Positions 1-64,000 of a stretch of 64,000 nt of DNA are shown here, in pieces. Position numbers and translations under genes: made by a program. Each line of letters starts with the position of its first letter. Positions within the stretch are counted from its first letter, which is position 1. The notes under the pieces are model-generated. The model saw nothing but the letters and a program-made list of their open reading frames with translations, was not told where the DNA came from and did no database searches. The stretch comes from Clostridiales bacterium (lineage in GTDB: Bacteria; Bacillota; Clostridia; Christensenellales; Pumilibacteraceae): positions 32,293 through 96,292 of the forward strand of contig SVHU01000001.1 of NCBI GenBank assembly GCA_015055625.1. The letters run 5' to 3'.

Positions 1-33
1 CGCTATCGCACAGGAATAAAATGAATGCTGAGT

Positions 34-64
34 AACCATACCATCAAACGATGGTATGGTTTTT
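34..64 (+). terminator. Rho-independent terminator at the window's left edge
   Basis: A perfect 12-bp stem (34-45 with 50-61), AAAC loop and a T-run form a strong plus-strand terminator. It probably ends a gene that lies mostly left of the window. The reading frame with a TAA at 33-35 abuts the stem, but two other frames also stop within the first 25 bases, so the upstream CDS frame cannot be fixed. Confidence 0.8.
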
Positions 65-223
65 ATCGTAGTGGGAGCAAAGACAGAGAACGATGTTTTT
101 ACGGAGTAAAAAATCGTTCGCGGATACAAAGTATCCCAAAGGTCGAAGACCGCTATTGTAAATTAGAAAAGTAAGTTGATTGGAGTAATAATAGCAAATT
201 ATTTAAATTTCTAATTAAAATAA

Positions 224-252
224 TTGCTCTAAATGTTATTTTATGATATAAT
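224..252 (+). promoter_or_regulatory. Sigma-A-type promoter of rnhA
   Basis: TTGCTC (224-229), a 17-bp spacer and a perfect TATAAT (247-252). Transcription would begin near 259, which rules out the upstream in-frame ATG at 233 as the rnhA start and supports ATG 281. Confidence 0.75.
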
Positions 253-280
253 CTTAACGAAAATATTATTGGAGTTCATT

Positions 281-751
281 ATGAAAACTGTTGAAATATA
301 TACAGACGGAGCATGCAGCGGAAATCCGGGAGTAGGTGGATGGTGTGCAATTCTAATGTATAACGGACATTCTAAGGTTGTTAGCGGATACAATAAGGAT
401 ACGACAAATAATCGTATGGAGGTTTTTGCGGCAATTCAAGGGCTTGCTCAACTCAGAGAAAAATGCCGTGTAAAGCTTTACAGTGATTCTGCATATCTTG
501 TAAATGCTATAAATAATAAATGGTTAGAAGGTTGGCAGAGAAATAACTGGAAAGGTTCGGATAAAAAAGAAGTAAAAAACATAGATCTTTGGCATGCGTT
601 GTTGGCAAAAATGAAAGATCATGAAATAGAGTTTATTAAAGTAAAAGGTCATAGCGACAACGAATTTAATAATAAATGTGATGAATTTGCACGTGGTGAA
701 ATTTCCAATTACGTAAAAACGTTAGAAGAAAAAATTCCTCTCAATAGTTGA
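281..751 (+). CDS. rnhA: Ribonuclease HI
   Basis: This 156-residue protein hydrolyses the RNA strand of RNA:DNA hybrids in the cytoplasm, as in primer and R-loop removal. The N-terminus shows the family signature YTDGACSGNPG with the first catalytic Asp, and NRMEVFAAIQGL carries the catalytic Glu. A Ser-Asp-Ser (YSDSAYLV) supplies the next acidic residue, and VKGHSDNEFNNKCDEFAR holds the His and final Asp. The length matches bacterial RNase HI without an N-terminal hybrid-binding domain. ATG 281 is chosen over ATG 233 because a GGAG lies 6 nt upstream and the promoter -10 is at 247-252. It is monocistronic and its stop codon lies inside a bidirectional terminator. Confidence 0.97.
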   Translation: MKTVEIYTDGACSGNPGVGGWCAILMYNGHSKVVSGYNKDTTNNRMEVFAAIQGLAQLREKCRVKLYSDSAYLVNAINNKWLEGWQRNNWKGSDKKEVKNIDLWHALLAKMKDHEIEFIKVKGHSDNEFNNKCDEFARGEISNYVKTLEEKIPLNS

Positions 752-765
752 GAGGAATTTTTTTA
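729..765. terminator. Bidirectional terminator between rnhA and the PadR gene
   Basis: A 16-bp perfect stem (729-744 with 748-763), three-base loop and A/T runs on both sides end both convergent genes. The stem includes the rnhA stop codon and reaches the stop of the minus-strand gene. Confidence 0.85.
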
Positions 766-2511
766 TTCTTTTAATGCAAATTTTTCTTTTTTTCTAAGTA
801 TGTTAAAAATAAGAGCGCTTACAGGGAAGTTTATTGCGAAAATTAGAGGAAGAGCTAATGTAACGAAGTATTTTCCGTCAAAAGTAATTGGCATTCCCAT
901 CCAAATGTTCAAAGCATACACAATTAGAATAAGTTGAATTGTAACAACAAGCCTGAATATCATTGATGATTTGAGATTGAAGTCGTTACGTTTTTTGCTA
1001 TTTGGACGGTATATATAAATTGCTCCAGCAAAAACAGGAAGAAGAAAACATGCTATGATAGATATTATATAAAATGGAATATCATAAGAAGTATTTGCTC
1101 CGATAGCTCGTTTTCCTATAATATATATCATAAAGACTTCCATTAGCATCATTAAAAACATAATTCCAAAGTGGAAAAGTCTAAGGTATGAATCGCGATA
1201 ATAATATTGCTTTTTATAATCGTGCTTAGTATCGTAATGAGGTCTAAGTTTTACGTTTTCGCCCAATTCTTCAATGGATTCACTAAGCTTGCCAAAATTA
1301 CGTATTTTAATTTGTTCTTTAATTGAAACAGGTTTTGGATTTGGAATAATAGGTTGTGTTTGGGGTTTAGAGGGCTCTTCTTTGATTAGAGAAGCCAACG
1401 ATCTATACGTAATAGGTTCTTCTTTTTGTTGATCTGTAATGCCTGAATGTTGTACGTTGTATCTAAAAAATCCGTTTTCATAATTTTCTGCCTTTTCATT
1501 AGCTGAAAAACTGAGCGGAGGTGTAGTATTGTTTGATTTTTGTGTCGCAAAAACGTTTTGAGGCTGGTATGTAGTTTGATTAGAATTTTCATCCGATTGT
1601 TCAATCTCTTGGTGGTATGAAGCTCTAAGTGCTTCTAAACGCTTTTCGATATCATCGTCGACATCATTGCTAGTTTGAACAGTGTTGATTGAATTGTTGT
1701 TATTCTTAATTTCAATATTATCGTCAGTTCTATAAAAATAACTACCAGTATTTTGATTTAATAAAGAATTAATATATTCAGTGTTATTAATTTTAGGAAT
1801 TTCGTAATTAGTATCAGCATTTTCGCTTAATTTTGCAGTCGACTCATTTTTGATCGCTTCAACATTATTTTCGATTTTATTATTAGCATCGTTGGATTCA
1901 ACCTCAGCAAAAACAGGTGCAGGCTGAACATATTCGTTGACTGTTTCTATAATTTTAGAATCGCATACAGAGTCCTCAACTTCTACAGTTTCTTCAATTA
2001 TGACCTCTTCAGTTTCGGATTCGGTATGAGTTGCAACTTCTAGTTCGGAAACGTCCATAGAAAGTTGTTGTGGTTCTGAGATTAGTGTTTTTGGGGCGTC
2101 TTTTTCGGAGAGATCCTCTGTTTCGTCGTCACTTTCAGTGTTTACTAAAGGAGTAAGAGAGGATAAATCATATTGATTATCCGAGATAAGATTATCTATA
2201 ACCGTACGAGAATATTCGTATTCGTCTTGGCTTTGTTTGAAAATTTCTTTACCTGCTTCTGTAAGACGATAATATTTTCTACGACCGCCATTAGATGTTT
2301 GCTCGCCCCAGTATGCTTCGATAAATCCCTGGTTTTCCAATCTTTTCAAACAGCTATAAAGGGTGGGCTGTTTGAGAATATATTGCCCATGGCTTTTTAA
2401 TTCAATTTCTTTTATAATATCATAACCATATCTATCGCCGTCATATAAGGCTTTTAAGATAATGGTATTGATGTTTCCGCGAATTAGATCGCTATTAATG
2501 GTTTTTGCCAT
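763..2511 (-). CDS. PadR-family regulator fused to a C-terminal membrane domain
   Basis: This is a 582-residue protein in three parts. Residues 1 to about 110 are a PadR winged helix (GDRYGYDIIKEI, PTLYSCLKRLENQGFIEAYW, RRKYYRLTEAGKEIF). Residues 115-430 are a low-complexity acidic, Asn/Glu-rich linker likely to be disordered. Residues 442-580 hold four hydrophobic segments (about 442-465, 476-498, 517-538, 549-572). PadR proteins are normally 100-200 residues and cytosolic, so this looks like a membrane-tethered DNA-binding protein, possibly sensing a membrane signal; that function is inferred. The start at 2511 has AGGAGA upstream. A good promoter lies at 2547-2575, and a 16-nt palindrome downstream of it may be its own operator. 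Confidence 0.8.
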   Translation of the reverse strand: MAKTINSDLIRGNINTIILKALYDGDRYGYDIIKEIELKSHGQYILKQPTLYSCLKRLENQGFIEAYWGEQTSNGGRRKYYRLTEAGKEIFKQSQDEYEYSRTVIDNLISDNQYDLSSLTPLVNTESDDETEDLSEKDAPKTLISEPQQLSMDVSELEVATHTESETEEVIIEETVEVEDSVCDSKIIETVNEYVQPAPVFAEVESNDANNKIENNVEAIKNESTAKLSENADTNYEIPKINNTEYINSLLNQNTGSYFYRTDDNIEIKNNNNSINTVQTSNDVDDDIEKRLEALRASYHQEIEQSDENSNQTTYQPQNVFATQKSNNTTPPLSFSANEKAENYENGFFRYNVQHSGITDQQKEEPITYRSLASLIKEEPSKPQTQPIIPNPKPVSIKEQIKIRNFGKLSESIEELGENVKLRPHYDTKHDYKKQYYYRDSYLRLFHFGIMFLMMLMEVFMIYIIGKRAIGANTSYDIPFYIISIIACFLLPVFAGAIYIYRPNSKKRNDFNLKSSMIFRLVVTIQLILIVYALNIWMGMPITFDGKYFVTLALPLIFAINFPVSALIFNILRKKEKFALKE

Positions 2512-2525
2512 GGACCAATTCTCCT

Positions 2526-2575
2526 AAATAAATTATTATTTACTATATTATAAAACATTATCTCGAAAAAGTCAA
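2526..2575 (-). promoter_or_regulatory. Promoter and possible operator of the PadR-membrane gene
   Basis: On the minus strand TTGACT (2570-2575), a 17-bp spacer and TATAAT (2547-2552) form a near-consensus promoter. The AT palindrome AAATAA-n4-TTATTT (2526-2541) sits in the 5' leader and could be an autoregulatory PadR site. The promoter is well supported and the operator is a guess. Confidence 0.6.
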
Positions 2576-2643
2576 TGAAATATGTATTTTAATAAGTATT
2601 GTGTCTGACATAAAATGCTAAAATTATCAAAGATACCGCAAAT

Positions 2644-3705
2644 TTAGTCGTCTTTTCTTAATTTTAGTGTTTTAGCAACGTCGCGTCTTAGCTCATCACT
2701 TGTGGCTGCGTAATGTTTTTTTGTGGTATTTATATCCTTATGCCCAAGAATATCTGCAACTATATATATGTCGCGAGTATCTCGATATAGACCTGTACCA
2801 AATGTGCTTCTAAGTTTATGTGGTGTGATTTTTTTAAGAGGAGAAATTATTTGAGCATATTTTTTTACAAGATTTTCCACTGCTCTTACCGAAATTCTAG
2901 AGCCTTGTAATGACAAGAAAAATGCCTCAATATTGGCAGTTTTCTTTGCAAAATCCGCGTTTTTCTTGGAGTATTCATCTATCCATTCCAAATATTCCTC
3001 TAAAGCAATAGAAACTTCTTCCGGGAAGTATACAATTGATGTATTACCGCCTTTTCGGGTGATTTTTACAGCATTCGAGGCAAAATCAACGTCTTTTTTA
3101 TCAATTCCAACAAGTTCACTAATACGCATTCCTGTGCCTAAAAATAGGGATAAAATGGCAACGTCGCGTTTTTGTGTTAAATCATGCCAGCTTTTTTGTC
3201 TGGATGATAATCCAAAACCGCTTTCAGCTGTATCCAAAAGATCGTTAACCTCGTTATTTTCTAAAAACAATATGGGTTTTTCGTGAATTTTAACAGAATC
3301 AACTTTTTCGGCAATATTAGCGGTAATTAGGTCTTCTTTGAACAAATATTTCAAAAAAGAACGAACGGAGCATAATTTGCGTTCTTTTGCGTGCTCGTTG
3401 CATTTGTAAATTCTACCGTTACGTGTATAATATGACAAATAAGCTAAATAACGTTCCAAATCTTTTGACGTTATAAAGTCCATATCGTTAATTGTAATGG
3501 ATTTTAGATCTTTTTTGAACTTTTTTTGAGCTAAAAAGTCAAAGAATATATCTAAATCGCTTGCATAATTAACTCGGGTAAGTGGAGTTGTTCGCATTTG
3601 GATTGATAAAAAGTAATCTTCTACAAAATCAGGCAATTTTTCGCAAATTCGGTTCAATTTGTCGATATTATTCTTATCTCGGTTGTCAAAATACGATTCA
3701 TTCAT
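2644..3705 (-). CDS. xerS: XerS-like single-chain tyrosine recombinase (chromosome dimer resolution)
   Basis: This 353-residue tyrosine recombinase is expected to resolve chromosome dimers at dif. The catalytic set is complete: Arg194 (GTGMRISEL), Lys218 (TRKGG), His296 and Arg299 (PHKLR), His322 (LGHKD) and nucleophile Tyr332 (HYAAT). The N-terminal SAM-like core domain begins with a LNRICEKLPDFVEDYF-type segment. Length, N-terminus and the spaced ENNEV/GLSSR insertion before the catalytic domain match streptococcal XerS (356 residues) better than XerC/XerD (about 300). A dif-like palindrome lies about 450 bp upstream, the arrangement known for xerS/dif-SL. It lies outside the phage repeats, so it is inferred to be host-encoded and co-opted by the phage. 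ATG 3705 has GAGG upstream. A phage integrase or XerA-type protein are alternatives. Confidence 0.7.
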   Translation of the reverse strand: MNESYFDNRDKNNIDKLNRICEKLPDFVEDYFLSIQMRTTPLTRVNYASDLDIFFDFLAQKKFKKDLKSITINDMDFITSKDLERYLAYLSYYTRNGRIYKCNEHAKERKLCSVRSFLKYLFKEDLITANIAEKVDSVKIHEKPILFLENNEVNDLLDTAESGFGLSSRQKSWHDLTQKRDVAILSLFLGTGMRISELVGIDKKDVDFASNAVKITRKGGNTSIVYFPEEVSIALEEYLEWIDEYSKKNADFAKKTANIEAFFLSLQGSRISVRAVENLVKKYAQIISPLKKITPHKLRSTFGTGLYRDTRDIYIVADILGHKDINTTKKHYAATSDELRRDVAKTLKLRKDD

Positions 3706-4153
3706 AATAAAAACCTCTTATAAAGTTATTTTGTAAATAGTTTTGTAAGAAAAATAATTAAAATATGTGTAATTTTGAGTAAAAACTAATTAAAAATAAT
3801 AAAAATCTAATTTTTTTGTAAAAACAGTATAAATTTTTGCTTAAAAATTATGTAATACTGTAAATTTTACAAAAACTTAAGTATGTTTTACATAAAACAT
3901 AAAAATAACGCGGATTTAATAAAAAAATATGGTAAATTCTCAAGTTTTTACTGAATTTTGTACAAAAACGGAGTAAAAACGTTAATTAATCATATTATTT
4001 GCGACATAAACAACTAAAAAACACTAAGCTTTTGTTAATAAACGTTAAGAAAAATTTACAACTGTGTCAGACATAGAACTTACTAAATTTCCAAAGCTTG
4101 AAATTAATATATATAAATTATACAACAAAGATTGCTAAAAGTCAACCGATTTT
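3706..4153. other. AT-rich gene-free region between xerS and dif
   Basis: About 450 bases of very AT-rich sequence without a convincing ORF. It holds several GTAAAAAC-like words and ACGGAGTAAAAA at 3968-3979, which recurs inverted on the far side of the phage. A TGTGTCAGACATA at 4063-4075 also occurs, with a changed middle base, at 2600-2612 on the other side of the xerS gene. It presumably contains the xerS promoter. Confidence 0.5.
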
Positions 4154-4203
4154 AATAAACTATTCGCAAAACCGTGATTTTACGCATAGTTTATTTTCCG
4201 TCC
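4154..4203. other. attL: hybrid dif-like recombination site
   Basis: The palindrome is AATAAACTAT (4154-4163) facing ATAGTTTATT (4186-4195). The inner arms TCGCAAAA and TTTTACGC flank a central CCGTGA (4172-4177), which gives two near-identical arms of about 18 bp around a 6-bp core, the architecture of a Xer site. Bases 4169-4203 are repeated with one mismatch at 10537-10571. By the att logic the left arm is host-derived and the right arm phage-derived. The stop codon of the phage rep gene (4191-4193) lies inside it. Confidence 0.75.
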
Positions 4204-5231
4204 TCCCTTTTGAGTTTACCTCGGTAAACTGTCATTCCTCGTACGGTTTTTACTTCCTCAAGACCATACTCCACTATAATTTTTTGAAAATCTTTATCCG
4301 GGAATAAGTAGTTAATACTCTCACTCATGTTTAAGTTACGTGTGTGGTAATACAGCTTTTTTCCGTATCCTACTCTGTCAGATTGTTTGAACATGTACTT
4401 TGTCATGTAATTCGCTATTCTTCGATTGTTGTTATCCACAGGTATAACTGCCACTGTACTGAAACCGTACTTCCAGTCAATCAGATGTAAAAGCGGACTT
4501 TTATCCACGCTAGAATATAAAAACTCACCAGTTTTTTCGTCTTTTGCTGGCTCCAGACGAATGTTTGGACATTCGTTTAGAAAACCGTGGAAATGTAAAG
4601 CTTTTTTTCCGTCCTCGTTTTCCTTTTTATGGTATTCTGGAACAACCAAAATTTTAACATCTGGATTATGTTTTTTTAACCACTTCTGAAATATGCTCCA
4701 CTTCTCAATTACTTCTGCATCATCATATCGGTTAACGTGCTCTGGAGAGAACGTTAACGTTATAAAATACTGCCACTCGTTAGATATTGCGTAGTTGAAA
4801 AACTTCTGTATTGAACGGTTACGGCTGTTTTTCATACTTCGATAAAGCTTCTGGTATGTAAAACTATCTTTTATTACTTCATACGTTCCGTCTTCGCGAG
4901 GAGCTAAGAGTTTTGATCTATCAGCTTCAACGAAATTATTACCTAGAATTTCGTCTTTAATTTCCAATTCCCAAGGCTTATTATACTTTACAAACTCTAC
5001 TTCGCCGTTTGGCTCGTATCTAACTGAACAGTTATATTTTACGTAAAATTTTTGACTGGTAGCTCCGTCATATTTTGTTATTTTCTCTCGAAGTTTTGTA
5101 CATGTTCTATTGTGAGGACAAAGATTACACAGTATGCGGTCGTCGCCGCATACCCAAAACCACTCACACTCTATAAGTTTTAAGAGTTCCGTCTTTTTGT
5201 CGGAATAATTATTTTTGAATTTATCTAACAT
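4191..5231 (-). CDS. rep: HUH endonuclease replication initiator (inovirus gII-like Rep)
   Basis: This 346-residue protein would nick the phage double-stranded origin and start rolling-circle replication. Motif I is FITLTFSPEH (residues 156-165). The metal-binding HUH motif is HFH (213-215, in ALHFHGF). The catalytic tyrosine motif is YMTKYM, with Tyr275 and Tyr279 as candidates. An N-terminal four-cysteine cluster (Cys28, 35, 38, 44) suggests a zinc knuckle. It is the last gene of the phage transcript, downstream of the hairpin region that probably holds its target origin, as gII follows the intergenic region in Ff phages. Its last three codons and stop lie in attL, and the phage-side arm preserves them after excision. 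Confidence 0.88.
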   Translation of the reverse strand: MLDKFKNNYSDKKTELLKLIECEWFWVCGDDRILCNLCPHNRTCTKLREKITKYDGATSQKFYVKYNCSVRYEPNGEVEFVKYNKPWELEIKDEILGNNFVEADRSKLLAPREDGTYEVIKDSFTYQKLYRSMKNSRNRSIQKFFNYAISNEWQYFITLTFSPEHVNRYDDAEVIEKWSIFQKWLKKHNPDVKILVVPEYHKKENEDGKKALHFHGFLNECPNIRLEPAKDEKTGEFLYSSVDKSPLLHLIDWKYGFSTVAVIPVDNNNRRIANYMTKYMFKQSDRVGYGKKLYYHTRNLNMSESINYLFPDKDFQKIIVEYGLEEVKTVRGMTVYRGKLKREDGK

Positions 5232-5503
5232 TTTCTACTCCATTATACGACAAAATAGAGGATACACCTCTTCTATTACTTATGTGTTGCCAGTATCGAG
5301 TAACGGCAACACGGCAGCTGCGCACCGTCGCCCGCCCTGGCGTGCACCGATACGCAGTTAGTCCGTTAGTTCACAAACTGCCGTTCGCCCCGCATTAGCC
5401 GTTTACGTATATACGTACGTACATTTTATAGGCTTGATCACAAGAGGGCGCTCCCCTCTTGAACTCCCCATAAATATGCGGGGGTATGCTTTTATTTGTT
5501 CTT
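5232..5503. other. Phage intergenic region: probable replication origin and packaging hairpins
   Basis: This 270-bp gene-free stretch is strikingly GC-rich against AT-rich surroundings. It contains GTGTTGCC/GGCAACAC (5284-5291 with 5305-5312, 13-nt loop), CAAGAGGG/CCCTCTTG (5441-5448 with 5454-5461), CCCC/GGGG around 5466-5484, and the alternating TACGTATATACGTACGTA tract near 5404-5421. Filamentous phages keep their origins and packaging signal in such an intergenic region next to gII, and here it sits between zot and rep. The nick site itself cannot be assigned from sequence alone. Confidence 0.65.
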
Positions 5504-6625
5504 TTACTTTTCCGGGTTAACTAAGGGATATAAATCCCGGCGTTGAAGCCCCGAAAAAGCTTTGTTATAGCTCAAAGTTTCCTTCTTCGCTTTATAATTT
5601 GTTCTATAACATCTACTGTCATATATAAAATCTTTATTTAAGGGCATATAATACACTTTCTTTTCAAGCTCGGTTTTTCCAGTTTCAGTTTCCGTATTAG
5701 AATACGTTACACTTTGGAATTTGAAAAAACCAATCTTGTTAAGAAATTTTTTAATATAGAATATGGGTTTATATAAGAAATTTACATTTATAGGGAAATC
5801 GTAGATGTAATCTTCTAACCAATTTATAAAATCTAACATCCAATTTGGACGCAAAATTTTCTCATTTTTAATAATGTACTCATTCATTGCTACGTTGTTA
5901 CGAATAAACTTACGTAGCTCTGAAGACTTTTGACTTACGAAAATAAAATGGAAATTTCCGTAATGTCTGACTTTAGAAATGAAGTCTGCTCCAGGCGACT
6001 CTTCCGCACGTTCTTCAGCTGTCGGAGTTCCAACGGCAGGAAAGTCTAGCTTTGCTTCGTCATATAAACACACGCTACCGTACGGCAGTCGGATATACTG
6101 AAGAACATGATCACGTTTCAGCTCCATAACTTTTAAGCCGTCAACAAATATTGGAACAGTCGAAAATAAACCGGGAAAGCAGTCTTCGTGAGCATCCCAA
6201 AATTCTATATATTCCTCCAATTCTTTGAAGTCTTTAGATAAAATTTCGTCTTTCTCGACTGCTTTACGGTTTGCTTTATATAATTTGTATGTCTTACGAA
6301 TAACGTCGTCCTGTTCTTCAGCTAAAGAGATTGCATAATCTATTCCTGTTAACGTCTTTCCTGTTCCGTTCTCACCGCATTTTATAACCGTGAAATTAGA
6401 ACTATAAGCGTCTTGTCTTCTGGATGCAGACCTTATTGCTATACAGCACTTGAAAAAGCGAATAAGGTACTTTACTGTAAAAATTTCAAAAAAGATCTGG
6501 AACGGACATACGAACCTTTGAAGCCAGGCATACCAAGAAGAATAATCCCACGTACAAAACATTAAGGTACCAAAAATTGAAACTGGAATAAAATAATATA
6601 TAAAAGTATAAATGTTCCTTCTCAT
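5504..6625 (-). CDS. zot: Zot/pI-like filamentous phage assembly ATPase
   Basis: This 373-residue inner-membrane ATPase is expected to drive phage extrusion. Two hydrophobic segments precede the ATPase (about residues 5-25 and 36-62). Walker A is GENGTGKT (84-91) and Walker B is SVCLYDE (184-190). A glycine-poor KVRHYGNFHFIFVSQKS segment resembles sensor regions of Zot-domain proteins. The topology differs from Ff pI, whose transmembrane helix follows the ATPase; here the helices are N-terminal, a variant that may suit a single-membrane host. It follows the small membrane gene after 8 bp and precedes the hairpin region and rep. Confidence 0.85.
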   Translation of the reverse strand: MRRNIYTFIYYFIPVSIFGTLMFCTWDYSSWYAWLQRFVCPFQIFFEIFTVKYLIRFFKCCIAIRSASRRQDAYSSNFTVIKCGENGTGKTLTGIDYAISLAEEQDDVIRKTYKLYKANRKAVEKDEILSKDFKELEEYIEFWDAHEDCFPGLFSTVPIFVDGLKVMELKRDHVLQYIRLPYGSVCLYDEAKLDFPAVGTPTAEERAEESPGADFISKVRHYGNFHFIFVSQKSSELRKFIRNNVAMNEYIIKNEKILRPNWMLDFINWLEDYIYDFPINVNFLYKPIFYIKKFLNKIGFFKFQSVTYSNTETETGKTELEKKVYYMPLNKDFIYDSRCYRTNYKAKKETLSYNKAFSGLQRRDLYPLVNPEK

Positions 6626-6633
6626 TTATAACC

Positions 6634-6897
6634 TCACTTATTTCGGTTATCTCGTCGCTCAGACTTTTTACGCTTTTTGCCTTTAAACGTGTTAGATATT
6701 TTTTTAATACCGTTAGATAATACTTTTAGAACTTTTTTAAACCCCTGCAGGAAAATGTCTAAAAAGACCTTTATTTGATCGTGAAAAATAATTACAATTA
6801 TAAGGAAAACTATAGCCCAGAAAAAATACTTCACTTCATTCATTGAAGTTCCGAAAATTCCGAGAATATAATCTCCAAAACCGTTACAACCTGTCAT
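6634..6897 (-). CDS. Small single-pass membrane protein of the phage (candidate coat protein)
   Basis: This 87-residue protein has a short N-terminus, one hydrophobic helix (about 21-41), an amphipathic stretch and a strongly basic tail ending GKKRKKSERRDNRNK. N-out topology with a basic cytoplasmic end resembles inovirus coat proteins, and its place just before zot resembles minor coat gVI. The assignment as a virion protein is inferred. ATG 6897 is chosen over an upstream in-frame start because it overlaps the preceding stop as TAATG, typical of translational coupling. It lacks the cleavable signal peptide usual for major coat precursors. Confidence 0.6.
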   Translation of the reverse strand: MTGCNGFGDYILGIFGTSMNEVKYFFWAIVFLIIVIIFHDQIKVFLDIFLQGFKKVLKVLSNGIKKISNTFKGKKRKKSERRDNRNK

Positions 6898-7556
6898 TAT
6901 TCTACTACCTCCACAAGTTCGTAATAAGTTTCTAGTACGGTTATTTTCCCACCGAAAAACAACCAATAGTTAGTGCAATCTTCTAAATCTTTAGTTATTT
7001 GGCAACTCAAACCATTTTCAGCTATAAAATAGAATTTTAACTGAGAATCAGTCCAATCTACACCGCAATAAATATTCTGATGACTAGGCGATTGACATAA
7101 ATTATTTGCGCCGGTACATCTTAATATTACAGGAACGCCTACCTCAGCAAAAGTTTTGCCTTTAGTACCATTCAGAATATACAAATCCGACGAAAGTTTC
7201 CAACCTAAATCTTTATAATTTACAGTGTAAACCCTTCCATAATAATTGGAAGGAAGAGTTAACCTGGTGTATAACTCAGAATAGCTACCTGTATCTACGT
7301 CAGATACTGTTATAAGGCCAAGAGGTTGAGCTTCAGATATTACATACTGTAAAAAATCTATTCCGTTATCTTCTGTTGTGTTTTCGTCATTAAGACCTTT
7401 AAATTCCCAAAGAACCTTTTCTTGTGTCTTTTCTACTCGAATATAGTTCTTTACGGAAGTTATATTTTCCTGAGTTTTTGTGCATCCAGATATTGGAAAA
7501 ACTAAAATCATAATTAAATATATAAAAATTAATATTGAAAATCTTTTCATTGTCAC
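6897..7556 (-). CDS. Predicted lipoprotein of the phage
   Basis: This 219-residue protein starts with a lipoprotein signal peptide: basic MTMKR, a hydrophobic core and lipobox ISGC at about residue 25. The mature part contains paired cysteines (CTGANNLC, IYCGV, LSCQ, DLEDC) and beta-rich character. It overlaps the previous gene by 4 nt and the next by 1 nt, so it is co-translated. A lipoprotein is not part of the textbook filamentous set. It may act in exclusion, in extrusion through the Gram-positive envelope, or as a surface-anchored adsorption factor; none is proven. Confidence 0.7.
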   Translation of the reverse strand: MTMKRFSILIFIYLIMILVFPISGCTKTQENITSVKNYIRVEKTQEKVLWEFKGLNDENTTEDNGIDFLQYVISEAQPLGLITVSDVDTGSYSELYTRLTLPSNYYGRVYTVNYKDLGWKLSSDLYILNGTKGKTFAEVGVPVILRCTGANNLCQSPSHQNIYCGVDWTDSQLKFYFIAENGLSCQITKDLEDCTNYWLFFGGKITVLETYYELVEVVE

Positions 7557-8248
7557 TTACTTCCTTTTTCCTTTTTTCTTTTTTTATGTTTATCTCTTCT
7601 CGTGTAAGATATAACAAGAGCAATAATCGCTATAAGTAGTATTGGAATAAAAATAAACTTAAAATCAAAATCTTTCGCAGATTTTTTAGGCGTTTCAACC
7701 GGGGGAAGTGTTTCAGTAAGAGTTCCGGCAATGCTTCCTTCTTCCTCTTTTTTTACAAATACATATGTTGCTAAAACAGTTGAAGTAGTATTATCAAAAA
7801 CCTCTAATTTATTTAATTCTCCAGTTGTAGAATAATAAGGAATTACTTGTATAAGCTTTTCATAAATTGAGGTTGTATAATCAACTTTATTATCTAAAAA
7901 ATTACCTTCATAATCATAATATGTTCGTATTTGGATAAAACCAAATAAAGAAGACTGGTAAATAAAACAAATATTGTTGCTACTATATTCAATATTTAAT
8001 AAAAAAAACTCATCTGTTCCTAAATCTATAGGTTTACCGTCTAAACTATCCTGAAATCTACCTTCGAAATCATATTCGTAAACTGTTGTAGGTTTAGGTA
8101 AAGATTCTACGATGTCTGACCATTCACGAGGACGACTATAACTCGGAAAAAAATTGCCACTGCCAGAACCTGATCCAGCAATGGCAATATAAAATAAATA
8201 TCCTAAACCTACTAAAGCAACGCCTCCACCAACAATAGCAAGTTCCAT
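7553..8248 (-). CDS. pIII-like candidate adsorption/minor coat protein
   Basis: This 231-residue protein has an N-terminal hydrophobic, Gly-rich segment (about 4-25) followed by GSGSGSG. An extracytoplasmic domain of about 140 residues is rich in Tyr/Phe/Asn. A Thr/Pro linker (TETLPPVETPKK) leads to a C-terminal transmembrane helix (about 196-215) with a very basic tail. A surface domain, flexible linker and C-terminal anchor is the layout of inovirus adsorption protein pIII, and the position upstream of the zot-proximal membrane gene agrees. No sequence family is recognised. ATG 8248 has AACGGAGGTTTTT upstream, a good ribosome site. Confidence 0.6.
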   Translation of the reverse strand: MELAIVGGGVALVGLGYLFYIAIAGSGSGSGNFFPSYSRPREWSDIVESLPKPTTVYEYDFEGRFQDSLDGKPIDLGTDEFFLLNIEYSSNNICFIYQSSLFGFIQIRTYYDYEGNFLDNKVDYTTSIYEKLIQVIPYYSTTGELNKLEVFDNTTSTVLATYVFVKKEEEGSIAGTLTETLPPVETPKKSAKDFDFKFIFIPILLIAIIALVISYTRRDKHKKRKKEKGSK

Positions 8249-8263
8249 AAAAACCTCCGTTTA

Positions 8264-8722
8264 TTAAACTTCTGCTGAGTTATTTCCGGTATTAATTTTC
8301 TCTTCAGCTTCGAAGATTGCTTTAACTTTCAACTTTGAAACGTCTTTTTCTGCTACCGTAAGTCTAAACGTTAAAGGATCCTCGGACATGAGCTCAGCAG
8401 TTCCGTAATTATATTCGAAATGGCTAAATGTAAACTCGACGGTACTGCCTTCTATGGTAGGGACTTCTGCCGGCGCCTCAAGCGTAAAATAATAAGTACC
8501 GTTTACTACTAAGGGGTCCGGAAGCTCGAATGTTACACCCTCAATATTACTTGACATCGAATACGAAACTCCGTCTACATTTTGTGTGTATGAACTATCT
8601 GTTTTAGTCATATCTCTTGTTTCTTCCTTAGGACTAAATCCTCCAGCAAGTGCAAAACCTGCAACGCCTACACACGCGCTGACTACCAAAGTAGTCAAAA
8701 TTCCTTTTGTTTTTCTTCTCAT
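8264..8722 (-). CDS. Secreted phage protein with signal peptide, function unknown
   Basis: This 152-residue protein has a classical signal peptide (MRRKTKG, then a hydrophobic core ending GFALAGG) and no later membrane helix. The mature domain is acidic and Ser/Thr/Glu rich with alternating hydrophobics (FTFSHFEYNY, LTFRLTVAEKD), suggesting a beta sandwich. ATG 8722 has CGGAGG 9 nt upstream. It lies between the Arg-rich gene and the pIII-like gene, where filamentous phages keep virion genes. It could be a coat or capping protein, but lacks the membrane span of known major coats. Confidence 0.6.
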   Translation of the reverse strand: MRRKTKGILTTLVVSACVGVAGFALAGGFSPKEETRDMTKTDSSYTQNVDGVSYSMSSNIEGVTFELPDPLVVNGTYYFTLEAPAEVPTIEGSTVEFTFSHFEYNYGTAELMSEDPLTFRLTVAEKDVSKLKVKAIFEAEEKINTGNNSAEV

Positions 8723-8737
8723 TTTTATAACCTCCGA

Positions 8738-8848
8738 TTAATATCTTCTACGTCTTCCGTACCTGTATGTACGTCTTCTACCTGTATAACTGCTTCTTCG
8801 TCTTCTTGTCGTTGATCGAGAACGACTACTTCGTCTAAAAAATGCCAT
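8738..8848 (-). CDS. 36-residue arginine-rich (protamine-like) phage protein
   Basis: A short ORF begins ATGGCATTTTTTAGACG with a strong GGAGGTGCCT ribosome site directly before it, and ends TAA at 8738-8740. The product is 36 residues, of which 16 are Arg and the rest mostly Ser, Thr, Tyr and Gly. The next gene's ribosome site begins at its stop, consistent with an operon. Such a composition implies nucleic-acid binding. A role in condensing or neutralising the packaged ssDNA, like microvirus J protein, is an inference. No equivalent is present in Ff phages. Confidence 0.75.
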   Translation of the reverse strand: MAFFRRSSRSRSTTRRRRSSYTGRRRTYRYGRRRRY

Positions 8849-8969
8849 AGGCACCTCCACAAAAAAATTAGTATTGTATGGGCCGGTTATTTTTAGGCTA
8901 CACACCGGCGACAGCCTTCTACAAATAAGGAGAGAATATGAACACTAGGCAAAACTGCCAAACAAAGAA
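8849..8969. other. Short phage non-coding gap with imperfect hairpin
   Basis: About 120 bases separate the early genes from the structural genes. On the minus strand GGCTGTCGCCGGTG and ACCGGCCC can fold into a GC-rich hairpin, which may be an internal transcription-attenuation or processing signal. A plus-strand peptide of 11 codons preceded by GGAGAG (8938-8973) is present but cannot be supported as a gene. Confidence 0.35.
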
Positions 8970-9311
8970 TTAGTCTTTTTTCTTGCTTTCGTCCTCGTCG
9001 TCTTCTTTTACTTTTACCGGGACAAATTCGCCTTTATAAAAGATTTTTCGGACGAAAGTTTGTAAGTTACCGTTTCGGATTGATACGTCAGCTATAACGT
9101 CAACTGCTTTCATACATTGTAACGTTTCTACGATCTCATGAGGACACCAGAAACTAACTGGTTCTGGAGCGTTGGTTGATAGTCCTTGATACATTTTAGT
9201 CTTGTCGTCGCGTTGTTTCTCGTCTTCGATTACGATTGCTAGAACGTTGTTCTTGTTTGTTTTTGTTGTAGTTCCCATTGCTAAGGGATATGCTTTAATT
9301 AATACTTGCAT
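8970..9311 (-). CDS. Candidate phage ssDNA-binding protein (gV-like role)
   Basis: This 113-residue protein has no recognised signature. It is beta-strand-like in its first 95 residues (VLIKAYPLAMG, VLAIVIEDE, VDVIADVSIRNG, TFVRKIFYKGEFVPVKV) and ends in a strongly acidic/Lys tail (KEDDEDESKKKD), as SSBs often do. Inoviruses need an abundant ssDNA-binding protein, and this is the best candidate by size, fold pattern and early position. It overlaps the upstream gene by 13 nt. The call is inference only. Confidence 0.5.
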   Translation of the reverse strand: MQVLIKAYPLAMGTTTKTNKNNVLAIVIEDEKQRDDKTKMYQGLSTNAPEPVSFWCPHEIVETLQCMKAVDVIADVSIRNGNLQTFVRKIFYKGEFVPVKVKEDDEDESKKKD

Positions 9312-9673
9312 TGTTTTTGCTCCTTCTCAAATTGATAAATAAAATCTTTGCGCCATTGATAAATAATATCTTCGCGCTGTTTGGTAAAAAATTCGTATAT
9401 GTAGTCGATCGTTTCGGATACACTCTTCCTACTCTCCAGAGTTCCAAAACTGGTTATAAGGTGGAAATTCGTCTTGCACGTTCGCTGGCATACAAGGAAA
9501 ACTTCCGGGTGTACTGCTATCTGATATAATACGGTTGAGTAGTTCGGTGTAAAGTGCACGTTGCACCAATTTCTGATACCGTATTTTTCAAGTTTGTATA
9601 CAACGGTGAATAGGTTATACTTCGCTGTAAGTAAGATTTTGTTACGTTCGGGTTCTTGTGGTCGATTTTTCAC
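9299..9673 (-). CDS. Phage early protein of unknown function
   Basis: This 124-residue protein is rich in Tyr, Phe, Lys and Gln with several cysteines (NWCNVHF, LVCQRTCKTNF). No domain is recognised. It starts at GTG 9673 inside the ATGTGA overlap with the preceding gene, so translation is probably coupled, and it overlaps the following gene by 13 nt. The coupled trio behind the operator region suggests a role in replication control or host takeover, but nothing in the sequence shows which. Confidence 0.55.
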   Translation of the reverse strand: MKNRPQEPERNKILLTAKYNLFTVVYKLEKYGIRNWCNVHFTPNYSTVLYQIAVHPEVFLVCQRTCKTNFHLITSFGTLESRKSVSETIDYIYEFFTKQREDIIYQWRKDFIYQFEKEQKQCKY

Positions 9674-9930
9674 ATTATCACCGCGTCAGTTATAATTCTT
9701 CCAATTACATCTCCGTCAAAGTCCTTGATCATCTGATATGCTGGATAAATTCGTCTAGAAAAACTTATTTGATATCCTTCTCCGTCAAAATCTTCTGGAT
9801 CGCCATATCTGTTAAACCAAAACCATAGTAGTAAACGATCTCTTTTAGTTGAATCAGTTCCTGTTGCATTTTTTAATAAAAGCTCATAGTCTTCTCTTTT
9901 TATTGGCTTATATTTTTGTGATTTTTTCAT
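9670..9930 (-). CDS. Phage early protein of unknown function, first gene of the phage operon
   Basis: This 86-residue protein starts with a basic segment (MKKSQKYKPIKREDYELLLKN) followed by aromatic-rich sequence (LLLWFWFNRYGDPEDF). It is the first gene leftward from the divergent control region, with GGAGGAACAAT before its ATG. It is not recognised, and no membrane segment or motif is clear. As the first lytic-side gene it would be directly under control of the repressor at 10135. Confidence 0.55.
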   Translation of the reverse strand: MKKSQKYKPIKREDYELLLKNATGTDSTKRDRLLLWFWFNRYGDPEDFDGEGYQISFSRRIYPAYQMIKDFDGDVIGRIITDAVIM

Positions 9931-9958
9931 TATTGTTCCTCCGTTCCTCTACGTTGTT

Positions 9959-10001
9959 GCCTGGAATTTATTCCGAAGGAACACAGCGAACTCTTCCAGG
10001 C
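9959..10001. other. Hairpin in the phage early leader
   Basis: GCCTGGAA (9959-9966) pairs with TTCCAGGC (9994-10001), and a smaller TTCC-GAA-GGAA hairpin sits inside the loop. It lies in the leader between the operators and the first early gene, so it could regulate the early transcript or be a single-strand origin. The function is unknown. Confidence 0.4.
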
Positions 10002-10025
10002 TTGACGTAAAGTTTATAATTTATT

Positions 10026-10099
10026 ACAGGCTATGCCTGTTATCTAAATTATACTACAGGCAATTCCTGTAAGTCAAGCTTTTTACAGGCATTTCCTGT
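10026..10099. promoter_or_regulatory. Three palindromic operators of the phage repressor
   Basis: ACAGG-n5-CCTGT occurs three times: 10026-10040, 10056-10070 and 10085-10099, spaced 30 and 29 bp. They lie between the leftward phage operon and the rightward Xre-type gene. Regular near-three-helical-turn spacing on one DNA face is typical of a cooperative lysogeny repressor. Binding by the 10135 product is inferred from position. Confidence 0.75.
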
Positions 10100-10134
10100 A
10101 AAATTATATAAAAAATTTTAATAAGGAGTACTTT

Positions 10135-10413
10135 ATGATAGAATTAAATGCTATAAGAACTAAAATTTGCGAAGCTATTAAACAATCTGGCTTAACTCAA
10201 ACTGAACTTGCAAAACGCATAGGAGTGGTTCAACAAACAATCAATCAATACATATCTGGAAGAGCTTTACCAGCGCTGGATACGTTTGCGACGTTATGCG
10301 AAATTCTCGATCTGGATGCGAACGAGATCCTTTGCATCAGAAGATCCGAAAGCGATAGAATTAAATATAGTCAAAATTATTTCGGTAATAATATTGAAGT
10401 GCATAACAAGTAA
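10135..10413 (+). CDS. Xre/Cro-type repressor of the inovirus
   Basis: This 92-residue protein has an N-terminal helix-turn-helix (about residues 18-40: LTQTELAKRIGV, then QQTINQYISGR) followed by the usual LPALDTFATLCEILDLDANEIL helix of the family. A short C-terminal tail may aid dimerisation. It is the only phage gene on the plus strand, divergent from the replication/structural operon. Three ACAGG-n5-CCTGT operators overlap its promoter region, the third lying 36 bp from its start, so autoregulation is likely. AAGGAGT precedes ATG 10135. It ends in its own terminator just inside attR. Confidence 0.85.
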   Translation: MIELNAIRTKICEAIKQSGLTQTELAKRIGVVQQTINQYISGRALPALDTFATLCEILDLDANEILCIRRSESDRIKYSQNYFGNNIEVHNK

Positions 10414-10442
10414 AAAAAAGCAGGGTTCGCCCTGCTTTTTGT
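10414..10442 (+). terminator. Terminator of the phage repressor gene
   Basis: AAAAAAGCAGGG-TTCG-CCCTGCTTTTT gives a tight stem with a stable TTCG loop and flanking A/T runs immediately after the stop codon. Confidence 0.9.
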
Positions 10443-10536
10443 CTTGATAAGAACACAACCGTATTTTAAAGTACGCTTGCATATTTTGTTATGTTACACT
10501 ACGTTTTATTCCTGGTGCAAGGTGGGGTAAAAATCT

Positions 10537-10571
10537 AAACCGTGATTTTACGCATAGTTTATTCTCCGTCC
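10537..10571. other. attR: hybrid dif-like site with one weak arm
   Basis: This direct repeat of 4169-4203 has one mismatch, at 10564. Right of the CCGTGA core is the strong arm TTTTACGCATAGTTTATT, and left of it is an unrelated, arm-poor sequence (GTAAAAATCTAAA). The left side would be phage DNA and the right side the original host half-dif. Joining the attL left arm to this right arm rebuilds a nearly symmetrical dif. Confidence 0.75.
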
Positions 10572-10834
10572 ATTCGCGTAAAAATTTTACTCCGTCTAAT
10601 TTTTGAGAAAATTTTAATGGTTAATTTCCGTTATTATATTATTACTCCGTTTAATGTTTGTATAGCGTAAACTTTTTATTGATTTATTTTTGCTCTCTCT
10701 TATTGATGAATTACTTCATTATTTTTTTGAAGAAATTACATTTTACTTCTTTATTGCTTATTTTATTCCGTTTATATTAATAAAAAAAAACGCAACGTTA
10801 TTTTTTTAACGGTTGCGTTTTTTACTACTTTGTT
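10572..10834. other. Host intergenic region right of dif, with a terminator
   Basis: This AT-rich region has no gene. It holds TTTTACTCCGT (10585-10595) and ATTACTCCGT (10641-10650), inverted copies of a word found left of dif. A terminator hairpin at 10784-10823 (CGCAAC...GGTTGCG flanked by A and T runs) serves the minus-strand gene starting at 12739. Confidence 0.6.
10784..10823 (-). terminator. Terminator downstream of the glycosidase-like gene
   Basis: AAAAAACGCAACGTTA pairs with TTAACGGTTGCGTTTTTT (one bulge). It lies just past the stop codon at 10835, with runs of A and T that allow termination on either strand. Confidence 0.8.
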
Positions 10835-12739
10835 TTAGTCAAAAACCTCAAAGCATACGTACTTAAACGGCGGAATATCGTTATCTAAAACTACTTTATC
10901 GTTTACTATCTTTCCGCTACTGTTTAGGAATTTTATTTCCGAGTATTCCTTATCGAGAATAATTTCGGGGTTTATAATCTCGTCTGGATAACAGTTGAAT
11001 ACTCCTACTTTTAGCGAATTTATTGTGCGCTTGCATAGTAAATAGGTGTCGGGATTTTTACGAATTTTTGCAGGAAGTTTTTTATCGGAAATCCATTCCA
11101 CTCCGTTAATAATTTGCTCTTCTCTATAATAATTTGCTTTAAGTACTGATTTTGCAAGAAGTTCTTCAGTGAAGAATGTAAAGACTAAGAACTTTTTACC
11201 TTCGTTATTTGTATATCTGTAAGCAGTTATAACGTCTTTTCCGTCATGATTTACGTACGAGAGAATTTCGATATTTTTATTAAAATTAGCTTGCAAAATG
11301 CGGAAATTCCCAGTATATAGGAGCTTACCTTGTTGATAATTTTCGCTATTAAACGATACGTAGTCGCACTTAAGTATTTTGTTAATGCCTACGTCAACAC
11401 CGCGTTCTGTGAGTATTTTTGCTCCGTTTCCGTCTAAAATTGCTCCGTTTTTAATTGCGCTTAAATCCACGTGTCGTGCGTGTTCGCCTGCAATAAACGC
11501 CGTTATACCATCGTTATCATAAGTGGTTGGAACGTTATTTCCAGATAAAAAGTCGCCGTGAGCATAGGGTAAAGCGTTCATATATACTTCAGGTGTGTAG
11601 TTTTCCAAAACTTCCGTATCTTTTAGATTGTGGGGATAAGAATAAACCCTTACGCCTTCAATTTCTCCACCCTTAAAGAATTCTTCCACTTTTTTTAGCA
11701 TTGGCAAAGCTTTGATATGAGAATTAAAATATCCTGTTTCGTACTCGAATGGTGTGGAATAATCGGAAATATATTTTAGTATGCAATCGTATTTTCCATC
11801 AGCTCGCAATATTGCGTCAAAAATTTCAGTCCACGTTGCAGGACAACGGTATCTTGGCCTGGGATATGTGTCGCCTTCTGATAAAAATTCGATATCGTTA
11901 GCATCTTTGCAGAATGAATAAAACATTCTTTCTTGATCAATCACCTTAGAAAATGACCTACATTCGCCATAATGATAGGTGTATGGTGCACCTAAAAGTC
12001 TTAAAATAGGCTTATTGCCTTCTCCTGCCATAAGTCTAGAAATACCAAGCACGTCTGCTCCGTCTAAATACCAAGGCGATCCTGCAGAACAAAATGCTAC
12101 GCGGGTTTTAGGATTAACTTCATCGATTGCTCTTCTTATGGCTTGTGCGTATCTTTTTAAGCCTTCACCTTGCGCTTTTATCCAGGCGTTGCGGTATTTG
12201 TTGGGTTTTCCTGTAAAAGCATATTTTTCAATGTGCTCGCGAGTGATTGTTTCGCCAGCAATATCGCTCATAAGATTAAGATGATATTTACAACAGCAAT
12301 TTATCTTACCATCTCTTTGCGACATTCTAAAATCATCGTCTAAAACTAAAGTTTTTACACCTGTTTGAGCTATTCTTTTGTATAATTTACAGGTGGTTTT
12401 TACAAAATCAGGATCTAATGGACAATAATTTCCCGATATTGTTTCACCTTTTATTGACGTAATCTCTGTAAAGTTAAACGTTTGTTTTACGTCGTGTGAA
12501 AGCACTCCGCCGTGTCCAATATATGCGTTTGTCCAACAAGTTGTTTCTATATTGTTAGAAGTTAGAAAATCACTGTTTTCTTTTAGTATTTCAAATTCTT
12601 TTTCTTCGGCGTATAATTTTTCATTTGCCATAAAAACAAGAAAAACACGGTCTATTTCTCCTTTTTTAAGATAATCCAAGACAGTGTATTTGTTTTGTTG
12701 CGTAATGATATTATAATTCATAGGTACGCTTGTTTTCAT
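10835..12739 (-). CDS. Glycoside-hydrolase-like TIM-barrel protein, uncharacterised
   Basis: This 634-residue cytoplasmic protein lacks a signal peptide. The first third looks like a TIM barrel with a TLVLDDDFRM strand followed by a CCCKYHL motif, the layout of uncharacterised glycosidase-like proteins in which a DDDFR strand precedes a Cys-rich loop. FCSAGSPWY, FLSEGDTYPRPRY and a mid-protein EHARHVD segment follow. The last 200 residues resemble the beta domains after GH42-like barrels. Substrate is unknown. ATG 12739 is chosen, not the in-frame start at 12784, because GGGAGG lies just upstream and the promoter -10 is at 12775-12780. It is monocistronic, with a palindrome in its leader suggesting substrate-dependent control. 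Confidence 0.5.
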   Translation of the reverse strand: MKTSVPMNYNIITQQNKYTVLDYLKKGEIDRVFLVFMANEKLYAEEKEFEILKENSDFLTSNNIETTCWTNAYIGHGGVLSHDVKQTFNFTEITSIKGETISGNYCPLDPDFVKTTCKLYKRIAQTGVKTLVLDDDFRMSQRDGKINCCCKYHLNLMSDIAGETITREHIEKYAFTGKPNKYRNAWIKAQGEGLKRYAQAIRRAIDEVNPKTRVAFCSAGSPWYLDGADVLGISRLMAGEGNKPILRLLGAPYTYHYGECRSFSKVIDQERMFYSFCKDANDIEFLSEGDTYPRPRYRCPATWTEIFDAILRADGKYDCILKYISDYSTPFEYETGYFNSHIKALPMLKKVEEFFKGGEIEGVRVYSYPHNLKDTEVLENYTPEVYMNALPYAHGDFLSGNNVPTTYDNDGITAFIAGEHARHVDLSAIKNGAILDGNGAKILTERGVDVGINKILKCDYVSFNSENYQQGKLLYTGNFRILQANFNKNIEILSYVNHDGKDVITAYRYTNNEGKKFLVFTFFTEELLAKSVLKANYYREEQIINGVEWISDKKLPAKIRKNPDTYLLCKRTINSLKVGVFNCYPDEIINPEIILDKEYSEIKFLNSSGKIVNDKVVLDNDIPPFKYVCFEVFD

Positions 12740-12756
12740 TATTTTTCCTCCCAATA

Positions 12757-12803
12757 TTATTGAGCAATAAATACAGTATAACACGTATTAATAGAAAAAT
12801 CAA
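12757..12803 (-). promoter_or_regulatory. Promoter and candidate operator of the glycosidase-like gene
   Basis: TTGATT (12798-12803), a 17-bp spacer and TATACT (12775-12780) form a sigma-A promoter. A perfect 14-bp palindrome, TTATTG-AG-CAATAA (12757-12770), sits between the promoter and the ribosome site and is placed to act as a repressor operator. Confidence 0.65.
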
Positions 12804-12861
12804 TAGGAAAATCAGACAAAATTATGTTAATTTTGGACGCGTTGCGTTTGCTTAAGTATAT

Positions 12862-12894
12862 AAAAAAAGCGCGTTCTTTTATAAGATGCGCGCT
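12862..12894 (-). terminator. Terminator after the Met-gamma-lyase-family gene
   Basis: On the minus strand AGCGCG...CGCGCT is followed by seven T residues, 12 bp after the stop at 12906. It ends the miaB-mutS-mutL-miaA-lyase transcript. Confidence 0.8.
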
Positions 12895-12905
12895 AATTTA
12901 ATAAT

Positions 12906-14129
12906 TTAGTTAACTCCTAAAAGTTCTAAACATTTTTTGAGGGCTAGTTTTGCGTGTTCGTACGTTAAGCTGCCTTGAAAATATGCGATATATGGCTTTT
13001 TAATGGGAGAGTCAGCGCTCATTTCAATTGATGCGCCTTGAACAAAAGTCCCTGCTGCCATTATAACTTGGTGGTTATATCCGGGCATATCCCATGGTTC
13101 GGGTGTTACAAAACTGTCAATGGGTGAGCAGGCTTGTATTGCTTGACAAAATTTAATAAGTTCGTCTGCTTCGTTAAACTCGATAGAAGTTATGATATCA
13201 GAACCAATTTTGTTTGGGGCTGGTAAAACTTTATAGCCAAGCTTAGAAAATACGGAGCTGAAAAGCAATGAGGCTTTAATTGCTTGAGAAACTACGTGAG
13301 GAGCTAGGAATAATCCTTGATAAAAATATTGATAAGTAGAAAGATATGAGCCTACCTCCATTCCTATTCCTGGGGCTGTAAGTCTACCAGCTATCAAGTC
13401 TACGTATTTTTCTTTTCCAGCAATATATCCGCCTGTTGGGGCAAGTCCTCCACCAGGGTTTTTAATAAGAGAACCAACAACAATATCGGCGCCAACGTCA
13501 GACGGTTCGATAATGTCAACAAATTCCCCATAGCAGTTATCTACCATTATTGCAACGTCAGGCTTAATCTTCTTTACAAAGGAAATAATATCTTCAAACT
13601 CGCTCATTGTAAGAGCATTTCTCCAAGAGTATCCTCTTGATCGTTGTATTGCAATCATTTTAGGATTATGCTCTTTTATGGCTTTGGATATCGCTTCTTT
13701 ATCAAAACTTCCATCTGCTTTTAGTTCTGTTTGTGAAAAAGAAATTCCAAAATCTTTTAGCGAACCTATGTCTTTTCCGCCAATTACGTTTTCTAGAGTG
13801 TCGTAAGGTGTTCCTGAAATATACAAAAGTGTGTCGTTTGGTCTTAAAATTCCAAAAAGCGCCAATGTAAGAGCGTGTGTTCCGTTTGCAATAAGAGGGG
13901 AAACTATTGCTTTTTCAGTATGAAAAACATCAGCAAATAAATCACAAAGCGTATCTCTTCCTATGTCGTCATAACCATATCCACTGGTTGGTGCAAAATG
14001 TCTGAGAGCAATTCTGTTGTTTTGAAACGCGTTTAATACTTTTTCTTGGTTGTAAAGAGCTGTATTTTCTACTGTCTTAAATGATTTTTCCAACTCTTTT
14101 TCACATTCATTAATAATGTCAATAATCAT
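12906..14129 (-). CDS. Methionine gamma-lyase family PLP enzyme (YnbB/aluminium-resistance type)
   Basis: This 407-residue fold-type I PLP enzyme belongs to the family once called aluminium-resistance proteins. The N-terminal HFAPTSGYGYDDIGRDTL motif is typical, ISGTPYDTLENVIGGKD follows, and the PLP lysine is in VGSLIKNPGGG near residue 220. A conserved MVDNCYGEF carries the PLP-contacting Asp. The reaction in vivo is not established; C-S lyase activity is assumed from fold. It follows miaA with a 53-bp gap, the same neighbourhood as ynbB near miaA/hfq in Bacillus. Confidence 0.9.
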   Translation of the reverse strand: MIIDIINECEKELEKSFKTVENTALYNQEKVLNAFQNNRIALRHFAPTSGYGYDDIGRDTLCDLFADVFHTEKAIVSPLIANGTHALTLALFGILRPNDTLLYISGTPYDTLENVIGGKDIGSLKDFGISFSQTELKADGSFDKEAISKAIKEHNPKMIAIQRSRGYSWRNALTMSEFEDIISFVKKIKPDVAIMVDNCYGEFVDIIEPSDVGADIVVGSLIKNPGGGLAPTGGYIAGKEKYVDLIAGRLTAPGIGMEVGSYLSTYQYFYQGLFLAPHVVSQAIKASLLFSSVFSKLGYKVLPAPNKIGSDIITSIEFNEADELIKFCQAIQACSPIDSFVTPEPWDMPGYNHQVIMAAGTFVQGASIEMSADSPIKKPYIAYFQGSLTYEHAKLALKKCLELLGVN

Positions 14130-14182
14130 AAGAATTTCCTTTATTTTTGTTAAAATAGTGCAATTATGTCTAGCATAGTACT

Positions 14183-15112
14183 TTATTTTGAGGCAAAATT
14201 TTCAATAATTGATGTAATTTTATTAATTTCAGAAGCGTCAATAAAGTGTTTATTATTATGCTTTATCCATCTAAAAAAAGTCATTTGTCGCTTTGCATAA
14301 TTGCGTGAATTTTTCTTTACCTCTTCTATTGCCTCGTCTAGTGACGTTTCGTTTTTTAGATACTTTACTACCTCTTTATATCCGATTGCTTGCATTGATT
14401 GACAATTTTCATACTGAATAAATGATTTAACTTCGTCAACAAGTCCAAGTGAGAACATTTTATCAACTCTTGCATTTATCTTTTTATATAGTTCTTCTCT
14501 GTCTTTTGTGATAACTAGCATTAATACGTCGTATTCGCTTTCTTCCGATGCTAAAGCAACTTCGCTTTTGGGCTTTCCTGTTGTTTCGTAAATTTCAATT
14601 GCGCGAATAAGTCTTTTAACGTCATTGCGGTTTATTTTTTCTGCAGATATTGGATCTATACTTTTTAGTGATTCGTAAATAAAATCAGCGCCTTTTTCAT
14701 TGTATAAATTATTCCATTTTTCTCTTACTTCATCATTTTTTGCTGATGTGGAAAAATTATAACCGTTAATTAGTCCGTTTAGATAAAAACCCGTACCGCC
14801 CACTACGATTGGAATTTTATTTTGTAAATTTAGTTTTGAAATAATAACTTTTGTTTGCTCAACGTAATCGCTTACAGAATATTCGTCATAAGGTTCAACA
14901 ATGTCCAACATATGATGAACTACACCGTCTTTTTCTTCCTCGGTAATTTTACCTGTGCCAATATCCAGCCCTTTATATATTTGCATTGAATCGGCGCTGA
15001 TAATTTCGGTGTTAAGCATTTTTGCTATTTTTACCGCAAGATCACTTTTACCAACGGCAGTAGGGCCTGTTATTATTATGATTTTAGGTTTCAGACAATT
15101 CTCTTGAACCAC
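14183..15112 (-). CDS. miaA: tRNA dimethylallyltransferase
   Basis: This 309-residue enzyme transfers dimethylallyl to N6 of A37 in tRNAs reading UNN codons. The P-loop GPTAVGKSDLAVK is at residues 15-27, the substrate motif DSMQIYKGLDIGT follows, and GGTGFYLNGL and the FRWIKHNNKHF C-terminus are typical. The start is GTG 15112 with GAGGTAG upstream, overlapping the end of mutL by 22 nt. MiaB, which thiolates the same base, is encoded upstream in the same operon, so the cluster supplies both steps of ms2i6A37 formation. Confidence 0.97.
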   Translation of the reverse strand: MVQENCLKPKIIIITGPTAVGKSDLAVKIAKMLNTEIISADSMQIYKGLDIGTGKITEEEKDGVVHHMLDIVEPYDEYSVSDYVEQTKVIISKLNLQNKIPIVVGGTGFYLNGLINGYNFSTSAKNDEVREKWNNLYNEKGADFIYESLKSIDPISAEKINRNDVKRLIRAIEIYETTGKPKSEVALASEESEYDVLMLVITKDREELYKKINARVDKMFSLGLVDEVKSFIQYENCQSMQAIGYKEVVKYLKNETSLDEAIEEVKKNSRNYAKRQMTFFRWIKHNNKHFIDASEINKITSIIENFASK

Positions 15113-17100
15113 TTTTCTACCTCAGTTTTTGAAATTTTAATTACAATAGGTCTACCATGTGGGCAATATAAGACAACGTTATTTTTTTGCATGTCTGCAA
15201 TAAGCATTTTAATCTCGTCATTGCTGATATTCATATCGCCTTTGATTGCGCTTTTGCACGCATTTTGCATTAATTTATCCTTAAAAATACTAAGATTGTC
15301 AATAGTACGTTTGTTGGTAATATCTGATAGCAATGTTGTCATAAAATCCGCTACGCTCATTTCGCCACATCTTGCAGGAATGCCTTTTAGTGAGAATGTG
15401 TTGTTCCCAAACGTATCTAAGTCAAAGCCGTAATCTTTAAGCGTGGGGATAAATTCGTTTATTACGTTAAATTCGTCGGTTGTAACGGTAAACGTATAGG
15501 GGATAAGAAGGTTTTGAACGGCAATACGCTTTTCTTTAAAATCTTTTTCCAATTTATCGTATAGTATACGTTCGTGTGCAGCGTGCTGATCAACGAAAAA
15601 TACGTATGCTCCACTTTCGAAAATAAGGTACGTATTGAATATTTTGCCAACGTAAGTAAGTTGTTCTTCCCCAATATCAGATTTTTCCTGAACCCAAACT
15701 TCGTTAGTTTCAACAAATTCATATTCTGAGTCGTTTTGAGTAAAAGTATCGGTGTTTATTAAGTTGTTTGATTCCTCAATAAGTTCGTTTTTAGCATCTG
15801 TCTTGGATTCTTTGATAACTTCGCTGTTTTTGTCGCTAAAATCAAATCCCTTTGTAGATGAGTGGTCTGCAATAGAATTAAATAAATCCTGTGTAAACAA
15901 TGAAGTAAAAGTTGAAGTTTCTTTAAGCTGAGCCTTTTCTTCGGTTTCTCTAGAAAGAATCGTGCGGGTTGAGGGAAATTCGAACGTTTCCTTTTTATCC
16001 TCAAACGTCTTATTTGCAGGAATAAAAGATTGTTCGTTTTCTGTTTCGTCTAACAAAATAAACTCTTCGCCTACGTTTTCGGTGTTTACGTTTGAAATTT
16101 CTTTTGCAATACGCGCGTTTTGATTTATTATTTCTTTTACCGTGTTGGTAAGAAGCCCTTTAATAATGCCAACGCACGCAAATTTAACCTCAAGTTTGTT
16201 CGGGTGAACGTTTACGTCAATTAAATCGTATGGTAGATCTATATAAAGAATGAATACAGGAAATTGACGTTTCATCAAAAAGTCCTGATAGCAACCATAC
16301 ATCCAATAAGAAATTTCGTCACTAATAACGTATCTCCCGTTTGCAATAACGGTTTGGTACGTTTTTGCGTGTTTTGTAAACGAGGGGTTTCCTATATATC
16401 CGTAAATTTTAATTCCGTTAGCTTCTGCGTCAATTTTGATAAGATCTTTCAAAAAGTCGGGACCGTATACACAATATATTGCATTTTCAAGTCCAGTTCC
16501 TGCGGAACGATATACTGTTTTACCATTAATAGTAAGAGCAATAGAAATGTTGTAATTTGCTAAAATGATTTTAGAAATAAGTGCAGTTATAGTGTTTTCT
16601 TCTATGTTGCTTTTTTGTAGAAATTTTTTTCTTGCCGGAATGTTGCCAAAAACATTTTCTACCGTAACCGACGTTCCTTTAGGTGCGCCGTATTCTCCGC
16701 TATCTACAACTACTCCGTGGTCAATGCAGTGTCTATACCCCATTTGTGAGTCGTGTTTTCTAGATATCATAGTAACCTTAGAAACGGCAGCTATTGATGG
16801 CAAAGCTTCGCCTCTAAATCCTAAAGTTGCAATGCTGTCAAGATCGGAAATATCTTTGATTTTACTGGTTGCGTGTGCTAAGAATGCTGTAGGAACGTCT
16901 TGAGGTGATATGCCTTTTCCGTTGTCGGATACGCAAATGTAGTCTACACCACCGTTTTTAATTTCGATAGAAATTGCGGTTGCTCCAGCGTCAATACTGT
17001 TTTCAACAAGCTCTTTGACGATAGACGCCGGTTTTTCTACAACTTCTCCTGCGGCAATTCTATTGTATATTGATTTGTCTAATACTTTAATATCATTCAT
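15091..17100 (-). CDS. mutL: DNA mismatch repair protein MutL
   Basis: This 669-residue protein links MutS recognition to strand incision. The N-terminal GHKL ATPase is clear: AAGEVVEKPASIVKELVENS, the GKGI loop and GFRGEALPSIA. A variable acidic linker spans about residues 340-480. The C-terminal domain has the endonuclease-type motif DQHAAHE followed by RILYD, where the family usually ends with Glu rather than Asp, plus ACKSAIKGD and CPHGRP. The motifs imply a nicking MutL as in organisms without MutH. It overlaps mutS by 8 nt (ATGAATGA region). Confidence 0.97.
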   Translation of the reverse strand: MNDIKVLDKSIYNRIAAGEVVEKPASIVKELVENSIDAGATAISIEIKNGGVDYICVSDNGKGISPQDVPTAFLAHATSKIKDISDLDSIATLGFRGEALPSIAAVSKVTMISRKHDSQMGYRHCIDHGVVVDSGEYGAPKGTSVTVENVFGNIPARKKFLQKSNIEENTITALISKIILANYNISIALTINGKTVYRSAGTGLENAIYCVYGPDFLKDLIKIDAEANGIKIYGYIGNPSFTKHAKTYQTVIANGRYVISDEISYWMYGCYQDFLMKRQFPVFILYIDLPYDLIDVNVHPNKLEVKFACVGIIKGLLTNTVKEIINQNARIAKEISNVNTENVGEEFILLDETENEQSFIPANKTFEDKKETFEFPSTRTILSRETEEKAQLKETSTFTSLFTQDLFNSIADHSSTKGFDFSDKNSEVIKESKTDAKNELIEESNNLINTDTFTQNDSEYEFVETNEVWVQEKSDIGEEQLTYVGKIFNTYLIFESGAYVFFVDQHAAHERILYDKLEKDFKEKRIAVQNLLIPYTFTVTTDEFNVINEFIPTLKDYGFDLDTFGNNTFSLKGIPARCGEMSVADFMTTLLSDITNKRTIDNLSIFKDKLMQNACKSAIKGDMNISNDEIKMLIADMQKNNVVLYCPHGRPIVIKISKTEVEKWFKRIV

Positions 17101-19675
17101 TTTCTATTTTTTCCTTAAGATCCGCAAGAATATCCAGCGCTGATCGGGGTGTTATTGAGTCTATATCCAATTCTCTCAAAATCTTTGAAACTTCAGTTTG
17201 TTTGCCTGTTGAGAAAATTGATAGCTGATAGTTATTGGTAGCGTTTTCTTTTTCACGCTTAACAATATCGCTGTTTTCCAATTTTTTAAGGATTTCTTTG
17301 GATTTTTTAATGATAGTATCGGGAAGTCCTGCAAGCTGAGCAACTTCTATACCAAAGCTCCTGTTTGCGCTTCCTCTCATCATTTTTCTTACAAAGACTA
17401 TGCTACCTGCAAGTTCCCTGACGCTAAGTTTGTAGTTTTTAATCCCGTCCATTTTGCCTTCAAGCTCGGTAAGCTCGTGGTAGTGCGTGGAAAACAGAGT
17501 TTTTGCTTTAAGGTTAGCTGAAACGTAATCCATTATTGCCCAAGCAATACTTAGTCCGTCATAAGTGGAAGTTCCTCTACCAATTTCGTCCAATAAAAGT
17601 AAGCTGTTGTCTGTTGCGTTTTGCATAATGTGCGCAACTTCGCTCATTTCCACCATAAAGGTGCTTCGTCCTGTGGAAAGATCGTCGCTTGCGCCTACTC
17701 TAGTGAAAATTTTATCAACAATGCAAAGTTCAGCACTTACAGCAGGGACAAAACATCCTATTTGAGCCATAATGCAAATAAGGGCAACCTGTCGCATAAA
17801 TACGCTTTTTCCTGCCATATTGGGGCCGGTTATAAGCATTGTTCTACTATCGCTGTTATCTAAGAAAGTATCGTTTGGTACAAATTGTTCGTTGCGTAAT
17901 ATCTTTTCAACGACAGGATGTCTTCCTTCTAATATCTTTATGTGGTTAAATTCAGCCTTTACGGTTGGCTTTACGTAGTTGTTTTCGGCAGATACGATAG
18001 CGCAAGAATATAGACAGTCTAGATATGCGATGCTATGCGCTGCATATCTAATTTCCAATGCTCTTAGGGTGATTTTTTGAACTATTTGCTCAAATAAGAA
18101 TTCTTCGCGTTTTTTAGAATTTTCTTCAGCGTTAAAAATTTTGGATTCTAAGTCCTTAAGCTCGTCGGTTATATAACGCTCGCCCGTGGTTAGAGTTTGT
18201 CTTCTTACGTAACGGTAAGGAACCATATTTGTTTGTGATTTGCTAACTTCGATATAATAACCAAAAACTCTGTTGTAAGAGATTTTAAGGTTCTTAATAC
18301 CGGTTTCTTCTTTTTCGTGAGCTTCCATTTGCGCAAGGATCGCGTGAGTGTTGTTTCTGATGTTTCGATACTCGTCAAGCTCTTTATCAAATCCGTCGTT
18401 TATTACGCCACCATCGTGAATATTGACGTGTGGATTGGGTTTTATTGCGCTAATAAGTAGCTCTGCTTCGGTAGAAAAATCGTGGATTGCTGACAGTAAT
18501 GTCTTAACTAGCGGATTAGTAGCGCTTTTTAACGTGTAGAGTAATTTTTCTACGTTTTTAAGCGATGATCCTAGCGATACACAATCTTTTGGAGTGATGT
18601 TTCCAAACGCACAGCGACCAGCGATTCGCTCAATATCCTCTATACCTTTTAGAATTTCGATAACTTCGTCCCTAAGGATTATATCTCCGTTAATCCACTC
18701 TAAAGCGTTTAGGCGGTCATTTATTTCAACTTCGTCTAAAAGCGGTTTTTCAAGCCATTGTTTTAACGTTCTAGAACCCATAGAGGTGGAAGTTTTATCC
18801 AACAGCCACAATAAAGAACCGTACTTTTTGCCACTTGTGGTGGAAAGAATTTCTAAAGTGCGTCTTGCATTGTAATCTAAGCCCATATATTGATTGTTCT
18901 TTTCGTGAGTTGAAGAGTCTATGTGGGCAGGTAGCTTTTTCTGAGTTTCTTCAATGTATGATAAAAGCGCGCCAGCAGCCGAAATGCTGTGTTCGTTATT
19001 TTCAAACGCTTCGGTTTTAATATTGCACTGGTTAAGCTTGTCTATTGCGGTTGAAAAGACAAACATGCTTTCTTTGTATTGCGAAAACTTACAAATTCCG
19101 CCATATTTAACTAAAGATAAATCAACTGAACGCGCAAGCATTTCACCATTACAAATAATTTCTGAGGGCGAAATTCTCGAAAGCAATTCGTTGAGTTGCA
19201 TATTAATTTGAGCGTCGATAAACGCGTTATTAAACTCGCCTGTCGTTATATCAATCCATGCTACGCCAACAGCGTTATCTTTAAGAAAAACTGACGCAAG
19301 ATAGTTGTTTTCCTTTTCGTCAAGCATAGAACTGTCGATTTTAGTTCCTGGAGTAATTTCTCGTGTTATATTTCTTACAACAAGCCCTTTTTGATCGCCG
19401 GGTTTTGTAACTTGTTCACAGATTGCAACCTTATATCCTTTAGATAAAAGTTTATTAATATACGTTTCTGCAGCATGGTATGGAACTCCGCACATTGGTG
19501 CGCGCTCTTCAAGACCGCAATTTCTACCTGTTAGAGTGAGTTCAAGCTCTCTGCTGACAGTTATTGCATCGTCGAAAAACATTTCGTAAAAGTCGCCAAG
19601 ACGATAAAATACAATAGTATCCTTGTATTTGTCTTTTACCTTTAAATATTGTTGCATCATTGGTGATAATGCCAT
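17093..19675 (-). CDS. mutS: DNA mismatch repair protein MutS
   Basis: This 860-residue protein recognises mismatches and small loops. The Phe-x-Glu mismatch-probing motif is in RLGDFYEMFFDDA near residue 27. The Walker A motif is TGPNMAGKS near residue 610, followed by DDLSTGRSTFMVEM, LLLDEIGRGTSTYDG (Walker B) and STHYHEL. It is of standard length with a C-terminal helical clamp. It is the second gene of miaB-mutS-mutL-miaA, only 4 bp after miaB. Confidence 0.98.
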   Translation of the reverse strand: MALSPMMQQYLKVKDKYKDTIVFYRLGDFYEMFFDDAITVSRELELTLTGRNCGLEERAPMCGVPYHAAETYINKLLSKGYKVAICEQVTKPGDQKGLVVRNITREITPGTKIDSSMLDEKENNYLASVFLKDNAVGVAWIDITTGEFNNAFIDAQINMQLNELLSRISPSEIICNGEMLARSVDLSLVKYGGICKFSQYKESMFVFSTAIDKLNQCNIKTEAFENNEHSISAAGALLSYIEETQKKLPAHIDSSTHEKNNQYMGLDYNARRTLEILSTTSGKKYGSLLWLLDKTSTSMGSRTLKQWLEKPLLDEVEINDRLNALEWINGDIILRDEVIEILKGIEDIERIAGRCAFGNITPKDCVSLGSSLKNVEKLLYTLKSATNPLVKTLLSAIHDFSTEAELLISAIKPNPHVNIHDGGVINDGFDKELDEYRNIRNNTHAILAQMEAHEKEETGIKNLKISYNRVFGYYIEVSKSQTNMVPYRYVRRQTLTTGERYITDELKDLESKIFNAEENSKKREEFLFEQIVQKITLRALEIRYAAHSIAYLDCLYSCAIVSAENNYVKPTVKAEFNHIKILEGRHPVVEKILRNEQFVPNDTFLDNSDSRTMLITGPNMAGKSVFMRQVALICIMAQIGCFVPAVSAELCIVDKIFTRVGASDDLSTGRSTFMVEMSEVAHIMQNATDNSLLLLDEIGRGTSTYDGLSIAWAIMDYVSANLKAKTLFSTHYHELTELEGKMDGIKNYKLSVRELAGSIVFVRKMMRGSANRSFGIEVAQLAGLPDTIIKKSKEILKKLENSDIVKREKENATNNYQLSIFSTGKQTEVSKILRELDIDSITPRSALDILADLKEKIENE

Positions 19676-19679
19676 AATA

Positions 19680-20978
19680 TTACTCCTTTATTTTTCCAAT
19701 AAGTTGATTGTTTTTGCTCTTTGTTATTTCTACGTTCACGAATTTTCCGTATACGTTGTCTTTGCTTTCAAACGTAATAGCTTTTTCGCAGGATGATTTA
19801 CCTTTTGCGATGCCGTCTTTCCATTCTTCGCAAATTACTTCAAACGTTTTTCCTACACAATCTGATGCTTGCTTATTGCCTATTTCGAACTGAAGGTCGA
19901 TAAGACGCTTTATTCTCGCTTGCTTTATTGCGTATGGAATTTGCTCCATTTTATCCGCAGGAGTTCCCGAACGTCGTGAGTAAATAAAGGTGAAAAGATT
20001 ATTAAATCCAACGGTTTTTACTACCTTTTCGGTTTCGAGATAATCTTCTTCGGTTTCGGTGGGAAATCCTACCATAATATCGCTGGACAGTCCTACGTGT
20101 GGAATATACTTTCTTATCATATCAATGGTGTCTAAATACTGTTTTTGAGTGTACTTACGGTTCATCATGGACAATATTCTGTCGCTTCCTGCTTGAACGG
20201 GAAGATGAATATAGTCTGCAAGTTTTTCACTTGAAGCAATAACCTTTACAACGTCTTCAGACAGGTCTTTAGGATGTGAAGTCATAAATTTGAGTCTGAA
20301 TTTTCCGTCAATTTCAGCAAGACTTGATAAAAGCGATGCAAAATTGGTATCCGAGCCTGCTCCGTAAGAGTTTACGTTTTGACCTAAAAGTGTTATTTCT
20401 TTATAGCCTTCGTTTACAAGATTTTTTACTTCACTTATAATTTGTTTTGGATCACGTGATCGTTCTCTTCCTCTGACGTAAGGAACAATACAATATGAAC
20501 AGAAATTGTTACATCCGTACATAATATTTACCCATCCGTTAACTCCGCTACTGCGTAAAACGGGAATATTTTCCACAATCTCCTTTTCTTTGTCCCAAAT
20601 ATCTATTATGCGTTTGTTGTCAAAACTGTCTAAATACTCACCAAACTGAGATAAATTATGCGTGCCGAAAATAATATTGATAAAAGGACAGCGCTTCTTT
20701 AACATCTGAGCGTTTCCTTCCTTTTGAGCCATACAACCGCACACCGCGATAATCATATCGGGCTTGTTTTCTTTCATTTTTTTAGCAATGCCAAGATTGC
20801 CGAGTATTTTAGTTTCGGCTGTTTCTCTTACGCAACAGGTATTGAATACCATTATATCGCAATTTTCAGGCTTGTCCGTAGGAATAAAACCTCTTTTAGA
20901 TAACATTCCAGCAAGTTGCTCTGATTCGTGGACGTTCATTTGACATCCGTATGTATGTATATAGAAAGTTTTTTGCAT
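19680..20978 (-). CDS. miaB: tRNA-2-methylthio-N6-dimethylallyladenosine synthase
   Basis: This 432-residue radical-SAM methylthiotransferase converts i6A37 to ms2i6A37 in tRNA. The N-terminal UPF0004 domain has its three cluster cysteines (YGCQMN, NTCCVRE, VCGCMAQ). The radical-SAM motif is CNNFCSYC near residue 157, and a C-terminal TRAM domain follows. It is the first gene of the mismatch-repair/tRNA-modification operon. A well-formed AGGAGG lies before its ATG, in a 97-bp region shared with the divergent PBP gene. Confidence 0.97.
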   Translation of the reverse strand: MQKTFYIHTYGCQMNVHESEQLAGMLSKRGFIPTDKPENCDIMVFNTCCVRETAETKILGNLGIAKKMKENKPDMIIAVCGCMAQKEGNAQMLKKRCPFINIIFGTHNLSQFGEYLDSFDNKRIIDIWDKEKEIVENIPVLRSSGVNGWVNIMYGCNNFCSYCIVPYVRGRERSRDPKQIISEVKNLVNEGYKEITLLGQNVNSYGAGSDTNFASLLSSLAEIDGKFRLKFMTSHPKDLSEDVVKVIASSEKLADYIHLPVQAGSDRILSMMNRKYTQKQYLDTIDMIRKYIPHVGLSSDIMVGFPTETEEDYLETEKVVKTVGFNNLFTFIYSRRSGTPADKMEQIPYAIKQARIKRLIDLQFEIGNKQASDCVGKTFEVICEEWKDGIAKGKSSCEKAITFESKDNVYGKFVNVEITKSKNNQLIGKIKE

Positions 20979-21075
20979 AATTCCTCCTATAACATTATAA
21001 TATATTTTTTGTCAAAAGTATAGCAAAACCGTTCGAATTTATAATATTTTTTACTTTGTAAAACATAATAAATAT

Positions 21076-23064
21076 ATGATAAAGTTACGAAAAAAACTTA
21101 AAATTATACTTTTGACAGCTACTTGCTTGCTTTTGTGTGCTTTTACGGTTGGTTTTATAGTTTTTTCGCCATATATAGACCTTTATAAGAATTATGATAC
21201 AGATATATCCGAGGTTGCATATATCAGTAAAACGTTAAAAATGTACGATAAAGACGGTAAGAGCGAAATTTCTTTGTATAATAACGGCTGTTATGTAAAA
21301 ATAGATGAACTTCCTTTGCATGTGTATGAAGCTTTTGTTAGTGTGGAAGACAAGCGTTTTTATAAACATTCCGGGGTAGATTATTATAGAATGTTGGGGG
21401 CGTTTTTTGACAATATAAAGAGTGGAAAATTTAAAGAGGGCGCTTCCACTATAACTCAACAGTTGGTTAAAAATACGTTGCTTGACGGTGATAAAACGAT
21501 AGAACGTAAAATTAAAGAGATAAAGCTTGCTCAAAAAGTTGAACAAAAATACACAAAAAGAGAAATTTTAGAAAAATATCTTAACGTGATATATTTTGGA
21601 TCTAACGTATACGGTTTGGCAAATGCCAGTGAACATTATTTTGGAAAAGATGTTACAAAACTTTCCATAAGTGAAAGCGCGTTGCTTGCAGGAATTATAA
21701 ACAACCCAATGGTTTATAATCCGTTCAAAAATCCGCAAAATGCAATATCGAGAAGAAATTTTATATTGCAAAAAATGTTAGAGCGAGATATAATCACTAA
21801 AAAACAATACGAAACTAGTATAAACGAGCCTTTAGGTGTTGTAAAATCTAAGGTTAATTATAATCAATACTACAATAACGTTATTGATTGTTTGGAAAAG
21901 CTTAATTTTGATTATAAGAATAAAAGCACACAGGTTGCTGTAACACTGCCCATAGATAAGATTTTATGTAAAAAGGTAGAAGAAATTATTAACGAGTGTG
22001 CTTGTGATTATAACGTTAATGTAATTATTGCTGAAAATACAACAGGGGACGTTTTGTGTAACATGTCTACATTTAAGTATGACGTGTCTAAAGCTAGGTT
22101 TATGCCGGGATCTACAATAAAACCTATTTTGTGCTACGCACCATTGCTTGAAGAGAACTTGATTTATACGGTTAGTTCAGTAAACGACAAGCCTTATTCT
22201 ATAGGAAGCTATTCTCCTGAGAATTTCAATAAAAAATATAGAGGAAATATTACGCAAAGAGAGGCTCTTGCATATTCGTCAAATTCAGTAGCATTACAAA
22301 ATCTAGAGAGAATAGGTTTGCAAAAAGCAGTGAATTTTGCCCAAAAATCGGGACTTAATTTTAGTGATGCTGATAAGGATAATTATGCGATTGCGCTAGG
22401 TGGTGTAAAGTACGGTTTTACGCTAAACGAGTTACTTACGAGTTATATGTGTATTGCCAGAAATGGTAATAAAATTACTCCCTCTTACGTCAATTGTATA
22501 GACAAAAATAAAAAGATTGTCTTTTCATCTTGCGCTAATGGGAAAAATATTATGAAGGAAGAAACTGCATTTTTATTGTCGGAAATGCTTAGAGATTGCG
22601 CAGATTACGGTACTGCTAAGACGTTAAAAAAGCATAAAAACGTGAGAGCAAAAACGGGAACAGTTGGTGATAAAAACGGCAATAGCGAGTGTTACTGTAT
22701 TGCGTTTTCTCCCGCTTACACTGTGCTTTGTCACGTTTCTAAAAACGAAAATCCTTTACCCTTGAATATTATGGGAGGTACGCTTCCAACAAGAATTGTT
22801 GATGAAATTTTTGAGTATCTTAATGATAAAACCGAGTTTAGAGTGCCTGATGACATTGTTGAAAAGGATATTATGCTTTCTAAGTTAAAAGATGGTAACG
22901 TGGTTTTAGCTCCGTTTTATGAAAGAGAAATAAATAAAAAGAGCTGTTTTTTCTCTAGGGATAATATTCCAGAATATCAAAACAACTCTTATAATGATTT
23001 TATTGAAAAGTACGATTTAGCTTATTCTTATGAGTTCGATATTTTCGATAGCTTCATTAATTAA
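21076..23064 (+). CDS. Class A penicillin-binding protein (transglycosylase/transpeptidase)
   Basis: This 662-residue membrane-anchored enzyme polymerises and cross-links peptidoglycan. A cytoplasmic basic stub and one transmembrane helix (about 9-31) lead to a GT51 domain with the catalytic EDKRFYKHSGVD and GASTITQQLVKN motifs. The transpeptidase has PGSTIKP (SxxK serine), SSNS (SxN) and KTGTVG. It is one of few plus-strand genes. No clear ribosome site precedes ATG 21076, so it may be poorly translated or leaderless. Its last 48 bp overlap the end of thiI in antisense. A sporulation-specific PBP is possible. Confidence 0.93.
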   Translation: MIKLRKKLKIILLTATCLLLCAFTVGFIVFSPYIDLYKNYDTDISEVAYISKTLKMYDKDGKSEISLYNNGCYVKIDELPLHVYEAFVSVEDKRFYKHSGVDYYRMLGAFFDNIKSGKFKEGASTITQQLVKNTLLDGDKTIERKIKEIKLAQKVEQKYTKREILEKYLNVIYFGSNVYGLANASEHYFGKDVTKLSISESALLAGIINNPMVYNPFKNPQNAISRRNFILQKMLERDIITKKQYETSINEPLGVVKSKVNYNQYYNNVIDCLEKLNFDYKNKSTQVAVTLPIDKILCKKVEEIINECACDYNVNVIIAENTTGDVLCNMSTFKYDVSKARFMPGSTIKPILCYAPLLEENLIYTVSSVNDKPYSIGSYSPENFNKKYRGNITQREALAYSSNSVALQNLERIGLQKAVNFAQKSGLNFSDADKDNYAIALGGVKYGFTLNELLTSYMCIARNGNKITPSYVNCIDKNKKIVFSSCANGKNIMKEETAFLLSEMLRDCADYGTAKTLKKHKNVRAKTGTVGDKNGNSECYCIAFSPAYTVLCHVSKNENPLPLNIMGGTLPTRIVDEIFEYLNDKTEFRVPDDIVEKDIMLSKLKDGNVVLAPFYEREINKKSCFFSRDNIPEYQNNSYNDFIEKYDLAYSYEFDIFDSFIN

Positions 23065-24177
23065 TTCTTCAGCATTGGGGATTTTAGCTAATTCTTCCTC
23101 TACTTTTTGCGGATTGGGCTTTATAACAGGAGAATCTGGTAAAAATACGGTACAACAATCTTCATAGGGGAGAATGGAAGTTTCAAAAGTGCCTATTTTT
23201 TGCGCGATTGCAATAATTTCATCCTTATCCATTCCAATACACGGTCTAAAAATGGGTAGAGTTTTGATTTGCGAATTTGTAATATTAATACTTTCTAGTG
23301 TTTGGCTTGCAACTTGACCAAGGCTTTCGCCGTTTATGATGCATCCGCATCCACGCATTAATGCTACACGCTCGGCAATGCGCATCATAAAACATCTAAC
23401 AAGTGTTATCATATATGAAGAATCGCAGTTTTTGTGGATTTCTTCTTGAATTTTGGTAAAAGGTACGCAAGAAAGATTTATTCTTGTTGCATATGAAGAT
23501 ACTATTTTGGCAAGATCTACTACCTTTTCTTTTGCAAGTTCGCTAGTATATGGATAGGAGTGAAAATGAATAGCGTCAAGATTTAGTCCGCGCTTACTCA
23601 TCATATAACCTGCAACAGGGCTGTCAATTCCACCAGAGAGTAAAAGCATGCCTTTTCCAGCTGTTCCAACAGGCATTCCTCCTGCGCATAGGATTTTATC
23701 TGCATAAACAAAAGTACCGCCGTCTTCTCTAATATCGATATTTACAATAAAATCGGGATTAAAAAGGTCAACCGAGAGTTTATGGTGTTTTTCTAGGATT
23801 TTTCCACCAATAAATTGTGAGGTTTGAACGGAAGTCATTGGAAATTTTTTATCGGCTCTATTGGTGTCAACCTTAAACGTTCCTTCATCTTTTGCTAAAG
23901 CTACACAAGTTTTAACAATTTCGTCCAAATCGGTTTTTATGTATTGAGCTACCGATATTGAGTGAATACCAAAAACTTGCTTCAATCTTTCAATTATTAT
24001 GTCCTCGTCTTCTTCGGAGAAGTTAGAAACCATATATCTTGCTCTTTTGCAGGTAAATTCGCATTGAATATCCTTTAGTTTGTGCTTTATGTTTTTTACA
24101 AGAGCAGACTCGAAGAATCCTCTATTACGTCCTTTAAGGTGAATTTCGCCGTAGCGAATAAGAATAACTTTATCCAA
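23017..24177 (-). CDS. thiI: tRNA 4-thiouridine synthase ThiI
   Basis: This 386-residue enzyme adenylates U8 of tRNA and inserts sulfur. It has an N-terminal ferredoxin-like domain, a THUMP domain and a PP-loop pyrophosphatase domain with LLSGGIDSPVAGYMM near residue 180. It lacks the C-terminal rhodanese domain of E. coli ThiI, as usual in Firmicutes, where a dedicated cysteine desulfurase donates sulfur. That partner is the gene just upstream, overlapping by 8 nt. The 3' end overlaps the convergent PBP gene. Confidence 0.96.
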   Translation of the reverse strand: MDKVILIRYGEIHLKGRNRGFFESALVKNIKHKLKDIQCEFTCKRARYMVSNFSEEDEDIIIERLKQVFGIHSISVAQYIKTDLDEIVKTCVALAKDEGTFKVDTNRADKKFPMTSVQTSQFIGGKILEKHHKLSVDLFNPDFIVNIDIREDGGTFVYADKILCAGGMPVGTAGKGMLLLSGGIDSPVAGYMMSKRGLNLDAIHFHSYPYTSELAKEKVVDLAKIVSSYATRINLSCVPFTKIQEEIHKNCDSSYMITLVRCFMMRIAERVALMRGCGCIINGESLGQVASQTLESINITNSQIKTLPIFRPCIGMDKDEIIAIAQKIGTFETSILPYEDCCTVFLPDSPVIKPNPQKVEEELAKIPNAEELINEAIENIELIRIS

Positions 24178-25300
24178 TTTGATATCCTCTCAATTTGTTT
24201 ATATTTTCTTTTAATACGTTTGTTGCTGTGATTATTTCTTCTTGTGTTGTTTGAGGTGACAGACTTATACGTATAGCACCTGCAATTTTGCTGTCAGGTA
24301 TACCCATTGCGGATAAAACACGGTTACCGCTATGCGCGCTAGAACAAGCCGAGCCTCTACCGATATAAACTCCACTGTCCGCCATAATCGATTGCAATGT
24401 TTCAGCTCTTACACCGTTTATGGAAGCACAAACGATGAGCTTGCTGTTGTTTTCGGTGTTGCCAATAATTTCTACGCCGTCTATGGATTTGATTTCGCTT
24501 AGTAAAAGGTTGTAGTTAGCCTCTATCGTGGTGAGGTTGTAAAGCTCTTTATAGCACTGTGATGCCACGCCAAGAGCAGATATTCCGGCTACGTTTTCCG
24601 TTCCACTGCGCATGTTTTTCTCTTGTCCGCCACCATAAATATATGGGGCGATATGAATACCGCTTTTTATGAATAATACGCCTACGCCTTTTGGCGCTCC
24701 GATTTTATGTCCTGAAATACTGTAAAAATCAACGCCTAAACGCATAAGATTAGTGTTTGTTTTCATAAAGGCTTGTACGCCGTCGCTATGTATAAGTGTT
24801 TTGGGGCTTTTTGATTTTACTTTTTTTGATATTGTAGCAAGATCGTTAATAACGCCTGTTTCATTAGATACGTGAATAACGGACACGAGATTTGTTTTGT
24901 CGTCTACGAGTTTTAATAGTTCAGCTACGTTAACCGTGCCATCTTCGTTGATTGGAGCGAAACGAACGTCAAGTCCTTTGCTTGCAAGATTTTTTGCAGT
25001 TTCATAAACGCAAGCATGCTCTCCGCAACTTATGACAATATTGCCTTTTTTGTTTTTAAAAGCATTGTTAAGTACCCAGTTATTTGATTCTGTTGCGCAC
25101 GAAGTGAAATATATTTCGTCTTTTTTTACACTTAGATATGATGCAATAGTTTCACGTGCTTTAGTAATATGTGAAAGCGCTTCTCTACCGCCTTTGTAGG
25201 TTGCTGATGGGTTAAAATAGTCTTCGCGATATATTTTATCCATTGCTTCTATTGCTTTATCGTATACTTTGGTTGTGCTTGCATTGTCTAAAAATATCAT
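24170..25300 (-). CDS. Cysteine desulfurase (NifS/IscS family), ThiI partner
   Basis: This 376-residue PLP enzyme moves sulfur from cysteine to an enzyme persulfide. The N-terminus MIFLDNASTTKVYDKA is typical, the PLP lysine is in SISGHKIGAPKGVG near residue 200, and the active-site cysteine is in RGSACSS near residue 322. It sits directly before thiI, which points to tRNA thiolation (the NifZ/YrvO type role) rather than general Fe-S assembly. No IscU-like scaffold gene is nearby. Confidence 0.94.
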   Translation of the reverse strand: MIFLDNASTTKVYDKAIEAMDKIYREDYFNPSATYKGGREALSHITKARETIASYLSVKKDEIYFTSCATESNNWVLNNAFKNKKGNIVISCGEHACVYETAKNLASKGLDVRFAPINEDGTVNVAELLKLVDDKTNLVSVIHVSNETGVINDLATISKKVKSKSPKTLIHSDGVQAFMKTNTNLMRLGVDFYSISGHKIGAPKGVGVLFIKSGIHIAPYIYGGGQEKNMRSGTENVAGISALGVASQCYKELYNLTTIEANYNLLLSEIKSIDGVEIIGNTENNSKLIVCASINGVRAETLQSIMADSGVYIGRGSACSSAHSGNRVLSAMGIPDSKIAGAIRISLSPQTTQEEIITATNVLKENINKLRGYQIG

Positions 25301-25305
25301 AATTA

Positions 25306-25890
25306 CTAACCTTTAAATTTTTTAAATTCTTCAGAAAATACTCCGTATGACGCAACTGATTTTCTAAGAGCTGAAATATAATCAGCGTCAAATTCGCAAA
25401 CCAGCAAAGTTTTTAAGCTTTTTACCGCGCCGAAGATGTATAAATAGTTTTCGTTACTATTGCAAAAAGCTAAGTATTTTTTATCGGCTTTTTTTTCGTA
25501 CTCCTGATATTCTGCAGTTTCGGAAGCAAAGCCCAATCGTTCAATGTTAGATATGTCGAAAGTGAGAATAGTTTCTCTCTTTTTTTGGTTGAAAATTCTT
25601 ATAACTTTTATTTCATTGTTGGCTATAATATAATCGTATTCGCAACAATGTTTTTTGAGTTGTTGTCCGCAAAATAGAATAATGGTAATAGACGGGGCGA
25701 TAACTGCGGCGAATATTGCAATATTGAACATCCAACCGCTGTTTGACCAGGGAAGAGTGTTTGCGAGTACCAGCACAAGGACAAGCATAATGACCGTAAC
25801 TACAATACGTAAAACCTCATATCTTTTTCCCTTTGCGGGATTATCTCGCATTTTTTCGTTTATTACATTTTTTTCAAAATATAAGTTCAT
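25306..25890 (-). CDS. Conserved two-helix membrane protein with PH-like domain, function unknown
   Basis: This 194-residue protein has two transmembrane helices (about 27-47 and 53-75) followed by a beta-rich domain starting EYDYIIANNEIKVIRI that resembles membrane-associated PH-like domains such as DUF6106-type proteins. That family link is tentative. It lies between mutS2 and the desulfurase gene on one strand with short gaps, so it is co-transcribed. The position gives no functional clue. Confidence 0.6.
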   Translation of the reverse strand: MNLYFEKNVINEKMRDNPAKGKRYEVLRIVVTVIMLVLVLVLANTLPWSNSGWMFNIAIFAAVIAPSITIILFCGQQLKKHCCEYDYIIANNEIKVIRIFNQKKRETILTFDISNIERLGFASETAEYQEYEKKADKKYLAFCNSNENYLYIFGAVKSLKTLLVCEFDADYISALRKSVASYGVFSEEFKKFKG

Positions 25891-25919
25891 ATTTTTCTCC
25901 GTTTACAGTGGAATTAATT

Positions 25920-28277
25920 TTATTTTACGGTTACAAAAGTTACGCCGTTATCTCCCTCACCGTATCTTCCGTATCTAAACTCTAATACAATGGGTAGGTC
26001 CTTAAAATATCTGTGTAAGCCTTTAGCTAGAGCCATTGTTCCTTTTCCGTGTACTATTTTAATGGTTTTATTGCCTTCGTTTTCGAACATATTAATAAGA
26101 TACGGCTCGATTACGCCAATGGCTTCGTCTACCGTCATTCCTAAAACTTTAAGCTCGGTAAGGAATGTTGTTATATTGCGCTCTTTTACAGAGGCTTTAA
26201 TTTGAGGTTTCGGTTTTTCTTTTTCGGCTTTTGCTTCGGCTAAATCGTCGGTTTTTACCTTTGTGGTAATATTTCCGCATCTGACTTGAACGTAACCTTT
26301 TTTATCGGGCGAAGACAATATAACCCCGTTAGCTTGTAAGCTCTTTACTATACAGTTAGCTCCAGTTCGAATATCGTTTTTACTTAGAGGAATATATTGC
26401 GTAAAATCTTCTTCTTTATTGTATTCGTCTTCTATGCTTTCTAGCTGTTTTCTTAGCTTTTTAACTTCTAAATATGAACCGCCGTCGGTTTTATCTCTTA
26501 GCTCTTTCATTCGCTCTATTATTTCGTCAGCTTTTTGCATAGAGGAAGAAACAAGACGTTTTGTTTCGGCAATAGCTCCGTTTTTAACTTTTTGCATTGC
26601 CTGCTCGAGTTTTTTGCCTTCTTGGGTAATTCTAATGCGTTCTCTATTGAGTTCTTCTCTTTCTGCTTTTGCTGTTTCTAGTTCTTTAAGAGATTCGTTA
26701 CGTATTCTTTCGGCGTTTTTAAGAAGATTTTCAAATTCTTGTTTTTCGGGGTTTAGATGTTTTTGAGCTTTTTCTACTATTTCTTTTTTTAGCCCAAGTC
26801 TTGAAGCAATACTGATAGCATTACTTGTTCCAGGCATTCCTATAATAAGCTTGTATGTGGGGGCAAAGGTTTTAGAATCAAATTGCATACATCCGTTTAC
26901 AACTCTATTTGTGGTAAGTCCGTATTCTTTAAGTTCGTTATAATGTGTTGTAATAATGGATTTTGCTTTGTTTTCTAGGATAAATTCTATAATTCCAAGT
27001 GCTAGAGCAGAGCCCTCGACAGGATCTGTTCCTCCTCCTAATTCGTCAAATAATATAAGCGAGTTTTGTGTGATTTTATTGGTAATATTACGAATATTTA
27101 CCATGTGTGACGAGAACGTGCTTAGTTCGTTGTCGATACTTTGTTCGTCACCGATATCACAGTAAATGCCGTCGAATGTGTTTATAATGGCATTGTCGCA
27201 AGGAAGCCATAACCCAAAATATGCCATAATGCAAAATAGTCCGACAGTTTTAAGCGTTACGGTTTTACCGCCTGTGTTTGGTCCTGTTATAAGTAAAACA
27301 TCGAAGTCTTGCCCAACTCGTACGGAGATCGGAACTACTTTATTTTTGTCTAAAAGCGGATGTCTGGCGTTTTCTAAAACAACCACCCCGTCCTTATTAA
27401 GTTCGGGTTTGTAACATTTGTTCTTAACCGAAAAAGAATATTTTGCAAAAACCGCATCAAGCGTTGTACAAACGTCCAAAGCAAGTTTTAGCATTTCTGC
27501 GTTGGAGTAAACTCTCTTTGTAAATTCGGAGAGAATGAACTCGATTTCGGCTTGCTCTTCAGCTTGTAAGGTGTGTAATTCGTTGTTAAGCTCTACAACT
27601 ACGAACGGTTCGATAAACACAGTAGAACCTGTTGCGGATTGGTCGTGGATAAGACCAGGAACAAAACTTTTGAAATTTGCCTTAACGGGAAGTACGAAAC
27701 GGTTGTTTCTAATTGTTACTAGGTTGTCTTGCAAATAGTTGGAAACTGAGTTGTTTCTTGTGTAGCTTGCAAGCTTTTCTTTAAGTTTAATGTTGGTTGA
27801 TGCGATTTTACGGCGAATGGATTTAAGCTTGTCGCTTGCATTGTCGCTCATTTCGTTTTCACTAACGATTGCGATATTGATGTCTTTTTCTAAAGTTTCG
27901 TCAACGTAAAGGTTGTCAATAAGGCTTTTAAGGAAGGTTACGTCGTCACCCGAAGATAAAATTGTGCTACGTGCAATTCTGCCCGCTCTTATCATTCTTG
28001 CTATTTTTATGAGCTCGCCCATTGTAAGAGTTGCACCAATTTCAGCCTTTTTAATAATTTCGTCAACAGGATCAAATGCAACAACGGGTAATAATAAATA
28101 TTTTTCAACTATAAGAGATGCTTCGTACGTTAGTTGTTGGGCATAAACTACGTCGCCGTATTCTGAAGATGGGTTTTCACGCAAGATGGCGCGCTTTCCA
28201 CTTTCGGAGAGTGCGTAAAAGGCAACCTTTTCGGCGATTTTATTAAATTCGAGCAAATCTAACGTTTTTTTATTCAT
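25920..28277 (-). CDS. mutS2: Endonuclease MutS2
   Basis: This 785-residue MutS paralogue lacks the mismatch-binding N-terminal domain. It has the core and ATPase domain with Walker A TGPNTGGKT near residue 335 and LFDELGGGTDPVEG. A long coiled coil (about 510-620) and a C-terminal Smr nuclease domain with VHGKGT follow. In Bacillus the protein acts in recombination control and rescue of collided ribosomes. It follows the U32 gene by 12 bp in the pheS operon. Confidence 0.96.
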   Translation of the reverse strand: MNKKTLDLLEFNKIAEKVAFYALSESGKRAILRENPSSEYGDVVYAQQLTYEASLIVEKYLLLPVVAFDPVDEIIKKAEIGATLTMGELIKIARMIRAGRIARSTILSSGDDVTFLKSLIDNLYVDETLEKDINIAIVSENEMSDNASDKLKSIRRKIASTNIKLKEKLASYTRNNSVSNYLQDNLVTIRNNRFVLPVKANFKSFVPGLIHDQSATGSTVFIEPFVVVELNNELHTLQAEEQAEIEFILSEFTKRVYSNAEMLKLALDVCTTLDAVFAKYSFSVKNKCYKPELNKDGVVVLENARHPLLDKNKVVPISVRVGQDFDVLLITGPNTGGKTVTLKTVGLFCIMAYFGLWLPCDNAIINTFDGIYCDIGDEQSIDNELSTFSSHMVNIRNITNKITQNSLILFDELGGGTDPVEGSALALGIIEFILENKAKSIITTHYNELKEYGLTTNRVVNGCMQFDSKTFAPTYKLIIGMPGTSNAISIASRLGLKKEIVEKAQKHLNPEKQEFENLLKNAERIRNESLKELETAKAEREELNRERIRITQEGKKLEQAMQKVKNGAIAETKRLVSSSMQKADEIIERMKELRDKTDGGSYLEVKKLRKQLESIEDEYNKEEDFTQYIPLSKNDIRTGANCIVKSLQANGVILSSPDKKGYVQVRCGNITTKVKTDDLAEAKAEKEKPKPQIKASVKERNITTFLTELKVLGMTVDEAIGVIEPYLINMFENEGNKTIKIVHGKGTMALAKGLHRYFKDLPIVLEFRYGRYGEGDNGVTFVTVK

Positions 28278-28289
28278 AATTATCCTTTT

Positions 28290-30500
28290 TTATTCGAGTG
28301 TTTTATTACAAAAAGCTGTCATTCCTTTCTCGTTTGTGAGAGTTTTATTCTTAAAACAGTTTATGATTTTGTCGCACTCTTCTATTGTTTTGCCTTTTAG
28401 GTCTAAATAGACTTTATTTATTGGAGATTTAGCGTTTATCCCGGATAAATCTATCGGCAAAGAGTTGAGAAGTTGGCTATAACAAGACGAAACTTCATAA
28501 TGCGAATAGGTAAAAGTATTGCCTCTTTCGTCTATCATATCTATTGTATCATATTTAGCACAATTTTTACAACTACCCGAGAGAGTTTTTTTAGGACAAT
28601 GTGAAAAAGTCATAATGGGATAGCGTCCATATGAGTAAACAAAGTCGTTTGGAGATATACCACCTTCTACTGACAATATTTTGTTTGACGGGAAAGACTT
28701 GTCGATAATATTGCAAAACGAGCCAAGTAGTATGTTTTTATCCTTAAAAAGCTCCAACGAGTAAATGTTTTCGGCGATAACGTTTATAATTCTATCGTTT
28801 TTAGCTATCTCTTCTAGAATTTTAAGGTCTTTTCCTCTTGCGATTGGTGGTAATTTTAAGAAACATTCTTGATTGAATGTGTCTAATTTATTACAAAATT
28901 CTTTATAAGAGCGTGGAGAGTATGCTACGTAATCGCATTTTTTTAGCAGGTCTTCAATAAATTCAAATTTATCAGTTTCGGCAAATATCGCTTTGGGTGG
29001 AAATTGTTGCTTTAATGTGGGCGCGTAAACACTGTCGTATTCAAATTTATTATTTTGTCTAACAGGTTTTTGGTATGATAATTTATAAATTTCGAAAAAT
29101 TCTTCAAAAACATTTCTTCTAAAAGCATTTAGCATTGATTTTACAACAAAAGATAAACCGTCATTTGATATGTTTACGTTTTTAGCTTCAAATCCAAAAT
29201 CTTTGCATTTAGAGAATATTTCCTTAAGATCAGCGTTACTAATTGGTGATTTTAAGGCATTTTGTGTTATAAAATCAGAAAAACAGTCAATAGACGCACG
29301 GTTGTTATAAACTTTAACGTGAATTTTTTTATTATGCTCAAAGTCAATATCTACGTTTATGGGAACAAAAATCTTACGCTCGGATATTGCAGTGACTAGT
29401 TCTTTATCGGTTGTAAGTCTGACTTCGCTTCCAATAGTTGGTTTTCCAACATAAGTTGTAGAATTTCCGTTTTCAGTTATTAATGCAGTGCCAACCTCGT
29501 TATTGTTTGCTATAAACTTAATAGCATCACCCTTTTTAACGGGTGCTGATAGTATTGCCTTATTCCCTTTAAGAGAAACAATTTTACCGATTTTTTTACC
29601 AATATGTCCTTGAATATGGGGATAAATTACGTTCTCTGTGGGGTTAAATAAGTGTGCGGTACAATAATCGCCCCTATTGTACATGGCTTCAAGATTGGAT
29701 ATGTCGTATGGAAGTCCATCTAAAATACGTTTATAAGCGTTAACTGCTTCGCCTACGTATTCGGGACGTCGCATTCTTCCCTCTATCTTAAATGAGTCTA
29801 TACCTGCCTCTTGCAATTCTTTAATGTGTGAAAGCATGCATAAGTCTTTTGCGGAAAGCCAATATTTTTCCTTTCCGTTTATTACATAAGGTTTTCTGCA
29901 TAACTGTAAGCATTTACCTCTGTTTCCGCTAAAACCTGAAACTAACGAAGAAAAATAGCAATTACCGGAAAATGAAATACACAACGCGCCTTGTACAAAG
30001 CACTCTATTTCAACGTTGCAATTTGCCTTAATTTCTTTTATGTCTTCGATTGTAACTTCTCTGGAAAGTATGATTCTGTCGGCTCCAAGCTTTTCTGCAA
30101 TCTTGGCTCCATACACGTTGTGAATACCTGCTTGTGTGCTAAAATGTACAATTATGTCAGGCATAATACTTCGAATTTGGGGTAAAATTGTTAAATCTTG
30201 TATAATTATGGCGTCAATTCCTAAATTATACGCTTTTTGGATATCTTTAAAAAGTTGCTCCTTTTCTTCAGTTTTATATATAGTATTTACTGCTAAATAG
30301 ATACGCACATTATAAAAATGTGCGTATTCTATTGCGTCTTTTAGTTCTTCGAAAGAAAAGTTGCCAGCTTTAGATCTAGCGCTATAATTTCTTAAGCCTA
30401 GATACACTGCATTTGCTCCATTATTTACAGCGAATCTTAATGACTCCATATTTCCTGCTGGAGCAAGTATTTCTGGTTTTTTAACTACGCAATTGTGCAT
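28290..30500 (-). CDS. Peptidase U32 family protein (large, with C-terminal DUF3656-like region)
   Basis: This 736-residue protein begins with the U32 signature LAPAGNMESLRFAVNNGANAVYLG. The Fe-S cysteines include FVQGALCISFSGNCYFSS and GNRGKCLQLCRKPY. Family members such as RlhA and TrhP hydroxylate RNA bases and need Fe-S clusters rather than acting as proteases, so a role in RNA modification is plausible. The C-terminal 330 residues match the long form of the family, ending in a cysteine cluster (CPKKTLSGSCKNCAKYD). It overlaps the end of pheT by 20 nt. Confidence 0.88.
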   Translation of the reverse strand: MHNCVVKKPEILAPAGNMESLRFAVNNGANAVYLGLRNYSARSKAGNFSFEELKDAIEYAHFYNVRIYLAVNTIYKTEEKEQLFKDIQKAYNLGIDAIIIQDLTILPQIRSIMPDIIVHFSTQAGIHNVYGAKIAEKLGADRIILSREVTIEDIKEIKANCNVEIECFVQGALCISFSGNCYFSSLVSGFSGNRGKCLQLCRKPYVINGKEKYWLSAKDLCMLSHIKELQEAGIDSFKIEGRMRRPEYVGEAVNAYKRILDGLPYDISNLEAMYNRGDYCTAHLFNPTENVIYPHIQGHIGKKIGKIVSLKGNKAILSAPVKKGDAIKFIANNNEVGTALITENGNSTTYVGKPTIGSEVRLTTDKELVTAISERKIFVPINVDIDFEHNKKIHVKVYNNRASIDCFSDFITQNALKSPISNADLKEIFSKCKDFGFEAKNVNISNDGLSFVVKSMLNAFRRNVFEEFFEIYKLSYQKPVRQNNKFEYDSVYAPTLKQQFPPKAIFAETDKFEFIEDLLKKCDYVAYSPRSYKEFCNKLDTFNQECFLKLPPIARGKDLKILEEIAKNDRIINVIAENIYSLELFKDKNILLGSFCNIIDKSFPSNKILSVEGGISPNDFVYSYGRYPIMTFSHCPKKTLSGSCKNCAKYDTIDMIDERGNTFTYSHYEVSSCYSQLLNSLPIDLSGINAKSPINKVYLDLKGKTIEECDKIINCFKNKTLTNEKGMTAFCNKTLE

Positions 30501-32874
30501 TATAGTTGTTTGTAAGAGAATTTATAATATTGCTCATAAATTCCTGAATTTCCGCATCTACAAGAGTTTTTTCGTCGCATCTGATATAAATCTTAAATGC
30601 AACGCTCTTTTTGCCTTTTTCGATTTGAGAGCCACGGTATACGTCGAAAAGTTCAACACTATCACACCAGCTACCGCCAGCATTTTTGATTGTTTCGATA
30701 ATTTCACCGATTGTGATTTCCTCGTCGATTACCATTGCGATATCTCTGTCAATAACCTGGAACTTGGGCAAAGCGGAGAATTTTTTGATTTTCTTCTCGT
30801 TTTCAATATATTTTTCGAGTGTAATTTCGCCTACAAATACGGTTCCTTCAATCTTGAACGCGTCTGCAGTTTTGGGGTGAAGTTTACCAAACGATCCAAT
30901 AACTTCGCCCTCGTTGTCGATAATATCTGCGCTGATTCCAGGATGTAAGAATTGTTTATTGCTTCTTTCTAACTTATAATCAATTCCAAGCGAATTTAAT
31001 ACAGCACTAACAGTTTCTTTTGCCTGATAAAAATCTTCGTTATCGCCAACAAATGCAAACGAAAGCGTTTCATTTTCTTTAGGAAGCTTTGTTATGGGTA
31101 ATGATTCAGGAATATATGCTTTAGCGATTTCGAACAATCTGAAATTGTTGTTACGTCTACTAAGGTTGATATATACCGAATTAAGCATACTGCCTATAAG
31201 TTGAGTACGCATAACTGAAAGCTCTTCGCTTAAAGGATTGAGAATAGGAATACACTTACGCATGTCGCTGTCTTTGTCATATCCCAACAAATCGTATTGC
31301 TTGGGGGTAATGAACGAATAAGTCAACGCTTCATACGCTCCGTAAGAAACCATAATATCCTTTACGTTTTCTACGTTCTTTTGTCTTGCCGACATTCCGC
31401 CTACAGTGGGATGAGCGAAAGCAATAAAAGAAGAAGTTATGTTATCATAACCGTAATATCTAATTACTTCTTCAGCTAGATCTGTATAGTTGTCAATATC
31501 TTCACGGTAAAGAGGAATCGTGCAATTCATTACTCCGTCTTTTTCTACAACTTCAATACCAAGGTTTGTAAGAATTTCTGTCATAACCTTAACGTCGATA
31601 TCAATGCCGATAAGATCACAAATTCTTTGAGCTGTGGTTGTGATAACTTTCTTTTCAGGAATAGTTACGCCAGCGTCTACTTTTGCGTCGCAAACTTTAC
31701 CTGCGCCAAGTTTATCAAAAAGCGCAAGAGCTCTTTCTCTTCCTGTTTCTACGCAGTAAAAATCTACGCCTTTTTCGTATTTTGCGGAAGAGTCAGAACG
31801 CAATCCTAATTCTCTGGATGTGGAACGAACTGAGCCTTTTGCAAATCTTGCAGTTTCTAAAAATACCGTATGTGTATCGTCATTGATTCCGCTATACTCT
31901 CCACCCATTACACCTGCAATAGCTACGGGCTTTTGAGAGTCTGCAATTACGAGCATATCAGTTGTAAGGTTATATTTTTTGCCGTCTAGTGCCACAATTG
32001 TTTCGTTTTCTTTAGCTGAGCGAACTTGTACTCCGCCCAAAACCAAATTTATATCGAAAGCGTGAAGAGGTTGACCGATTTCCATAAGTACGTAGTTTGT
32101 GATATCTACTACGTTGTTTATAGCTCTTATACCCATATAACGCAATCTGTCACGCATCCACTTAGGAGAACGCTCTATTTTGATATCTTTTATCATTCTA
32201 CCCGTGTACAAGGGGCAAATGTCGGTGTTTTCGATAGCAACCGAGGGAATTGCTTGCTCTGCAGGATAGGTTTTATAAGATAAATCAGGTTGTTTTACTT
32301 GCTTGTTGAGTATTGTTGCAATTTCTCTACTAAGTCCATAAATGGATTGACAATCAGGACGGTTAGACGTAACCGATACGTCTAGAATTGTTTCGGTAAG
32401 TCCTAAAATTTCACGAATATCTACTCCAAGTGGGGTTTCGGGAGGAAGAATTAAAAGTCCATTTATTTCCGCGCCCTCTATTACCGAGTTGTCGATTGCA
32501 AGCTCTGATCCCGAGCAAAACATACCGTTACTCATAACGCCTCTTAAAGGACTGCTTACAATATGTTTATCTCCGGGAAGATAAGAATCGTTAAGTGCTA
32601 CGGGAACAATATCGCCTTCCGCTACGTTTGGCGCGCCTGTTACGATAATTGTTTTATAATCACCCATATCTGTTTCGCAAACTTTAAGCTTGTCCGCGTT
32701 GGGGTGCTTTTCAATAGAGATGATTTTTCCAGTCTTAACGTTTATTATATCTTTTCCAAGCTCAATGATTTCTTCAACTTCAAAACCGATATTAAGAAGC
32801 TTATCCGCAAGCTCTTTTGCGGAAATATCGCCAATATCTACATAATCTTTAAGCCAACTTAATGGTAATTTCAT
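30481..32874 (-). CDS. pheT: Phenylalanyl-tRNA synthetase beta subunit
   Basis: This 797-residue subunit forms the alpha2-beta2 PheRS that charges tRNA-Phe. The domains appear in order: an EMAP-like tRNA-binding domain (about 40-150, with ITGAPNVAEGD-type sequence), B3/B4 editing region (SNRPDCQSIYGLSREIA), B5, a catalytic-like core and a C-terminal ferredoxin-fold anticodon-binding domain (FQVIDRDIAMVIDEEITIG). It lies 16 bp after pheS and shares its T-box control. Confidence 0.98.
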   Translation of the reverse strand: MKLPLSWLKDYVDIGDISAKELADKLLNIGFEVEEIIELGKDIINVKTGKIISIEKHPNADKLKVCETDMGDYKTIIVTGAPNVAEGDIVPVALNDSYLPGDKHIVSSPLRGVMSNGMFCSGSELAIDNSVIEGAEINGLLILPPETPLGVDIREILGLTETILDVSVTSNRPDCQSIYGLSREIATILNKQVKQPDLSYKTYPAEQAIPSVAIENTDICPLYTGRMIKDIKIERSPKWMRDRLRYMGIRAINNVVDITNYVLMEIGQPLHAFDINLVLGGVQVRSAKENETIVALDGKKYNLTTDMLVIADSQKPVAIAGVMGGEYSGINDDTHTVFLETARFAKGSVRSTSRELGLRSDSSAKYEKGVDFYCVETGRERALALFDKLGAGKVCDAKVDAGVTIPEKKVITTTAQRICDLIGIDIDVKVMTEILTNLGIEVVEKDGVMNCTIPLYREDIDNYTDLAEEVIRYYGYDNITSSFIAFAHPTVGGMSARQKNVENVKDIMVSYGAYEALTYSFITPKQYDLLGYDKDSDMRKCIPILNPLSEELSVMRTQLIGSMLNSVYINLSRRNNNFRLFEIAKAYIPESLPITKLPKENETLSFAFVGDNEDFYQAKETVSAVLNSLGIDYKLERSNKQFLHPGISADIIDNEGEVIGSFGKLHPKTADAFKIEGTVFVGEITLEKYIENEKKIKKFSALPKFQVIDRDIAMVIDEEITIGEIIETIKNAGGSWCDSVELFDVYRGSQIEKGKKSVAFKIYIRCDEKTLVDAEIQEFMSNIINSLTNNYNAQLRS

Positions 32875-32889
32875 AATTGCTATTCTCCT

Positions 32890-33915
32890 TTAGTTGAACT
32901 GTTTAAGAAAACGAATATCGTTTTCAAATTCCAAACGCAAGTCGTTAATACCGTAAATAATGCTTGTAATTCTATCAAGACCTACGCCGAAAGCAAATCC
33001 TGTATATTTGTCAGGATCGATATCGCATACTTTAAGCACGTTTCTGTTAACCATTCCTGCGCCCAAAATTTCAATCCAGCCGGTTCCCTTACAAACCCTA
33101 CAACCTTTGCCTTTACAATGAGGGCAAGACGCGTCAACTTCTACGCTAGGTTCGGTGAATGGGAAATAAGAAGGACGGAATCTAATGTTGGTTTCGTTTC
33201 CAAAGAAAGCTTTTGCAAACTTTTCCAAAATTCCCTTAAGATCGCACATTGTAATCTTTTCGTCAACTACAAGACCTTCGATTTGGTGGAAAACAGGCGA
33301 ATGTGTTGCGTCAATGTCATCCGAGCGGTATACTCTGCCTACGTTTATCATTTTAATGGGAGGCTTGTTTACTTCCATTGTTCTGATCTGTCCTGCAGAC
33401 GTTTGTGTACGCAAAACAATTTTTTCGGGGACAACGTAAAAGGTGTCCTGCATTTCTCGAGCGGGATGATCTTTAGGAATATTAAGTGCTTCGAAATTAT
33501 AGTAATCGGTTTCAACTTCGGGACTATCTGCAACGATAAATCCCATAGAAGTAAAGAAATCTACAACCTTTCTTCTGACAATGTTAATGGGATGAATACC
33601 GCCCATTTTGCGATCGTGTTTATCGATAGTTATATCGATTTTTTCAGCATCGAGTTTTGCTTTGAGTTCTTTTTCAGAAATCTCTTTAAATTTTGCGTCA
33701 AGAACGCTTTCGATCTTTACTCTTGCTTCGTTAACAAATTTACCAACAAGAGGTTTTTGATCATTTGGTAAATCTTTCATATTACGCATAAAGGAAGTTA
33801 AAGCGCCGTTTTTGCCCATAACTTCAACTTTGATATCCGTAATTTCCTTTTGGGTTTGAGCGGAATTGATTTTTTCGATTGTTTCCGCAACCAATACGTT
33901 GATTTTGTTTTGCAT
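32890..33915 (-). CDS. pheS: Phenylalanyl-tRNA synthetase alpha subunit
   Basis: This 341-residue class II aminoacyl-tRNA synthetase subunit has an N-terminal coiled coil (residues 1-90), motif 2 (VGRVYRSDDIDATHSPVFHQ) and motif 3 (GFAFGVGLDRITSIIYG). A two-pair cysteine insert (CPHCKGKGCRVCKGTGW) in the catalytic domain suggests a small zinc ribbon; this is seen in some Clostridia. GGAGG precedes its ATG. It is the first gene of a seven-gene operon under a T-box. Confidence 0.97.
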   Translation of the reverse strand: MQNKINVLVAETIEKINSAQTQKEITDIKVEVMGKNGALTSFMRNMKDLPNDQKPLVGKFVNEARVKIESVLDAKFKEISEKELKAKLDAEKIDITIDKHDRKMGGIHPINIVRRKVVDFFTSMGFIVADSPEVETDYYNFEALNIPKDHPAREMQDTFYVVPEKIVLRTQTSAGQIRTMEVNKPPIKMINVGRVYRSDDIDATHSPVFHQIEGLVVDEKITMCDLKGILEKFAKAFFGNETNIRFRPSYFPFTEPSVEVDASCPHCKGKGCRVCKGTGWIEILGAGMVNRNVLKVCDIDPDKYTGFAFGVGLDRITSIIYGINDLRLEFENDIRFLKQFN

Positions 33916-33936
33916 AAATCCTCCAAAAATATAAAA

Positions 33937-34160
33937 ACGCCCTAAAGATTACTTTAGGGCGTCATAAACGCTGTACCACCTAAATTCGTTTCCGATAAGG
34001 AAACCTCGTTTATCCTCTTTACGCAAGGTTACGGGTAAATCTACTTAATTGTTCAAAATACCTGCTCAAACGGTGAAAATCCATCGCGAATTGCATCTTT
34101 TCAGCTACCGACGCTCTCTGTTGTTTTCGCTACTCTTATGCCGTTTTCAAACGCATCTAC
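33937..34160 (-). promoter_or_regulatory. Phe T-box riboswitch with terminator
   Basis: The minus-strand leader of pheS holds the T-box core TTTAGGTGGTACAGCG (about 33970-33985). Its TGGT complements the ACCA end of tRNA-Phe. Upstream lie an AGAGAGCG element and GGTAGCTGAAA typical of stem I, and a TTC followed by A near 34080 that fits a Phe specifier. Downstream, CGCCCTAAAG and CTTTAGGGCG then TTTTT (33937-33961) form the terminator. Uncharged tRNA-Phe would favour the antiterminator and switch on pheST and the downstream genes. Confidence 0.93.
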
Positions 34161-34163
34161 AGT

Positions 34164-34192
34164 ATTTTAACACAATTTTCAACTTAAAGCAA
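34164..34192 (-). promoter_or_regulatory. Promoter of the pheS operon
   Basis: TTGCTT (34187-34192), a 17-bp spacer and TAAAAT (34164-34169) on the minus strand. It sits immediately after the yunB stop and upstream of the T-box. Confidence 0.7.
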
Positions 34193-34197
34193 GCGTT

Positions 34198-34857
34198 TTA
34201 AGCAATAAAATCATATCCATATTGAGTAGAACCTAAATAAACTGAAGGAATATTTCCTACTATTACAGTGTCACAAATTATAATTTCCGCAAGAGCTGTT
34301 ATAGAGTTGTTGGAGCCGGGTAAAACAATATTTACGTCTGAGTTGATTGAAAGGTAAATTTTGTGATTAGTTTGATTTATTCCTCTTGATATAAATTCAG
34401 ATTTTATTTCTACGTGTACTGAACCTACGGGGAGTATTTTAATATTAACGTTAGGTCCTTTTCCCGCTAAAAATACAAATCCAGACAGAGAGCCGATAGG
34501 AATGTCAATTCCTCTCATTCCAAGCTGAGCTAGTTTGTTTTGAGTAGCAAGACCACATTCTTGAACAATAGAATTTATAAGAGAATGATTTATTTGTACC
34601 GATGAAATATTTCCGTTACTATCGTACGTAATAATTTCTGGTGATTGTTGTGAATTCTTAGTAAGAACGTCTATGGTTGCTTCTCTAACAGCGTTTGCTG
34701 TTACCGCTCTTACCTCTTCTTCTGAAATATTGATAATTATGGGAGATACAGAGCGGATAAAATAAAAGAAAAAAACACATAGAATTGATATTATAAGAGT
34801 TGTATAAACTATAAATCTTTTTAGCTTTCTTCCGCGTTTGCGCTTATATATTATCAT
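34198..34857 (-). CDS. yunB: Sporulation protein YunB
   Basis: This 219-residue protein has one N-terminal transmembrane helix (about 14-33) after a very basic start (KRKRGRKLKR) and an extracytoplasmic domain. The AVREATIDVLTKN segment, ITYDSNGNISSVQINHSLIN and the IPIGSLSGF/GPNVNIKILPVG block are the family pattern. YunB is a mother-cell (sigma-E) sporulation protein in Bacillus with an unclear biochemical role. It follows the spoVA genes by 35 bp. Confidence 0.88.
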   Translation of the reverse strand: MIIYKRKRGRKLKRFIVYTTLIISILCVFFFYFIRSVSPIIINISEEEVRAVTANAVREATIDVLTKNSQQSPEIITYDSNGNISSVQINHSLINSIVQECGLATQNKLAQLGMRGIDIPIGSLSGFVFLAGKGPNVNIKILPVGSVHVEIKSEFISRGINQTNHKIYLSINSDVNIVLPGSNNSITALAEIIICDTVIVGNIPSVYLGSTQYGYDFIA

Positions 34858-34892
34858 ACATTATATATATGCGTAAAATATATGCGAATTTA

Positions 34893-35267
34893 TTATTTTT
34901 TTGTTTTAGGCGAAAATATCAAAGTAATTATATAACTTACAACAACCGCAACGCCCACGCCAAACGCTGTGTTTAATAAGCCGCCTGCAAATGCACCAAT
35001 AAATCCGTATTCTGTTGCGTATTTTATTGCGCCCTCAGCAAGTCCTGCGCCAAATCCTACGATAGGAACGCTTACTCCTGCATTAAAGATATTCAATAAA
35101 GGTTTGTATATGCCAAATGTTTCTAATACAATTCCAGCAATAAGGAATATAACTAGAATTTTTGCAGGAGTTAAGGTTGTTTTTATGATTAAAATTTCGG
35201 CAAGAACACATAATAAACCGCCAGAAATAAAAACTAATAATAATTTAAGAATTAATTCCCACCACAT
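34893..35267 (-). CDS. spoVAE: Stage V sporulation protein AE
   Basis: This 124-residue membrane protein has four hydrophobic segments and is the SpoVAE (SpoVAEb) part of the SpoVA channel. The channel moves dipicolinic acid into the forespore and releases it at germination. The central GAGLAEGAIKYATEYGFIGA loop is characteristic. It is 1 bp after spoVAD, ensuring co-translation. Confidence 0.93.
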   Translation of the reverse strand: MWWELILKLLLVFISGGLLCVLAEILIIKTTLTPAKILVIFLIAGIVLETFGIYKPLLNIFNAGVSVPIVGFGAGLAEGAIKYATEYGFIGAFAGGLLNTAFGVGVAVVVSYIITLIFSPKTKK

Positions 35268-35268
35268 T

Positions 35269-36351
35269 TTAACACCTCTCTATAATTACAGCGTGGCTGA
35301 TACAAGGAATTGTTTCTCCCTGATAACAGCTTTGACTGCTCATTAATGCGCCTGTTGCCAGATATGCAACGTTTTTAATTTCACCTTTTTTAAGCTTATC
35401 TAAAATAAACGATCCCACAACTGTTGCAGAACATCCTGCTCCGCTTCCGCCTTGATAACACTTTTGAGTAATATCGAAAATCAGGCATCCGCAATCGTGG
35501 TAATTTTTCCCTAGATTGAATCCCTTTTCTCGAATAAGCTCTCTTAATATATCCGAGCCTAATTTGCCTAAATCTCCAGTTATAATAAAATCGTAATCTT
35601 CAGGACGAGTGTTAGTTTCTGTAAATAAGGCAACTAACGTATCGCATGCTGCTGGAGCCATCGCAGCCCCCATATTATTAAGATCTGACGTTCCGAAATC
35701 TATAACTTTACCTAATGTTGCTTGCTTAATTTTTATATTATCACCATTATCTTTAGAAGATAATACCATACTTCCAGCACCTGTTACAGTCCATTGTGCG
35801 TAAGGAGGACGCTGACATCCGTATTCTAGGGGATAACGGAATTGTCGTTCCGCGGTTGCAAAATGACTACAGGTTGAGCAAACGACATTGTTAAAATACC
35901 CTCCGTCAATTAAAATAGAGCCAAGTATTAACGATTCCGTCATGGTTGAACACGCGCTATATACGCCTAAAAAAGGTACGCTGTATTCTCTTGCAACGTA
36001 CTGTGAGCTCGTTATTTGATTTAAAAGATCTCCACCAATCATACAATCCAGCTCAGTAAACTCAAGTCCTGATTTTTTTATTGCTCCGTCAATAGATTTT
36101 TTTAACATAATAGTTTCAGCTTTTTCAAAAGTTTTTTCTTTTAGTTTATCGTCTAAATATACAATATCAAAATAATCTTTCAGTGGCCCCTTACCCTCTT
36201 TTTGCCCAACAACACTCATACTACTTACTATATATACTGGATTATTAAATGATATCGTTTGTTTTTTAGGTGACAGACTTTTATTTTCTATGACAGGGTT
36301 TATTGTGTCGGTTCTTAGCATATTTTTAGCTTTGCATAATATTTTTTCCAT
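35269..36351 (-). CDS. spoVAD: Stage V sporulation protein AD
   Basis: This 360-residue soluble SpoVA subunit binds dipicolinic acid and has a thiolase-like fold. Landmarks are SVVGQKEGKGPLKDYFD, EYSVPFLGVYSACSTM, the GYFNNVVCSTCSHFATAERQFRYP block and the C-terminal GGSGAGCSA. ATG 36351 is preferred because it overlaps the spoVAC stop as TAATG; the in-frame ATG 18 bp upstream lacks a ribosome site. spoVAC-D-E alone, without AA/AB, is the minimal set found in many Clostridia. Confidence 0.95.
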   Translation of the reverse strand: MEKILCKAKNMLRTDTINPVIENKSLSPKKQTISFNNPVYIVSSMSVVGQKEGKGPLKDYFDIVYLDDKLKEKTFEKAETIMLKKSIDGAIKKSGLEFTELDCMIGGDLLNQITSSQYVAREYSVPFLGVYSACSTMTESLILGSILIDGGYFNNVVCSTCSHFATAERQFRYPLEYGCQRPPYAQWTVTGAGSMVLSSKDNGDNIKIKQATLGKVIDFGTSDLNNMGAAMAPAACDTLVALFTETNTRPEDYDFIITGDLGKLGSDILRELIREKGFNLGKNYHDCGCLIFDITQKCYQGGSGAGCSATVVGSFILDKLKKGEIKNVAYLATGALMSSQSCYQGETIPCISHAVIIERC

Positions 36352-36821
36352 TAGAAAATCACGCTCCATAATAATCTAACCAAACCTGCAATAGTTGACC
36401 ACACTATGCCGTTTACAACGACGGGGCCTACAACTGAAAATAATTTTACGCTTGTTCCAAAAATTAAACCTTCCGTCTTAAATTCCATGGATGCCGATGA
36501 CATTGCGTTTGCAAATCCAGTAATAGGTAAAAATGCGCCAGCGCCACCTGCTCTTGCGATAATATCATACCATCCTAAACCTGTGAGAATTATTGCTAAA
36601 GTTATTAATGTTGACGAGGTGTACGATGCTACCATCTTAAGATCTAAATCGGGTAAGAAAAAATGATACGTTTCGGCAATCAGTTGTCCTAAAATACAAA
36701 TAGTTCCACCAATTAAAAACGCGTGAAATAATGATTTTAACGTGGAAGATAACGGTGTTATAGATTTTACGTATTCGTTATAACGTTCGTTTCTACGCTT
36801 AGTTTGTTCTGAATTTTTCAT
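36351..36821 (-). CDS. spoVAC: Stage V sporulation protein AC
   Basis: This 156-residue membrane protein has a basic N-terminus and four hydrophobic segments. It forms the mechanosensitive-channel-like part of SpoVA. The segment AGGAGAFLPITGFANAMSSASMEFKTEGLIFGTSVKLFS-type region (about residues 88-126) is the family hallmark. It is the first gene of spoVAC-D-E-yunB. AAGGAG lies before ATG 36821. A sigma-G-type promoter is expected upstream but could not be assigned. Confidence 0.95.
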   Translation of the reverse strand: MKNSEQTKRRNERYNEYVKSITPLSSTLKSLFHAFLIGGTICILGQLIAETYHFFLPDLDLKMVASYTSSTLITLAIILTGLGWYDIIARAGGAGAFLPITGFANAMSSASMEFKTEGLIFGTSVKLFSVVGPVVVNGIVWSTIAGLVRLLWSVIF

Positions 36822-36940
36822 TGCTTTTAATCTCCTTTATAAGTCTTTCATTTGTGTCTTCCGAAAAGTCGGAAGTAAGTACAATTTCTTTTCTCATATA
36901 TTTATTTTGAGCAAGAAAAATTTTAATATGTATGAATTTA

Positions 36941-36981
36941 AACAAAAAAAGAACAAACGCTTAATGTTACGCTTGTTCTTT
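36941..36981 (-). terminator. Terminator of the spoIIA-sigF operon
   Basis: AAAGAACAA (36948-36956) pairs with TTGTTCTTT (36973-36981), followed on the minus strand by a T-run. A second hairpin, CAAGAC/GTCTTG within 36985-37015, lies between it and the sigF stop. It separates sigF from the spoVA genes. Confidence 0.8.
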
Positions 36982-37039
36982 ATTATAACAAGACATAATA
37001 TTTATTTTTGTCTTGCTAAATGTTTTTTTGTTTGTGGTT

Positions 37040-37759
37040 TTATTGAGAAAAATTCTTTTTAAGTTTTTCTATAATTTTGTTCTCTAATCTCGAAACCTGC
37101 ACTTGTGAAACGTTTAGTACCCTTGCAACTTCACTTTGTGTTTTATCTCGGTAAAACCGCAAAAAGACTATTTTTTGTTCTCTCTCGTCTAGTTTTGAAA
37201 CTGCGTCTTTAATTGCTAGTTTATCTATTTCGTCCTCAAAAGAAAACTTGTCAGCTATTTTATCCCCTACCGCTAATCCGTGTTCGTCGTCCGTTTTTTC
37301 ATATATAGATACTGGGCATAATGTAGAATCAAGAGCAAATACTACTTCATGAGGTTCTATGCTAAATTCCTTTGCTATTTCTTCTATTGTAGGGCTTTTT
37401 TGATGTTTTAGTTTGAATTGTTCGGAAAACTGATTAATCTTATATGATAAAGCTTTTGTGGATCTTGAAATTTTAATATAGCCGTCATCACGCAAAAAAC
37501 GTTTAATCTCACCCATAATCATAGGAACCGCATACGTGGAAAAACATACGTCGAAGTTTATAGAAAAATTCCTTATTGCCTTAAGTAAACCTACGCTTCC
37601 TAGTTGAAATAAATCGTCATACTCTACGCCACGTCCTTTATATCGTCTAACAATACTTTTAACAAGTGGTGTGTTTAATTCTATAAGTCGCTCAGTTGCT
37701 TCTTTATTTCCACTTTGCGCTAACGTTATTAACTTTTCGTTGTCTTCCTTGATATACAA
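37040..37759 (-). CDS. sigF: Forespore sigma factor SigF
   Basis: This 239-residue sporulation sigma factor directs early forespore transcription. Region 2 is EYDDLFQLGSVGLLKAIRNF and FSTYAVPMIMGEIKRFLRDDG, region 3 is around LKHQKSPTIEEIAKEF, and region 4 is EREQKIVFLRFYRDKTQSEVARVLNVSQVQVSR-like helix-turn-helix (about 195-230). The start is TTG 37757-37759 with CTAGGA upstream, three bases after the spoIIAB stop. Identity as SigF, not the similar SigG, rests on its place after spoIIAA-spoIIAB. Confidence 0.96.
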   Translation of the reverse strand: MYIKEDNEKLITLAQSGNKEATERLIELNTPLVKSIVRRYKGRGVEYDDLFQLGSVGLLKAIRNFSINFDVCFSTYAVPMIMGEIKRFLRDDGYIKISRSTKALSYKINQFSEQFKLKHQKSPTIEEIAKEFSIEPHEVVFALDSTLCPVSIYEKTDDEHGLAVGDKIADKFSFEDEIDKLAIKDAVSKLDEREQKIVFLRFYRDKTQSEVARVLNVSQVQVSRLENKIIEKLKKNFSQ

Positions 37760-37762
37760 TTC

Positions 37763-38191
37763 CTAGTCCTCTTTAATGAGATTTTTCCGCATTAATACTG
37801 TAACACCCCCATATTCGTTGTTTTTTACGCTTAAATCATCCATAAACGAACGCATGACGGTAAATCCAATACCTGCTCTTTCAGTTGTGTTGTCTGTGGT
37901 AAAATACGGGCTTAAAGCCTCAGTGATATTATTTATTCCACAACCAAAGTCAGTAATTCGGATATGTATCTCGCTATTGATAATTTCGGCAAAAACCTCA
38001 ATTTCGCCTTGTATTCTATCTTTGTATGCGTGAACAACGCAATTTGTAACGGCTTCCGATACAGCCATTTTAATATCTTCAAGTTGGTCAATCGTTGGGT
38101 TTAGCTCAATGCTGAAAGAAGCAACGGTATTTCTTATAAAAGCTTCGCTTTTGCTTTCCGCAGGAACTCTGAGTAACATAAAATTTTTCAT
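37763..38191 (-). CDS. spoIIAB: Anti-sigma F factor / protein kinase SpoIIAB
   Basis: This 142-residue GHKL protein sequesters SigF and phosphorylates SpoIIAA. The N-box is EAVTNCVVHAYKD, the G1 box ITDFGCGI and the G2 region TERAGIGFTVMRSFMD. The length equals the Bacillus protein. It is 1 bp after spoIIAA and 3 bp before sigF, the invariant order of the locus. Confidence 0.97.
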   Translation of the reverse strand: MKNFMLLRVPAESKSEAFIRNTVASFSIELNPTIDQLEDIKMAVSEAVTNCVVHAYKDRIQGEIEVFAEIINSEIHIRITDFGCGINNITEALSPYFTTDNTTERAGIGFTVMRSFMDDLSVKNNEYGGVTVLMRKNLIKED

Positions 38192-38192
38192 A

Positions 38193-38501
38193 CTATTTTT
38201 CCACCTTTGGCATTAATTGATAAATTCCCGATAAGTTTAGCAGTCTGTCAATTCCCGAAGACGGGTTTAGGATATAAGCAACAGAGTTTTTGCTGATAAT
38301 TTTTTTATATCTTCCTAAAAGCAAACCAATACCTGTACTGTCCATAAACTTAAGGTCTTTCATATTCATTACAACTTTTTTTGTAGGAAATCTTTCTAAC
38401 ATATCGTCCATATAACTTCTCACTTTGTGAGCGCAACTCTCATCAATTTCGCCACTAAAATTAAAATACAGCGCGTCTGAGCCTTTTCTACAATCAACCA
38501 T
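38193..38501 (-). CDS. spoIIAA: Anti-anti-sigma F factor SpoIIAA
   Basis: This 102-residue STAS-domain protein frees SigF from SpoIIAB when unphosphorylated. The phosphorylation serine is in MKDLKFMDSTGIGLLLGR near residue 56. A strong AAAGGAGGAGAG precedes ATG 38501. The 5' region, before the ABC-operon terminator, is only about 50 bp, so the spoIIA promoter must lie within or near that terminator. Confidence 0.97.
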   Translation of the reverse strand: MVDCRKGSDALYFNFSGEIDESCAHKVRSYMDDMLERFPTKKVVMNMKDLKFMDSTGIGLLLGRYKKIISKNSVAYILNPSSGIDRLLNLSGIYQLMPKVEK

Positions 38502-38548
38502 ACTCTCCTCCTTTTTGTTCTATATATTTTTGCATAAGAAAATTGTAA

Positions 38549-38588
38549 TAAAAAAGACACGATAATAACGTTTTGTCTTATCGTGTCG
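38549..38588 (-). terminator. Terminator of the ABC exporter operon
   Basis: GACACGATAA (38556-38565) pairs with TTATCGTGTC (38578-38587), followed by six T on the minus strand, downstream of the stop at 38642. Confidence 0.87.
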
Positions 38589-38641
38589 ATTTTGTTTTAA
38601 TTATAATTAAATTTCAATAACGGCAATAATTTTTTTATTGA

Positions 38642-40636
38642 CTATTCTAGCTCTAATGCTCCAGTATAGAGTTTATAGTACTCTCCTTTCTTTTCGATAA
38701 GATCGTTGTGCGTGCCACGCTCTATTATTCTGCCGTGATCAAGCATCATAATAACGTCGGAGTTTTGTACGGTAGAAAGTCGGTGAGCGATTACGAATAC
38801 TGTTCTTCCTCTCATTAACGAGTCCATACCTCTGCTTACCAATGCTTCCGTTCTGGTATCAATAGACGAGGTTGCTTCGTCTAGTATCATTACTGGAGCG
38901 TCTGCAACTTCGGCTCTTGCAATAGATAATAGCTGTCGTTGACCTTGAGAAAGATTTGCTCCGTCGCTTACAAGCATTGTGTTGTATCCGTCAGGAAGAC
39001 GCGTTATAAAGTCGTGAGCGTTAGCAAGTTTTGCAGCTTCTATACATTCTTCGTCCGTAGCGTCAAGTTTTCCGTAACGAATATTATCCATAACAGTACC
39101 AGTAAATAGGTTTGTATCTTGTAAAACAATGCCCAAAGAACGTCTTAGATCGGATTTTTTAATCTTATTAATATTTATACCGTCATAACGAATTTTACCG
39201 TCTGCAATATCGTAGAATCTGTTAATAAGGTTTGTAATTGTTGTTTTTCCAGCGCCTGTTGCTCCAACAAACGCAATCTTTTGACCTGGCTTAGCGTAAA
39301 GTGAGATATTGTGTAAAACGATCTTGTCTTCGTCGTAGCCAAAGTCAACGTCGTCCATAACGATATCGCCTTTCAACAGCGTATACGTGATAGTTCCGTC
39401 GCCGTGAGGATGCTTCCAAGCCCAAACGCCAGTACGCTCTTTGCTTTCGGTAATATTACCGTTTTCGTCAACGTGTGCATGAACTAAGGTTACGTAGCCC
39501 TTATCTTCTTCCTCGGGCTGGTCAAGTAGGTCGAATATTCTGTTCGCGCCTGCCATCGCCATAATTACAGAGTTTATTTGGTTGGAAATTTGTCCAATCA
39601 TGTTTGCAAATTGACGAGCCATACCTAAGAACGAAACTATAATATTTATTTGCAAAACTTCAATAAACGTTCCATTGTTAAACAGTGACGCTAAGCTGAT
39701 ATTAATACCACTACCTTGAGAGAAAATATAAATGCTTCCTCCGATAAAAGCAATAACAACGTACATAATATTTCCAATATTATGAATTATAGGCATTAGC
39801 ATATTAGAAAATGCGTTAGCTTTGTTGGAAACGTTGAAAAGATGTCCGTTTATTTCGTGCATTTTATTTATTGCTTCTTGTTCGTGGCAGAATACTTTTA
39901 CAACTTTTTGTCCGTGCATCATTTCTTCTACGTAGCCTTCCATTTTACCAACGGCTTGCTGTTGCGCCATAAAGAATTTAGCGCTCTTTCCGCCAATAAA
40001 TTTGGTTACGAGCAAAATGGAAAATACGCCGACTAAAACTGCTAAGAAAAGCATTATAGAAAGATACATCATAATGCATGATAATGCAATGAGTGTGATG
40101 ATTGTTGAGCAAACTTGCGGTAAACTCTGAGAAATCAACTGTCTGAGCGCGTCAATATCGTTAGTATAAGTACTCATAATGTCGCCGTGATTTTTTCTAT
40201 CAAAGTACTTAATGGGTAAGCGTTGCATTTTTGTAAAGCACTTAACACGCATATCTTTAAGGAACGTTTGAGTAAGAACTGCGCCTGTACGTTGCATTAT
40301 AAAGTTGCAAACTATACCGATTAGATAAATACAAGCAAGAATTATAAGCGTTATTACGATTTTTCTCCAGGCAATATCCACGCCTGATAGACCGATTACT
40401 GCTCCAGAGTCGTTTTTAATCATTGCATCTTCAAGCGTTGAGTAAACGTTGTTTAAGAATAAGCCTGTAACAGAACCTGCAACTGCGGAGATAACAAGGC
40501 ACGTTGCCATAATAACGAGTAATGCTTTGTATTCTTTGAATAATATTTTAAGAAGTCGTTTAAGAAGTCCTTTCTTCATAGGCATTCTGCCTTTCATTGG
40601 AGGAACTGCTCCACGACCGCGCATTGGACCTGCCAT
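38642..40636 (-). CDS. ABC exporter half-transporter, canonical nucleotide-binding site
   Basis: This 664-residue fused TMD-NBD protein is of the multidrug/lipid exporter type. A Gly/Pro/Arg-rich N-terminus (MAGPMRGRGAVPPMKGR) precedes six transmembrane helices. The NBD has Walker A GATGAGKTT, signature LSQGQRQ and Walker B MILDEATSS with the catalytic Glu, then the H-loop IAHRLST. An insertion of about 40 residues lies between TMD and NBD. It begins one base from the end of its partner gene and forms a heterodimer with it. Substrate is unknown. Confidence 0.93.
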   Translation of the reverse strand: MAGPMRGRGAVPPMKGRMPMKKGLLKRLLKILFKEYKALLVIMATCLVISAVAGSVTGLFLNNVYSTLEDAMIKNDSGAVIGLSGVDIAWRKIVITLIILACIYLIGIVCNFIMQRTGAVLTQTFLKDMRVKCFTKMQRLPIKYFDRKNHGDIMSTYTNDIDALRQLISQSLPQVCSTIITLIALSCIMMYLSIMLFLAVLVGVFSILLVTKFIGGKSAKFFMAQQQAVGKMEGYVEEMMHGQKVVKVFCHEQEAINKMHEINGHLFNVSNKANAFSNMLMPIIHNIGNIMYVVIAFIGGSIYIFSQGSGINISLASLFNNGTFIEVLQINIIVSFLGMARQFANMIGQISNQINSVIMAMAGANRIFDLLDQPEEEDKGYVTLVHAHVDENGNITESKERTGVWAWKHPHGDGTITYTLLKGDIVMDDVDFGYDEDKIVLHNISLYAKPGQKIAFVGATGAGKTTITNLINRFYDIADGKIRYDGININKIKKSDLRRSLGIVLQDTNLFTGTVMDNIRYGKLDATDEECIEAAKLANAHDFITRLPDGYNTMLVSDGANLSQGQRQLLSIARAEVADAPVMILDEATSSIDTRTEALVSRGMDSLMRGRTVFVIAHRLSTVQNSDVIMMLDHGRIIERGTHNDLIEKKGEYYKLYTGALELE

Positions 40637-42402
40637 TATTCGTCACCTCCTACTTTTTCTTCGTTGGCTTTGTTTTGTGAATGGTAAACTTCTTGATAAA
40701 TAGCGTTTGAAGCAAGAAGTTCGCTATGTGTACCAACGGCGTTTATGCTTCCGTTTTCCATAACTATTATCATATCTGCGTCCATAACTGAAGCTATTCT
40801 TTGAGCAATAATAATTTTAGTTGTAGAGGGAATAAATTTTTCAAAGCCTTTTCTGAGCAAAGCGTCGGTTTTCATATCAACAGCGCTTGTGCTATCGTCC
40901 AAAATTAGTACTTTGGGATTTTTTAGCAATGCTCTGGCAATACAAAGTCTTTGTTTTTGACCACCAGAAACGTTTGCTCCACCTTGGTCTATCATGTGGT
41001 CGTATCCTTCAGGGAAAGACATGATAAAGTCGTGGGCTTGAGCAAGCTTACAAGCTTCTATCATTTGCTCGTCAGTTGCTTCTTTATTGCCCCATCTAAG
41101 GTTTTCTTTAATAGTACCCGAGAAAAGCTGATTTTTTTGAAGAACTACCGCAACGTTGTTTCTAAGAACTTCCATATCATAGTCTTTTACATTTACGTCG
41201 CCCACGTATAAAGATCCTTCAGTGACGTCATAAAGACGCGAAATAAGGTTTACTAGCGTTGTTTTAGACGAACCTGTTCCACCAATAATTCCAACGGTAG
41301 AGCCCGATTTGATATCTAAATTAATATTGTCAAGCGCATTTTTCTCGGCTTTTTCCGAATATTTGAAAGAAACGCCGTCAAATTTAATATCGCCATTTTT
41401 TACTTCGGTTACAGGGTTTTCGGGGTTAGAAAGTGTGGTTTTTTCGTCGAGAACTTCAACAATACGTCTTGCAGATTCGCCTGATAAAGTAAGCATAACG
41501 AAAATCATAGAAATCATTTGAAGCGACATAAGAATTTGCAATGAATACGTAAGCATGGATTGCAAACTAAAAATAGAAAGGTTTTCATTCTCTCCAAACA
41601 TGCCTAAAATTATTGCTGAGCCTAAAAAACCAATAACAACGAGCGCACCTTGTAAGCAGAATTGCATTAAAGGACCGTTAAAAGCAAGAATTTTTTCCGC
41701 TTTGATAAAGTCTTTTGAAAGCTCTCCTGAAACTTTTTGGAATTTTTTAGATTCATAATCTTCCCTTACGTATGCTTTTACTACTCGCATTCCCTTAATA
41801 TTTTCTTGGATAGAATTATTGAGATTATCGTATTTTTTGAATACTCTTCTAAATATAGGCATTGCCTTTTTAGTAATGATAAACATTCCAAAACCAAGGA
41901 TAGGAATTGTTACAAAGAAAATTGTAGGAAGGGTTGGGCTTACTGCAAAACTCATGATAATAGAGAAAATTAGCATAAGTGGACTTCTGATAGCCGTTCT
42001 GATAAGCATCATGTACGACATTTGTACGTTTGTTACGTCTGTTGTAAGACGTGTAACAAGTGATGAAGAGCTGAATTTATCAATGTTTGCAAATGAGAAA
42101 TGTTGGATGTTTTCAAACATATCGTTTCTTAGATTTTTTGCAAATCCTGTTGATGCTTTTGCGCAGAATTTACCGCCTAACATTCCTGCCATTAGAGAAA
42201 TTAACGCTGCAACAATCATTGAAATGCCGTAAATCAACATTCCCTGCATATCGGCTTTTTGAATACATGTTCCAAAAAGTGCGATTATTAGCGGAATAAG
42301 TACTTCCATGCCAACTTCTATAACCATAAGAATGGGCGTTAGAATCGCCTCTTTCTTATATTCTCGTATAGAACCGGCAAGCTTTGTTATTGTTTTTGCC
42401 AT
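40636..42402 (-). CDS. ABC exporter half-transporter, degenerate nucleotide-binding site
   Basis: This 588-residue TMD-NBD protein has six transmembrane helices, Walker A GGTGSSKTT and signature VSGGQKQR. Its Walker B LILDDSTSAVD has Asp where the catalytic Glu should be, and IAQRIAS has Gln at the switch His. These changes are typical of the inactive-site partner in heterodimeric exporters. It overlaps the marR-like gene by 16 bp and its partner by 1 bp. Confidence 0.93.
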   Translation of the reverse strand: MAKTITKLAGSIREYKKEAILTPILMVIEVGMEVLIPLIIALFGTCIQKADMQGMLIYGISMIVAALISLMAGMLGGKFCAKASTGFAKNLRNDMFENIQHFSFANIDKFSSSSLVTRLTTDVTNVQMSYMMLIRTAIRSPLMLIFSIIMSFAVSPTLPTIFFVTIPILGFGMFIITKKAMPIFRRVFKKYDNLNNSIQENIKGMRVVKAYVREDYESKKFQKVSGELSKDFIKAEKILAFNGPLMQFCLQGALVVIGFLGSAIILGMFGENENLSIFSLQSMLTYSLQILMSLQMISMIFVMLTLSGESARRIVEVLDEKTTLSNPENPVTEVKNGDIKFDGVSFKYSEKAEKNALDNINLDIKSGSTVGIIGGTGSSKTTLVNLISRLYDVTEGSLYVGDVNVKDYDMEVLRNNVAVVLQKNQLFSGTIKENLRWGNKEATDEQMIEACKLAQAHDFIMSFPEGYDHMIDQGGANVSGGQKQRLCIARALLKNPKVLILDDSTSAVDMKTDALLRKGFEKFIPSTTKIIIAQRIASVMDADMIIVMENGSINAVGTHSELLASNAIYQEVYHSQNKANEEKVGGDE

Positions 42403-42854
42403 AGAGCCTCCTTTTCAAGCAAATTGTTTTTAAGTTTTTCTAAAGTTGTCTTAAACGCTTCAAACTCATCTTTTGAAAGAACGTTGATTAATTCTTCGTC
42501 CACAGCATTAAGTCTGCTTACGATAAGTTTATGCGTTTGTTTTCCCTTTTCGGTAACGATTAGTTTTTTTAAGCGCTTATCGGTGGTTGAATTTTCGCGC
42601 ACGATAAGTCCGTTTGTTTCCATAGTGTTCAAAACTTCTGTGGCAGTACTACGTCTTATAGAAAAAGCTTGTTCTAAATCTTTTTGATACACCGTTTCGT
42701 CTGCATCGTTTTTACGGCACAAAAATCCTAAAATATATCCGTGTGTTCCCGTAACTTTGTTTTGCTCGGAGAATATTGGATCTGAGTCGATTTTTCGCTT
42801 TATAAGGTTGCTCAAACACCGTATTTCTCCACCTAATCTAAACGTTTTTTCCAT
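42387..42854 (-). CDS. MarR-family regulator of the ABC exporter
   Basis: This 155-residue winged-helix protein has the MarR pattern KDLEQAFSIRRSTATEVLNTMETNGLI-like recognition region and the wing RENSTTDKRLKKLIVTEKG. ATG 42854 is chosen over the upstream in-frame start at 42905, which would lie inside the promoter; GAGG sits 8 nt before it. It is the first gene of the exporter operon and probably represses it through a palindrome just below the -10 box. Confidence 0.9.
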   Translation of the reverse strand: MEKTFRLGGEIRCLSNLIKRKIDSDPIFSEQNKVTGTHGYILGFLCRKNDADETVYQKDLEQAFSIRRSTATEVLNTMETNGLIVRENSTTDKRLKKLIVTEKGKQTHKLIVSRLNAVDEELINVLSKDEFEAFKTTLEKLKNNLLEKEALWQKQ

Positions 42855-42877
42855 AAAGATACCTCGATAAAAAATAT

Positions 42878-42925
42878 TTGTTAGGTTACGAACAATATTA
42901 TACAACGAACGATTAATTATGTCAA
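42878..42925 (-). promoter_or_regulatory. Promoter and candidate MarR operator
   Basis: TTGACA (42920-42925), a 17-bp spacer and TATAAT (42897-42902) give a perfect-consensus promoter. An imperfect inverted repeat TTGTT...AACAA (42878-42895) directly follows the -10 box, where MarR binding would block transcription. Confidence 0.75.
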
Positions 42926-43125
42926 TAATATAAATGTGATTTTTTAGTGAAAAATACCGTATTTTAGCAAAATAAAAACCACTATGAATGACATAATGGT
43001 TTAGGTATAGTTTTTACATTTTAAGACACTCTGCCTTGACTTTTAATATAATAGTTGTAATGATTTTTATACTAAAAACTTCTTAAACTAATGCTTATCG
43101 ATTGATAAGTCTTTTTTAATACGTA

Positions 43126-43156
43126 AAAAGCACCCAACGTAATGTTAAGTGCTTTT
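43126..43156 (-). terminator. Terminator of the orphan two-gene cassette
   Basis: AAAAGCAC (43126-43133) pairs with GTGCTTTT (43149-43156), about 30 bp past the stop at 43186. The rest of 42926-43185 holds no gene. Confidence 0.7.
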
Positions 43157-43185
43157 ATTTTTGGTTTAGCTGTTAAAATTGTTAA

Positions 43186-43428
43186 TTATCCCCAAGCAAC
43201 CAAATCTTCTTCAGGATAATTGTTCTTTAAATAATATTGCTCTATTTTATAAATAGCATAATCCCTATACTTTGGATAATCCAAATCGTCTTCTTCTGCT
43301 AATATTTCAACCTCATAAGTTCCTTGTTTAGGGTAGTATATTAAAACACCCTCTTTCAAGTGGTCATACAGTTTATAATAATACGATATACTATTTTTTG
43401 TTACTTCCTTTTTTCTTAATATTACCAT
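43186..43428 (-). CDS. Small acidic protein of unknown function (second gene of orphan cassette)
   Basis: This 80-residue protein is rich in Tyr, Asp and Glu (HLKEGVLIYYPKQGTYEVEILAEEDDLD, then YAIYKIEQYYLKNN). No family is recognised. ATG 43428 has GGAGTGGAAAG just upstream, inside the preceding gene, and the overlap is 38 nt, so the two are translated together. By size and acidity it could be an immunity or antitoxin-like partner, but this is speculation. Confidence 0.55.
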   Translation of the reverse strand: MVILRKKEVTKNSISYYYKLYDHLKEGVLIYYPKQGTYEVEILAEEDDLDYPKYRDYAIYKIEQYYLKNNYPEEDLVAWG

Positions 43429-43945
43429 CTTTCCACTCCTTTATAGCTTTCGCATAATTATATTCTTTCTCTGCTAAATAATGAGCCTTTTTATAAGAAT
43501 ACCCTTGATTTCGATAGGATAATTCTAACAACTCGTGTTTCAAAAAGATATAATCTGCTTCTATTGGATTTCCCTTTCTTAACCTATCCCAAGTTTGTGC
43601 TTGGTCGTAATCCGGCAAAAACTCATCGTTATTAAAAATGTATTCTTTTATTTTTTCCAAATCTTCTATTGGATATCCTGTTATTTGCGATATTTTTACT
43701 GTATCAACTTTACTGTTCCTAAAAGTTTCATAGATTAATTCTGCATGAGCGATTGCTCTTTTACTTTCTGAATCTAAAGCACCACTTCGTGCCCCACTCA
43801 TTACTGCCTGATACTTCTCACGTTCCTTTTGCTCGGTATCTATCACAAGAGCAGAAGACAGCTCGCTTGCTGACATATTGTCGTACGGACAGTTCTTGCC
43901 GTCGTGTTCTTTATTGGTAAAATGTCCTTTAACGCATTTGTACAT
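43391..43945 (-). CDS. Uncharacterised protein with Cys/His N-terminus, possible toxin-like domain
   Basis: This 184-residue protein starts with a Cys-x-x-Gly-His...Cys knuckle (MYKCVKGHFTNKEHDGKNC). An AVMSGARSGALDSESKRAI helix precedes a C-terminal domain with DYDQAQTWDRLRKGNP and LKHELLELSYRNQGYSYKKAH. The latter recalls the C-terminal domain found behind phage minor-capsid (MuF) proteins and some polymorphic toxins. That resemblance is from memory and needs a profile search. It is flanked by gene-poor DNA, not by phage genes, so the cassette looks like a recent insertion. Confidence 0.5.
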   Translation of the reverse strand: MYKCVKGHFTNKEHDGKNCPYDNMSASELSSALVIDTEQKEREKYQAVMSGARSGALDSESKRAIAHAELIYETFRNSKVDTVKISQITGYPIEDLEKIKEYIFNNDEFLPDYDQAQTWDRLRKGNPIEADYIFLKHELLELSYRNQGYSYKKAHYLAEKEYNYAKAIKEWKDGNIKKKGSNKK

Positions 43946-44054
43946 TGATTATACACCACCTACTACTGTTTTGTCAATAGCGTTTTTGTACACCTTAAAA
44001 GCAAAACACCCCTAAACGGTTTACGCTTGGAGTGTCTTGCCTACAAAGGAGTAA

Positions 44055-44117
44055 ATGATGAAAAACTGCTATTTTAGGAATCGGTGCTATAAAAACACAA
44101 AAGGAAAGTGCGACTAA
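44055..44117 (+). CDS. Possible 20-residue cysteine-rich peptide
   Basis: ATGATG is preceded by AAAGGAG at good spacing and opens a 20-codon frame with three cysteines (CYFRN, RCYKN, GKCD) ending in TAA. The 3' half lies in the recN terminator stem, which argues against an important gene. It may be the remnant of a longer zinc-ribbon gene. Support is weak. Confidence 0.25.
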   Translation: MMKNCYFRNRCYKNTKGKCD

Positions 44118-44137
44118 CACTTTCCTTTTGTGTTTTT
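44091..44137. terminator. Strong bidirectional terminator of the recN operon
   Basis: A perfect 20-bp stem (44091-44110 with 44118-44137) and 7-nt loop flanked by A/T runs. It overlaps the recN stop codon and ends the ten-gene operon. Confidence 0.9.
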
Positions 44138-45827
44138 ATATGGTTTTCTTAAACGAATTACTCCATTCTTTCATTTCTTTTGCGGTTTGCAATGATTGTT
44201 CGCTAATGTCCGCGCCACCTGTAAGACGGGCAATTTCGCCAGCAACGTCTTTTTCGTCAAGGGCTTTAACATTTGTGAACGTTGCAGTTCCGTCGTTGGA
44301 TTTGCTGATATATAGATTTTTATCTGCCATTGCGCAAATTTGAGGAAGATGTGTAACGCACAATAATTGATGGTTTTTAGACAAAACAGCAAGTTTTTTA
44401 GCAACTTCTAAGCCGATTTTACCGCTAATGCCAGTGTCAATTTCGTCGAAAATCATTGTAGGAGTTCCGTCGCAGTTGCTGGAAACTACCTTTAATGCAA
44501 GCATAAGACGAGAAAGTTCACCGCCAGATATAATTTTTACTAACGGATTCAGGGGTTGTCCTACGTTTGGTGATAAATAAAACTCTAAACTGTCCATACC
44601 GCTTGTGCTAACGAATTTTTCGCAGTTTTCAATTGAGGGAAATTCGTTAAATTTGATTTCGAACTCAGATTGCATACCAAGAGTTGCAAGTTCTTTTTCG
44701 ATAAATTCCTTAAGTTGAACAGCGCCCTTCTTTCTCTCTAAAGAAATATCTGACGAAATTTCATAAATCTCAGCTAATAATTTTCGTTTTTCTTTGGAGC
44801 GTTTTTCGTAGAGCTCGTCGGCATTTTCTAGCTCATTAAGCTTTTCTTTCATGGATGTAAGGTTGTCAATAAGATTTTTGCCGCTTCCGTATTTTCTGGA
44901 AATATTACGTACTGTTTCTAGTCTTTTTTCAAGCTTATCTAAGTCCTCGTCTGAAAAATCCATACTGTCAAGCTCGTTTTTAGCAGTTTCAGATACATCC
45001 TCAATTTCTATACTTAAATCGTTAAGACGCTGTAAGAGAGAGGAATATTCATCACCATATTTTTCAATTTTCCTAAGAGCCTTTACTGCTTCGTATAAAA
45101 GGGATGAAACGTTAACATCATCGTCTTCGGTAAGAAGATTTGCCGTTGTCTTAAGTCCGTCGCAAACGGTTTCTGCGCTAAAGTATTTTTTTCTTAGAGC
45201 AACAAGCTCTTCCTCTTCGTTTTCCTTTACGTTTGCTTTTTCTATTTCTTCTATCTGAAATTTAAGAAAATCTATATTTTTTTCTCTATCTTTTGCGTCA
45301 CCAACGTGTTCTAAGAATTTATTAGTTTCTTTAAGATTTTGACACAAAATTTCCAATTTTTCAAAGGATTTTGCTGTTTTATGTCTGACATAGTAATCTA
45401 AAACCCTAATATGATTATCAATATTCGATAGTGATTGATGTTCGTTTTGCCCGCAAATATCAATTAGCTTGGGAGTGATTTTTCTTAGCATAGAAAGTGT
45501 TACACTTCTACCGTTTAGGCGGATATCGTTTCTACCTTCAGCGTTAAAATTACGTGTTACGATAAGAGTGTCGTCTTCGTCAAGTCCAAGCTGAGCCATT
45601 TCATTTTTAACGCGCTCACAATCGAAAACGCCTTCTACGTATCCTGATTTTTCGCCGTAACGCAAAAAAGTCTTATCGTATCTGCCACCTAGCAATAACG
45701 TAAGACTGTCTACAATTATAGATTTACCTGCGCCAGTTTCTCCGCTTAAAACGTTTAAACCACTGTCAAATTCAATATCTAGCTTAGAAATAAGAGCAAG
45801 GTTTTTTATATGTAAACTGCGTATCAT
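44136..45827 (-). CDS. recN: DNA repair protein RecN
   Basis: This 563-residue SMC-like ATPase acts early in double-strand-break repair. Walker A GETGAGKSIIVDSL is at residues 29-42, and a coiled-coil middle (about 150-370) separates it from ISGGELSRLMLALK and the Walker B MIFDEIDTGISG. The final gene of the asp23-recN operon, it follows argR by 13 bp, a linkage conserved in Firmicutes. Confidence 0.97.
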   Translation of the reverse strand: MIRSLHIKNLALISKLDIEFDSGLNVLSGETGAGKSIIVDSLTLLLGGRYDKTFLRYGEKSGYVEGVFDCERVKNEMAQLGLDEDDTLIVTRNFNAEGRNDIRLNGRSVTLSMLRKITPKLIDICGQNEHQSLSNIDNHIRVLDYYVRHKTAKSFEKLEILCQNLKETNKFLEHVGDAKDREKNIDFLKFQIEEIEKANVKENEEEELVALRKKYFSAETVCDGLKTTANLLTEDDDVNVSSLLYEAVKALRKIEKYGDEYSSLLQRLNDLSIEIEDVSETAKNELDSMDFSDEDLDKLEKRLETVRNISRKYGSGKNLIDNLTSMKEKLNELENADELYEKRSKEKRKLLAEIYEISSDISLERKKGAVQLKEFIEKELATLGMQSEFEIKFNEFPSIENCEKFVSTSGMDSLEFYLSPNVGQPLNPLVKIISGGELSRLMLALKVVSSNCDGTPTMIFDEIDTGISGKIGLEVAKKLAVLSKNHQLLCVTHLPQICAMADKNLYISKSNDGTATFTNVKALDEKDVAGEIARLTGGADISEQSLQTAKEMKEWSNSFKKTI

Positions 45828-45840
45828 AAACTACTCCGCT

Positions 45841-46290
45841 TTAGTTATAAACGATAGAACTAATTTTGTCGCAAATTGCGATAGCGCAATATTCATCGCG
45901 TGCAACAACAAAGGTTGTATCATCTCCAGCAATAGTTCCTAAAATATCTTTGTCCTTCATATTATCAATAAGAAGAGCTACAACGTTAGCGCTACCGGAG
46001 ATTGTTTTTATTACTGCGATATTCGACGCGTGATCGATAGAAAGCACTGAATGTCTGATCATATCTTCAAGCTTGCTCGAAACGTTTCCACTACTTTGCT
46101 CTCTTACGTATTTTTGCTTGCCGTTAACAACAGTTTTAACGATATTAAGTTCCTTAATATCTCTCGATACCGTGGCTTGGGTTACTGCATATCCTGACTC
46201 GTTAAGTTCTTTAACGAGGTCTTCTTGTCTTTCGATTGCTTTTTCCGAAATAAGCTCGAGTATTTTGTTTTGTCTTGCGCTTCTTGCCAT
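45841..46290 (-). CDS. argR: Arginine repressor
   Basis: This 149-residue protein has an N-terminal winged helix (RQNKILELISEKAIERQEDLVKELN, then TQATVSRDIKELNIVK) and a C-terminal arginine-binding hexamerisation domain (GTIAGDDTTFVVARDE). It sits between nadK and recN, as in Bacillus ahrC-recN. No arginine biosynthesis genes are in the window, so its targets are elsewhere. Confidence 0.96.
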   Translation of the reverse strand: MARSARQNKILELISEKAIERQEDLVKELNESGYAVTQATVSRDIKELNIVKTVVNGKQKYVREQSSGNVSSKLEDMIRHSVLSIDHASNIAVIKTISGSANVVALLIDNMKDKDILGTIAGDDTTFVVARDEYCAIAICDKISSIVYN

Positions 46291-46291
46291 A

Positions 46292-47134
46292 TTAATGTTT
46301 CTCCTCTATGTCTGCAACACTCCACTTGTTGAGCTTTTTGAGCAATTTGTTATAGAAGTTGTGATGATCCAATCTAATGAAAGTTGCTGATTTTTTTGAT
46401 TTTTCTATTGTAACTTCGCCTACGTATTTGTCTAAAACGACATCGCCGTCGGCAATAATATTAAATGCTTCTTTTTTTAAGACTTTTAGTGTTATTTTTT
46501 CGTTGTCATCTACGACTATTGGTCTAGAATGTAGAGAATGTGAGTTTATCGGAGTGAGAGCTAAAGCTTGCGCGTGAGGCGATAAAATTGCTCCACCTGC
46601 AGATAACGAATATGCCGTAGATCCAGTAGGTGTACTTACAATAAAACCGTCGCAGTAATATCTATCTACAATTTCGCCATTGATATATAAGTCTAAAAGC
46701 ATAAGCTTTGAATTGTATTCGCGGTTTAAGACAATATCGTTAAGAGCTGTGTACTCATTTTCGCCATCGTTATACGTAATCATACTGCGGTGTTCTTTGC
46801 TGTATTCGCCTTTTAGAACCTTAGGAACAAGCTCGTCAATTTGTTCGGGTTCTATTTCTGTTAAAAATCCTACTGTTCCGATGTTTATTCCGAAAATTGG
46901 AATATTCTTTTTAGCGCAATGTTTTGCAAGCTTTAATATTGTTCCGTCGCCACCCAGCGCGAACATTATATCAAAATCAAAATTTTCGAACGAAAAATAC
47001 TTACCTTTAATTTTTCCGTCAAAGGATTTATAAAGGTAATAATCTACATTGTGAAGCATAAAACACTTTATTAGTTTTTTTGTAACTTCCAACGATTGTG
47101 CTTTTTTTAGATTTGTATAAATTCCAACTTTCAT
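46292..47134 (-). CDS. nadK: NAD kinase
   Basis: This 280-residue kinase phosphorylates NAD to NADP. It has the GGDGT motif (FALGGDGTILK) near residue 60, NIGTVGFLTE, and STPTGSTAYSLSAGG. ATG 47134 with TAGG upstream is preferred over the in-frame GTG at 47149. It lies between dxs and argR, as expected for this operon. Confidence 0.96.
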   Translation of the reverse strand: MKVGIYTNLKKAQSLEVTKKLIKCFMLHNVDYYLYKSFDGKIKGKYFSFENFDFDIMFALGGDGTILKLAKHCAKKNIPIFGINIGTVGFLTEIEPEQIDELVPKVLKGEYSKEHRSMITYNDGENEYTALNDIVLNREYNSKLMLLDLYINGEIVDRYYCDGFIVSTPTGSTAYSLSAGGAILSPHAQALALTPINSHSLHSRPIVVDDNEKITLKVLKKEAFNIIADGDVVLDKYVGEVTIEKSKKSATFIRLDHHNFYNKLLKKLNKWSVADIEEKH

Positions 47135-47173
47135 ACCTATATTATACACTATTAAAAAATTATATTCAACAAT

Positions 47174-48988
47174 TTATAAGGTTTTATTCATATTATTTAT
47201 AACAGTTTTAATGTTTTCCACGGTAAGTCCAGCTTTTTCATAAGCGTTTACATTCTCCGTTTCCGTTATAAATCTATCATCAAAACCAATGGATCTGAAC
47301 GTTTTATTGTAGCCTTTTTTGTTAAGATAAGCTAAAACACTCTCTCCAAAGCCACCTCTTAGCATGCCGTCTTCGATAGTTAGAATGTTACTATTTGTAA
47401 GCGTGTCTAAAACTTCGTAATCTAAAGGTTTGTTGAATCTTGCATTTACAACCGTTACTCCGTCAATCTGGCTTGCAATTTCCACAGCTTTTGCAGAGTT
47501 TGCTAAAATAACGGTTTCGCCATCTGTTTTAAGCGTTTCCCATTTGCCTAGTTCAATTGGTGTGTGGATTGCATAGCTTTCACAATAAGATTTAGGATAT
47601 TTAATGGCAACTGGAGAATTTAGTTTTAGAGCAAAATCTAACATATTAGAAAGCTCTTCCCCGTCTTTGGGGGACATTATTGTAATATTGGGAATCATTC
47701 CCAAATATCCGGTATCAAATACACCCTGATGGGTTACACCGTCGCCGTCGACGTAACCAGAGTGATCTATTGCCAGAATTACCGGTACAGAATCAATACA
47801 TAAATCGGTCATAACCTCATCAAAAGCTCGCTGTAAGAACGTTGAGTAAACTGCAAATACGGGTCTTACACCGCCTCTGGCAAGCCCTGAGGCAAAAGAT
47901 ACGGCATGTTGTTCGGCAATACCCACGTCAAAAAACCTGTCGGGATATTTTTTCGCAAAATCTGTAAGTCCAGTTCCCGTGGTCATGGCGGCTGTAATTG
48001 CAACAATATCTTTATTTTTATCCGCAATATTCATTAGTTTATCTGAAAATGCTTTTGCGAATAATTTCTCTACGTTATTTTTGTTTGCTGATACTCCGTG
48101 ATATGCAGTAGGATCGTTTTCCGCATATTCAGAACCTTTTCCCTTGTTTGTAACCAAATGAATTAATGCGGGTCTATTATAGTTTTTTGCCTGTTCAAAA
48201 ATGCTTACGAGGAGTTTGATATCGTGACCGTCAAATGGCCCTAGATATTTTATACCAAAATCCTCAAAAATTTTGTTGCGCATAAGAATATTTTTAAGCG
48301 AATCTCTTATGGCTTCAGTTAGTTTTGACAATCCTTTTCCAATAAACGGTATTGCTAAAAGGCCATTTTTTAACGAGTGTTTGAACGCAACATATTTTTT
48401 GCTAAGTCTAAGTTTTGATAGATGCTTGGAAATGCCACCCACGTTCTTGGATATGGACATTGTATTGTCGTTTAACACGATAAGCATGGGAGTTTTGCAT
48501 TCGCCTATATCGTTAAGAGCTTCAAAAGCAATTCCTCCTGTAAGCGCCCCGTCGCCAATAATCGAAACTACGTTATATTTCTCGTTTTTCAGCTTTCTGG
48601 CTCTTGCAAAACCAACACCTAAGGATAAAGACGTCGAGCTGTGCCCCATTGTGCAACAGTCGTAAATACTTTCGGTAACGTTTACAAATCCGCTCACGCC
48701 GTTATCATGACGTAAATTCTCAAACCCATCTTTTCGTCCCGTTATTATTTTGTGGGCATACGCTTGATGACCTACGTCAAAAATTAGCTTGTCGTTAGGG
48801 CAATCAAAAACGTAATGTAAAGCAATGACAAAATCGACGGCACCAAGATTAGAAGCCAAATGTCCGCCGTTTTTTTCTACCGAGTTGATTATAAGCTCTC
48901 GTACTTCGTCAGCATACTCGTTTAATTGCTCAATCGAAAGCTTTTTTAAATCAGTGGGAGATTTTATTTTGTCAATAAATTTTTCCAA
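47174..48988 (-). CDS. dxs: 1-deoxy-D-xylulose-5-phosphate synthase
   Basis: This 604-residue thiamine-diphosphate enzyme starts the MEP isoprenoid pathway from pyruvate and glyceraldehyde-3-phosphate. The TPP motif is GDGALTGGIAFEALN near residue 142. The catalytic His region is MGHSSTSLSLGVG, DVGIAEQHAVSFA is in the middle domain, and a transketolase C-terminal domain closes the protein. It follows ispA by 1 bp. Confidence 0.97.
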   Translation of the reverse strand: MEKFIDKIKSPTDLKKLSIEQLNEYADEVRELIINSVEKNGGHLASNLGAVDFVIALHYVFDCPNDKLIFDVGHQAYAHKIITGRKDGFENLRHDNGVSGFVNVTESIYDCCTMGHSSTSLSLGVGFARARKLKNEKYNVVSIIGDGALTGGIAFEALNDIGECKTPMLIVLNDNTMSISKNVGGISKHLSKLRLSKKYVAFKHSLKNGLLAIPFIGKGLSKLTEAIRDSLKNILMRNKIFEDFGIKYLGPFDGHDIKLLVSIFEQAKNYNRPALIHLVTNKGKGSEYAENDPTAYHGVSANKNNVEKLFAKAFSDKLMNIADKNKDIVAITAAMTTGTGLTDFAKKYPDRFFDVGIAEQHAVSFASGLARGGVRPVFAVYSTFLQRAFDEVMTDLCIDSVPVILAIDHSGYVDGDGVTHQGVFDTGYLGMIPNITIMSPKDGEELSNMLDFALKLNSPVAIKYPKSYCESYAIHTPIELGKWETLKTDGETVILANSAKAVEIASQIDGVTVVNARFNKPLDYEVLDTLTNSNILTIEDGMLRGGFGESVLAYLNKKGYNKTFRSIGFDDRFITETENVNAYEKAGLTVENIKTVINNMNKTL

Positions 48989-48989
48989 A

Positions 48990-49811
48990 TTAATGTTTTC
49001 TCTCCGTTATAGCTTGTATAAACTGTGTTAAAAATCCTTTATTATCAATTTCTCCAGCAAGCGAAATTGCTTCTTGTTTTTTGCTTTCAAGAATGCATTC
49101 AGCTTCTTTTCTAGTTATCACTTTTAGTATCGAAAAAGCGTTGTCATCGTCAAGTAAGTCGTCCGTAAGTTGAAAAATAAATCCAATTAAATATCCAAGC
49201 TTCTCAGCATCTTTTTCGTCTTTACCCGCCAAAATCGTGGCGCCTTTCGTAGAATAACAAAACAATTTTCCAGTTTTGTTTTTATAAATATAATCTAACG
49301 TTTGCATAGATAATGTTTTGTTTGGTGAAATATCAACAATCTGACCACCAATCATGCCACTTGCTCCTGCAAGAGTTGCAAATTCGTTAAAGCATTTAAT
49401 AGCATTTTCTTTGTTTGTTGATAATGCTAAGGCTTGTCCTGCTTTTTCAAAGGCAAAGTTTAGTAGGGCATCACCGCATAAAGTTGCTATATCTTCGCCA
49501 AATACTTTGTGAACGGTGAGTCTTCCGCGTCTGTAATCGTCGTTGTCCATGCACGGTAAATCGTCGTGTACAAGGCTATAATTGTGTAATATTTCGAGAG
49601 CGGATGCAAAAAGTAATGCAGTTTCGTCAATTTCTTTATACAAAGAATACGTATATAAGAACAATACCGGTCTAACGCGTTTTCCTCCGCCCTCTAGCGC
49701 GTATTGCATACTCTCTTTAAGAGGCGAGGGGACGTCCGGTAGTTTTATTAAGGAAAATAAATATTGCTCGAAAGTTTGTTTTAAGTTGTCAAAAACACTC
49801 TTAAAGTTCAT
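48990..49811 (-). CDS. ispA: Polyprenyl (geranyl/farnesyl) diphosphate synthase
   Basis: This 273-residue prenyltransferase condenses IPP with allylic diphosphates. The first Asp-rich motif is DDLPCMDNDD near residue 86 and the second is DDLLDDD near residue 220. ATG 49811 with GGAG upstream is chosen over the TTG at 49826. The start lies inside the end of xseB (11-nt overlap). With dxs next door it links the first and last steps of prenyl-precursor synthesis. Confidence 0.94.
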   Translation of the reverse strand: MNFKSVFDNLKQTFEQYLFSLIKLPDVPSPLKESMQYALEGGGKRVRPVLFLYTYSLYKEIDETALLFASALEILHNYSLVHDDLPCMDNDDYRRGRLTVHKVFGEDIATLCGDALLNFAFEKAGQALALSTNKENAIKCFNEFATLAGASGMIGGQIVDISPNKTLSMQTLDYIYKNKTGKLFCYSTKGATILAGKDEKDAEKLGYLIGFIFQLTDDLLDDDNAFSILKVITRKEAECILESKKQEAISLAGEIDNKGFLTQFIQAITERKH

Positions 49812-50013
49812 TATCTTCTCCGGCAAAAAGTTCTTCCATTTGTTTGGTTAGATTGTTGATTTTTTCTTTGTTTTCGTTTAGGTACGAAACGCATTCTCTT
49901 GCAGTCTTAATTCCATCCTCATAAAGTTTAATAGATTCTTCGAGCGAAAGATTATCGTTTTCAATTTTTTTTGCAATTTCTTCTAAACTTGCAATACGTT
50001 CTTCGAATTTCAT
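49801..50013 (-). CDS. xseB: Exodeoxyribonuclease VII small subunit
   Basis: This 70-residue protein has the XseB helix-hairpin pattern FEERIASLEEIAKKIENDN, then LEESIKLYEDGI. It pairs with XseA in a multimeric ssDNA exonuclease. It is directly adjacent to xseA with no gap and overlaps ispA. Confidence 0.93.
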   Translation of the reverse strand: MKFEERIASLEEIAKKIENDNLSLEESIKLYEDGIKTARECVSYLNENKEKINNLTKQMEELFAGEDNEL

Positions 50014-51240
50014 TTATTTCTCCTTTATTTCGGCACTTGCTTGACCATCATAAAACCTAATATTTATCACGTCGCCGTTTTTTAATTCTTTTGAGGATTT
50101 GACGTTACTGCCGTTTTTTGATATGAACGCGTATCCTTGTGAGAGTATTTTTAGTGGATTGCTTGCCTCTAATTCCGATACGGATAACGCCAATTTTTTA
50201 TCAAATTCCATATATTTATTTTTAATTGACTTTTGATTGTTTATGCATGCGTATTTAATCTTAGTTTTGTTAAATAAAACTTTTTTTGAGCAATAATCTT
50301 TAGATGCTTGCAATATAGAACATATTTTGTAGAATTGTTTTTCGTTGCTCTTTTCTACAGTATGCGCTATTTTTGTGGAATAATGGTACAAACGAGTAGA
50401 AAATTTGTTGAATTTATCTTTGATTGCAAAATCTAAATTGTCAATAACATTTAAAAATCTCTGAATAACAGTATTGTTTATTTTAGCAATCATTTCACTT
50501 GCTAAGCTTGGAGTTCCTGCTCTTTGCGTGGAAGCGAGATCACAAAGCGTATAATCGGTTTGATGCCCAATAGCTGATAATGTGGGAGTGTTGCATTTTG
50601 CAATAGCTCGAACTACGCTTTCAGTATTAAAACTCTCTAAATCGCTTGCAGAGCCTCCACCTCGTGCTATGACGATGAGATCGCAATTTAGTGTGTCAGC
50701 TGATAAAATTGCAGACGAAAGACTTTCGTCTGCGTGCTCGCCTTGCACTTTAGTTTGAACGATTTTAACATCAATATATGAATGGTTTTGGCTTAATACT
50801 GACAAAAAATCATGAATTACAGCGCCTCTATTACTTGTTACAACTGCAACTTTTTCAATAAAGGTTGGGAGTTCGTGTTTATTTATAAATAAACCCTCAG
50901 CGCTTAATTTATTTTTAAGTTCTAAAAATTCAGCGTATTGTTTACCCTTACCTGTTTCTTGTATGTTTTTTGCGATAAAGGTTACTTTACCTGATTTTCT
51001 ATAAAATTCCACTGAGCCAAAAACGGTAATTTGTGTTCCGAGCTCCGGCTTTTCTATTCTACCGAATTTTAGGCATTGTAAATAACACTCGTCGCCTTTT
51101 AAAACAAAGTAAGTATTATTTCCTGATACGGAAAATTGAAATAACTCGCCATATACACTAATATTGTGCAACACTAATTCGTCATCGAATACACCCTTAA
51201 TATATGAATTAAGATCGGATACCGACAACTTATTTTCCAC
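50014..51240 (-). CDS. xseA: Exodeoxyribonuclease VII large subunit
   Basis: This 408-residue catalytic subunit degrades ssDNA. An N-terminal OB fold (residues 5-100) precedes the nuclease core with VVTSNRGAVIHDF, the GGGSASDLESFN motif and GHQTDYTLCDLAST. A coiled coil follows. The start is GTG 51240, overlapping the folD stop by 11 nt, with AAAGGTGG upstream. Confidence 0.95.
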   Translation of the reverse strand: MENKLSVSDLNSYIKGVFDDELVLHNISVYGELFQFSVSGNNTYFVLKGDECYLQCLKFGRIEKPELGTQITVFGSVEFYRKSGKVTFIAKNIQETGKGKQYAEFLELKNKLSAEGLFINKHELPTFIEKVAVVTSNRGAVIHDFLSVLSQNHSYIDVKIVQTKVQGEHADESLSSAILSADTLNCDLIVIARGGGSASDLESFNTESVVRAIAKCNTPTLSAIGHQTDYTLCDLASTQRAGTPSLASEMIAKINNTVIQRFLNVIDNLDFAIKDKFNKFSTRLYHYSTKIAHTVEKSNEKQFYKICSILQASKDYCSKKVLFNKTKIKYACINNQKSIKNKYMEFDKKLALSVSELEASNPLKILSQGYAFISKNGSNVKSSKELKNGDVINIRFYDGQASAEIKEK

Positions 51241-52078
51241 GGTAAGCCACCTTTACGGTATTATTAAGTAGCATTGTTACAGTCATAGGTCCTACCCCGC
51301 CTGGAACGGGCGTAATGTAGCTTGCTACTTCGGATACGTTATCAAAATCAACGTCGCCGTATAATTTGCCGTCTACTCTGTTCATACCTACATCGATAAC
51401 GATTGCGCCATCTTTGACCATATCCGCAGTAACAATATGTTTTTTGCCAACAGCGCAAACAAGTATGTCGGCAGTTTTACAAATGTCGGCAAGATTTTTA
51501 CTTTTTGAGTGACATACTGTAACAGTAGCATTTTTTTCTAAGAGCATAAGGGCAACGGGTTTTCCGACAGTATTGCTACGACCTATGACAACAGCGCGTT
51601 TTCCGCAAATATCTACGCCAGTGGATTCAATAAGCGTGATAATACCTGCTGGGGTACAGGCTTTATTGCACTCTCTAGATAATAATAAATTTCCTACGTT
51701 TGTAGCGCAAAAGCCGTCTACGTCCTTGTCAACCGTAATATGAGAAAGAATTTTTTGCTCGTTTAGATGTTTGGGGAGTGGGACCTGCACTAAAAGTCCG
51801 TCTACAGCTTCGTTTTTATTAAGCTCTTCAATGAGGTTGATAACATCTTGGTCAGAAACAGATTCGGGAAGTCTATACGAAAAAGAGCGAATTCCTGTTT
51901 CTTCACAAGCTTTTATTTTGTTGCTTACATAGATTTTACTTGCAGGATCTTCTCCGACGATGATAACCGCAAGACCAACTTGTCTTCCGTATTTCTCGTT
52001 AAAAAGCTCTGCTTCTTTTCTAATTTTAGCTTTTTCTTGCGATGCTATTGCCTTTCCGTCAATTATTTGTGCTTTCAT
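51230..52078 (-). CDS. folD: Bifunctional methylenetetrahydrofolate dehydrogenase/cyclohydrolase
   Basis: This 282-residue protein interconverts methylene-, methenyl- and formyl-tetrahydrofolate. Key motifs are YVSNKIKACEETGI with the catalytic Lys, DGLLVQVPLPKHL, GRSNTVGKPVALMLL for NADP binding, and PVPGGVGPMTVTMLL. ATG 52078 is taken as start; a TTG 9 nt upstream is possible. It overlaps nusB by 20 nt. Confidence 0.96.
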   Translation of the reverse strand: MKAQIIDGKAIASQEKAKIRKEAELFNEKYGRQVGLAVIIVGEDPASKIYVSNKIKACEETGIRSFSYRLPESVSDQDVINLIEELNKNEAVDGLLVQVPLPKHLNEQKILSHITVDKDVDGFCATNVGNLLLSRECNKACTPAGIITLIESTGVDICGKRAVVIGRSNTVGKPVALMLLEKNATVTVCHSKSKNLADICKTADILVCAVGKKHIVTADMVKDGAIVIDVGMNRVDGKLYGDVDFDNVSEVASYITPVPGGVGPMTVTMLLNNTVKVAYRGK

Positions 52079-52481
52079 ATTCCTCAATTAACTCCGTTTT
52101 GTTTTTTAGAATTACAGCCAAAATTCCATTAATAAAAGTTGGACTGTTATCAGTAGAATAAATTTTTGCAATCTCGACAGCTTCGTTTATTGAAACTTTA
52201 TCTGGAATATCAGTAAATAGAATTTCATACGTAGCTACGCTCATAATTGCAAGATCGAGCTTATAAAGCCTGTCCTCTTTGTATGCGGTAGCATATCTAG
52301 TGATAGTGCTCTTTAAGAATTCAAACTTTGTATTAACCTGAGCAATTGTTGTTTGATAATAAACTTTCGCATCGTCAGATAAATCTTCCATAAGAACTTC
52401 ATAGGTGATTTCACTTTCCGAACCGTTTACCAGCTTTTCAAATATAAACTTAATTGAATTTTCTCTCGCTTTTCTTCTCAT
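52059..52481 (-). CDS. nusB: Transcription antitermination factor NusB
   Basis: This 140-residue protein joins the rRNA antitermination complex. It starts MRRKARENSIKFIFEKL and has the RLYKLDLAIMSVATYEILF and VSINEAVEIAKIYSTDNSPTFINGIL-type helices of the family (about 80-125). ATG 52481 with AAGGAA upstream is chosen over the longer frame to 52520. It lies between asp23 and folD, as in Bacillus yqhY-nusB-folD. Confidence 0.94.
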   Translation of the reverse strand: MRRKARENSIKFIFEKLVNGSESEITYEVLMEDLSDDAKVYYQTTIAQVNTKFEFLKSTITRYATAYKEDRLYKLDLAIMSVATYEILFTDIPDKVSINEAVEIAKIYSTDNSPTFINGILAVILKNKTELIEEYESTNN

Positions 52482-52494
52482 AATAGTAATTTCC

Positions 52495-52809
52495 TTAATT
52501 TTTTTCCTCAAAACACACACCTAAAATATTTACGTTAATATGGTTAGCTCGATACGACGTCATGGATTCTAAAGCTCTTTTTATATTTTCTTGAACTCTA
52601 AATGCAACATCGGCGCAAGTAACGTCGGACATAACGTTGATAAAAACGTCGATATTATAGATATCGCCGTTTTTATCTATTACGATTTTTTTCCCTTGGA
52701 GGCTTTCTACACCACTCACCTCTAACGTTGCAAGTGAAATGATGGATTCTACCACCTTGGCTCCATAATTAACGTTTCCAGAATTTTCAGCTGTGTATTT
52801 TGTATGCAT
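52495..52809 (-). CDS. Asp23/Gls24 family protein (YqhY type)
   Basis: This 104-residue protein has the Asp23 pattern: GNVNYGAKVVESIISLATLEVSGVES, an IDVFINV strand and VAFRVQENIKRALESM. YqhY-type members sit before nusB and affect lipid or cell-envelope homeostasis in ways not fully known. ATG 52809 has GAGGAG upstream. It is the first gene of the ten-gene operon. Confidence 0.9.
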   Translation of the reverse strand: MHTKYTAENSGNVNYGAKVVESIISLATLEVSGVESLQGKKIVIDKNGDIYNIDVFINVMSDVTCADVAFRVQENIKRALESMTSYRANHINVNILGVCFEEKN

Positions 52810-52837
52810 TAACAAACTCCTCGGCACTCTTTTTTTG

Positions 52838-52866
52838 ATTATACCACAGTTTTGTTAAATTGACAA
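52838..52866 (-). promoter_or_regulatory. Promoter of the asp23-nusB-recN operon
   Basis: TTGTCA (52861-52866), a 17-bp spacer and perfect TATAAT (52838-52843) on the minus strand. It starts immediately after the spoIIIAH stop. Confidence 0.8.
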
Positions 52867-52876
52867 ATACTTTTTA

Positions 52877-53359
52877 TCATTCCACAGGAATAATTATAAC
52901 ATTTGAGGGTTGAGCCCCAGTATGAGTGGTAACAACTTCCAAAACTTTTGCTACTTCATCATCGTTTAGAGTTGTGGATTTTAAAATTATGTTATAATTT
53001 TCGTCAGAATTTGAAACAACAACGTCTTCAAATCCCAAAGCTTTAATCACACTTTCTAACTTTAGTTCCGTTTCGATACTATTAACCAATTGCATTTTGT
53101 TCTCTTGCGCCTGAGCGATTGTTTCGGCTGATGATAATTCACTGTTGATGACAGAATCTAAATACATAACCGTTTGCTCTCTCATTGCAATTCTATCACT
53201 ACGATACGTTTCAAAAAAATTGCTTACCGTAACTGTTGATGCTGGTGCTGATTGAGAACTTGTATTGTTGTTTAGGAATACGTTTAGATATCCTGTTACA
53301 ACTAACAATAAAATCATTCCTGCAAGCGCAAAAATTTTACCTTTTTTTCCTACTTTCAT
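52877..53359 (-). CDS. spoIIIAH: Stage III sporulation protein AH
   Basis: This 160-residue protein has one N-terminal transmembrane helix and a C-terminal ring-building domain (TIAQAQENKMQLVNSIETELKLES-like, then FEDVVVSNSDENYNIILKS). SpoIIIAH meets SpoIIQ across the intermembrane space to form the mother-cell-forespore channel. It is the last gene of the spoIIIA operon and is shorter than the Bacillus protein (218 residues), missing part of the linker. Confidence 0.9.
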   Translation of the reverse strand: MKVGKKGKIFALAGMILLLVVTGYLNVFLNNNTSSQSAPASTVTVSNFFETYRSDRIAMREQTVMYLDSVINSELSSAETIAQAQENKMQLVNSIETELKLESVIKALGFEDVVVSNSDENYNIILKSTTLNDDEVAKVLEVVTTHTGAQPSNVIIIPVE

Positions 53360-53374
53360 ATATTTACCTCCAAA

Positions 53375-53824
53375 TTATTTTTTACCATAAACCGAAATTC
53401 TGTTTGCGCCTATGCCAAACACATTGGATAACATAAACGTTATACGTACTTTTGTTTCTGCGTTATTGCCATTTTTGCAAACAACTGCAATTCCTGATAT
53501 TTTAGTGTTATTATCAGCTGTTGAACTACTTCCTTCAAACAAAGAGGAAAAAGATGGTTCTGTTGAGTTTTCGTTTCTGTCCCAATAAATAATTACTTTG
53601 CTGTTATTGTCACCAGATATTGCGTTTATTGCATCCGTTATTCTATAAGTTAATTCGTCTTTTGCGGACATGTTTGAAAACGAAACGTTGGTACTGGTTG
53701 TTTTTGTTTGGTTTTTCATGAAAAACCAAACAAGCAAGATGAGAACAATAATTATTACGAAGAAAACAACTTCTTTATGCCTTAAATTCTTAAATTTTTC
53801 CTTAAATTTATCAAAGATAAACAA
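53375..53824 (-). CDS. spoIIIAG: Stage III sporulation protein AG
   Basis: This 149-residue protein has one transmembrane helix (about 19-36) and a ring-building domain that ends with GIAVVCKNGNNAETKVRITFMLSNVFGIGANRI-like sequence, the strongest family mark. SpoIIIAG forms the large ring of the feeding-tube complex. It is much shorter than in Bacillus (229). It overlaps spoIIIAF by 14 nt. Confidence 0.92.
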   Translation of the reverse strand: MFIFDKFKEKFKNLRHKEVVFFVIIIVLILLVWFFMKNQTKTTSTNVSFSNMSAKDELTYRITDAINAISGDNNSKVIIYWDRNENSTEPSFSSLFEGSSSTADNNTKISGIAVVCKNGNNAETKVRITFMLSNVFGIGANRISVYGKK

Positions 53825-54275
53825 TTATGTTCTCCTTATCAATTTTCAATATCTTAATTATATATTCTTGTAGTGTATTTATATTCGTTGTGGACGAGTT
53901 ATATTCCGCACTCGTTAAATCTAAATGAATTTTTTCGATAATAAATTCGTTATTATTAAAAGATGTTGTAAAATACACCTCGCAATTTTTTATATCGTTT
54001 TTTTCAAGTTCTGAAATTATTGCATTTTTTGCATTTGTAAGTTTATAGCTGTTAATATTATTGATATAATCCTTATCTGTTTGTAAGTTTATTTGTGGCA
54101 AAACTCCATTCTTGACATTAAATATTAGCGATGAGCAAGAAAAACACAAACTTACCGTTATAATTATCCCTAAAGTTTTACTTGCTGTTTTTTCAAACCT
54201 TGTTCCTTCTAAGATTAGACTAGCAATAAAACAAATAATAATTAACGATACAACACCTAAAATAAAACTTTTCAT
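53811..54275 (-). CDS. spoIIIAF: Stage III sporulation protein AF
   Basis: This 154-residue protein has two N-terminal transmembrane helices and a ring-building domain at about 80-150. Identification rests mainly on position between AE and AG and on the two-helix topology. It begins in the base adjoining the spoIIIAE stop (1-nt overlap). Confidence 0.85.
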   Translation of the reverse strand: MKSFILGVVSLIIICFIASLILEGTRFEKTASKTLGIIITVSLCFSCSSLIFNVKNGVLPQINLQTDKDYINNINSYKLTNAKNAIISELEKNDIKNCEVYFTTSFNNNEFIIEKIHLDLTSAEYNSSTTNINTLQEYIIKILKIDKENIIVYL

Positions 54276-55438
54276 TATGCAAGAGAATTAAATGACAAAA
54301 CAGTCATTACGGTAAAAACAGATAGGGTTAAAGATAATCCTACTATGCATGTAATTGCTAAAGAAATGCATTTTTTTATTCCCTCCATCATTTTAACAAC
54401 ACAGCCATTTCCTACACAGGATGAAATAACTGAAAGTAACTCTATTAAAAAACTAAAGCATAGTAATTTTAATATTGTAGGTAGAATTGTAATAATTAGT
54501 ATAAAAAGAAACGCAACTCCAACGGAGTTTTTTAACAAAACACTACCAGTGTAAAGAAAATCAAATCCAGTTGATAAATATCCTCCTAAAATGGGTATGT
54601 ATTTACTTAAAGAAAATTTAGCAATACGTATTCCTACGCTGTCGTATACTTGTGCGGAAATACCTTGTATTGTGATTAGAGATGAAAACCCAATAAAGGT
54701 TAGATTTATTGTTTTTTTTCCTGTATTAACTAAAAAATCAGGTATTTTCCCGAGGTTAAGTGAGGTTGATATATTTGTTATTACGGATAATATGCATGAT
54801 GCTATAATTATTGGCATAATAAACGAGTTTATTAAAAATGATATTAAGCTTAAAAAAAGCGTTATACAACCTTGAAAAATACTTGCGCTTGTGCTTGCAC
54901 CCATTGTTATTAGTATAGAAAATATTATGGGGAAAATGATTTGTACGAGAGAAAATATTTTTTTTACTAATTGATAAGATTGAGTAACTATTGATATTAG
55001 TGAGTAGCATAATATAGCTCCTACAATACAAGCTGAAGCAAAATTAATTACTTCGTGAATAGCTTTATGTGCAAAATTAGCCTTAATTCCTTTTAATAAA
55101 CTAGTAACAATAATTACTATAATTAGCAAAGTAAAAGATGGTAAAACTTCTTTAATTGCGCTAAGAATAAGCGAAAAGATATAAGGTGTAACGTTTTCTA
55201 CTGCTACGTTAGTTCCATTTGTCAGGTTTGTAATTAGGTTTTTGAAACTACCGCCAAGAAGTGATTGTTCTTCTTTGCTTAGATCATTAAAAAGTTTTTC
55301 TATTTCCTCTAAATTAATTTTTGATAAAAGATCTTCTATCTCAATGTTTTCGTAAGCGTACGCAGTCGTGCAAGATAAAAGAATTATAAGTAAAAGCACA
55401 ACACAAAGAATTGTTATGATTTGTAATTTTTTTTTCAT
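54275..55438 (-). CDS. spoIIIAE: Stage III sporulation protein AE
   Basis: This 387-residue membrane protein has a signal-like N-terminus, an acidic helix (EDLLSKINLEEIEKLFNDL) and 7-8 transmembrane segments. ITIQGISAQVYDSVGIRIAKFSLSKYIPILGGYLS-type sequence in the middle is the family hallmark. It is a core component of the SpoIIIA secretion-like apparatus. It overlaps AD by 4 nt. Confidence 0.94.
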   Translation of the reverse strand: MKKKLQIITILCVVLLLIILLSCTTAYAYENIEIEDLLSKINLEEIEKLFNDLSKEEQSLLGGSFKNLITNLTNGTNVAVENVTPYIFSLILSAIKEVLPSFTLLIIVIIVTSLLKGIKANFAHKAIHEVINFASACIVGAILCYSLISIVTQSYQLVKKIFSLVQIIFPIIFSILITMGASTSASIFQGCITLFLSLISFLINSFIMPIIIASCILSVITNISTSLNLGKIPDFLVNTGKKTINLTFIGFSSLITIQGISAQVYDSVGIRIAKFSLSKYIPILGGYLSTGFDFLYTGSVLLKNSVGVAFLFILIITILPTILKLLCFSFLIELLSVISSCVGNGCVVKMMEGIKKCISLAITCIVGLSLTLSVFTVMTVLSFNSLA

Positions 55439-55818
55439 ATCAACTCCTCTATAAGGTTAATTAATTCTGCAATTATGGGAAAAGATAATGAAATTATTAT
55501 AATTTTGGCGCACAATGCTATTTTGTTTGCAATAGATTTAACTCCCATATCCTCCAGTAAATCGATTGATATTTGAGCAAAATAACCAATGCAGACGGTT
55601 TTTATTATAGATGTTACATGTGTTAAATTTAATCCGGATTTTTCAATAAACGTATATACGTAAGATAAAATTCCACTAATTTGATCGATAATTGAAAAGG
55701 TGATACCAAGACTGCATGCGACAGTGAGTAAAACAGATACTTCTTTGTTTTGCTCTTTTACAACTGTAATGGCAAACGCGCCTAAAATTGCAAATATACA
55801 GATTTTTAGAATTAACAT
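55435..55818 (-). CDS. spoIIIAD: Stage III sporulation protein AD
   Basis: This 127-residue protein has four hydrophobic helices, the KEQNKEVSVLLTVACSLGI loop, and KTVCIGYFAQISIDLLEDMGVKSIANKI-like sequence typical of the family. It overlaps both neighbours by one to four nucleotides. Confidence 0.93.
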   Translation of the reverse strand: MLILKICIFAILGAFAITVVKEQNKEVSVLLTVACSLGITFSIIDQISGILSYVYTFIEKSGLNLTHVTSIIKTVCIGYFAQISIDLLEDMGVKSIANKIALCAKIIIISLSFPIIAELINLIEELI

Positions 55819-56015
55819 TAAAATAGAGTAAATATGTCTTTAAGGGACGTGAATAATCTCAAAACCATATCTATAACCATAACAAGAACTATAATTAAAC
55901 CAGCAAGGGTTGTAAAAGTTGCAATCTCATCTTTGTCTGCTTTTTTTAATATTTGGTTAACTATTGCCGTAAGAAGTCCTACGCCTGCAATTTTTAATAT
56001 AATTGTAATATCCAT
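55818..56015 (-). CDS. spoIIIAC: Stage III sporulation protein AC
   Basis: This 65-residue two-helix membrane protein contains ILKIAGVGLLTAIVNQILKKADKDE-like family sequence. ATG 56015 is chosen because it overlaps the spoIIIAB stop as TAATG and gives the usual family length; the in-frame start at 56039 adds eight residues. Confidence 0.93.
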   Translation of the reverse strand: MDITIILKIAGVGLLTAIVNQILKKADKDEIATFTTLAGLIIVLVMVIDMVLRLFTSLKDIFTLF

Positions 56016-56488
56016 TATGCTAACAATACCCCCACGCATAATCCAAATAGCAAACCGAGTTTGATATATAGTTTTCCTTCTTTATCACTTTTCTCTTTAT
56101 ATTTTTTAGATAAACTTTCCATAACGGCTTTGCGCTCTTCTATCAGTGAAAGCTGAGTTTGTATATCTACGTTTCCTAAAGATTCAAACAGTTTTTTCAC
56201 TTCATTGTTTTCGTCGTTGCTGAGTTTTAGCGTTAAGGTAGTGTTTTTACCTTCAATTTGTAAAAAGTTATCAAAATCTTTTTTTAACTCTTCACTTGTA
56301 AAATTAAATTTAGTTATAAATTCTTTAAGTTTGCTTTGTTTATACATTAAGTTGTGTTTGAAATTTTCGCAAAACGTGTAAATGTCGGAAAAATAATTCT
56401 TTTTTATTAGTAGTTGCTTTTTTAGATGAATGCCTACAAATACTCCGCCTACGCCCCAAAGTAATATAAATATAAATTTTATTATCAT
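56015..56488 (-). CDS. spoIIIAB: Stage III sporulation protein AB
   Basis: This 157-residue protein has an N-terminal membrane helix, a helical middle (LIKKNYFSDIYTFCENFKHN) and a C-terminal hydrophobic GLLFGLCVGVLLA. It is related to type II secretion F proteins and acts with the AA ATPase. It lies 3 bp after spoIIIAA. Confidence 0.9.
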   Translation of the reverse strand: MIIKFIFILLWGVGGVFVGIHLKKQLLIKKNYFSDIYTFCENFKHNLMYKQSKLKEFITKFNFTSEELKKDFDNFLQIEGKNTTLTLKLSNDENNEVKKLFESLGNVDIQTQLSLIEERKAVMESLSKKYKEKSDKEGKLYIKLGLLFGLCVGVLLA

Positions 56489-56491
56489 ATT

Positions 56492-57385
56492 TTAATAAAT
56501 CCGTTCAAGATTTGCATTGAATATGCCAACACATTTTCCCGGATTTTCCCTCCCTTGCAATACAATGAACAAGTCGAAAATCTTATTACTGAAAAAATTT
56601 TCGAAATTTGGCTTTTTTAATAGATTCTCTATTGAGGAGGCGTGAATGGATGTAATGATATTGACACCACAAGAAACTGCTAGTCTTATAGGTTCGTAGT
56701 CTTCCTCTGATATTTCGTCTGTAATTATTACGTTAGGGGCACAGCTTCTTATTGAGTTTTCGATAGCGGTCTTCTTATTACATCCACTTATAACGTCGCT
56801 CTCACCAATATTGAAAACAGACATTCCGTCGCGTATGCTTGCAATTTCATATCTTTCGTCAATTATTAGAGTGTTTTGTTGAAAAGATAATTTTTGAGCT
56901 ATATCTCTAAGCACTGTTGTTTTGCCTCCGCCAGGTGGCGAAACAATCAAAGTGTTATTAATCATCTCAGAAGTGTGTATATAGTTAAAAAAACTATTAG
57001 ATGCACCGAATATTTGATGGGGAATTCTTATCGTTGCAGAAGTAAAATTTTTAAAGGTTTTTACTTTGTCATTAATATTTACACACTCGCCACAAAGACC
57101 TATTCTGCAACCATTAGACAAAGTTAGAAATCCTTTAGAAATATCATCACAAACAGAGTATAGCGAATTTTCCGAAGCTTTTACAGCTATGTTTTGAGCT
57201 TCATTTTTATCTGCTTTTATTGCGTTTCGTGAACTTATTGAGAATCCTTGATTAGATAAATATCCCCACTTGTCCGCAACCAATATTTTTATTGGTAATC
57301 CGTTTCTTACTCTTATTTCATTTAGTTTGTCCAAGCATATATTTTGTAATGCACAAGCTATTTGATTTGAAAATATCCAAAACAT
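56492..57385 (-). CDS. spoIIIAA: Stage III sporulation protein AA (ATPase)
   Basis: This 297-residue GspE-like ATPase has Walker A PPGGGKTTVLRD near residue 150, a LIIDERYEIASI strand with Walker B-type acids, and NVIITDEISEEDYEP. FLTLSNGCRIGLCGEC precedes the ATPase. It powers the mother-cell side of the SpoIIIA channel. It is the first gene of the operon, with a TCGGAGG ribosome site. Confidence 0.95.
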   Translation of the reverse strand: MFWIFSNQIACALQNICLDKLNEIRVRNGLPIKILVADKWGYLSNQGFSISSRNAIKADKNEAQNIAVKASENSLYSVCDDISKGFLTLSNGCRIGLCGECVNINDKVKTFKNFTSATIRIPHQIFGASNSFFNYIHTSEMINNTLIVSPPGGGKTTVLRDIAQKLSFQQNTLIIDERYEIASIRDGMSVFNIGESDVISGCNKKTAIENSIRSCAPNVIITDEISEEDYEPIRLAVSCGVNIITSIHASSIENLLKKPNFENFFSNKIFDLFIVLQGRENPGKCVGIFNANLERIY

Positions 57386-57400
57386 AAAATCCTCCGAAAA

Positions 57401-57429
57401 TACTTATGGTTTTAATTGTTTTAATATAC
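57401..57429 (-). promoter_or_regulatory. Candidate sigma-E promoter of spoIIIA
   Basis: On the minus strand GTATATT (57423-57429), a 14-bp spacer and CATAAGTA (57401-57408) resemble the sigma-E -35 (kmATATT) and the CATA half of its -10. The match is partial, but the operon is known to be sigma-E controlled. Confidence 0.45.
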
Positions 57430-57461
57430 TATGTGTGACATAAATGGCGTTTTTACAACAA

Positions 57462-57493
57462 AAATGTCACCTTTTTTTCAAAAAGTGACATTT
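57462..57493 (-). terminator. Terminator of the pepT operon
   Basis: AAATGTCAC (57462-57470) pairs with GTGACATTT (57485-57493), with T-rich flanks. It follows the pepT stop and insulates spoIIIA. Confidence 0.75.
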
Positions 57494-57518
57494 AATCCAA
57501 TATTTAATTTTAAGAAAA

Positions 57519-58706
57519 TTAAGCTAAATTTTTAGTTAGTTTAATTAAAACTTCGACCATTTTTTCCATACTTTCGGCTACAACGTATTCTTCTTTAGAG
57601 TGAAAATTTGCTCCACCTGTTGATAAATTAGGACAGGGCAAACCTTTATATGAAAGCATTGCTCCGTCTGTTCCTCCTCTTATTGGTTTTGTTTGAGGGA
57701 TAACATTGCAGTCTAAATAAGCACGTTTTGCTACTTCTATAATGTGAGGATGTGTTTCGATAACTTCTCTCATATTATAATAGCTATCTTGTATTTTAGA
57801 CACAAAAGTGTTTTCTCCAAATTTTTTATTTAGAGATTTTATCGTATTTTCAACATGCTCCTTTTTTGCTACAAATTTACTTTTATCGTGATCTCTAATA
57901 ATATAAGACACTTCTAGTTTTTCAACATTTCCGGTTATATCTGACGCCATATAAAAACCCTCGTAATTTTCAGTATTTACAGGTCGCTCTGCAATTGGCA
58001 AACTTGCATGAAATTCACAAAATAAATCTATGGCGTTTTTCATTATTCCTTTTGCGCTTCCAGGATGTATACTACGCCCGTTTATTGTTAACTTTAAAGA
58101 GGCTGCGTTGAAATTTTCGTATTCCAGTTCTCCCAATAAACCTCCATCAATAGTGTATCCAAAATCTGCGCCTAGCTTATTTACGTCTAAATATTCGGTG
58201 CCTTTTCCAATTTCTTCGTCTGGAGTAAATACTATTACTATGTTACAACGTTTAACATGAGTGTTGTTGTAAAAATATTCAACAACACTCATAATTTCGG
58301 CAACACCAGCTTTATCATCTGCGCCAAGAAGAGTGCTACCGTCGGAAGTTACAATTGTCTTTCCAATAGCCGATATAAGTTGATTTTCAGGAATTACAGT
58401 ATAAGGTAAAACCAAATCACCACCGTTGTATTTTGTAATTATTGGGTTAATATTGCATCCCGATACAGCATTAGACGTGTCTACATGAGCCATAAAGCAA
58501 ATTGTTGTTGCGCTTTCGGTTTGCGGAAGCTTTGCTATAACGTATTTACCGTCAAAATCCACCTCAGTATTTAAATTCTTAAGTTCTTCGGATAATTGTT
58601 CAAGCAATACGCTTTGGCTTTTTGTGGAGGGGTAAGAGTTTGAGCTTTCGTCGGAAGTTGTGTCGATTTTAACGTAATCTAAAAATCTTTGTATTACATT
58701 TTTCAT
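57519..58706 (-). CDS. pepT: Peptidase T (tripeptide aminopeptidase)
   Basis: This 395-residue M20 metallopeptidase removes N-terminal residues from tripeptides in the cytoplasm. Metal and catalytic motifs are AHVDTSNAVSG, LGADDKAGVAEI, TPDEEIGKGTEY and DGGLLGELEYENFNAA; RGGTDGAMLS is near the C-terminus. It overlaps the next upstream peptidase gene by 4 nt, so the two form one operon for peptide use. Confidence 0.96.
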   Translation of the reverse strand: MKNVIQRFLDYVKIDTTSDESSNSYPSTKSQSVLLEQLSEELKNLNTEVDFDGKYVIAKLPQTESATTICFMAHVDTSNAVSGCNINPIITKYNGGDLVLPYTVIPENQLISAIGKTIVTSDGSTLLGADDKAGVAEIMSVVEYFYNNTHVKRCNIVIVFTPDEEIGKGTEYLDVNKLGADFGYTIDGGLLGELEYENFNAASLKLTINGRSIHPGSAKGIMKNAIDLFCEFHASLPIAERPVNTENYEGFYMASDITGNVEKLEVSYIIRDHDKSKFVAKKEHVENTIKSLNKKFGENTFVSKIQDSYYNMREVIETHPHIIEVAKRAYLDCNVIPQTKPIRGGTDGAMLSYKGLPCPNLSTGGANFHSKEEYVVAESMEKMVEVLIKLTKNLA

Positions 58707-60073
58707 TTTATAAACGCCTTAAATGCAAGATAACAACTATAAACGTCGGCTTTTGAAATTGCTTCATATGGTGCGTGCATTGATAGCACGGGAACGCCAA
58801 GATCTACTGTGTCAATATTAAGTCTTGCAATATATTTAGCAACAGTGCCACCACCGCCTGCATCTGTTTTACCAAGTTCTGCAGTTTGCCAGATTACGTT
58901 ATTTTCCTTGAATATCTTACGAATTTTTGAAATATATTCAGCGGATGCGTCGTTAGACGAAGATTTTCCACCGCTTCCAGTATATTTGCTCATAGCTACA
59001 CCGCAAGAAATGATTCCAGAGTTGTTTTTTTCGTAAACTGAGGCATAATTGGGATCAAATGCTGAAGTTACGTCGGCTGACAAACATTCGGCATTATAGC
59101 GCAATATTGAGGGGTCTACACCATCAGCTTCAGCAATTTTGTTGAGAATGTCAACAAAAATCCCTGACTGCATACCAGTATTACCTTCACTGCCTATCTC
59201 TTCTTTGTCAGCAAGGATTGTAATAATAGTATTATCGCCAGTATATTCAAGCGTTGAAACTATTGCAGGATATGAACAAACTTTGTCATCGTGTCCGTAT
59301 GCTCCAATAAGTGAACGATCTAAACCAATATCGCGTGCTTTTAATGCAGGGACAAAACATAACTCTGCGCTTAAAAAATCCTCTTCTACCATGCCATACT
59401 GCGTGTTAAGAATTTTAAGTACGTTTAATTTTATAGCTTTTTTTAAGTCTTCGTCAAGAGGTATGCTTCCTACGAATACGTTTAAGTTATCAGCAGTAAT
59501 TCCGTTTTTTAGAGTTTTTTCGTTTTGTTCTCTGCTTAAGTGTGGTAGTAGATCTGTTATGTAGAAAATGGGATCAGATTCGGATTCTCCTACGCTAAAA
59601 TCAATAGCCTCACCATTTTCTTTATAAACTATACCATGTAAAGCGAGTGGAACGGTTGTCCACTGATATTTTTTTATACCGCCATAATAATGTGTCTTAA
59701 AAAAACTTAATCCATTATCTTCATATAGAGGATTTTGCTTAAGATCTAATCTGGGCGAATCGATATGGGAGGCAACAATCTTAACTGGGGCGTTCTTCTT
59801 TCCTTTTATAAATAAGATAAGTTGTTTGTTTTTGTTGATAAAATATTTTTTATCGCCAATAGATATTTTACTTCCAATCTTATATTCGGAAAAACCGTAT
59901 TTTTTAGCCATATCAACAGTTACTTTTACTGCTTCGCGTTCGGTTTTGGTTATGTTTAGATAACTTTTATATTTTTCTGCGAAAGAAAATACATCTGTTT
60001 TATCATAAACAGAAAATACGTTTTGCTTTTTATAAGCAAGTTTTTCTATTTCATTATACTTTTCGTTTGACAT
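58703..60073 (-). CDS. M18 family aminopeptidase
   Basis: This 456-residue zinc aminopeptidase (ApeB/aspartyl aminopeptidase type) has the metal motifs ASHIDSPRLDLK, LADKEEIGSEGNTG and SADVTSAFDPNYA, and ends VPVLSMHAPYEAISKAD. ATG 60073 with AAGGAGT is chosen over the in-frame start at 60103, which lies in the preceding gene. It begins 3 bp after the Spo0A_C gene. Confidence 0.94.
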   Translation of the reverse strand: MSNEKYNEIEKLAYKKQNVFSVYDKTDVFSFAEKYKSYLNITKTEREAVKVTVDMAKKYGFSEYKIGSKISIGDKKYFINKNKQLILFIKGKKNAPVKIVASHIDSPRLDLKQNPLYEDNGLSFFKTHYYGGIKKYQWTTVPLALHGIVYKENGEAIDFSVGESESDPIFYITDLLPHLSREQNEKTLKNGITADNLNVFVGSIPLDEDLKKAIKLNVLKILNTQYGMVEEDFLSAELCFVPALKARDIGLDRSLIGAYGHDDKVCSYPAIVSTLEYTGDNTIITILADKEEIGSEGNTGMQSGIFVDILNKIAEADGVDPSILRYNAECLSADVTSAFDPNYASVYEKNNSGIISCGVAMSKYTGSGGKSSSNDASAEYISKIRKIFKENNVIWQTAELGKTDAGGGGTVAKYIARLNIDTVDLGVPVLSMHAPYEAISKADVYSCYLAFKAFIK

Positions 60074-60075
60074 TT

Positions 60076-60468
60076 TTACTCCTTCGTGTCTGTCGGAATC
60101 CATTTCATTGCTGGCGCATCAATTATATCTAGATAAGTTGCTATAATTCCAATAAAATCTCCACTTGATAAATATGTATTTTGTTTGAAAATATCGGACC
60201 TGAAAAATTTATTAAGATACATAAACGAGCTTGTGTAAAAAGCTTCGTTAATACATGTTCTAATACATCTTTCTACGCTAGCGGGTGTTACTTGAAATAT
60301 GTTGGCAACTTGTTTATATAAATCACACAGGTTGTGAGTTGGGCCTCTAAAAATTTCTATTGCAGCTAATAGATAATTATAACCCTTCTTGGTTGGGTAA
60401 ATTCCGCATCCTAATAAAACATTCTGCGCTTCTTCCGAGTTGACCACTTTGTATTTTACTTCATTCAT
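60076..60468 (-). CDS. Stand-alone Spo0A C-terminal (DNA-binding) domain protein
   Basis: This 130-residue protein matches the Spo0A output domain from end to end: GIYPTKKGYNYLLAAIEIF aligns with the GxPAHIKGYxYLxxAI opening, and FQVTPASVERCIRTCINEAF aligns with the recognition-helix block FNTTASRVERAIRHAIE. GDFIGIIATYLD aligns with the closing NSEFIAMVADKL helix. There is no receiver domain and no phospho-acceptor Asp, so it is not a full Spo0A. It may bind 0A-box-like sites constitutively or compete with Spo0A. It leads an operon with two peptidases. Confidence 0.85.
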   Translation of the reverse strand: MNEVKYKVVNSEEAQNVLLGCGIYPTKKGYNYLLAAIEIFRGPTHNLCDLYKQVANIFQVTPASVERCIRTCINEAFYTSSFMYLNKFFRSDIFKQNTYLSSGDFIGIIATYLDIIDAPAMKWIPTDTKE

Positions 60469-60500
60469 TTGTATATAATACCTCCTATGTTTATAGGGGT

Positions 60501-60529
60501 ATTATATCATTAATTATTTTAATATGCAA
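60501..60529 (-). promoter_or_regulatory. Promoter of the Spo0A_C-peptidase operon
   Basis: TTGCAT (60524-60529), a 17-bp spacer and perfect TATAAT (60501-60506) on the minus strand, about 35 bp upstream of the ATG. It is a vegetative sigma-A promoter. Confidence 0.75.
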
Positions 60530-60772
60530 GCATTTTAACATACTATTATTAAAAAAAATAAAATATATTTTAAATATTTTACTATGTAATACACACTAAA
60601 TAAAAAATATTTACGAAAACGATGTATGTTAAGTGTAATTTATTTAATATTTTGAGGTTTTTTATGTAGTATTTTGTCGAAAACTATATAAAAGTATCTA
60701 AAATTTTTAATATGAGTTAAAACGCTATTAGATATATTATAAAGCATTTTGATTAAAGTGTCAACGTCTATT
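60530..60772. other. AT-rich intergenic region without a gene
   Basis: Very AT-rich sequence between the Spo0A_C promoter and the murI stop. No ORF, hairpin terminator or repeat was recognised in it. Confidence 0.5.
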
Positions 60773-61444
60773 TTATAAATAGTAAAAATCAGTATGCGAA
60801 TTTTTTATAAAATTAAAAATTTCTCTTTGCATTTTATTAATTAAAGCATTTCTTCCGTCTACGATGTCGCAACCTAATATTTCTTTCAATTCGTTTTTAA
60901 TGAAATAATAGTGCGTACATCCTAAAAATACACAATCAACAATTCCTTTATACTTTGCTAAATTTTCTTCCACATATTTTTTAAGCATAAATTTATTTGT
61001 AGCATATTTTTCTATATAAATTGCCAAATTTTTTTGTGGCGTCAAAACAAGATTCTTACTATTATGCAAACCTTTTATTGTTTTTAATAAAATATTATGT
61101 GTTAATTCAGTTGTTAAAACCAATACCTTATTATATTTTAAGGATAGTTTTTTTAAGGGAGGAATTAAGCCGTAGATGGGTATTTTATATCTTTTTCTAC
61201 ATTCGCTCAAAGCCACGCACGATGCGGTGTTACAAGCAATTACGATTGCATCTACATGTTTTTCTCTTATTAAAAAATCGCAAGCATTAATTGCTCGATT
61301 ACGAATTTCTAACACACTTTTATTCCCATATGGCAGTCCGTTTTTGTCAAATAAATAAACATAATCGCAACAACTAAAATGTTGACGTAAGGATTCTAAA
61401 ACTTTAATTCCACCTACTCCGCTATCAAAAAGACCTATTTTCAT
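60773..61444 (-). CDS. murI: Glutamate racemase
   Basis: This 223-residue enzyme makes D-glutamate for peptidoglycan. The N-terminal FDSGVGGIKVLE carries the first Asp and Ser. The two catalytic cysteines are in ACNTASC (near residue 70) and LGCTHYYF (near residue 176). It is shorter than usual (about 260-270) because loops and the C-terminus are trimmed. It follows gpr by 24 bp. Confidence 0.92.
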   Translation of the reverse strand: MKIGLFDSGVGGIKVLESLRQHFSCCDYVYLFDKNGLPYGNKSVLEIRNRAINACDFLIREKHVDAIVIACNTASCVALSECRKRYKIPIYGLIPPLKKLSLKYNKVLVLTTELTHNILLKTIKGLHNSKNLVLTPQKNLAIYIEKYATNKFMLKKYVEENLAKYKGIVDCVFLGCTHYYFIKNELKEILGCDIVDGRNALINKMQREIFNFIKNSHTDFYYL

Positions 61445-61468
61445 ATAATTAATATATGAATGTTTTGT

Positions 61469-62251
61469 TTATTGTGTTAAGAAAAGCGAATTGATCGCAT
61501 TTGCAATGATAATTGAACAATCTTTTATCATAAAATCTATATCTTTAGGTGAAACTACTATATTACGCTCTCCCGGAATTCCAGAGTATTCTTTTATTAT
61601 TGTAGACATATATACAACGGTTGGAACACCCAGTGATATAACATTTACCCCTAAAGTACGACTACTCAATTCCATTCTATGGTTTTCCACTCCGCTTCCC
61701 GGTACTATTCCGGCATTACTAATTTGGAACGACGTTAAAAGCCTTGACACAGAGCCTGCACACAAACTATCGACTACAATTATCGTACTAGGTTCAACTG
61801 TCTTGCACACGCCTTTTACAACCTCAAAACTCTCTATTCCAGTTGCTCCAATAACGCCTGGAGTAACCGAGCAAACGCAAAACTCACTATCTACTATTTT
61901 TCGTGTTACGTTAAGCATAGAGCATGTTTTCGAGCCCAAAGAGTCCGCTTCTAGCTTGTAATTACCGAGTCCTACAACAAGTATAGTATTGCCTACTACC
62001 AGCTTTTTTAATTCGTTTTTTATAGCACTGGCTATTCTATTATAATATTCTTCACGTCCCTCAATTACAGCAGAAGTGTCTAAAGTTACGTATTTCCCTT
62101 TATTTTTACCTATAAGTTTAGCGTTTTCTTCGTTTAGATAGACTTCACTTAAACTTAATATATCGTCTTGTTTTATTTTTTTTGCGCGTATAAATTCACA
62201 CGCTAAATCACTTGATAAAGTTTTTGCTGAATTTTTTAGAATCTTTTTCAT
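61469..62251 (-). CDS. gpr: Germination protease GPR (compact form)
   Basis: This 260-residue aspartic-like protease degrades SASPs during germination. GKYVTLDTSAV, VVGLGNYKLEADSLG, VTPGVIGATGIES, GSGVENHRMELSSRTLGV and VSPKDIDFMIKD align with Bacillus GPR. The protein is about 110 residues shorter than the Bacillus form (368). The missing part is mainly the region between VPTVV and the VSPKDID motif, plus N-terminal residues. It is divergent from rpsT, as in Bacillus. Confidence 0.95.
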   Translation of the reverse strand: MKKILKNSAKTLSSDLACEFIRAKKIKQDDILSLSEVYLNEENAKLIGKNKGKYVTLDTSAVIEGREEYYNRIASAIKNELKKLVVGNTILVVGLGNYKLEADSLGSKTCSMLNVTRKIVDSEFCVCSVTPGVIGATGIESFEVVKGVCKTVEPSTIIVVDSLCAGSVSRLLTSFQISNAGIVPGSGVENHRMELSSRTLGVNVISLGVPTVVYMSTIIKEYSGIPGERNIVVSPKDIDFMIKDCSIIIANAINSLFLTQ

Positions 62252-62289
62252 TTATTTATAAGTTTATCTCAAATTATGGCAATAAATAC

Positions 62290-62318
62290 TTGATTTTATA
62301 TTTTTTTTATGTTAAAAT
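62290..62318 (+). promoter_or_regulatory. Promoter of rpsT
   Basis: TTGATT (62290-62295), a 17-bp spacer and TAAAAT (62313-62318). The ribosome site AAGGAG (62349-62354) then sits 9 nt before GTG 62364. Confidence 0.7.
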
Positions 62319-62363
62319 ATCTTAGTTGTTAAATCAAAAAATATTTTTAAGGAGTACAAAACC

Positions 62364-62756
62364 GTGCCAAATATTAAATCTGCTATTAAGCGTGTAGAAA
62401 CAAATAAGAAAAAGAATGCAGAAAACAGACCTATTCTTACTGCAGTAAAGAACAGCATTAAGACCATCAACAGCTATATTGATACCAACAATATCGAAGA
62501 TGCTGAGAAGTACCTTCCTACTCTTATGTCTGTATTGGACTCTGCTGTCGCTAAGGGTATTATTCATAGAAATAATGCTTCCAATAAGATTTCTGCTATT
62601 TCGCAGAGAATTTCCGACGTTAAGAACGGAAAGAAAGTTGTTGAAATTAAGAAAGACAACAAGACTATAGCTGCTGAAAAGGCAAAGGCTGCTAAGCTTG
62701 CTCGTGAAGAAGCTAAGAAAGCAAAGGCTGAAGTTGTTGAAGAAAAAGCTGAATAA
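62364..62756 (+). CDS. rpsT: Ribosomal protein S20 with extended C-terminal tail
   Basis: This 130-residue small-subunit protein binds 16S rRNA. The start PNIKSAIKRVETNKKKNAENR and KGIIHRNNASNKISAISQRI are classical S20. The typical protein ends near residue 88; here about 40 further residues form a Lys/Ala/Glu repeat-like tail (KAKAAKLAREEAKKAKAEVV). The start codon is GTG with AAGGAG upstream. Codon use is the most biased in the window, as expected for a ribosomal gene. Confidence 0.96.
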   Translation: MPNIKSAIKRVETNKKKNAENRPILTAVKNSIKTINSYIDTNNIEDAEKYLPTLMSVLDSAVAKGIIHRNNASNKISAISQRISDVKNGKKVVEIKKDNKTIAAEKAKAAKLAREEAKKAKAEVVEEKAE

Positions 62757-62762
62757 TTGATT

Positions 62763-63089
62763 AAAAAAGACTATTGCTACATTTGAAATGCACCCCAAAA
62801 GTTAGACACTTTTAGGCGGTGCATTTTTTATGTCAAGAAAAGGGAACTGTTTGGAAAATAGCGTAATGGAGAATCTCTTTGGAAGACTTAAAGTAGAAAT
62901 GTACTACGGCGAAAAATATGAAAGCGTTAACGCTTTCATAGAAAAGTTACACGAATACGTTAACTATTACAACAACGAAATACCTTTAAAATTGAAAATG
63001 AGTCCAGTAAATACCGAACTCAATTCCAATATATTTAATTTAATTTTTTGTCTAAACTTTTGGGTTCACATCACATCAATAGTCTTTTT
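62763..63089 (+). terminator. rpsT terminator split by an IS remnant
   Basis: AAAAAAGACTATTG (62763-62776) and its perfect 14-base complement CAATAGTCTTTTTT (63076-63089) are the two arms of one terminator now separated by 299 bp containing IS3-type DNA. The first end of the IS makes a substitute hairpin: TGCACC (62789-62794) with GGTGCA (62818-62823), inner AAAAGT/ACTTTT, then six T. Confidence 0.75.
62789..63067 (+). pseudogene. IS3-family (IS150-like) remnant with transposase C-terminus
   Basis: The left end TGCACCCCAAAAGTTAGACA and the inverted right end TGAACCCAAAAGTTTAGACA (reverse complement of 63048-63067) are IS3-family terminal repeats. Between them only the last third of OrfB survives from 62830: SRKGNCLENSVMENLFGRLK, which carries the final Glu of the DDE triad, then YVNYYNNEIPLKLKMSPV. 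Both Asp residues are gone. An ATG lies directly after the left end, but there is no ribosome site. No clear target duplication is seen. It is a dead, internally deleted element of about 279 bp. Confidence 0.85.
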
Positions 63090-63110
63090 TATCTTTTAAC
63101 TTTTCTATAT

Positions 63111-63145
63111 AAAAATCCAATGCGAGATATACGCATTGGATTTTT
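63111..63145. terminator. Bidirectional terminator before malQ
   Basis: AAAAATCCAATGCG (63111-63124) pairs perfectly with CGCATTGGATTTTT (63132-63145). It ends malQ on the minus strand and any rpsT read-through on the plus strand. Confidence 0.9.
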
Positions 63146-63150
63146 TTGCA

Positions 63151-64000
63151 TTATACTCTTTTATATCGAGTTGTAAGATTTGCTAAATATTCCGAGTTTT
63201 TATCAGAAAAACATTTCTTGGGTACTTTTAGTGTCCAGTTTCCTATTTCTCTACCTGGAGTATTCATTCTGTAATCTTTACCAAGTAATGCTACGTCTTG
63301 CATGGGAATTATAAACAAATGCGACTTAGACGCAAAACCAAGCTCTATAACAGATTTTGCTACTGATTGTGAGGAATTTACCGTTTTCTTTATATTGAGC
63401 GATTTAAGGCTATTTTTTACGCCATTTCTGAAGTTTGTATAATCCCATTCGGAAAACTGTTCTAATAATCCCATTAAAGTATCGTTGTCATGTGTACCTG
63501 TATAACAAATACTGTTTTCTTCGAGATTTTGAGGAAGATATGGATTTGTATCTTCGCTGTTGAATGCAAACGAAAGAACTCTCATTCCGGGATATCCTGT
63601 TTTTTTAAGAAGAGCAATTACTCCGTCATCTATAATTCCAAGGTCTTCTGCAATAATGCGTTTTTTAGAAATACGCTTGTGAATTTGCTCAAACAACTCG
63701 TCAGACGGCACTGTAATCCATTCGCCTTCGGTTGCGTCGCTTTTGCCGTAATCAATCTCATAGAAACGATCAAACCCTCTAAAATGGTCAATACGAACGT
63801 AATCGTAATACTTGAGTGCTGAAACGAATCGGTTTACCCACCATTTATAACCGTCTTCGGACATTTTCTCGTAATTATAAACAGGATTGCCCCACAACTG
63901 TCCTGTTGCTGAGAAATAATCTGGTGGAACTCCTGCTACTTTTTTAGGCGTAAGATTATCGTCTAACTTAAATAGTTGAGGATTGCACCATACGTCTACG
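63151..64000 (-). CDS. malQ: 4-alpha-glucanotransferase (amylomaltase), 3' part
   Basis: This GH77 enzyme transfers glucan chains between maltodextrins and glycogen-like donors. The frame is open to the window edge, so only the last 283 residues or so are visible. Seen are GVPPDYFSATGQLWGNP, YVRIDHFRGFDRF with the catalytic nucleophile Asp, IIAEDLGIIDD with the acid/base Glu, and CYTGTHDNDTLMGL with the third catalytic Asp. The gene starts beyond 64000. Confidence 0.96.
   Translation of the reverse strand, partial: VDVWCNPQLFKLDDNLTPKKVAGVPPDYFSATGQLWGNPVYNYEKMSEDGYKWWVNRFVSALKYYDYVRIDHFRGFDRFYEIDYGKSDATEGEWITVPSDELFEQIHKRISKKRIIAEDLGIIDDGVIALLKKTGYPGMRVLSFAFNSEDTNPYLPQNLEENSICYTGTHDNDTLMGLLEQFSEWDYTNFRNGVKNSLKSLNIKKTVNSSQSVAKSVIELGFASKSHLFIIPMQDVALLGKDYRMNTPGREIGNWTLKVPKKCFSDKNSEYLANLTTRYKRV

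Follow-up and report, generated by a model that had tools for sequence, protein, structure and literature searches.

The 3′ end of rpsT in a Clostridiales bacterium raises the question of what becomes of a gene's transcription terminator when an insertion sequence (IS) lands inside it, and of whether such a landing is particular to this gene. In the 64,000-nucleotide stretch of contig SVHU01000001.1 analyzed here (the window), rpsT occupies positions 62364 to 62756 of the plus strand in the list of open reading frames and encodes ribosomal protein S20 (130 amino acids; Pfam Ribosomal_S20p, E = 6.8e-23). The gene is followed on the same strand by two hairpin arms, TAAAAAAGACTATTG (62762 to 62776) and CAATAGTCTTTTTTA (63077 to 63091), which an inverted-repeat search found to be complementary at 15 of 15 positions and 300 nt apart. 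A preliminary description of the locus had given 14 bases and 299 bp; the split stem is real, and both sizes were off by one. The left arm is succeeded by the hexamer CTACAT (62777 to 62782), a former loop whose final CAT (62780 to 62782) is the left copy of a target duplication, then by a single extra T (62783), the IS remnant, and the right CAT copy (63074 to 63076). When the empty site was rebuilt by joining the flanks minus one CAT, the product was a hairpin whose loop is 6 nt long and whose stem is followed by six Ts; the rebuilt rpsT site is an ordinary intrinsic terminator.

Perfect repeats of at least 14 nt with arms spaced 200 to 500 nt apart occur once in the window, and block shuffles yield a mean of 0.18 per window (9 of 50 contain one), so that the perfect repeat alone is weak evidence. 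A chance repeat, against which the repeat by itself does not suffice, is ruled out by the fit of the arms to the IS tips together with the pattern seen in relatives. The comparison with a relative lacking the IS, which the preliminary description had proposed, bears out the split: in the congener G001, an unsplit hairpin of related sequence lies just 3′ of the rpsT stop codon, as read by eye (the top-ranked hairpin of the script at this site is another one, further downstream). A search of positions 61500 to 64000 against Rfam returned no match up to an E value of 1, and a promoter scan found two candidates against 1.8 expected, none above chance. The organism's own genome contains a second rpsT-like match (G000:C46:7708-8076), 59% identical to positions 62364 to 62756 of the window.

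The DNA between the duplicated CATs is a 290-bp, internally deleted element of the IS3 family, IS150 group (62784 to 63073, plus strand), with boundaries read from the sequence and from aligned relatives. Its tips, TGAAATGCACCCC from 62784 and GGGTTCACATCA up to 63073, start with TGAAATG and end with ATCA, which is the TG...CA arrangement with imperfect inverted repeats that is also found in its relatives, and the CAT duplication falls within the 3 to 4 bp of the family, apart from the extra T at the left tip. The remnant consists of both tips and the transposase C terminus (Pfam rve_2, E = 1.1e-12), and on these features the presence of an IS3 remnant within the rpsT terminator loop is confirmed. 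It holds an 89-amino-acid open reading frame (62830 to 63099, plus strand) in which the start is fused to the transposase C terminus from the MSRKGN motif onward and which extends beyond the IS tip. An intact relative in genome G029 measures 1,310 bp, matches the NCBIfam model transpos_IS3 at 300.7 bits (cut-off, 160), and carries OrfA and OrfB in separate frames; the window copy is deleted. At positions 62820 to 62850 of the window, the OrfA start runs directly into the MSRKGN motif from the interior of OrfB; short stretches of similarity between these two regions may have mediated the deletion. A perfect 12-bp inverted repeat with a terminator-like score on the minus strand was also observed inside the transposase remnant (62917 to 62940).

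The left end of the element itself folds into a terminator-like hairpin (62785 to 62828, plus strand; −19.8 kcal/mol, z = −5.55), with six Ts at 62824 to 62829, and none of 200 shuffles folds as well. The stable stem and T-run of an intrinsic terminator are thus present, in the place and orientation appropriate for rpsT, as the preliminary description had it. A second, bidirectional terminator-like hairpin (63111 to 63145; −17.5 kcal/mol on the plus strand and −18.5 kcal/mol on the minus strand, z = −6.3 and −6.7) lies between rpsT and a convergent glycoside hydrolase 77 gene (Pfam Glyco_hydro_77) and is a possible back-up. A simple terminator scan of the window flagged neither hairpin, probably because Ts paired in the stem drop out of its tail count. 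The strength of the downstream hairpin on both strands would allow rpsT to rely on it, with little contribution from the left end of the IS; we consider this unlikely, since it lies approximately 355 nt past rpsT and the left-end hairpin with its six Ts comes first. Judged from the sequence, the left-end hairpin has plausibly taken over rpsT termination, and it would be expected to terminate transcription in vivo.

The first hint that the rpsT site is not singular came from DNA relatives of the remnant, whose flanks end in an A-run and a stem arm. The intact G029 copy lies between AAAAAGCGGACGCC and GGCGTCCGCTTTTT; in G033, a left and a right flank located on two contigs are mutually complementary. 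For a systematic survey, 110 loci with OrfB homologs were assembled, comprising 30 from 297 genomes of the order and the best 80 of 573 confirmed from named genomes. Tips were called by inverted-repeat similarity with a bonus for a duplication, and flank complementarity was not used. Five loci yielded no tips, 19 were removed by eye for noncredible tips after their flanks had been seen, and 12 had flanks that were shorter than 28 nt or contained N, which left 74 usable loci. The flank score compares the left flank with the reverse-complemented right flank, and a score of at least 10 was taken as the threshold.

In total, 53/74 usable loci reached a flank score of at least 10, compared with 5.2% of 2,500 mismatched flank pairs (medians or means, 12 versus 6.4). 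The remaining 21 fell below the threshold, and the count becomes 53/110 if all of the loci that dropped out are considered misses. An A-run of at least 4 was present on the left of 52/74 elements (198/1,000 random positions), a T-run of at least 4 on the right of 66/74 (173/1,000), and both together around 48/74 (40/1,000). Among the 43 of 53 scoring sites with a called duplication, the implied loop has a median of 3 nt; duplications were called in 54/74 relatives by a tip finder that favored matching duplications. A measure based on spanning base pairs (at least 10 pairs in the joined site) separates poorly, being reached by 71/74 real sites, 474/600 mismatched pairs, and 387/600 random positions. 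Insertion in this group is near the hairpin apex, and the rpsT insertion seems to exemplify a target preference shared by the group.

Could the arms instead be an extended inverted repeat of the IS, with no host terminator split at all? The window taken alone is compatible with such an arrangement, which the relatives render extremely improbable. Four identical or near-identical IS copies in G195 have different arms (flank scores of 13, 16, 15, and 14), and so do four in G058 (14, 10, 16, and 10). Arms that vary among near-identical ISs of a single genome are part of the target and not of the IS. They likewise differ between relatives, the duplication sits between arm and tip, and the hairpin is unsplit in congener G001. 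The arms were therefore rejected as a part of the IS on account of their variation between copies.

A different possibility is that these elements do not seek terminators but insert widely, and that copies in terminators survive as the least harmful. Terminators are among the safest places for an insertion, the unbiased orientation described below is compatible with either view, and the annotation of some Escherichia coli records places IS150 within gltL, pcoA, and a TraC-family gene. Survival alone, however, does not demand insertion so near the dyad center as the median implied loop of 3 nt indicates. Moreover, a different IS3 element in G058, under similar survival pressure, reached a flank score of 10 at 0/10 loci, against 4/4 group members examined in that genome, and we regard survival without targeting as improbable. 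Across all controls outside the clade, 0/17 scored loci reached 10 (highest, 9), in a set with several noncredible tips and with flanks shared by some G058 copies. Several copies of the G058 control element (L210 to L219; tips TGGACTGTATCC, 1,297 bp) have flank sequence in common, pointing to a repeat or to a target preference peculiar to this element. Against targeting speak the low flank scores of ISEnfa3 and ISPsy9, each scored in a single plasmid copy (5 and 4).

The group may also target any palindrome or cruciform, with terminators entering the sample as the commonest perfect palindromes. The IS3-family elements IS1397, ISKpn1, and ISPsy8 enter REP palindromes; for ISPsy8, insertion is at the symmetry axis of the hairpin and produces 3-bp duplications, according to the available part of one report (PMC1525189). 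The A-run and T-run around the stem in 48/74 sites, on the other hand, mark terminators and not palindromes in general. The two readings are not cleanly separable here, and we give palindrome targeting a substantial chance, somewhat short of even. On the main reading, the transposase would recognize the hairpin or the terminator itself. As a separate observation, a T-run on the right alone was seen in 18 of the 74 relatives and an A-run on the left alone in 4, despite the unbiased orientation of neighboring genes.

In the OrfB tree (81 rows), built from intact relatives, the scoring sites are spread through a 76-row clade with support of 100/96 and some long branches; the clade includes IS150 and ISKpn8, which places these relatives in the IS150 group. 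The left-end hairpin recurs across the group as well. The first 60 nt fold with z ≤ −3 relative to shuffles in 71/74 usable relatives (median z, −6.2), compared with 2/74 for the last 60 nt on the sense strand and 3/74 for an internal stretch. A start codon comes within 80 nt in 71/74, by rough start calls, and a tetramer resembling a ribosome-binding site precedes OrfA in 52/74, within the 3′ arm of the hairpin in 51. The left-end hairpin is therefore group-wide equipment of the IS, of a kind already described.

Neighboring genes within 400 nt on both sides were found by a simple open reading frame caller for 61/74 loci; 15 were arranged with both genes in the direction of the IS (++), 15 with both against it (−−), 24 convergently, and 7 divergently. 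The equal numbers of ++ and −− cases mean that insertion into terminators happens in both orientations. For 39/61 loci (the −− and convergent cases), transcription of a neighboring gene enters the IS at its right end. The left-end hairpin can substitute for a lost terminator only if the host gene is transcribed into the left end, which is the arrangement at rpsT. According to the preliminary description, the insertion appears to be tolerated thanks to a terminator supplied by the IS. As a cause this is not supported, because the hairpin is present in 71/74 relatives whatever the insertion and the orientation to neighboring genes is unbiased; that interpretation was also too narrow, since rpsT appears to be one instance of a wider pattern. 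The hairpin fits better as self-protection of the IS against read-through, with any benefit to the host a side effect in one orientation; besides its group-wide occurrence and the unbiased orientation, the right end forms no comparable hairpin on the sense strand (2/74 with z ≤ −3).

Copies of the left-end hairpin also stand without a full IS in the organism's own genome, where DNA similarity located one approximately 74 nt past a V-type ATPase subunit gene (contig C39; L008, 2445 to 2490, plus strand) and one approximately 13 nt past ftsZ (contig C4; L009, 2657 to 2704, minus strand), both in the sense orientation, and a weaker one past an araC-like gene (contig C37; L010, 2385 to 2427, minus strand); these neighbors were named by eye from translations. 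They may be IS-derived terminators that are still in use. A covariance model of the hairpin revealed no further strong copy in this genome, and its three best matches prove nothing new because they were part of its training alignment, having already come from the DNA similarity search. A G001 locus (L276) examined as a parallel to the ftsZ case is not one. Solo left-end hairpins in G024, G009, and G029 (L047, L048, and L069) have a far end that mirrors the tip (TGAAATGCACC...GGTGCATTTCA and TGATATGCACC...GGTGCATATCA) and are perhaps tiny nonautonomous elements with a left tip at both ends.

IS150 itself resembles these elements in its OrfB (48.7% identity), its position in the same tree clade, its tips (TGTACTGCACCC versus TGAAATGCACCCC), and its 3- to 4-bp duplications. 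It differs in that the E. coli element lacks the left terminator hairpin (−8.2 kcal/mol) and, at hok-sok loci, lies mostly in a hairpin arm and not at the apex. The sample analyzed comprised 12 regions, chosen partly for variety from 60 listed of 3,429 records, together with a plasmid IS150 and an ISKpn8. The 13 IS150 loci represent eight distinct sites, six of them beside hok genes; homology among hok loci makes these six nonindependent. Joined flanks place the insertion inside a hairpin with a T-rich tail on the opposite strand, at the apex for the plasmid copy and in an arm for the rest; because the flank score reached 10 in just 1/14 loci, this pattern is suggestive. At L229, L237, L238, L241, and L243 to L246, IS150 was observed within the sok-region hairpin beside several different hok genes. 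In the K-12-type hokA copies (L239, L240, and L242), the flanks are rearranged and half of the hairpin is visible. The hairpin at these sites is presumably the Sok terminator. Rfam sok matches span the IS150 hok region in 8/11 sources, and in strain REL606, where the hokC site is empty, the sok match scores 122.4 bits.

Published insertions offer a further comparison. Positions given on a REL4536 reference were used where they agreed with REL606 genes (16,972; 16,989; 388,275; and 388,543), and two that did not (582,237 and 1,272,468) were left out. The two insertions reported at hokC/nhaA (PMC5419217, in the part available) both map within one REL606 hairpin; the two brnQ insertions, mapped on REL606, fall outside terminator-like hairpins. 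In its available text, that study files the hok-sok insertions under the inactivation of redundant functions. For IS150 sites beside hok genes, selection against hok is a reasonable competing account. The accessible part of a companion mutation-accumulation study in E. coli names trg/mokB as an IS150 hotspot, with 2 aerobic and 8 anaerobic cases among 50 IS150-mediated mutations (PMC5289635). Terminator-apex targeting may explain the IS150 hotspots at hok-sok.

Group IIC introns insert adjacent to intrinsic terminators; they are retroelements without transposase or inverted repeats, unlike the ISs considered here. IS1397, ISKpn1, and ISPsy8 are alike in structure-guided insertion, but their targets are REP repeats, whereas those found here are terminators with A- and T-runs and with arms varying from site to site. 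IS1272/TnSha1 (IS1182 family) also target hairpins, several of them confirmed terminators, and remove the hairpin without a duplication, according to the available portions of two reports (PMC4923244 and PMC5678879); at rpsT both arms are kept and CAT is duplicated, so that the locus is not a case of hairpin replacement of that type. Terminators at the 5′ end of ISs were described by Naville and Gautheret as class 1 mobile attenuators, which lie upstream of transposase genes, with IS3 families named, and are said to silence an IS that has landed in a transcribed region; in its accessible parts, this work treats insertion as nearly random and draws no tie to insertion into terminators (PMC2965389). 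IS200 combines a terminator with a site-hiding hairpin, as stated in the available part of another report (PMC3196728). A search of open-access literature turned up no report in which IS150-group elements target the terminator apex, and an earlier mention is possible. The new part appears to be the pairing of an IS-borne terminator with insertion into terminators; its novelty is limited by the structure-targeting ISs already known.

We consider it highly probable that the window holds a dead copy from an IS150 group that prefers the apices of intrinsic terminators and carries a left-tip hairpin, and that this hairpin now occupies the place of the former rpsT terminator. Elements of the group would insert preferentially at the apex of a terminator hairpin, within the sequence of A-run, stem, short loop, and T-run, and each insertion would generate a 3- to 4-bp duplication and split the stem into two arms. 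The left-tip hairpin, which would overlap the inverted repeat, the ribosome-binding site, and the transposase start, is expected to fold when codirectional host transcription reads through, ending that transcription and hiding the start site. At rpsT, a codirectional arrival would have put the left hairpin where the former terminator stood, and a later internal deletion of approximately 1 kb would have spared the tips. With less assurance, we think it likely that terminator-apex targeting is ancestral in the IS150 group across several phyla and paired with the group's own left-tip terminator, such that each codirectional insertion would swap a host terminator for that of the IS; the E. coli IS150 hotspots in hairpins beside hok genes, at present attributed to toxin-antitoxin inactivation or given no explanation, would be accounted for as well.

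Structure-guided insertion is known for few elements, and here it is the apparent rule for a large and widespread group, with terminators as the target. The proposal also suggests how a puzzle from the published literature, the clustering of IS150 insertions between trg and mokB, could be tested. If it holds, a simple rule would predict the landing sites of IS150-group ISs, and IS-driven terminator turnover would be a general force acting on the 3′ ends of genes.
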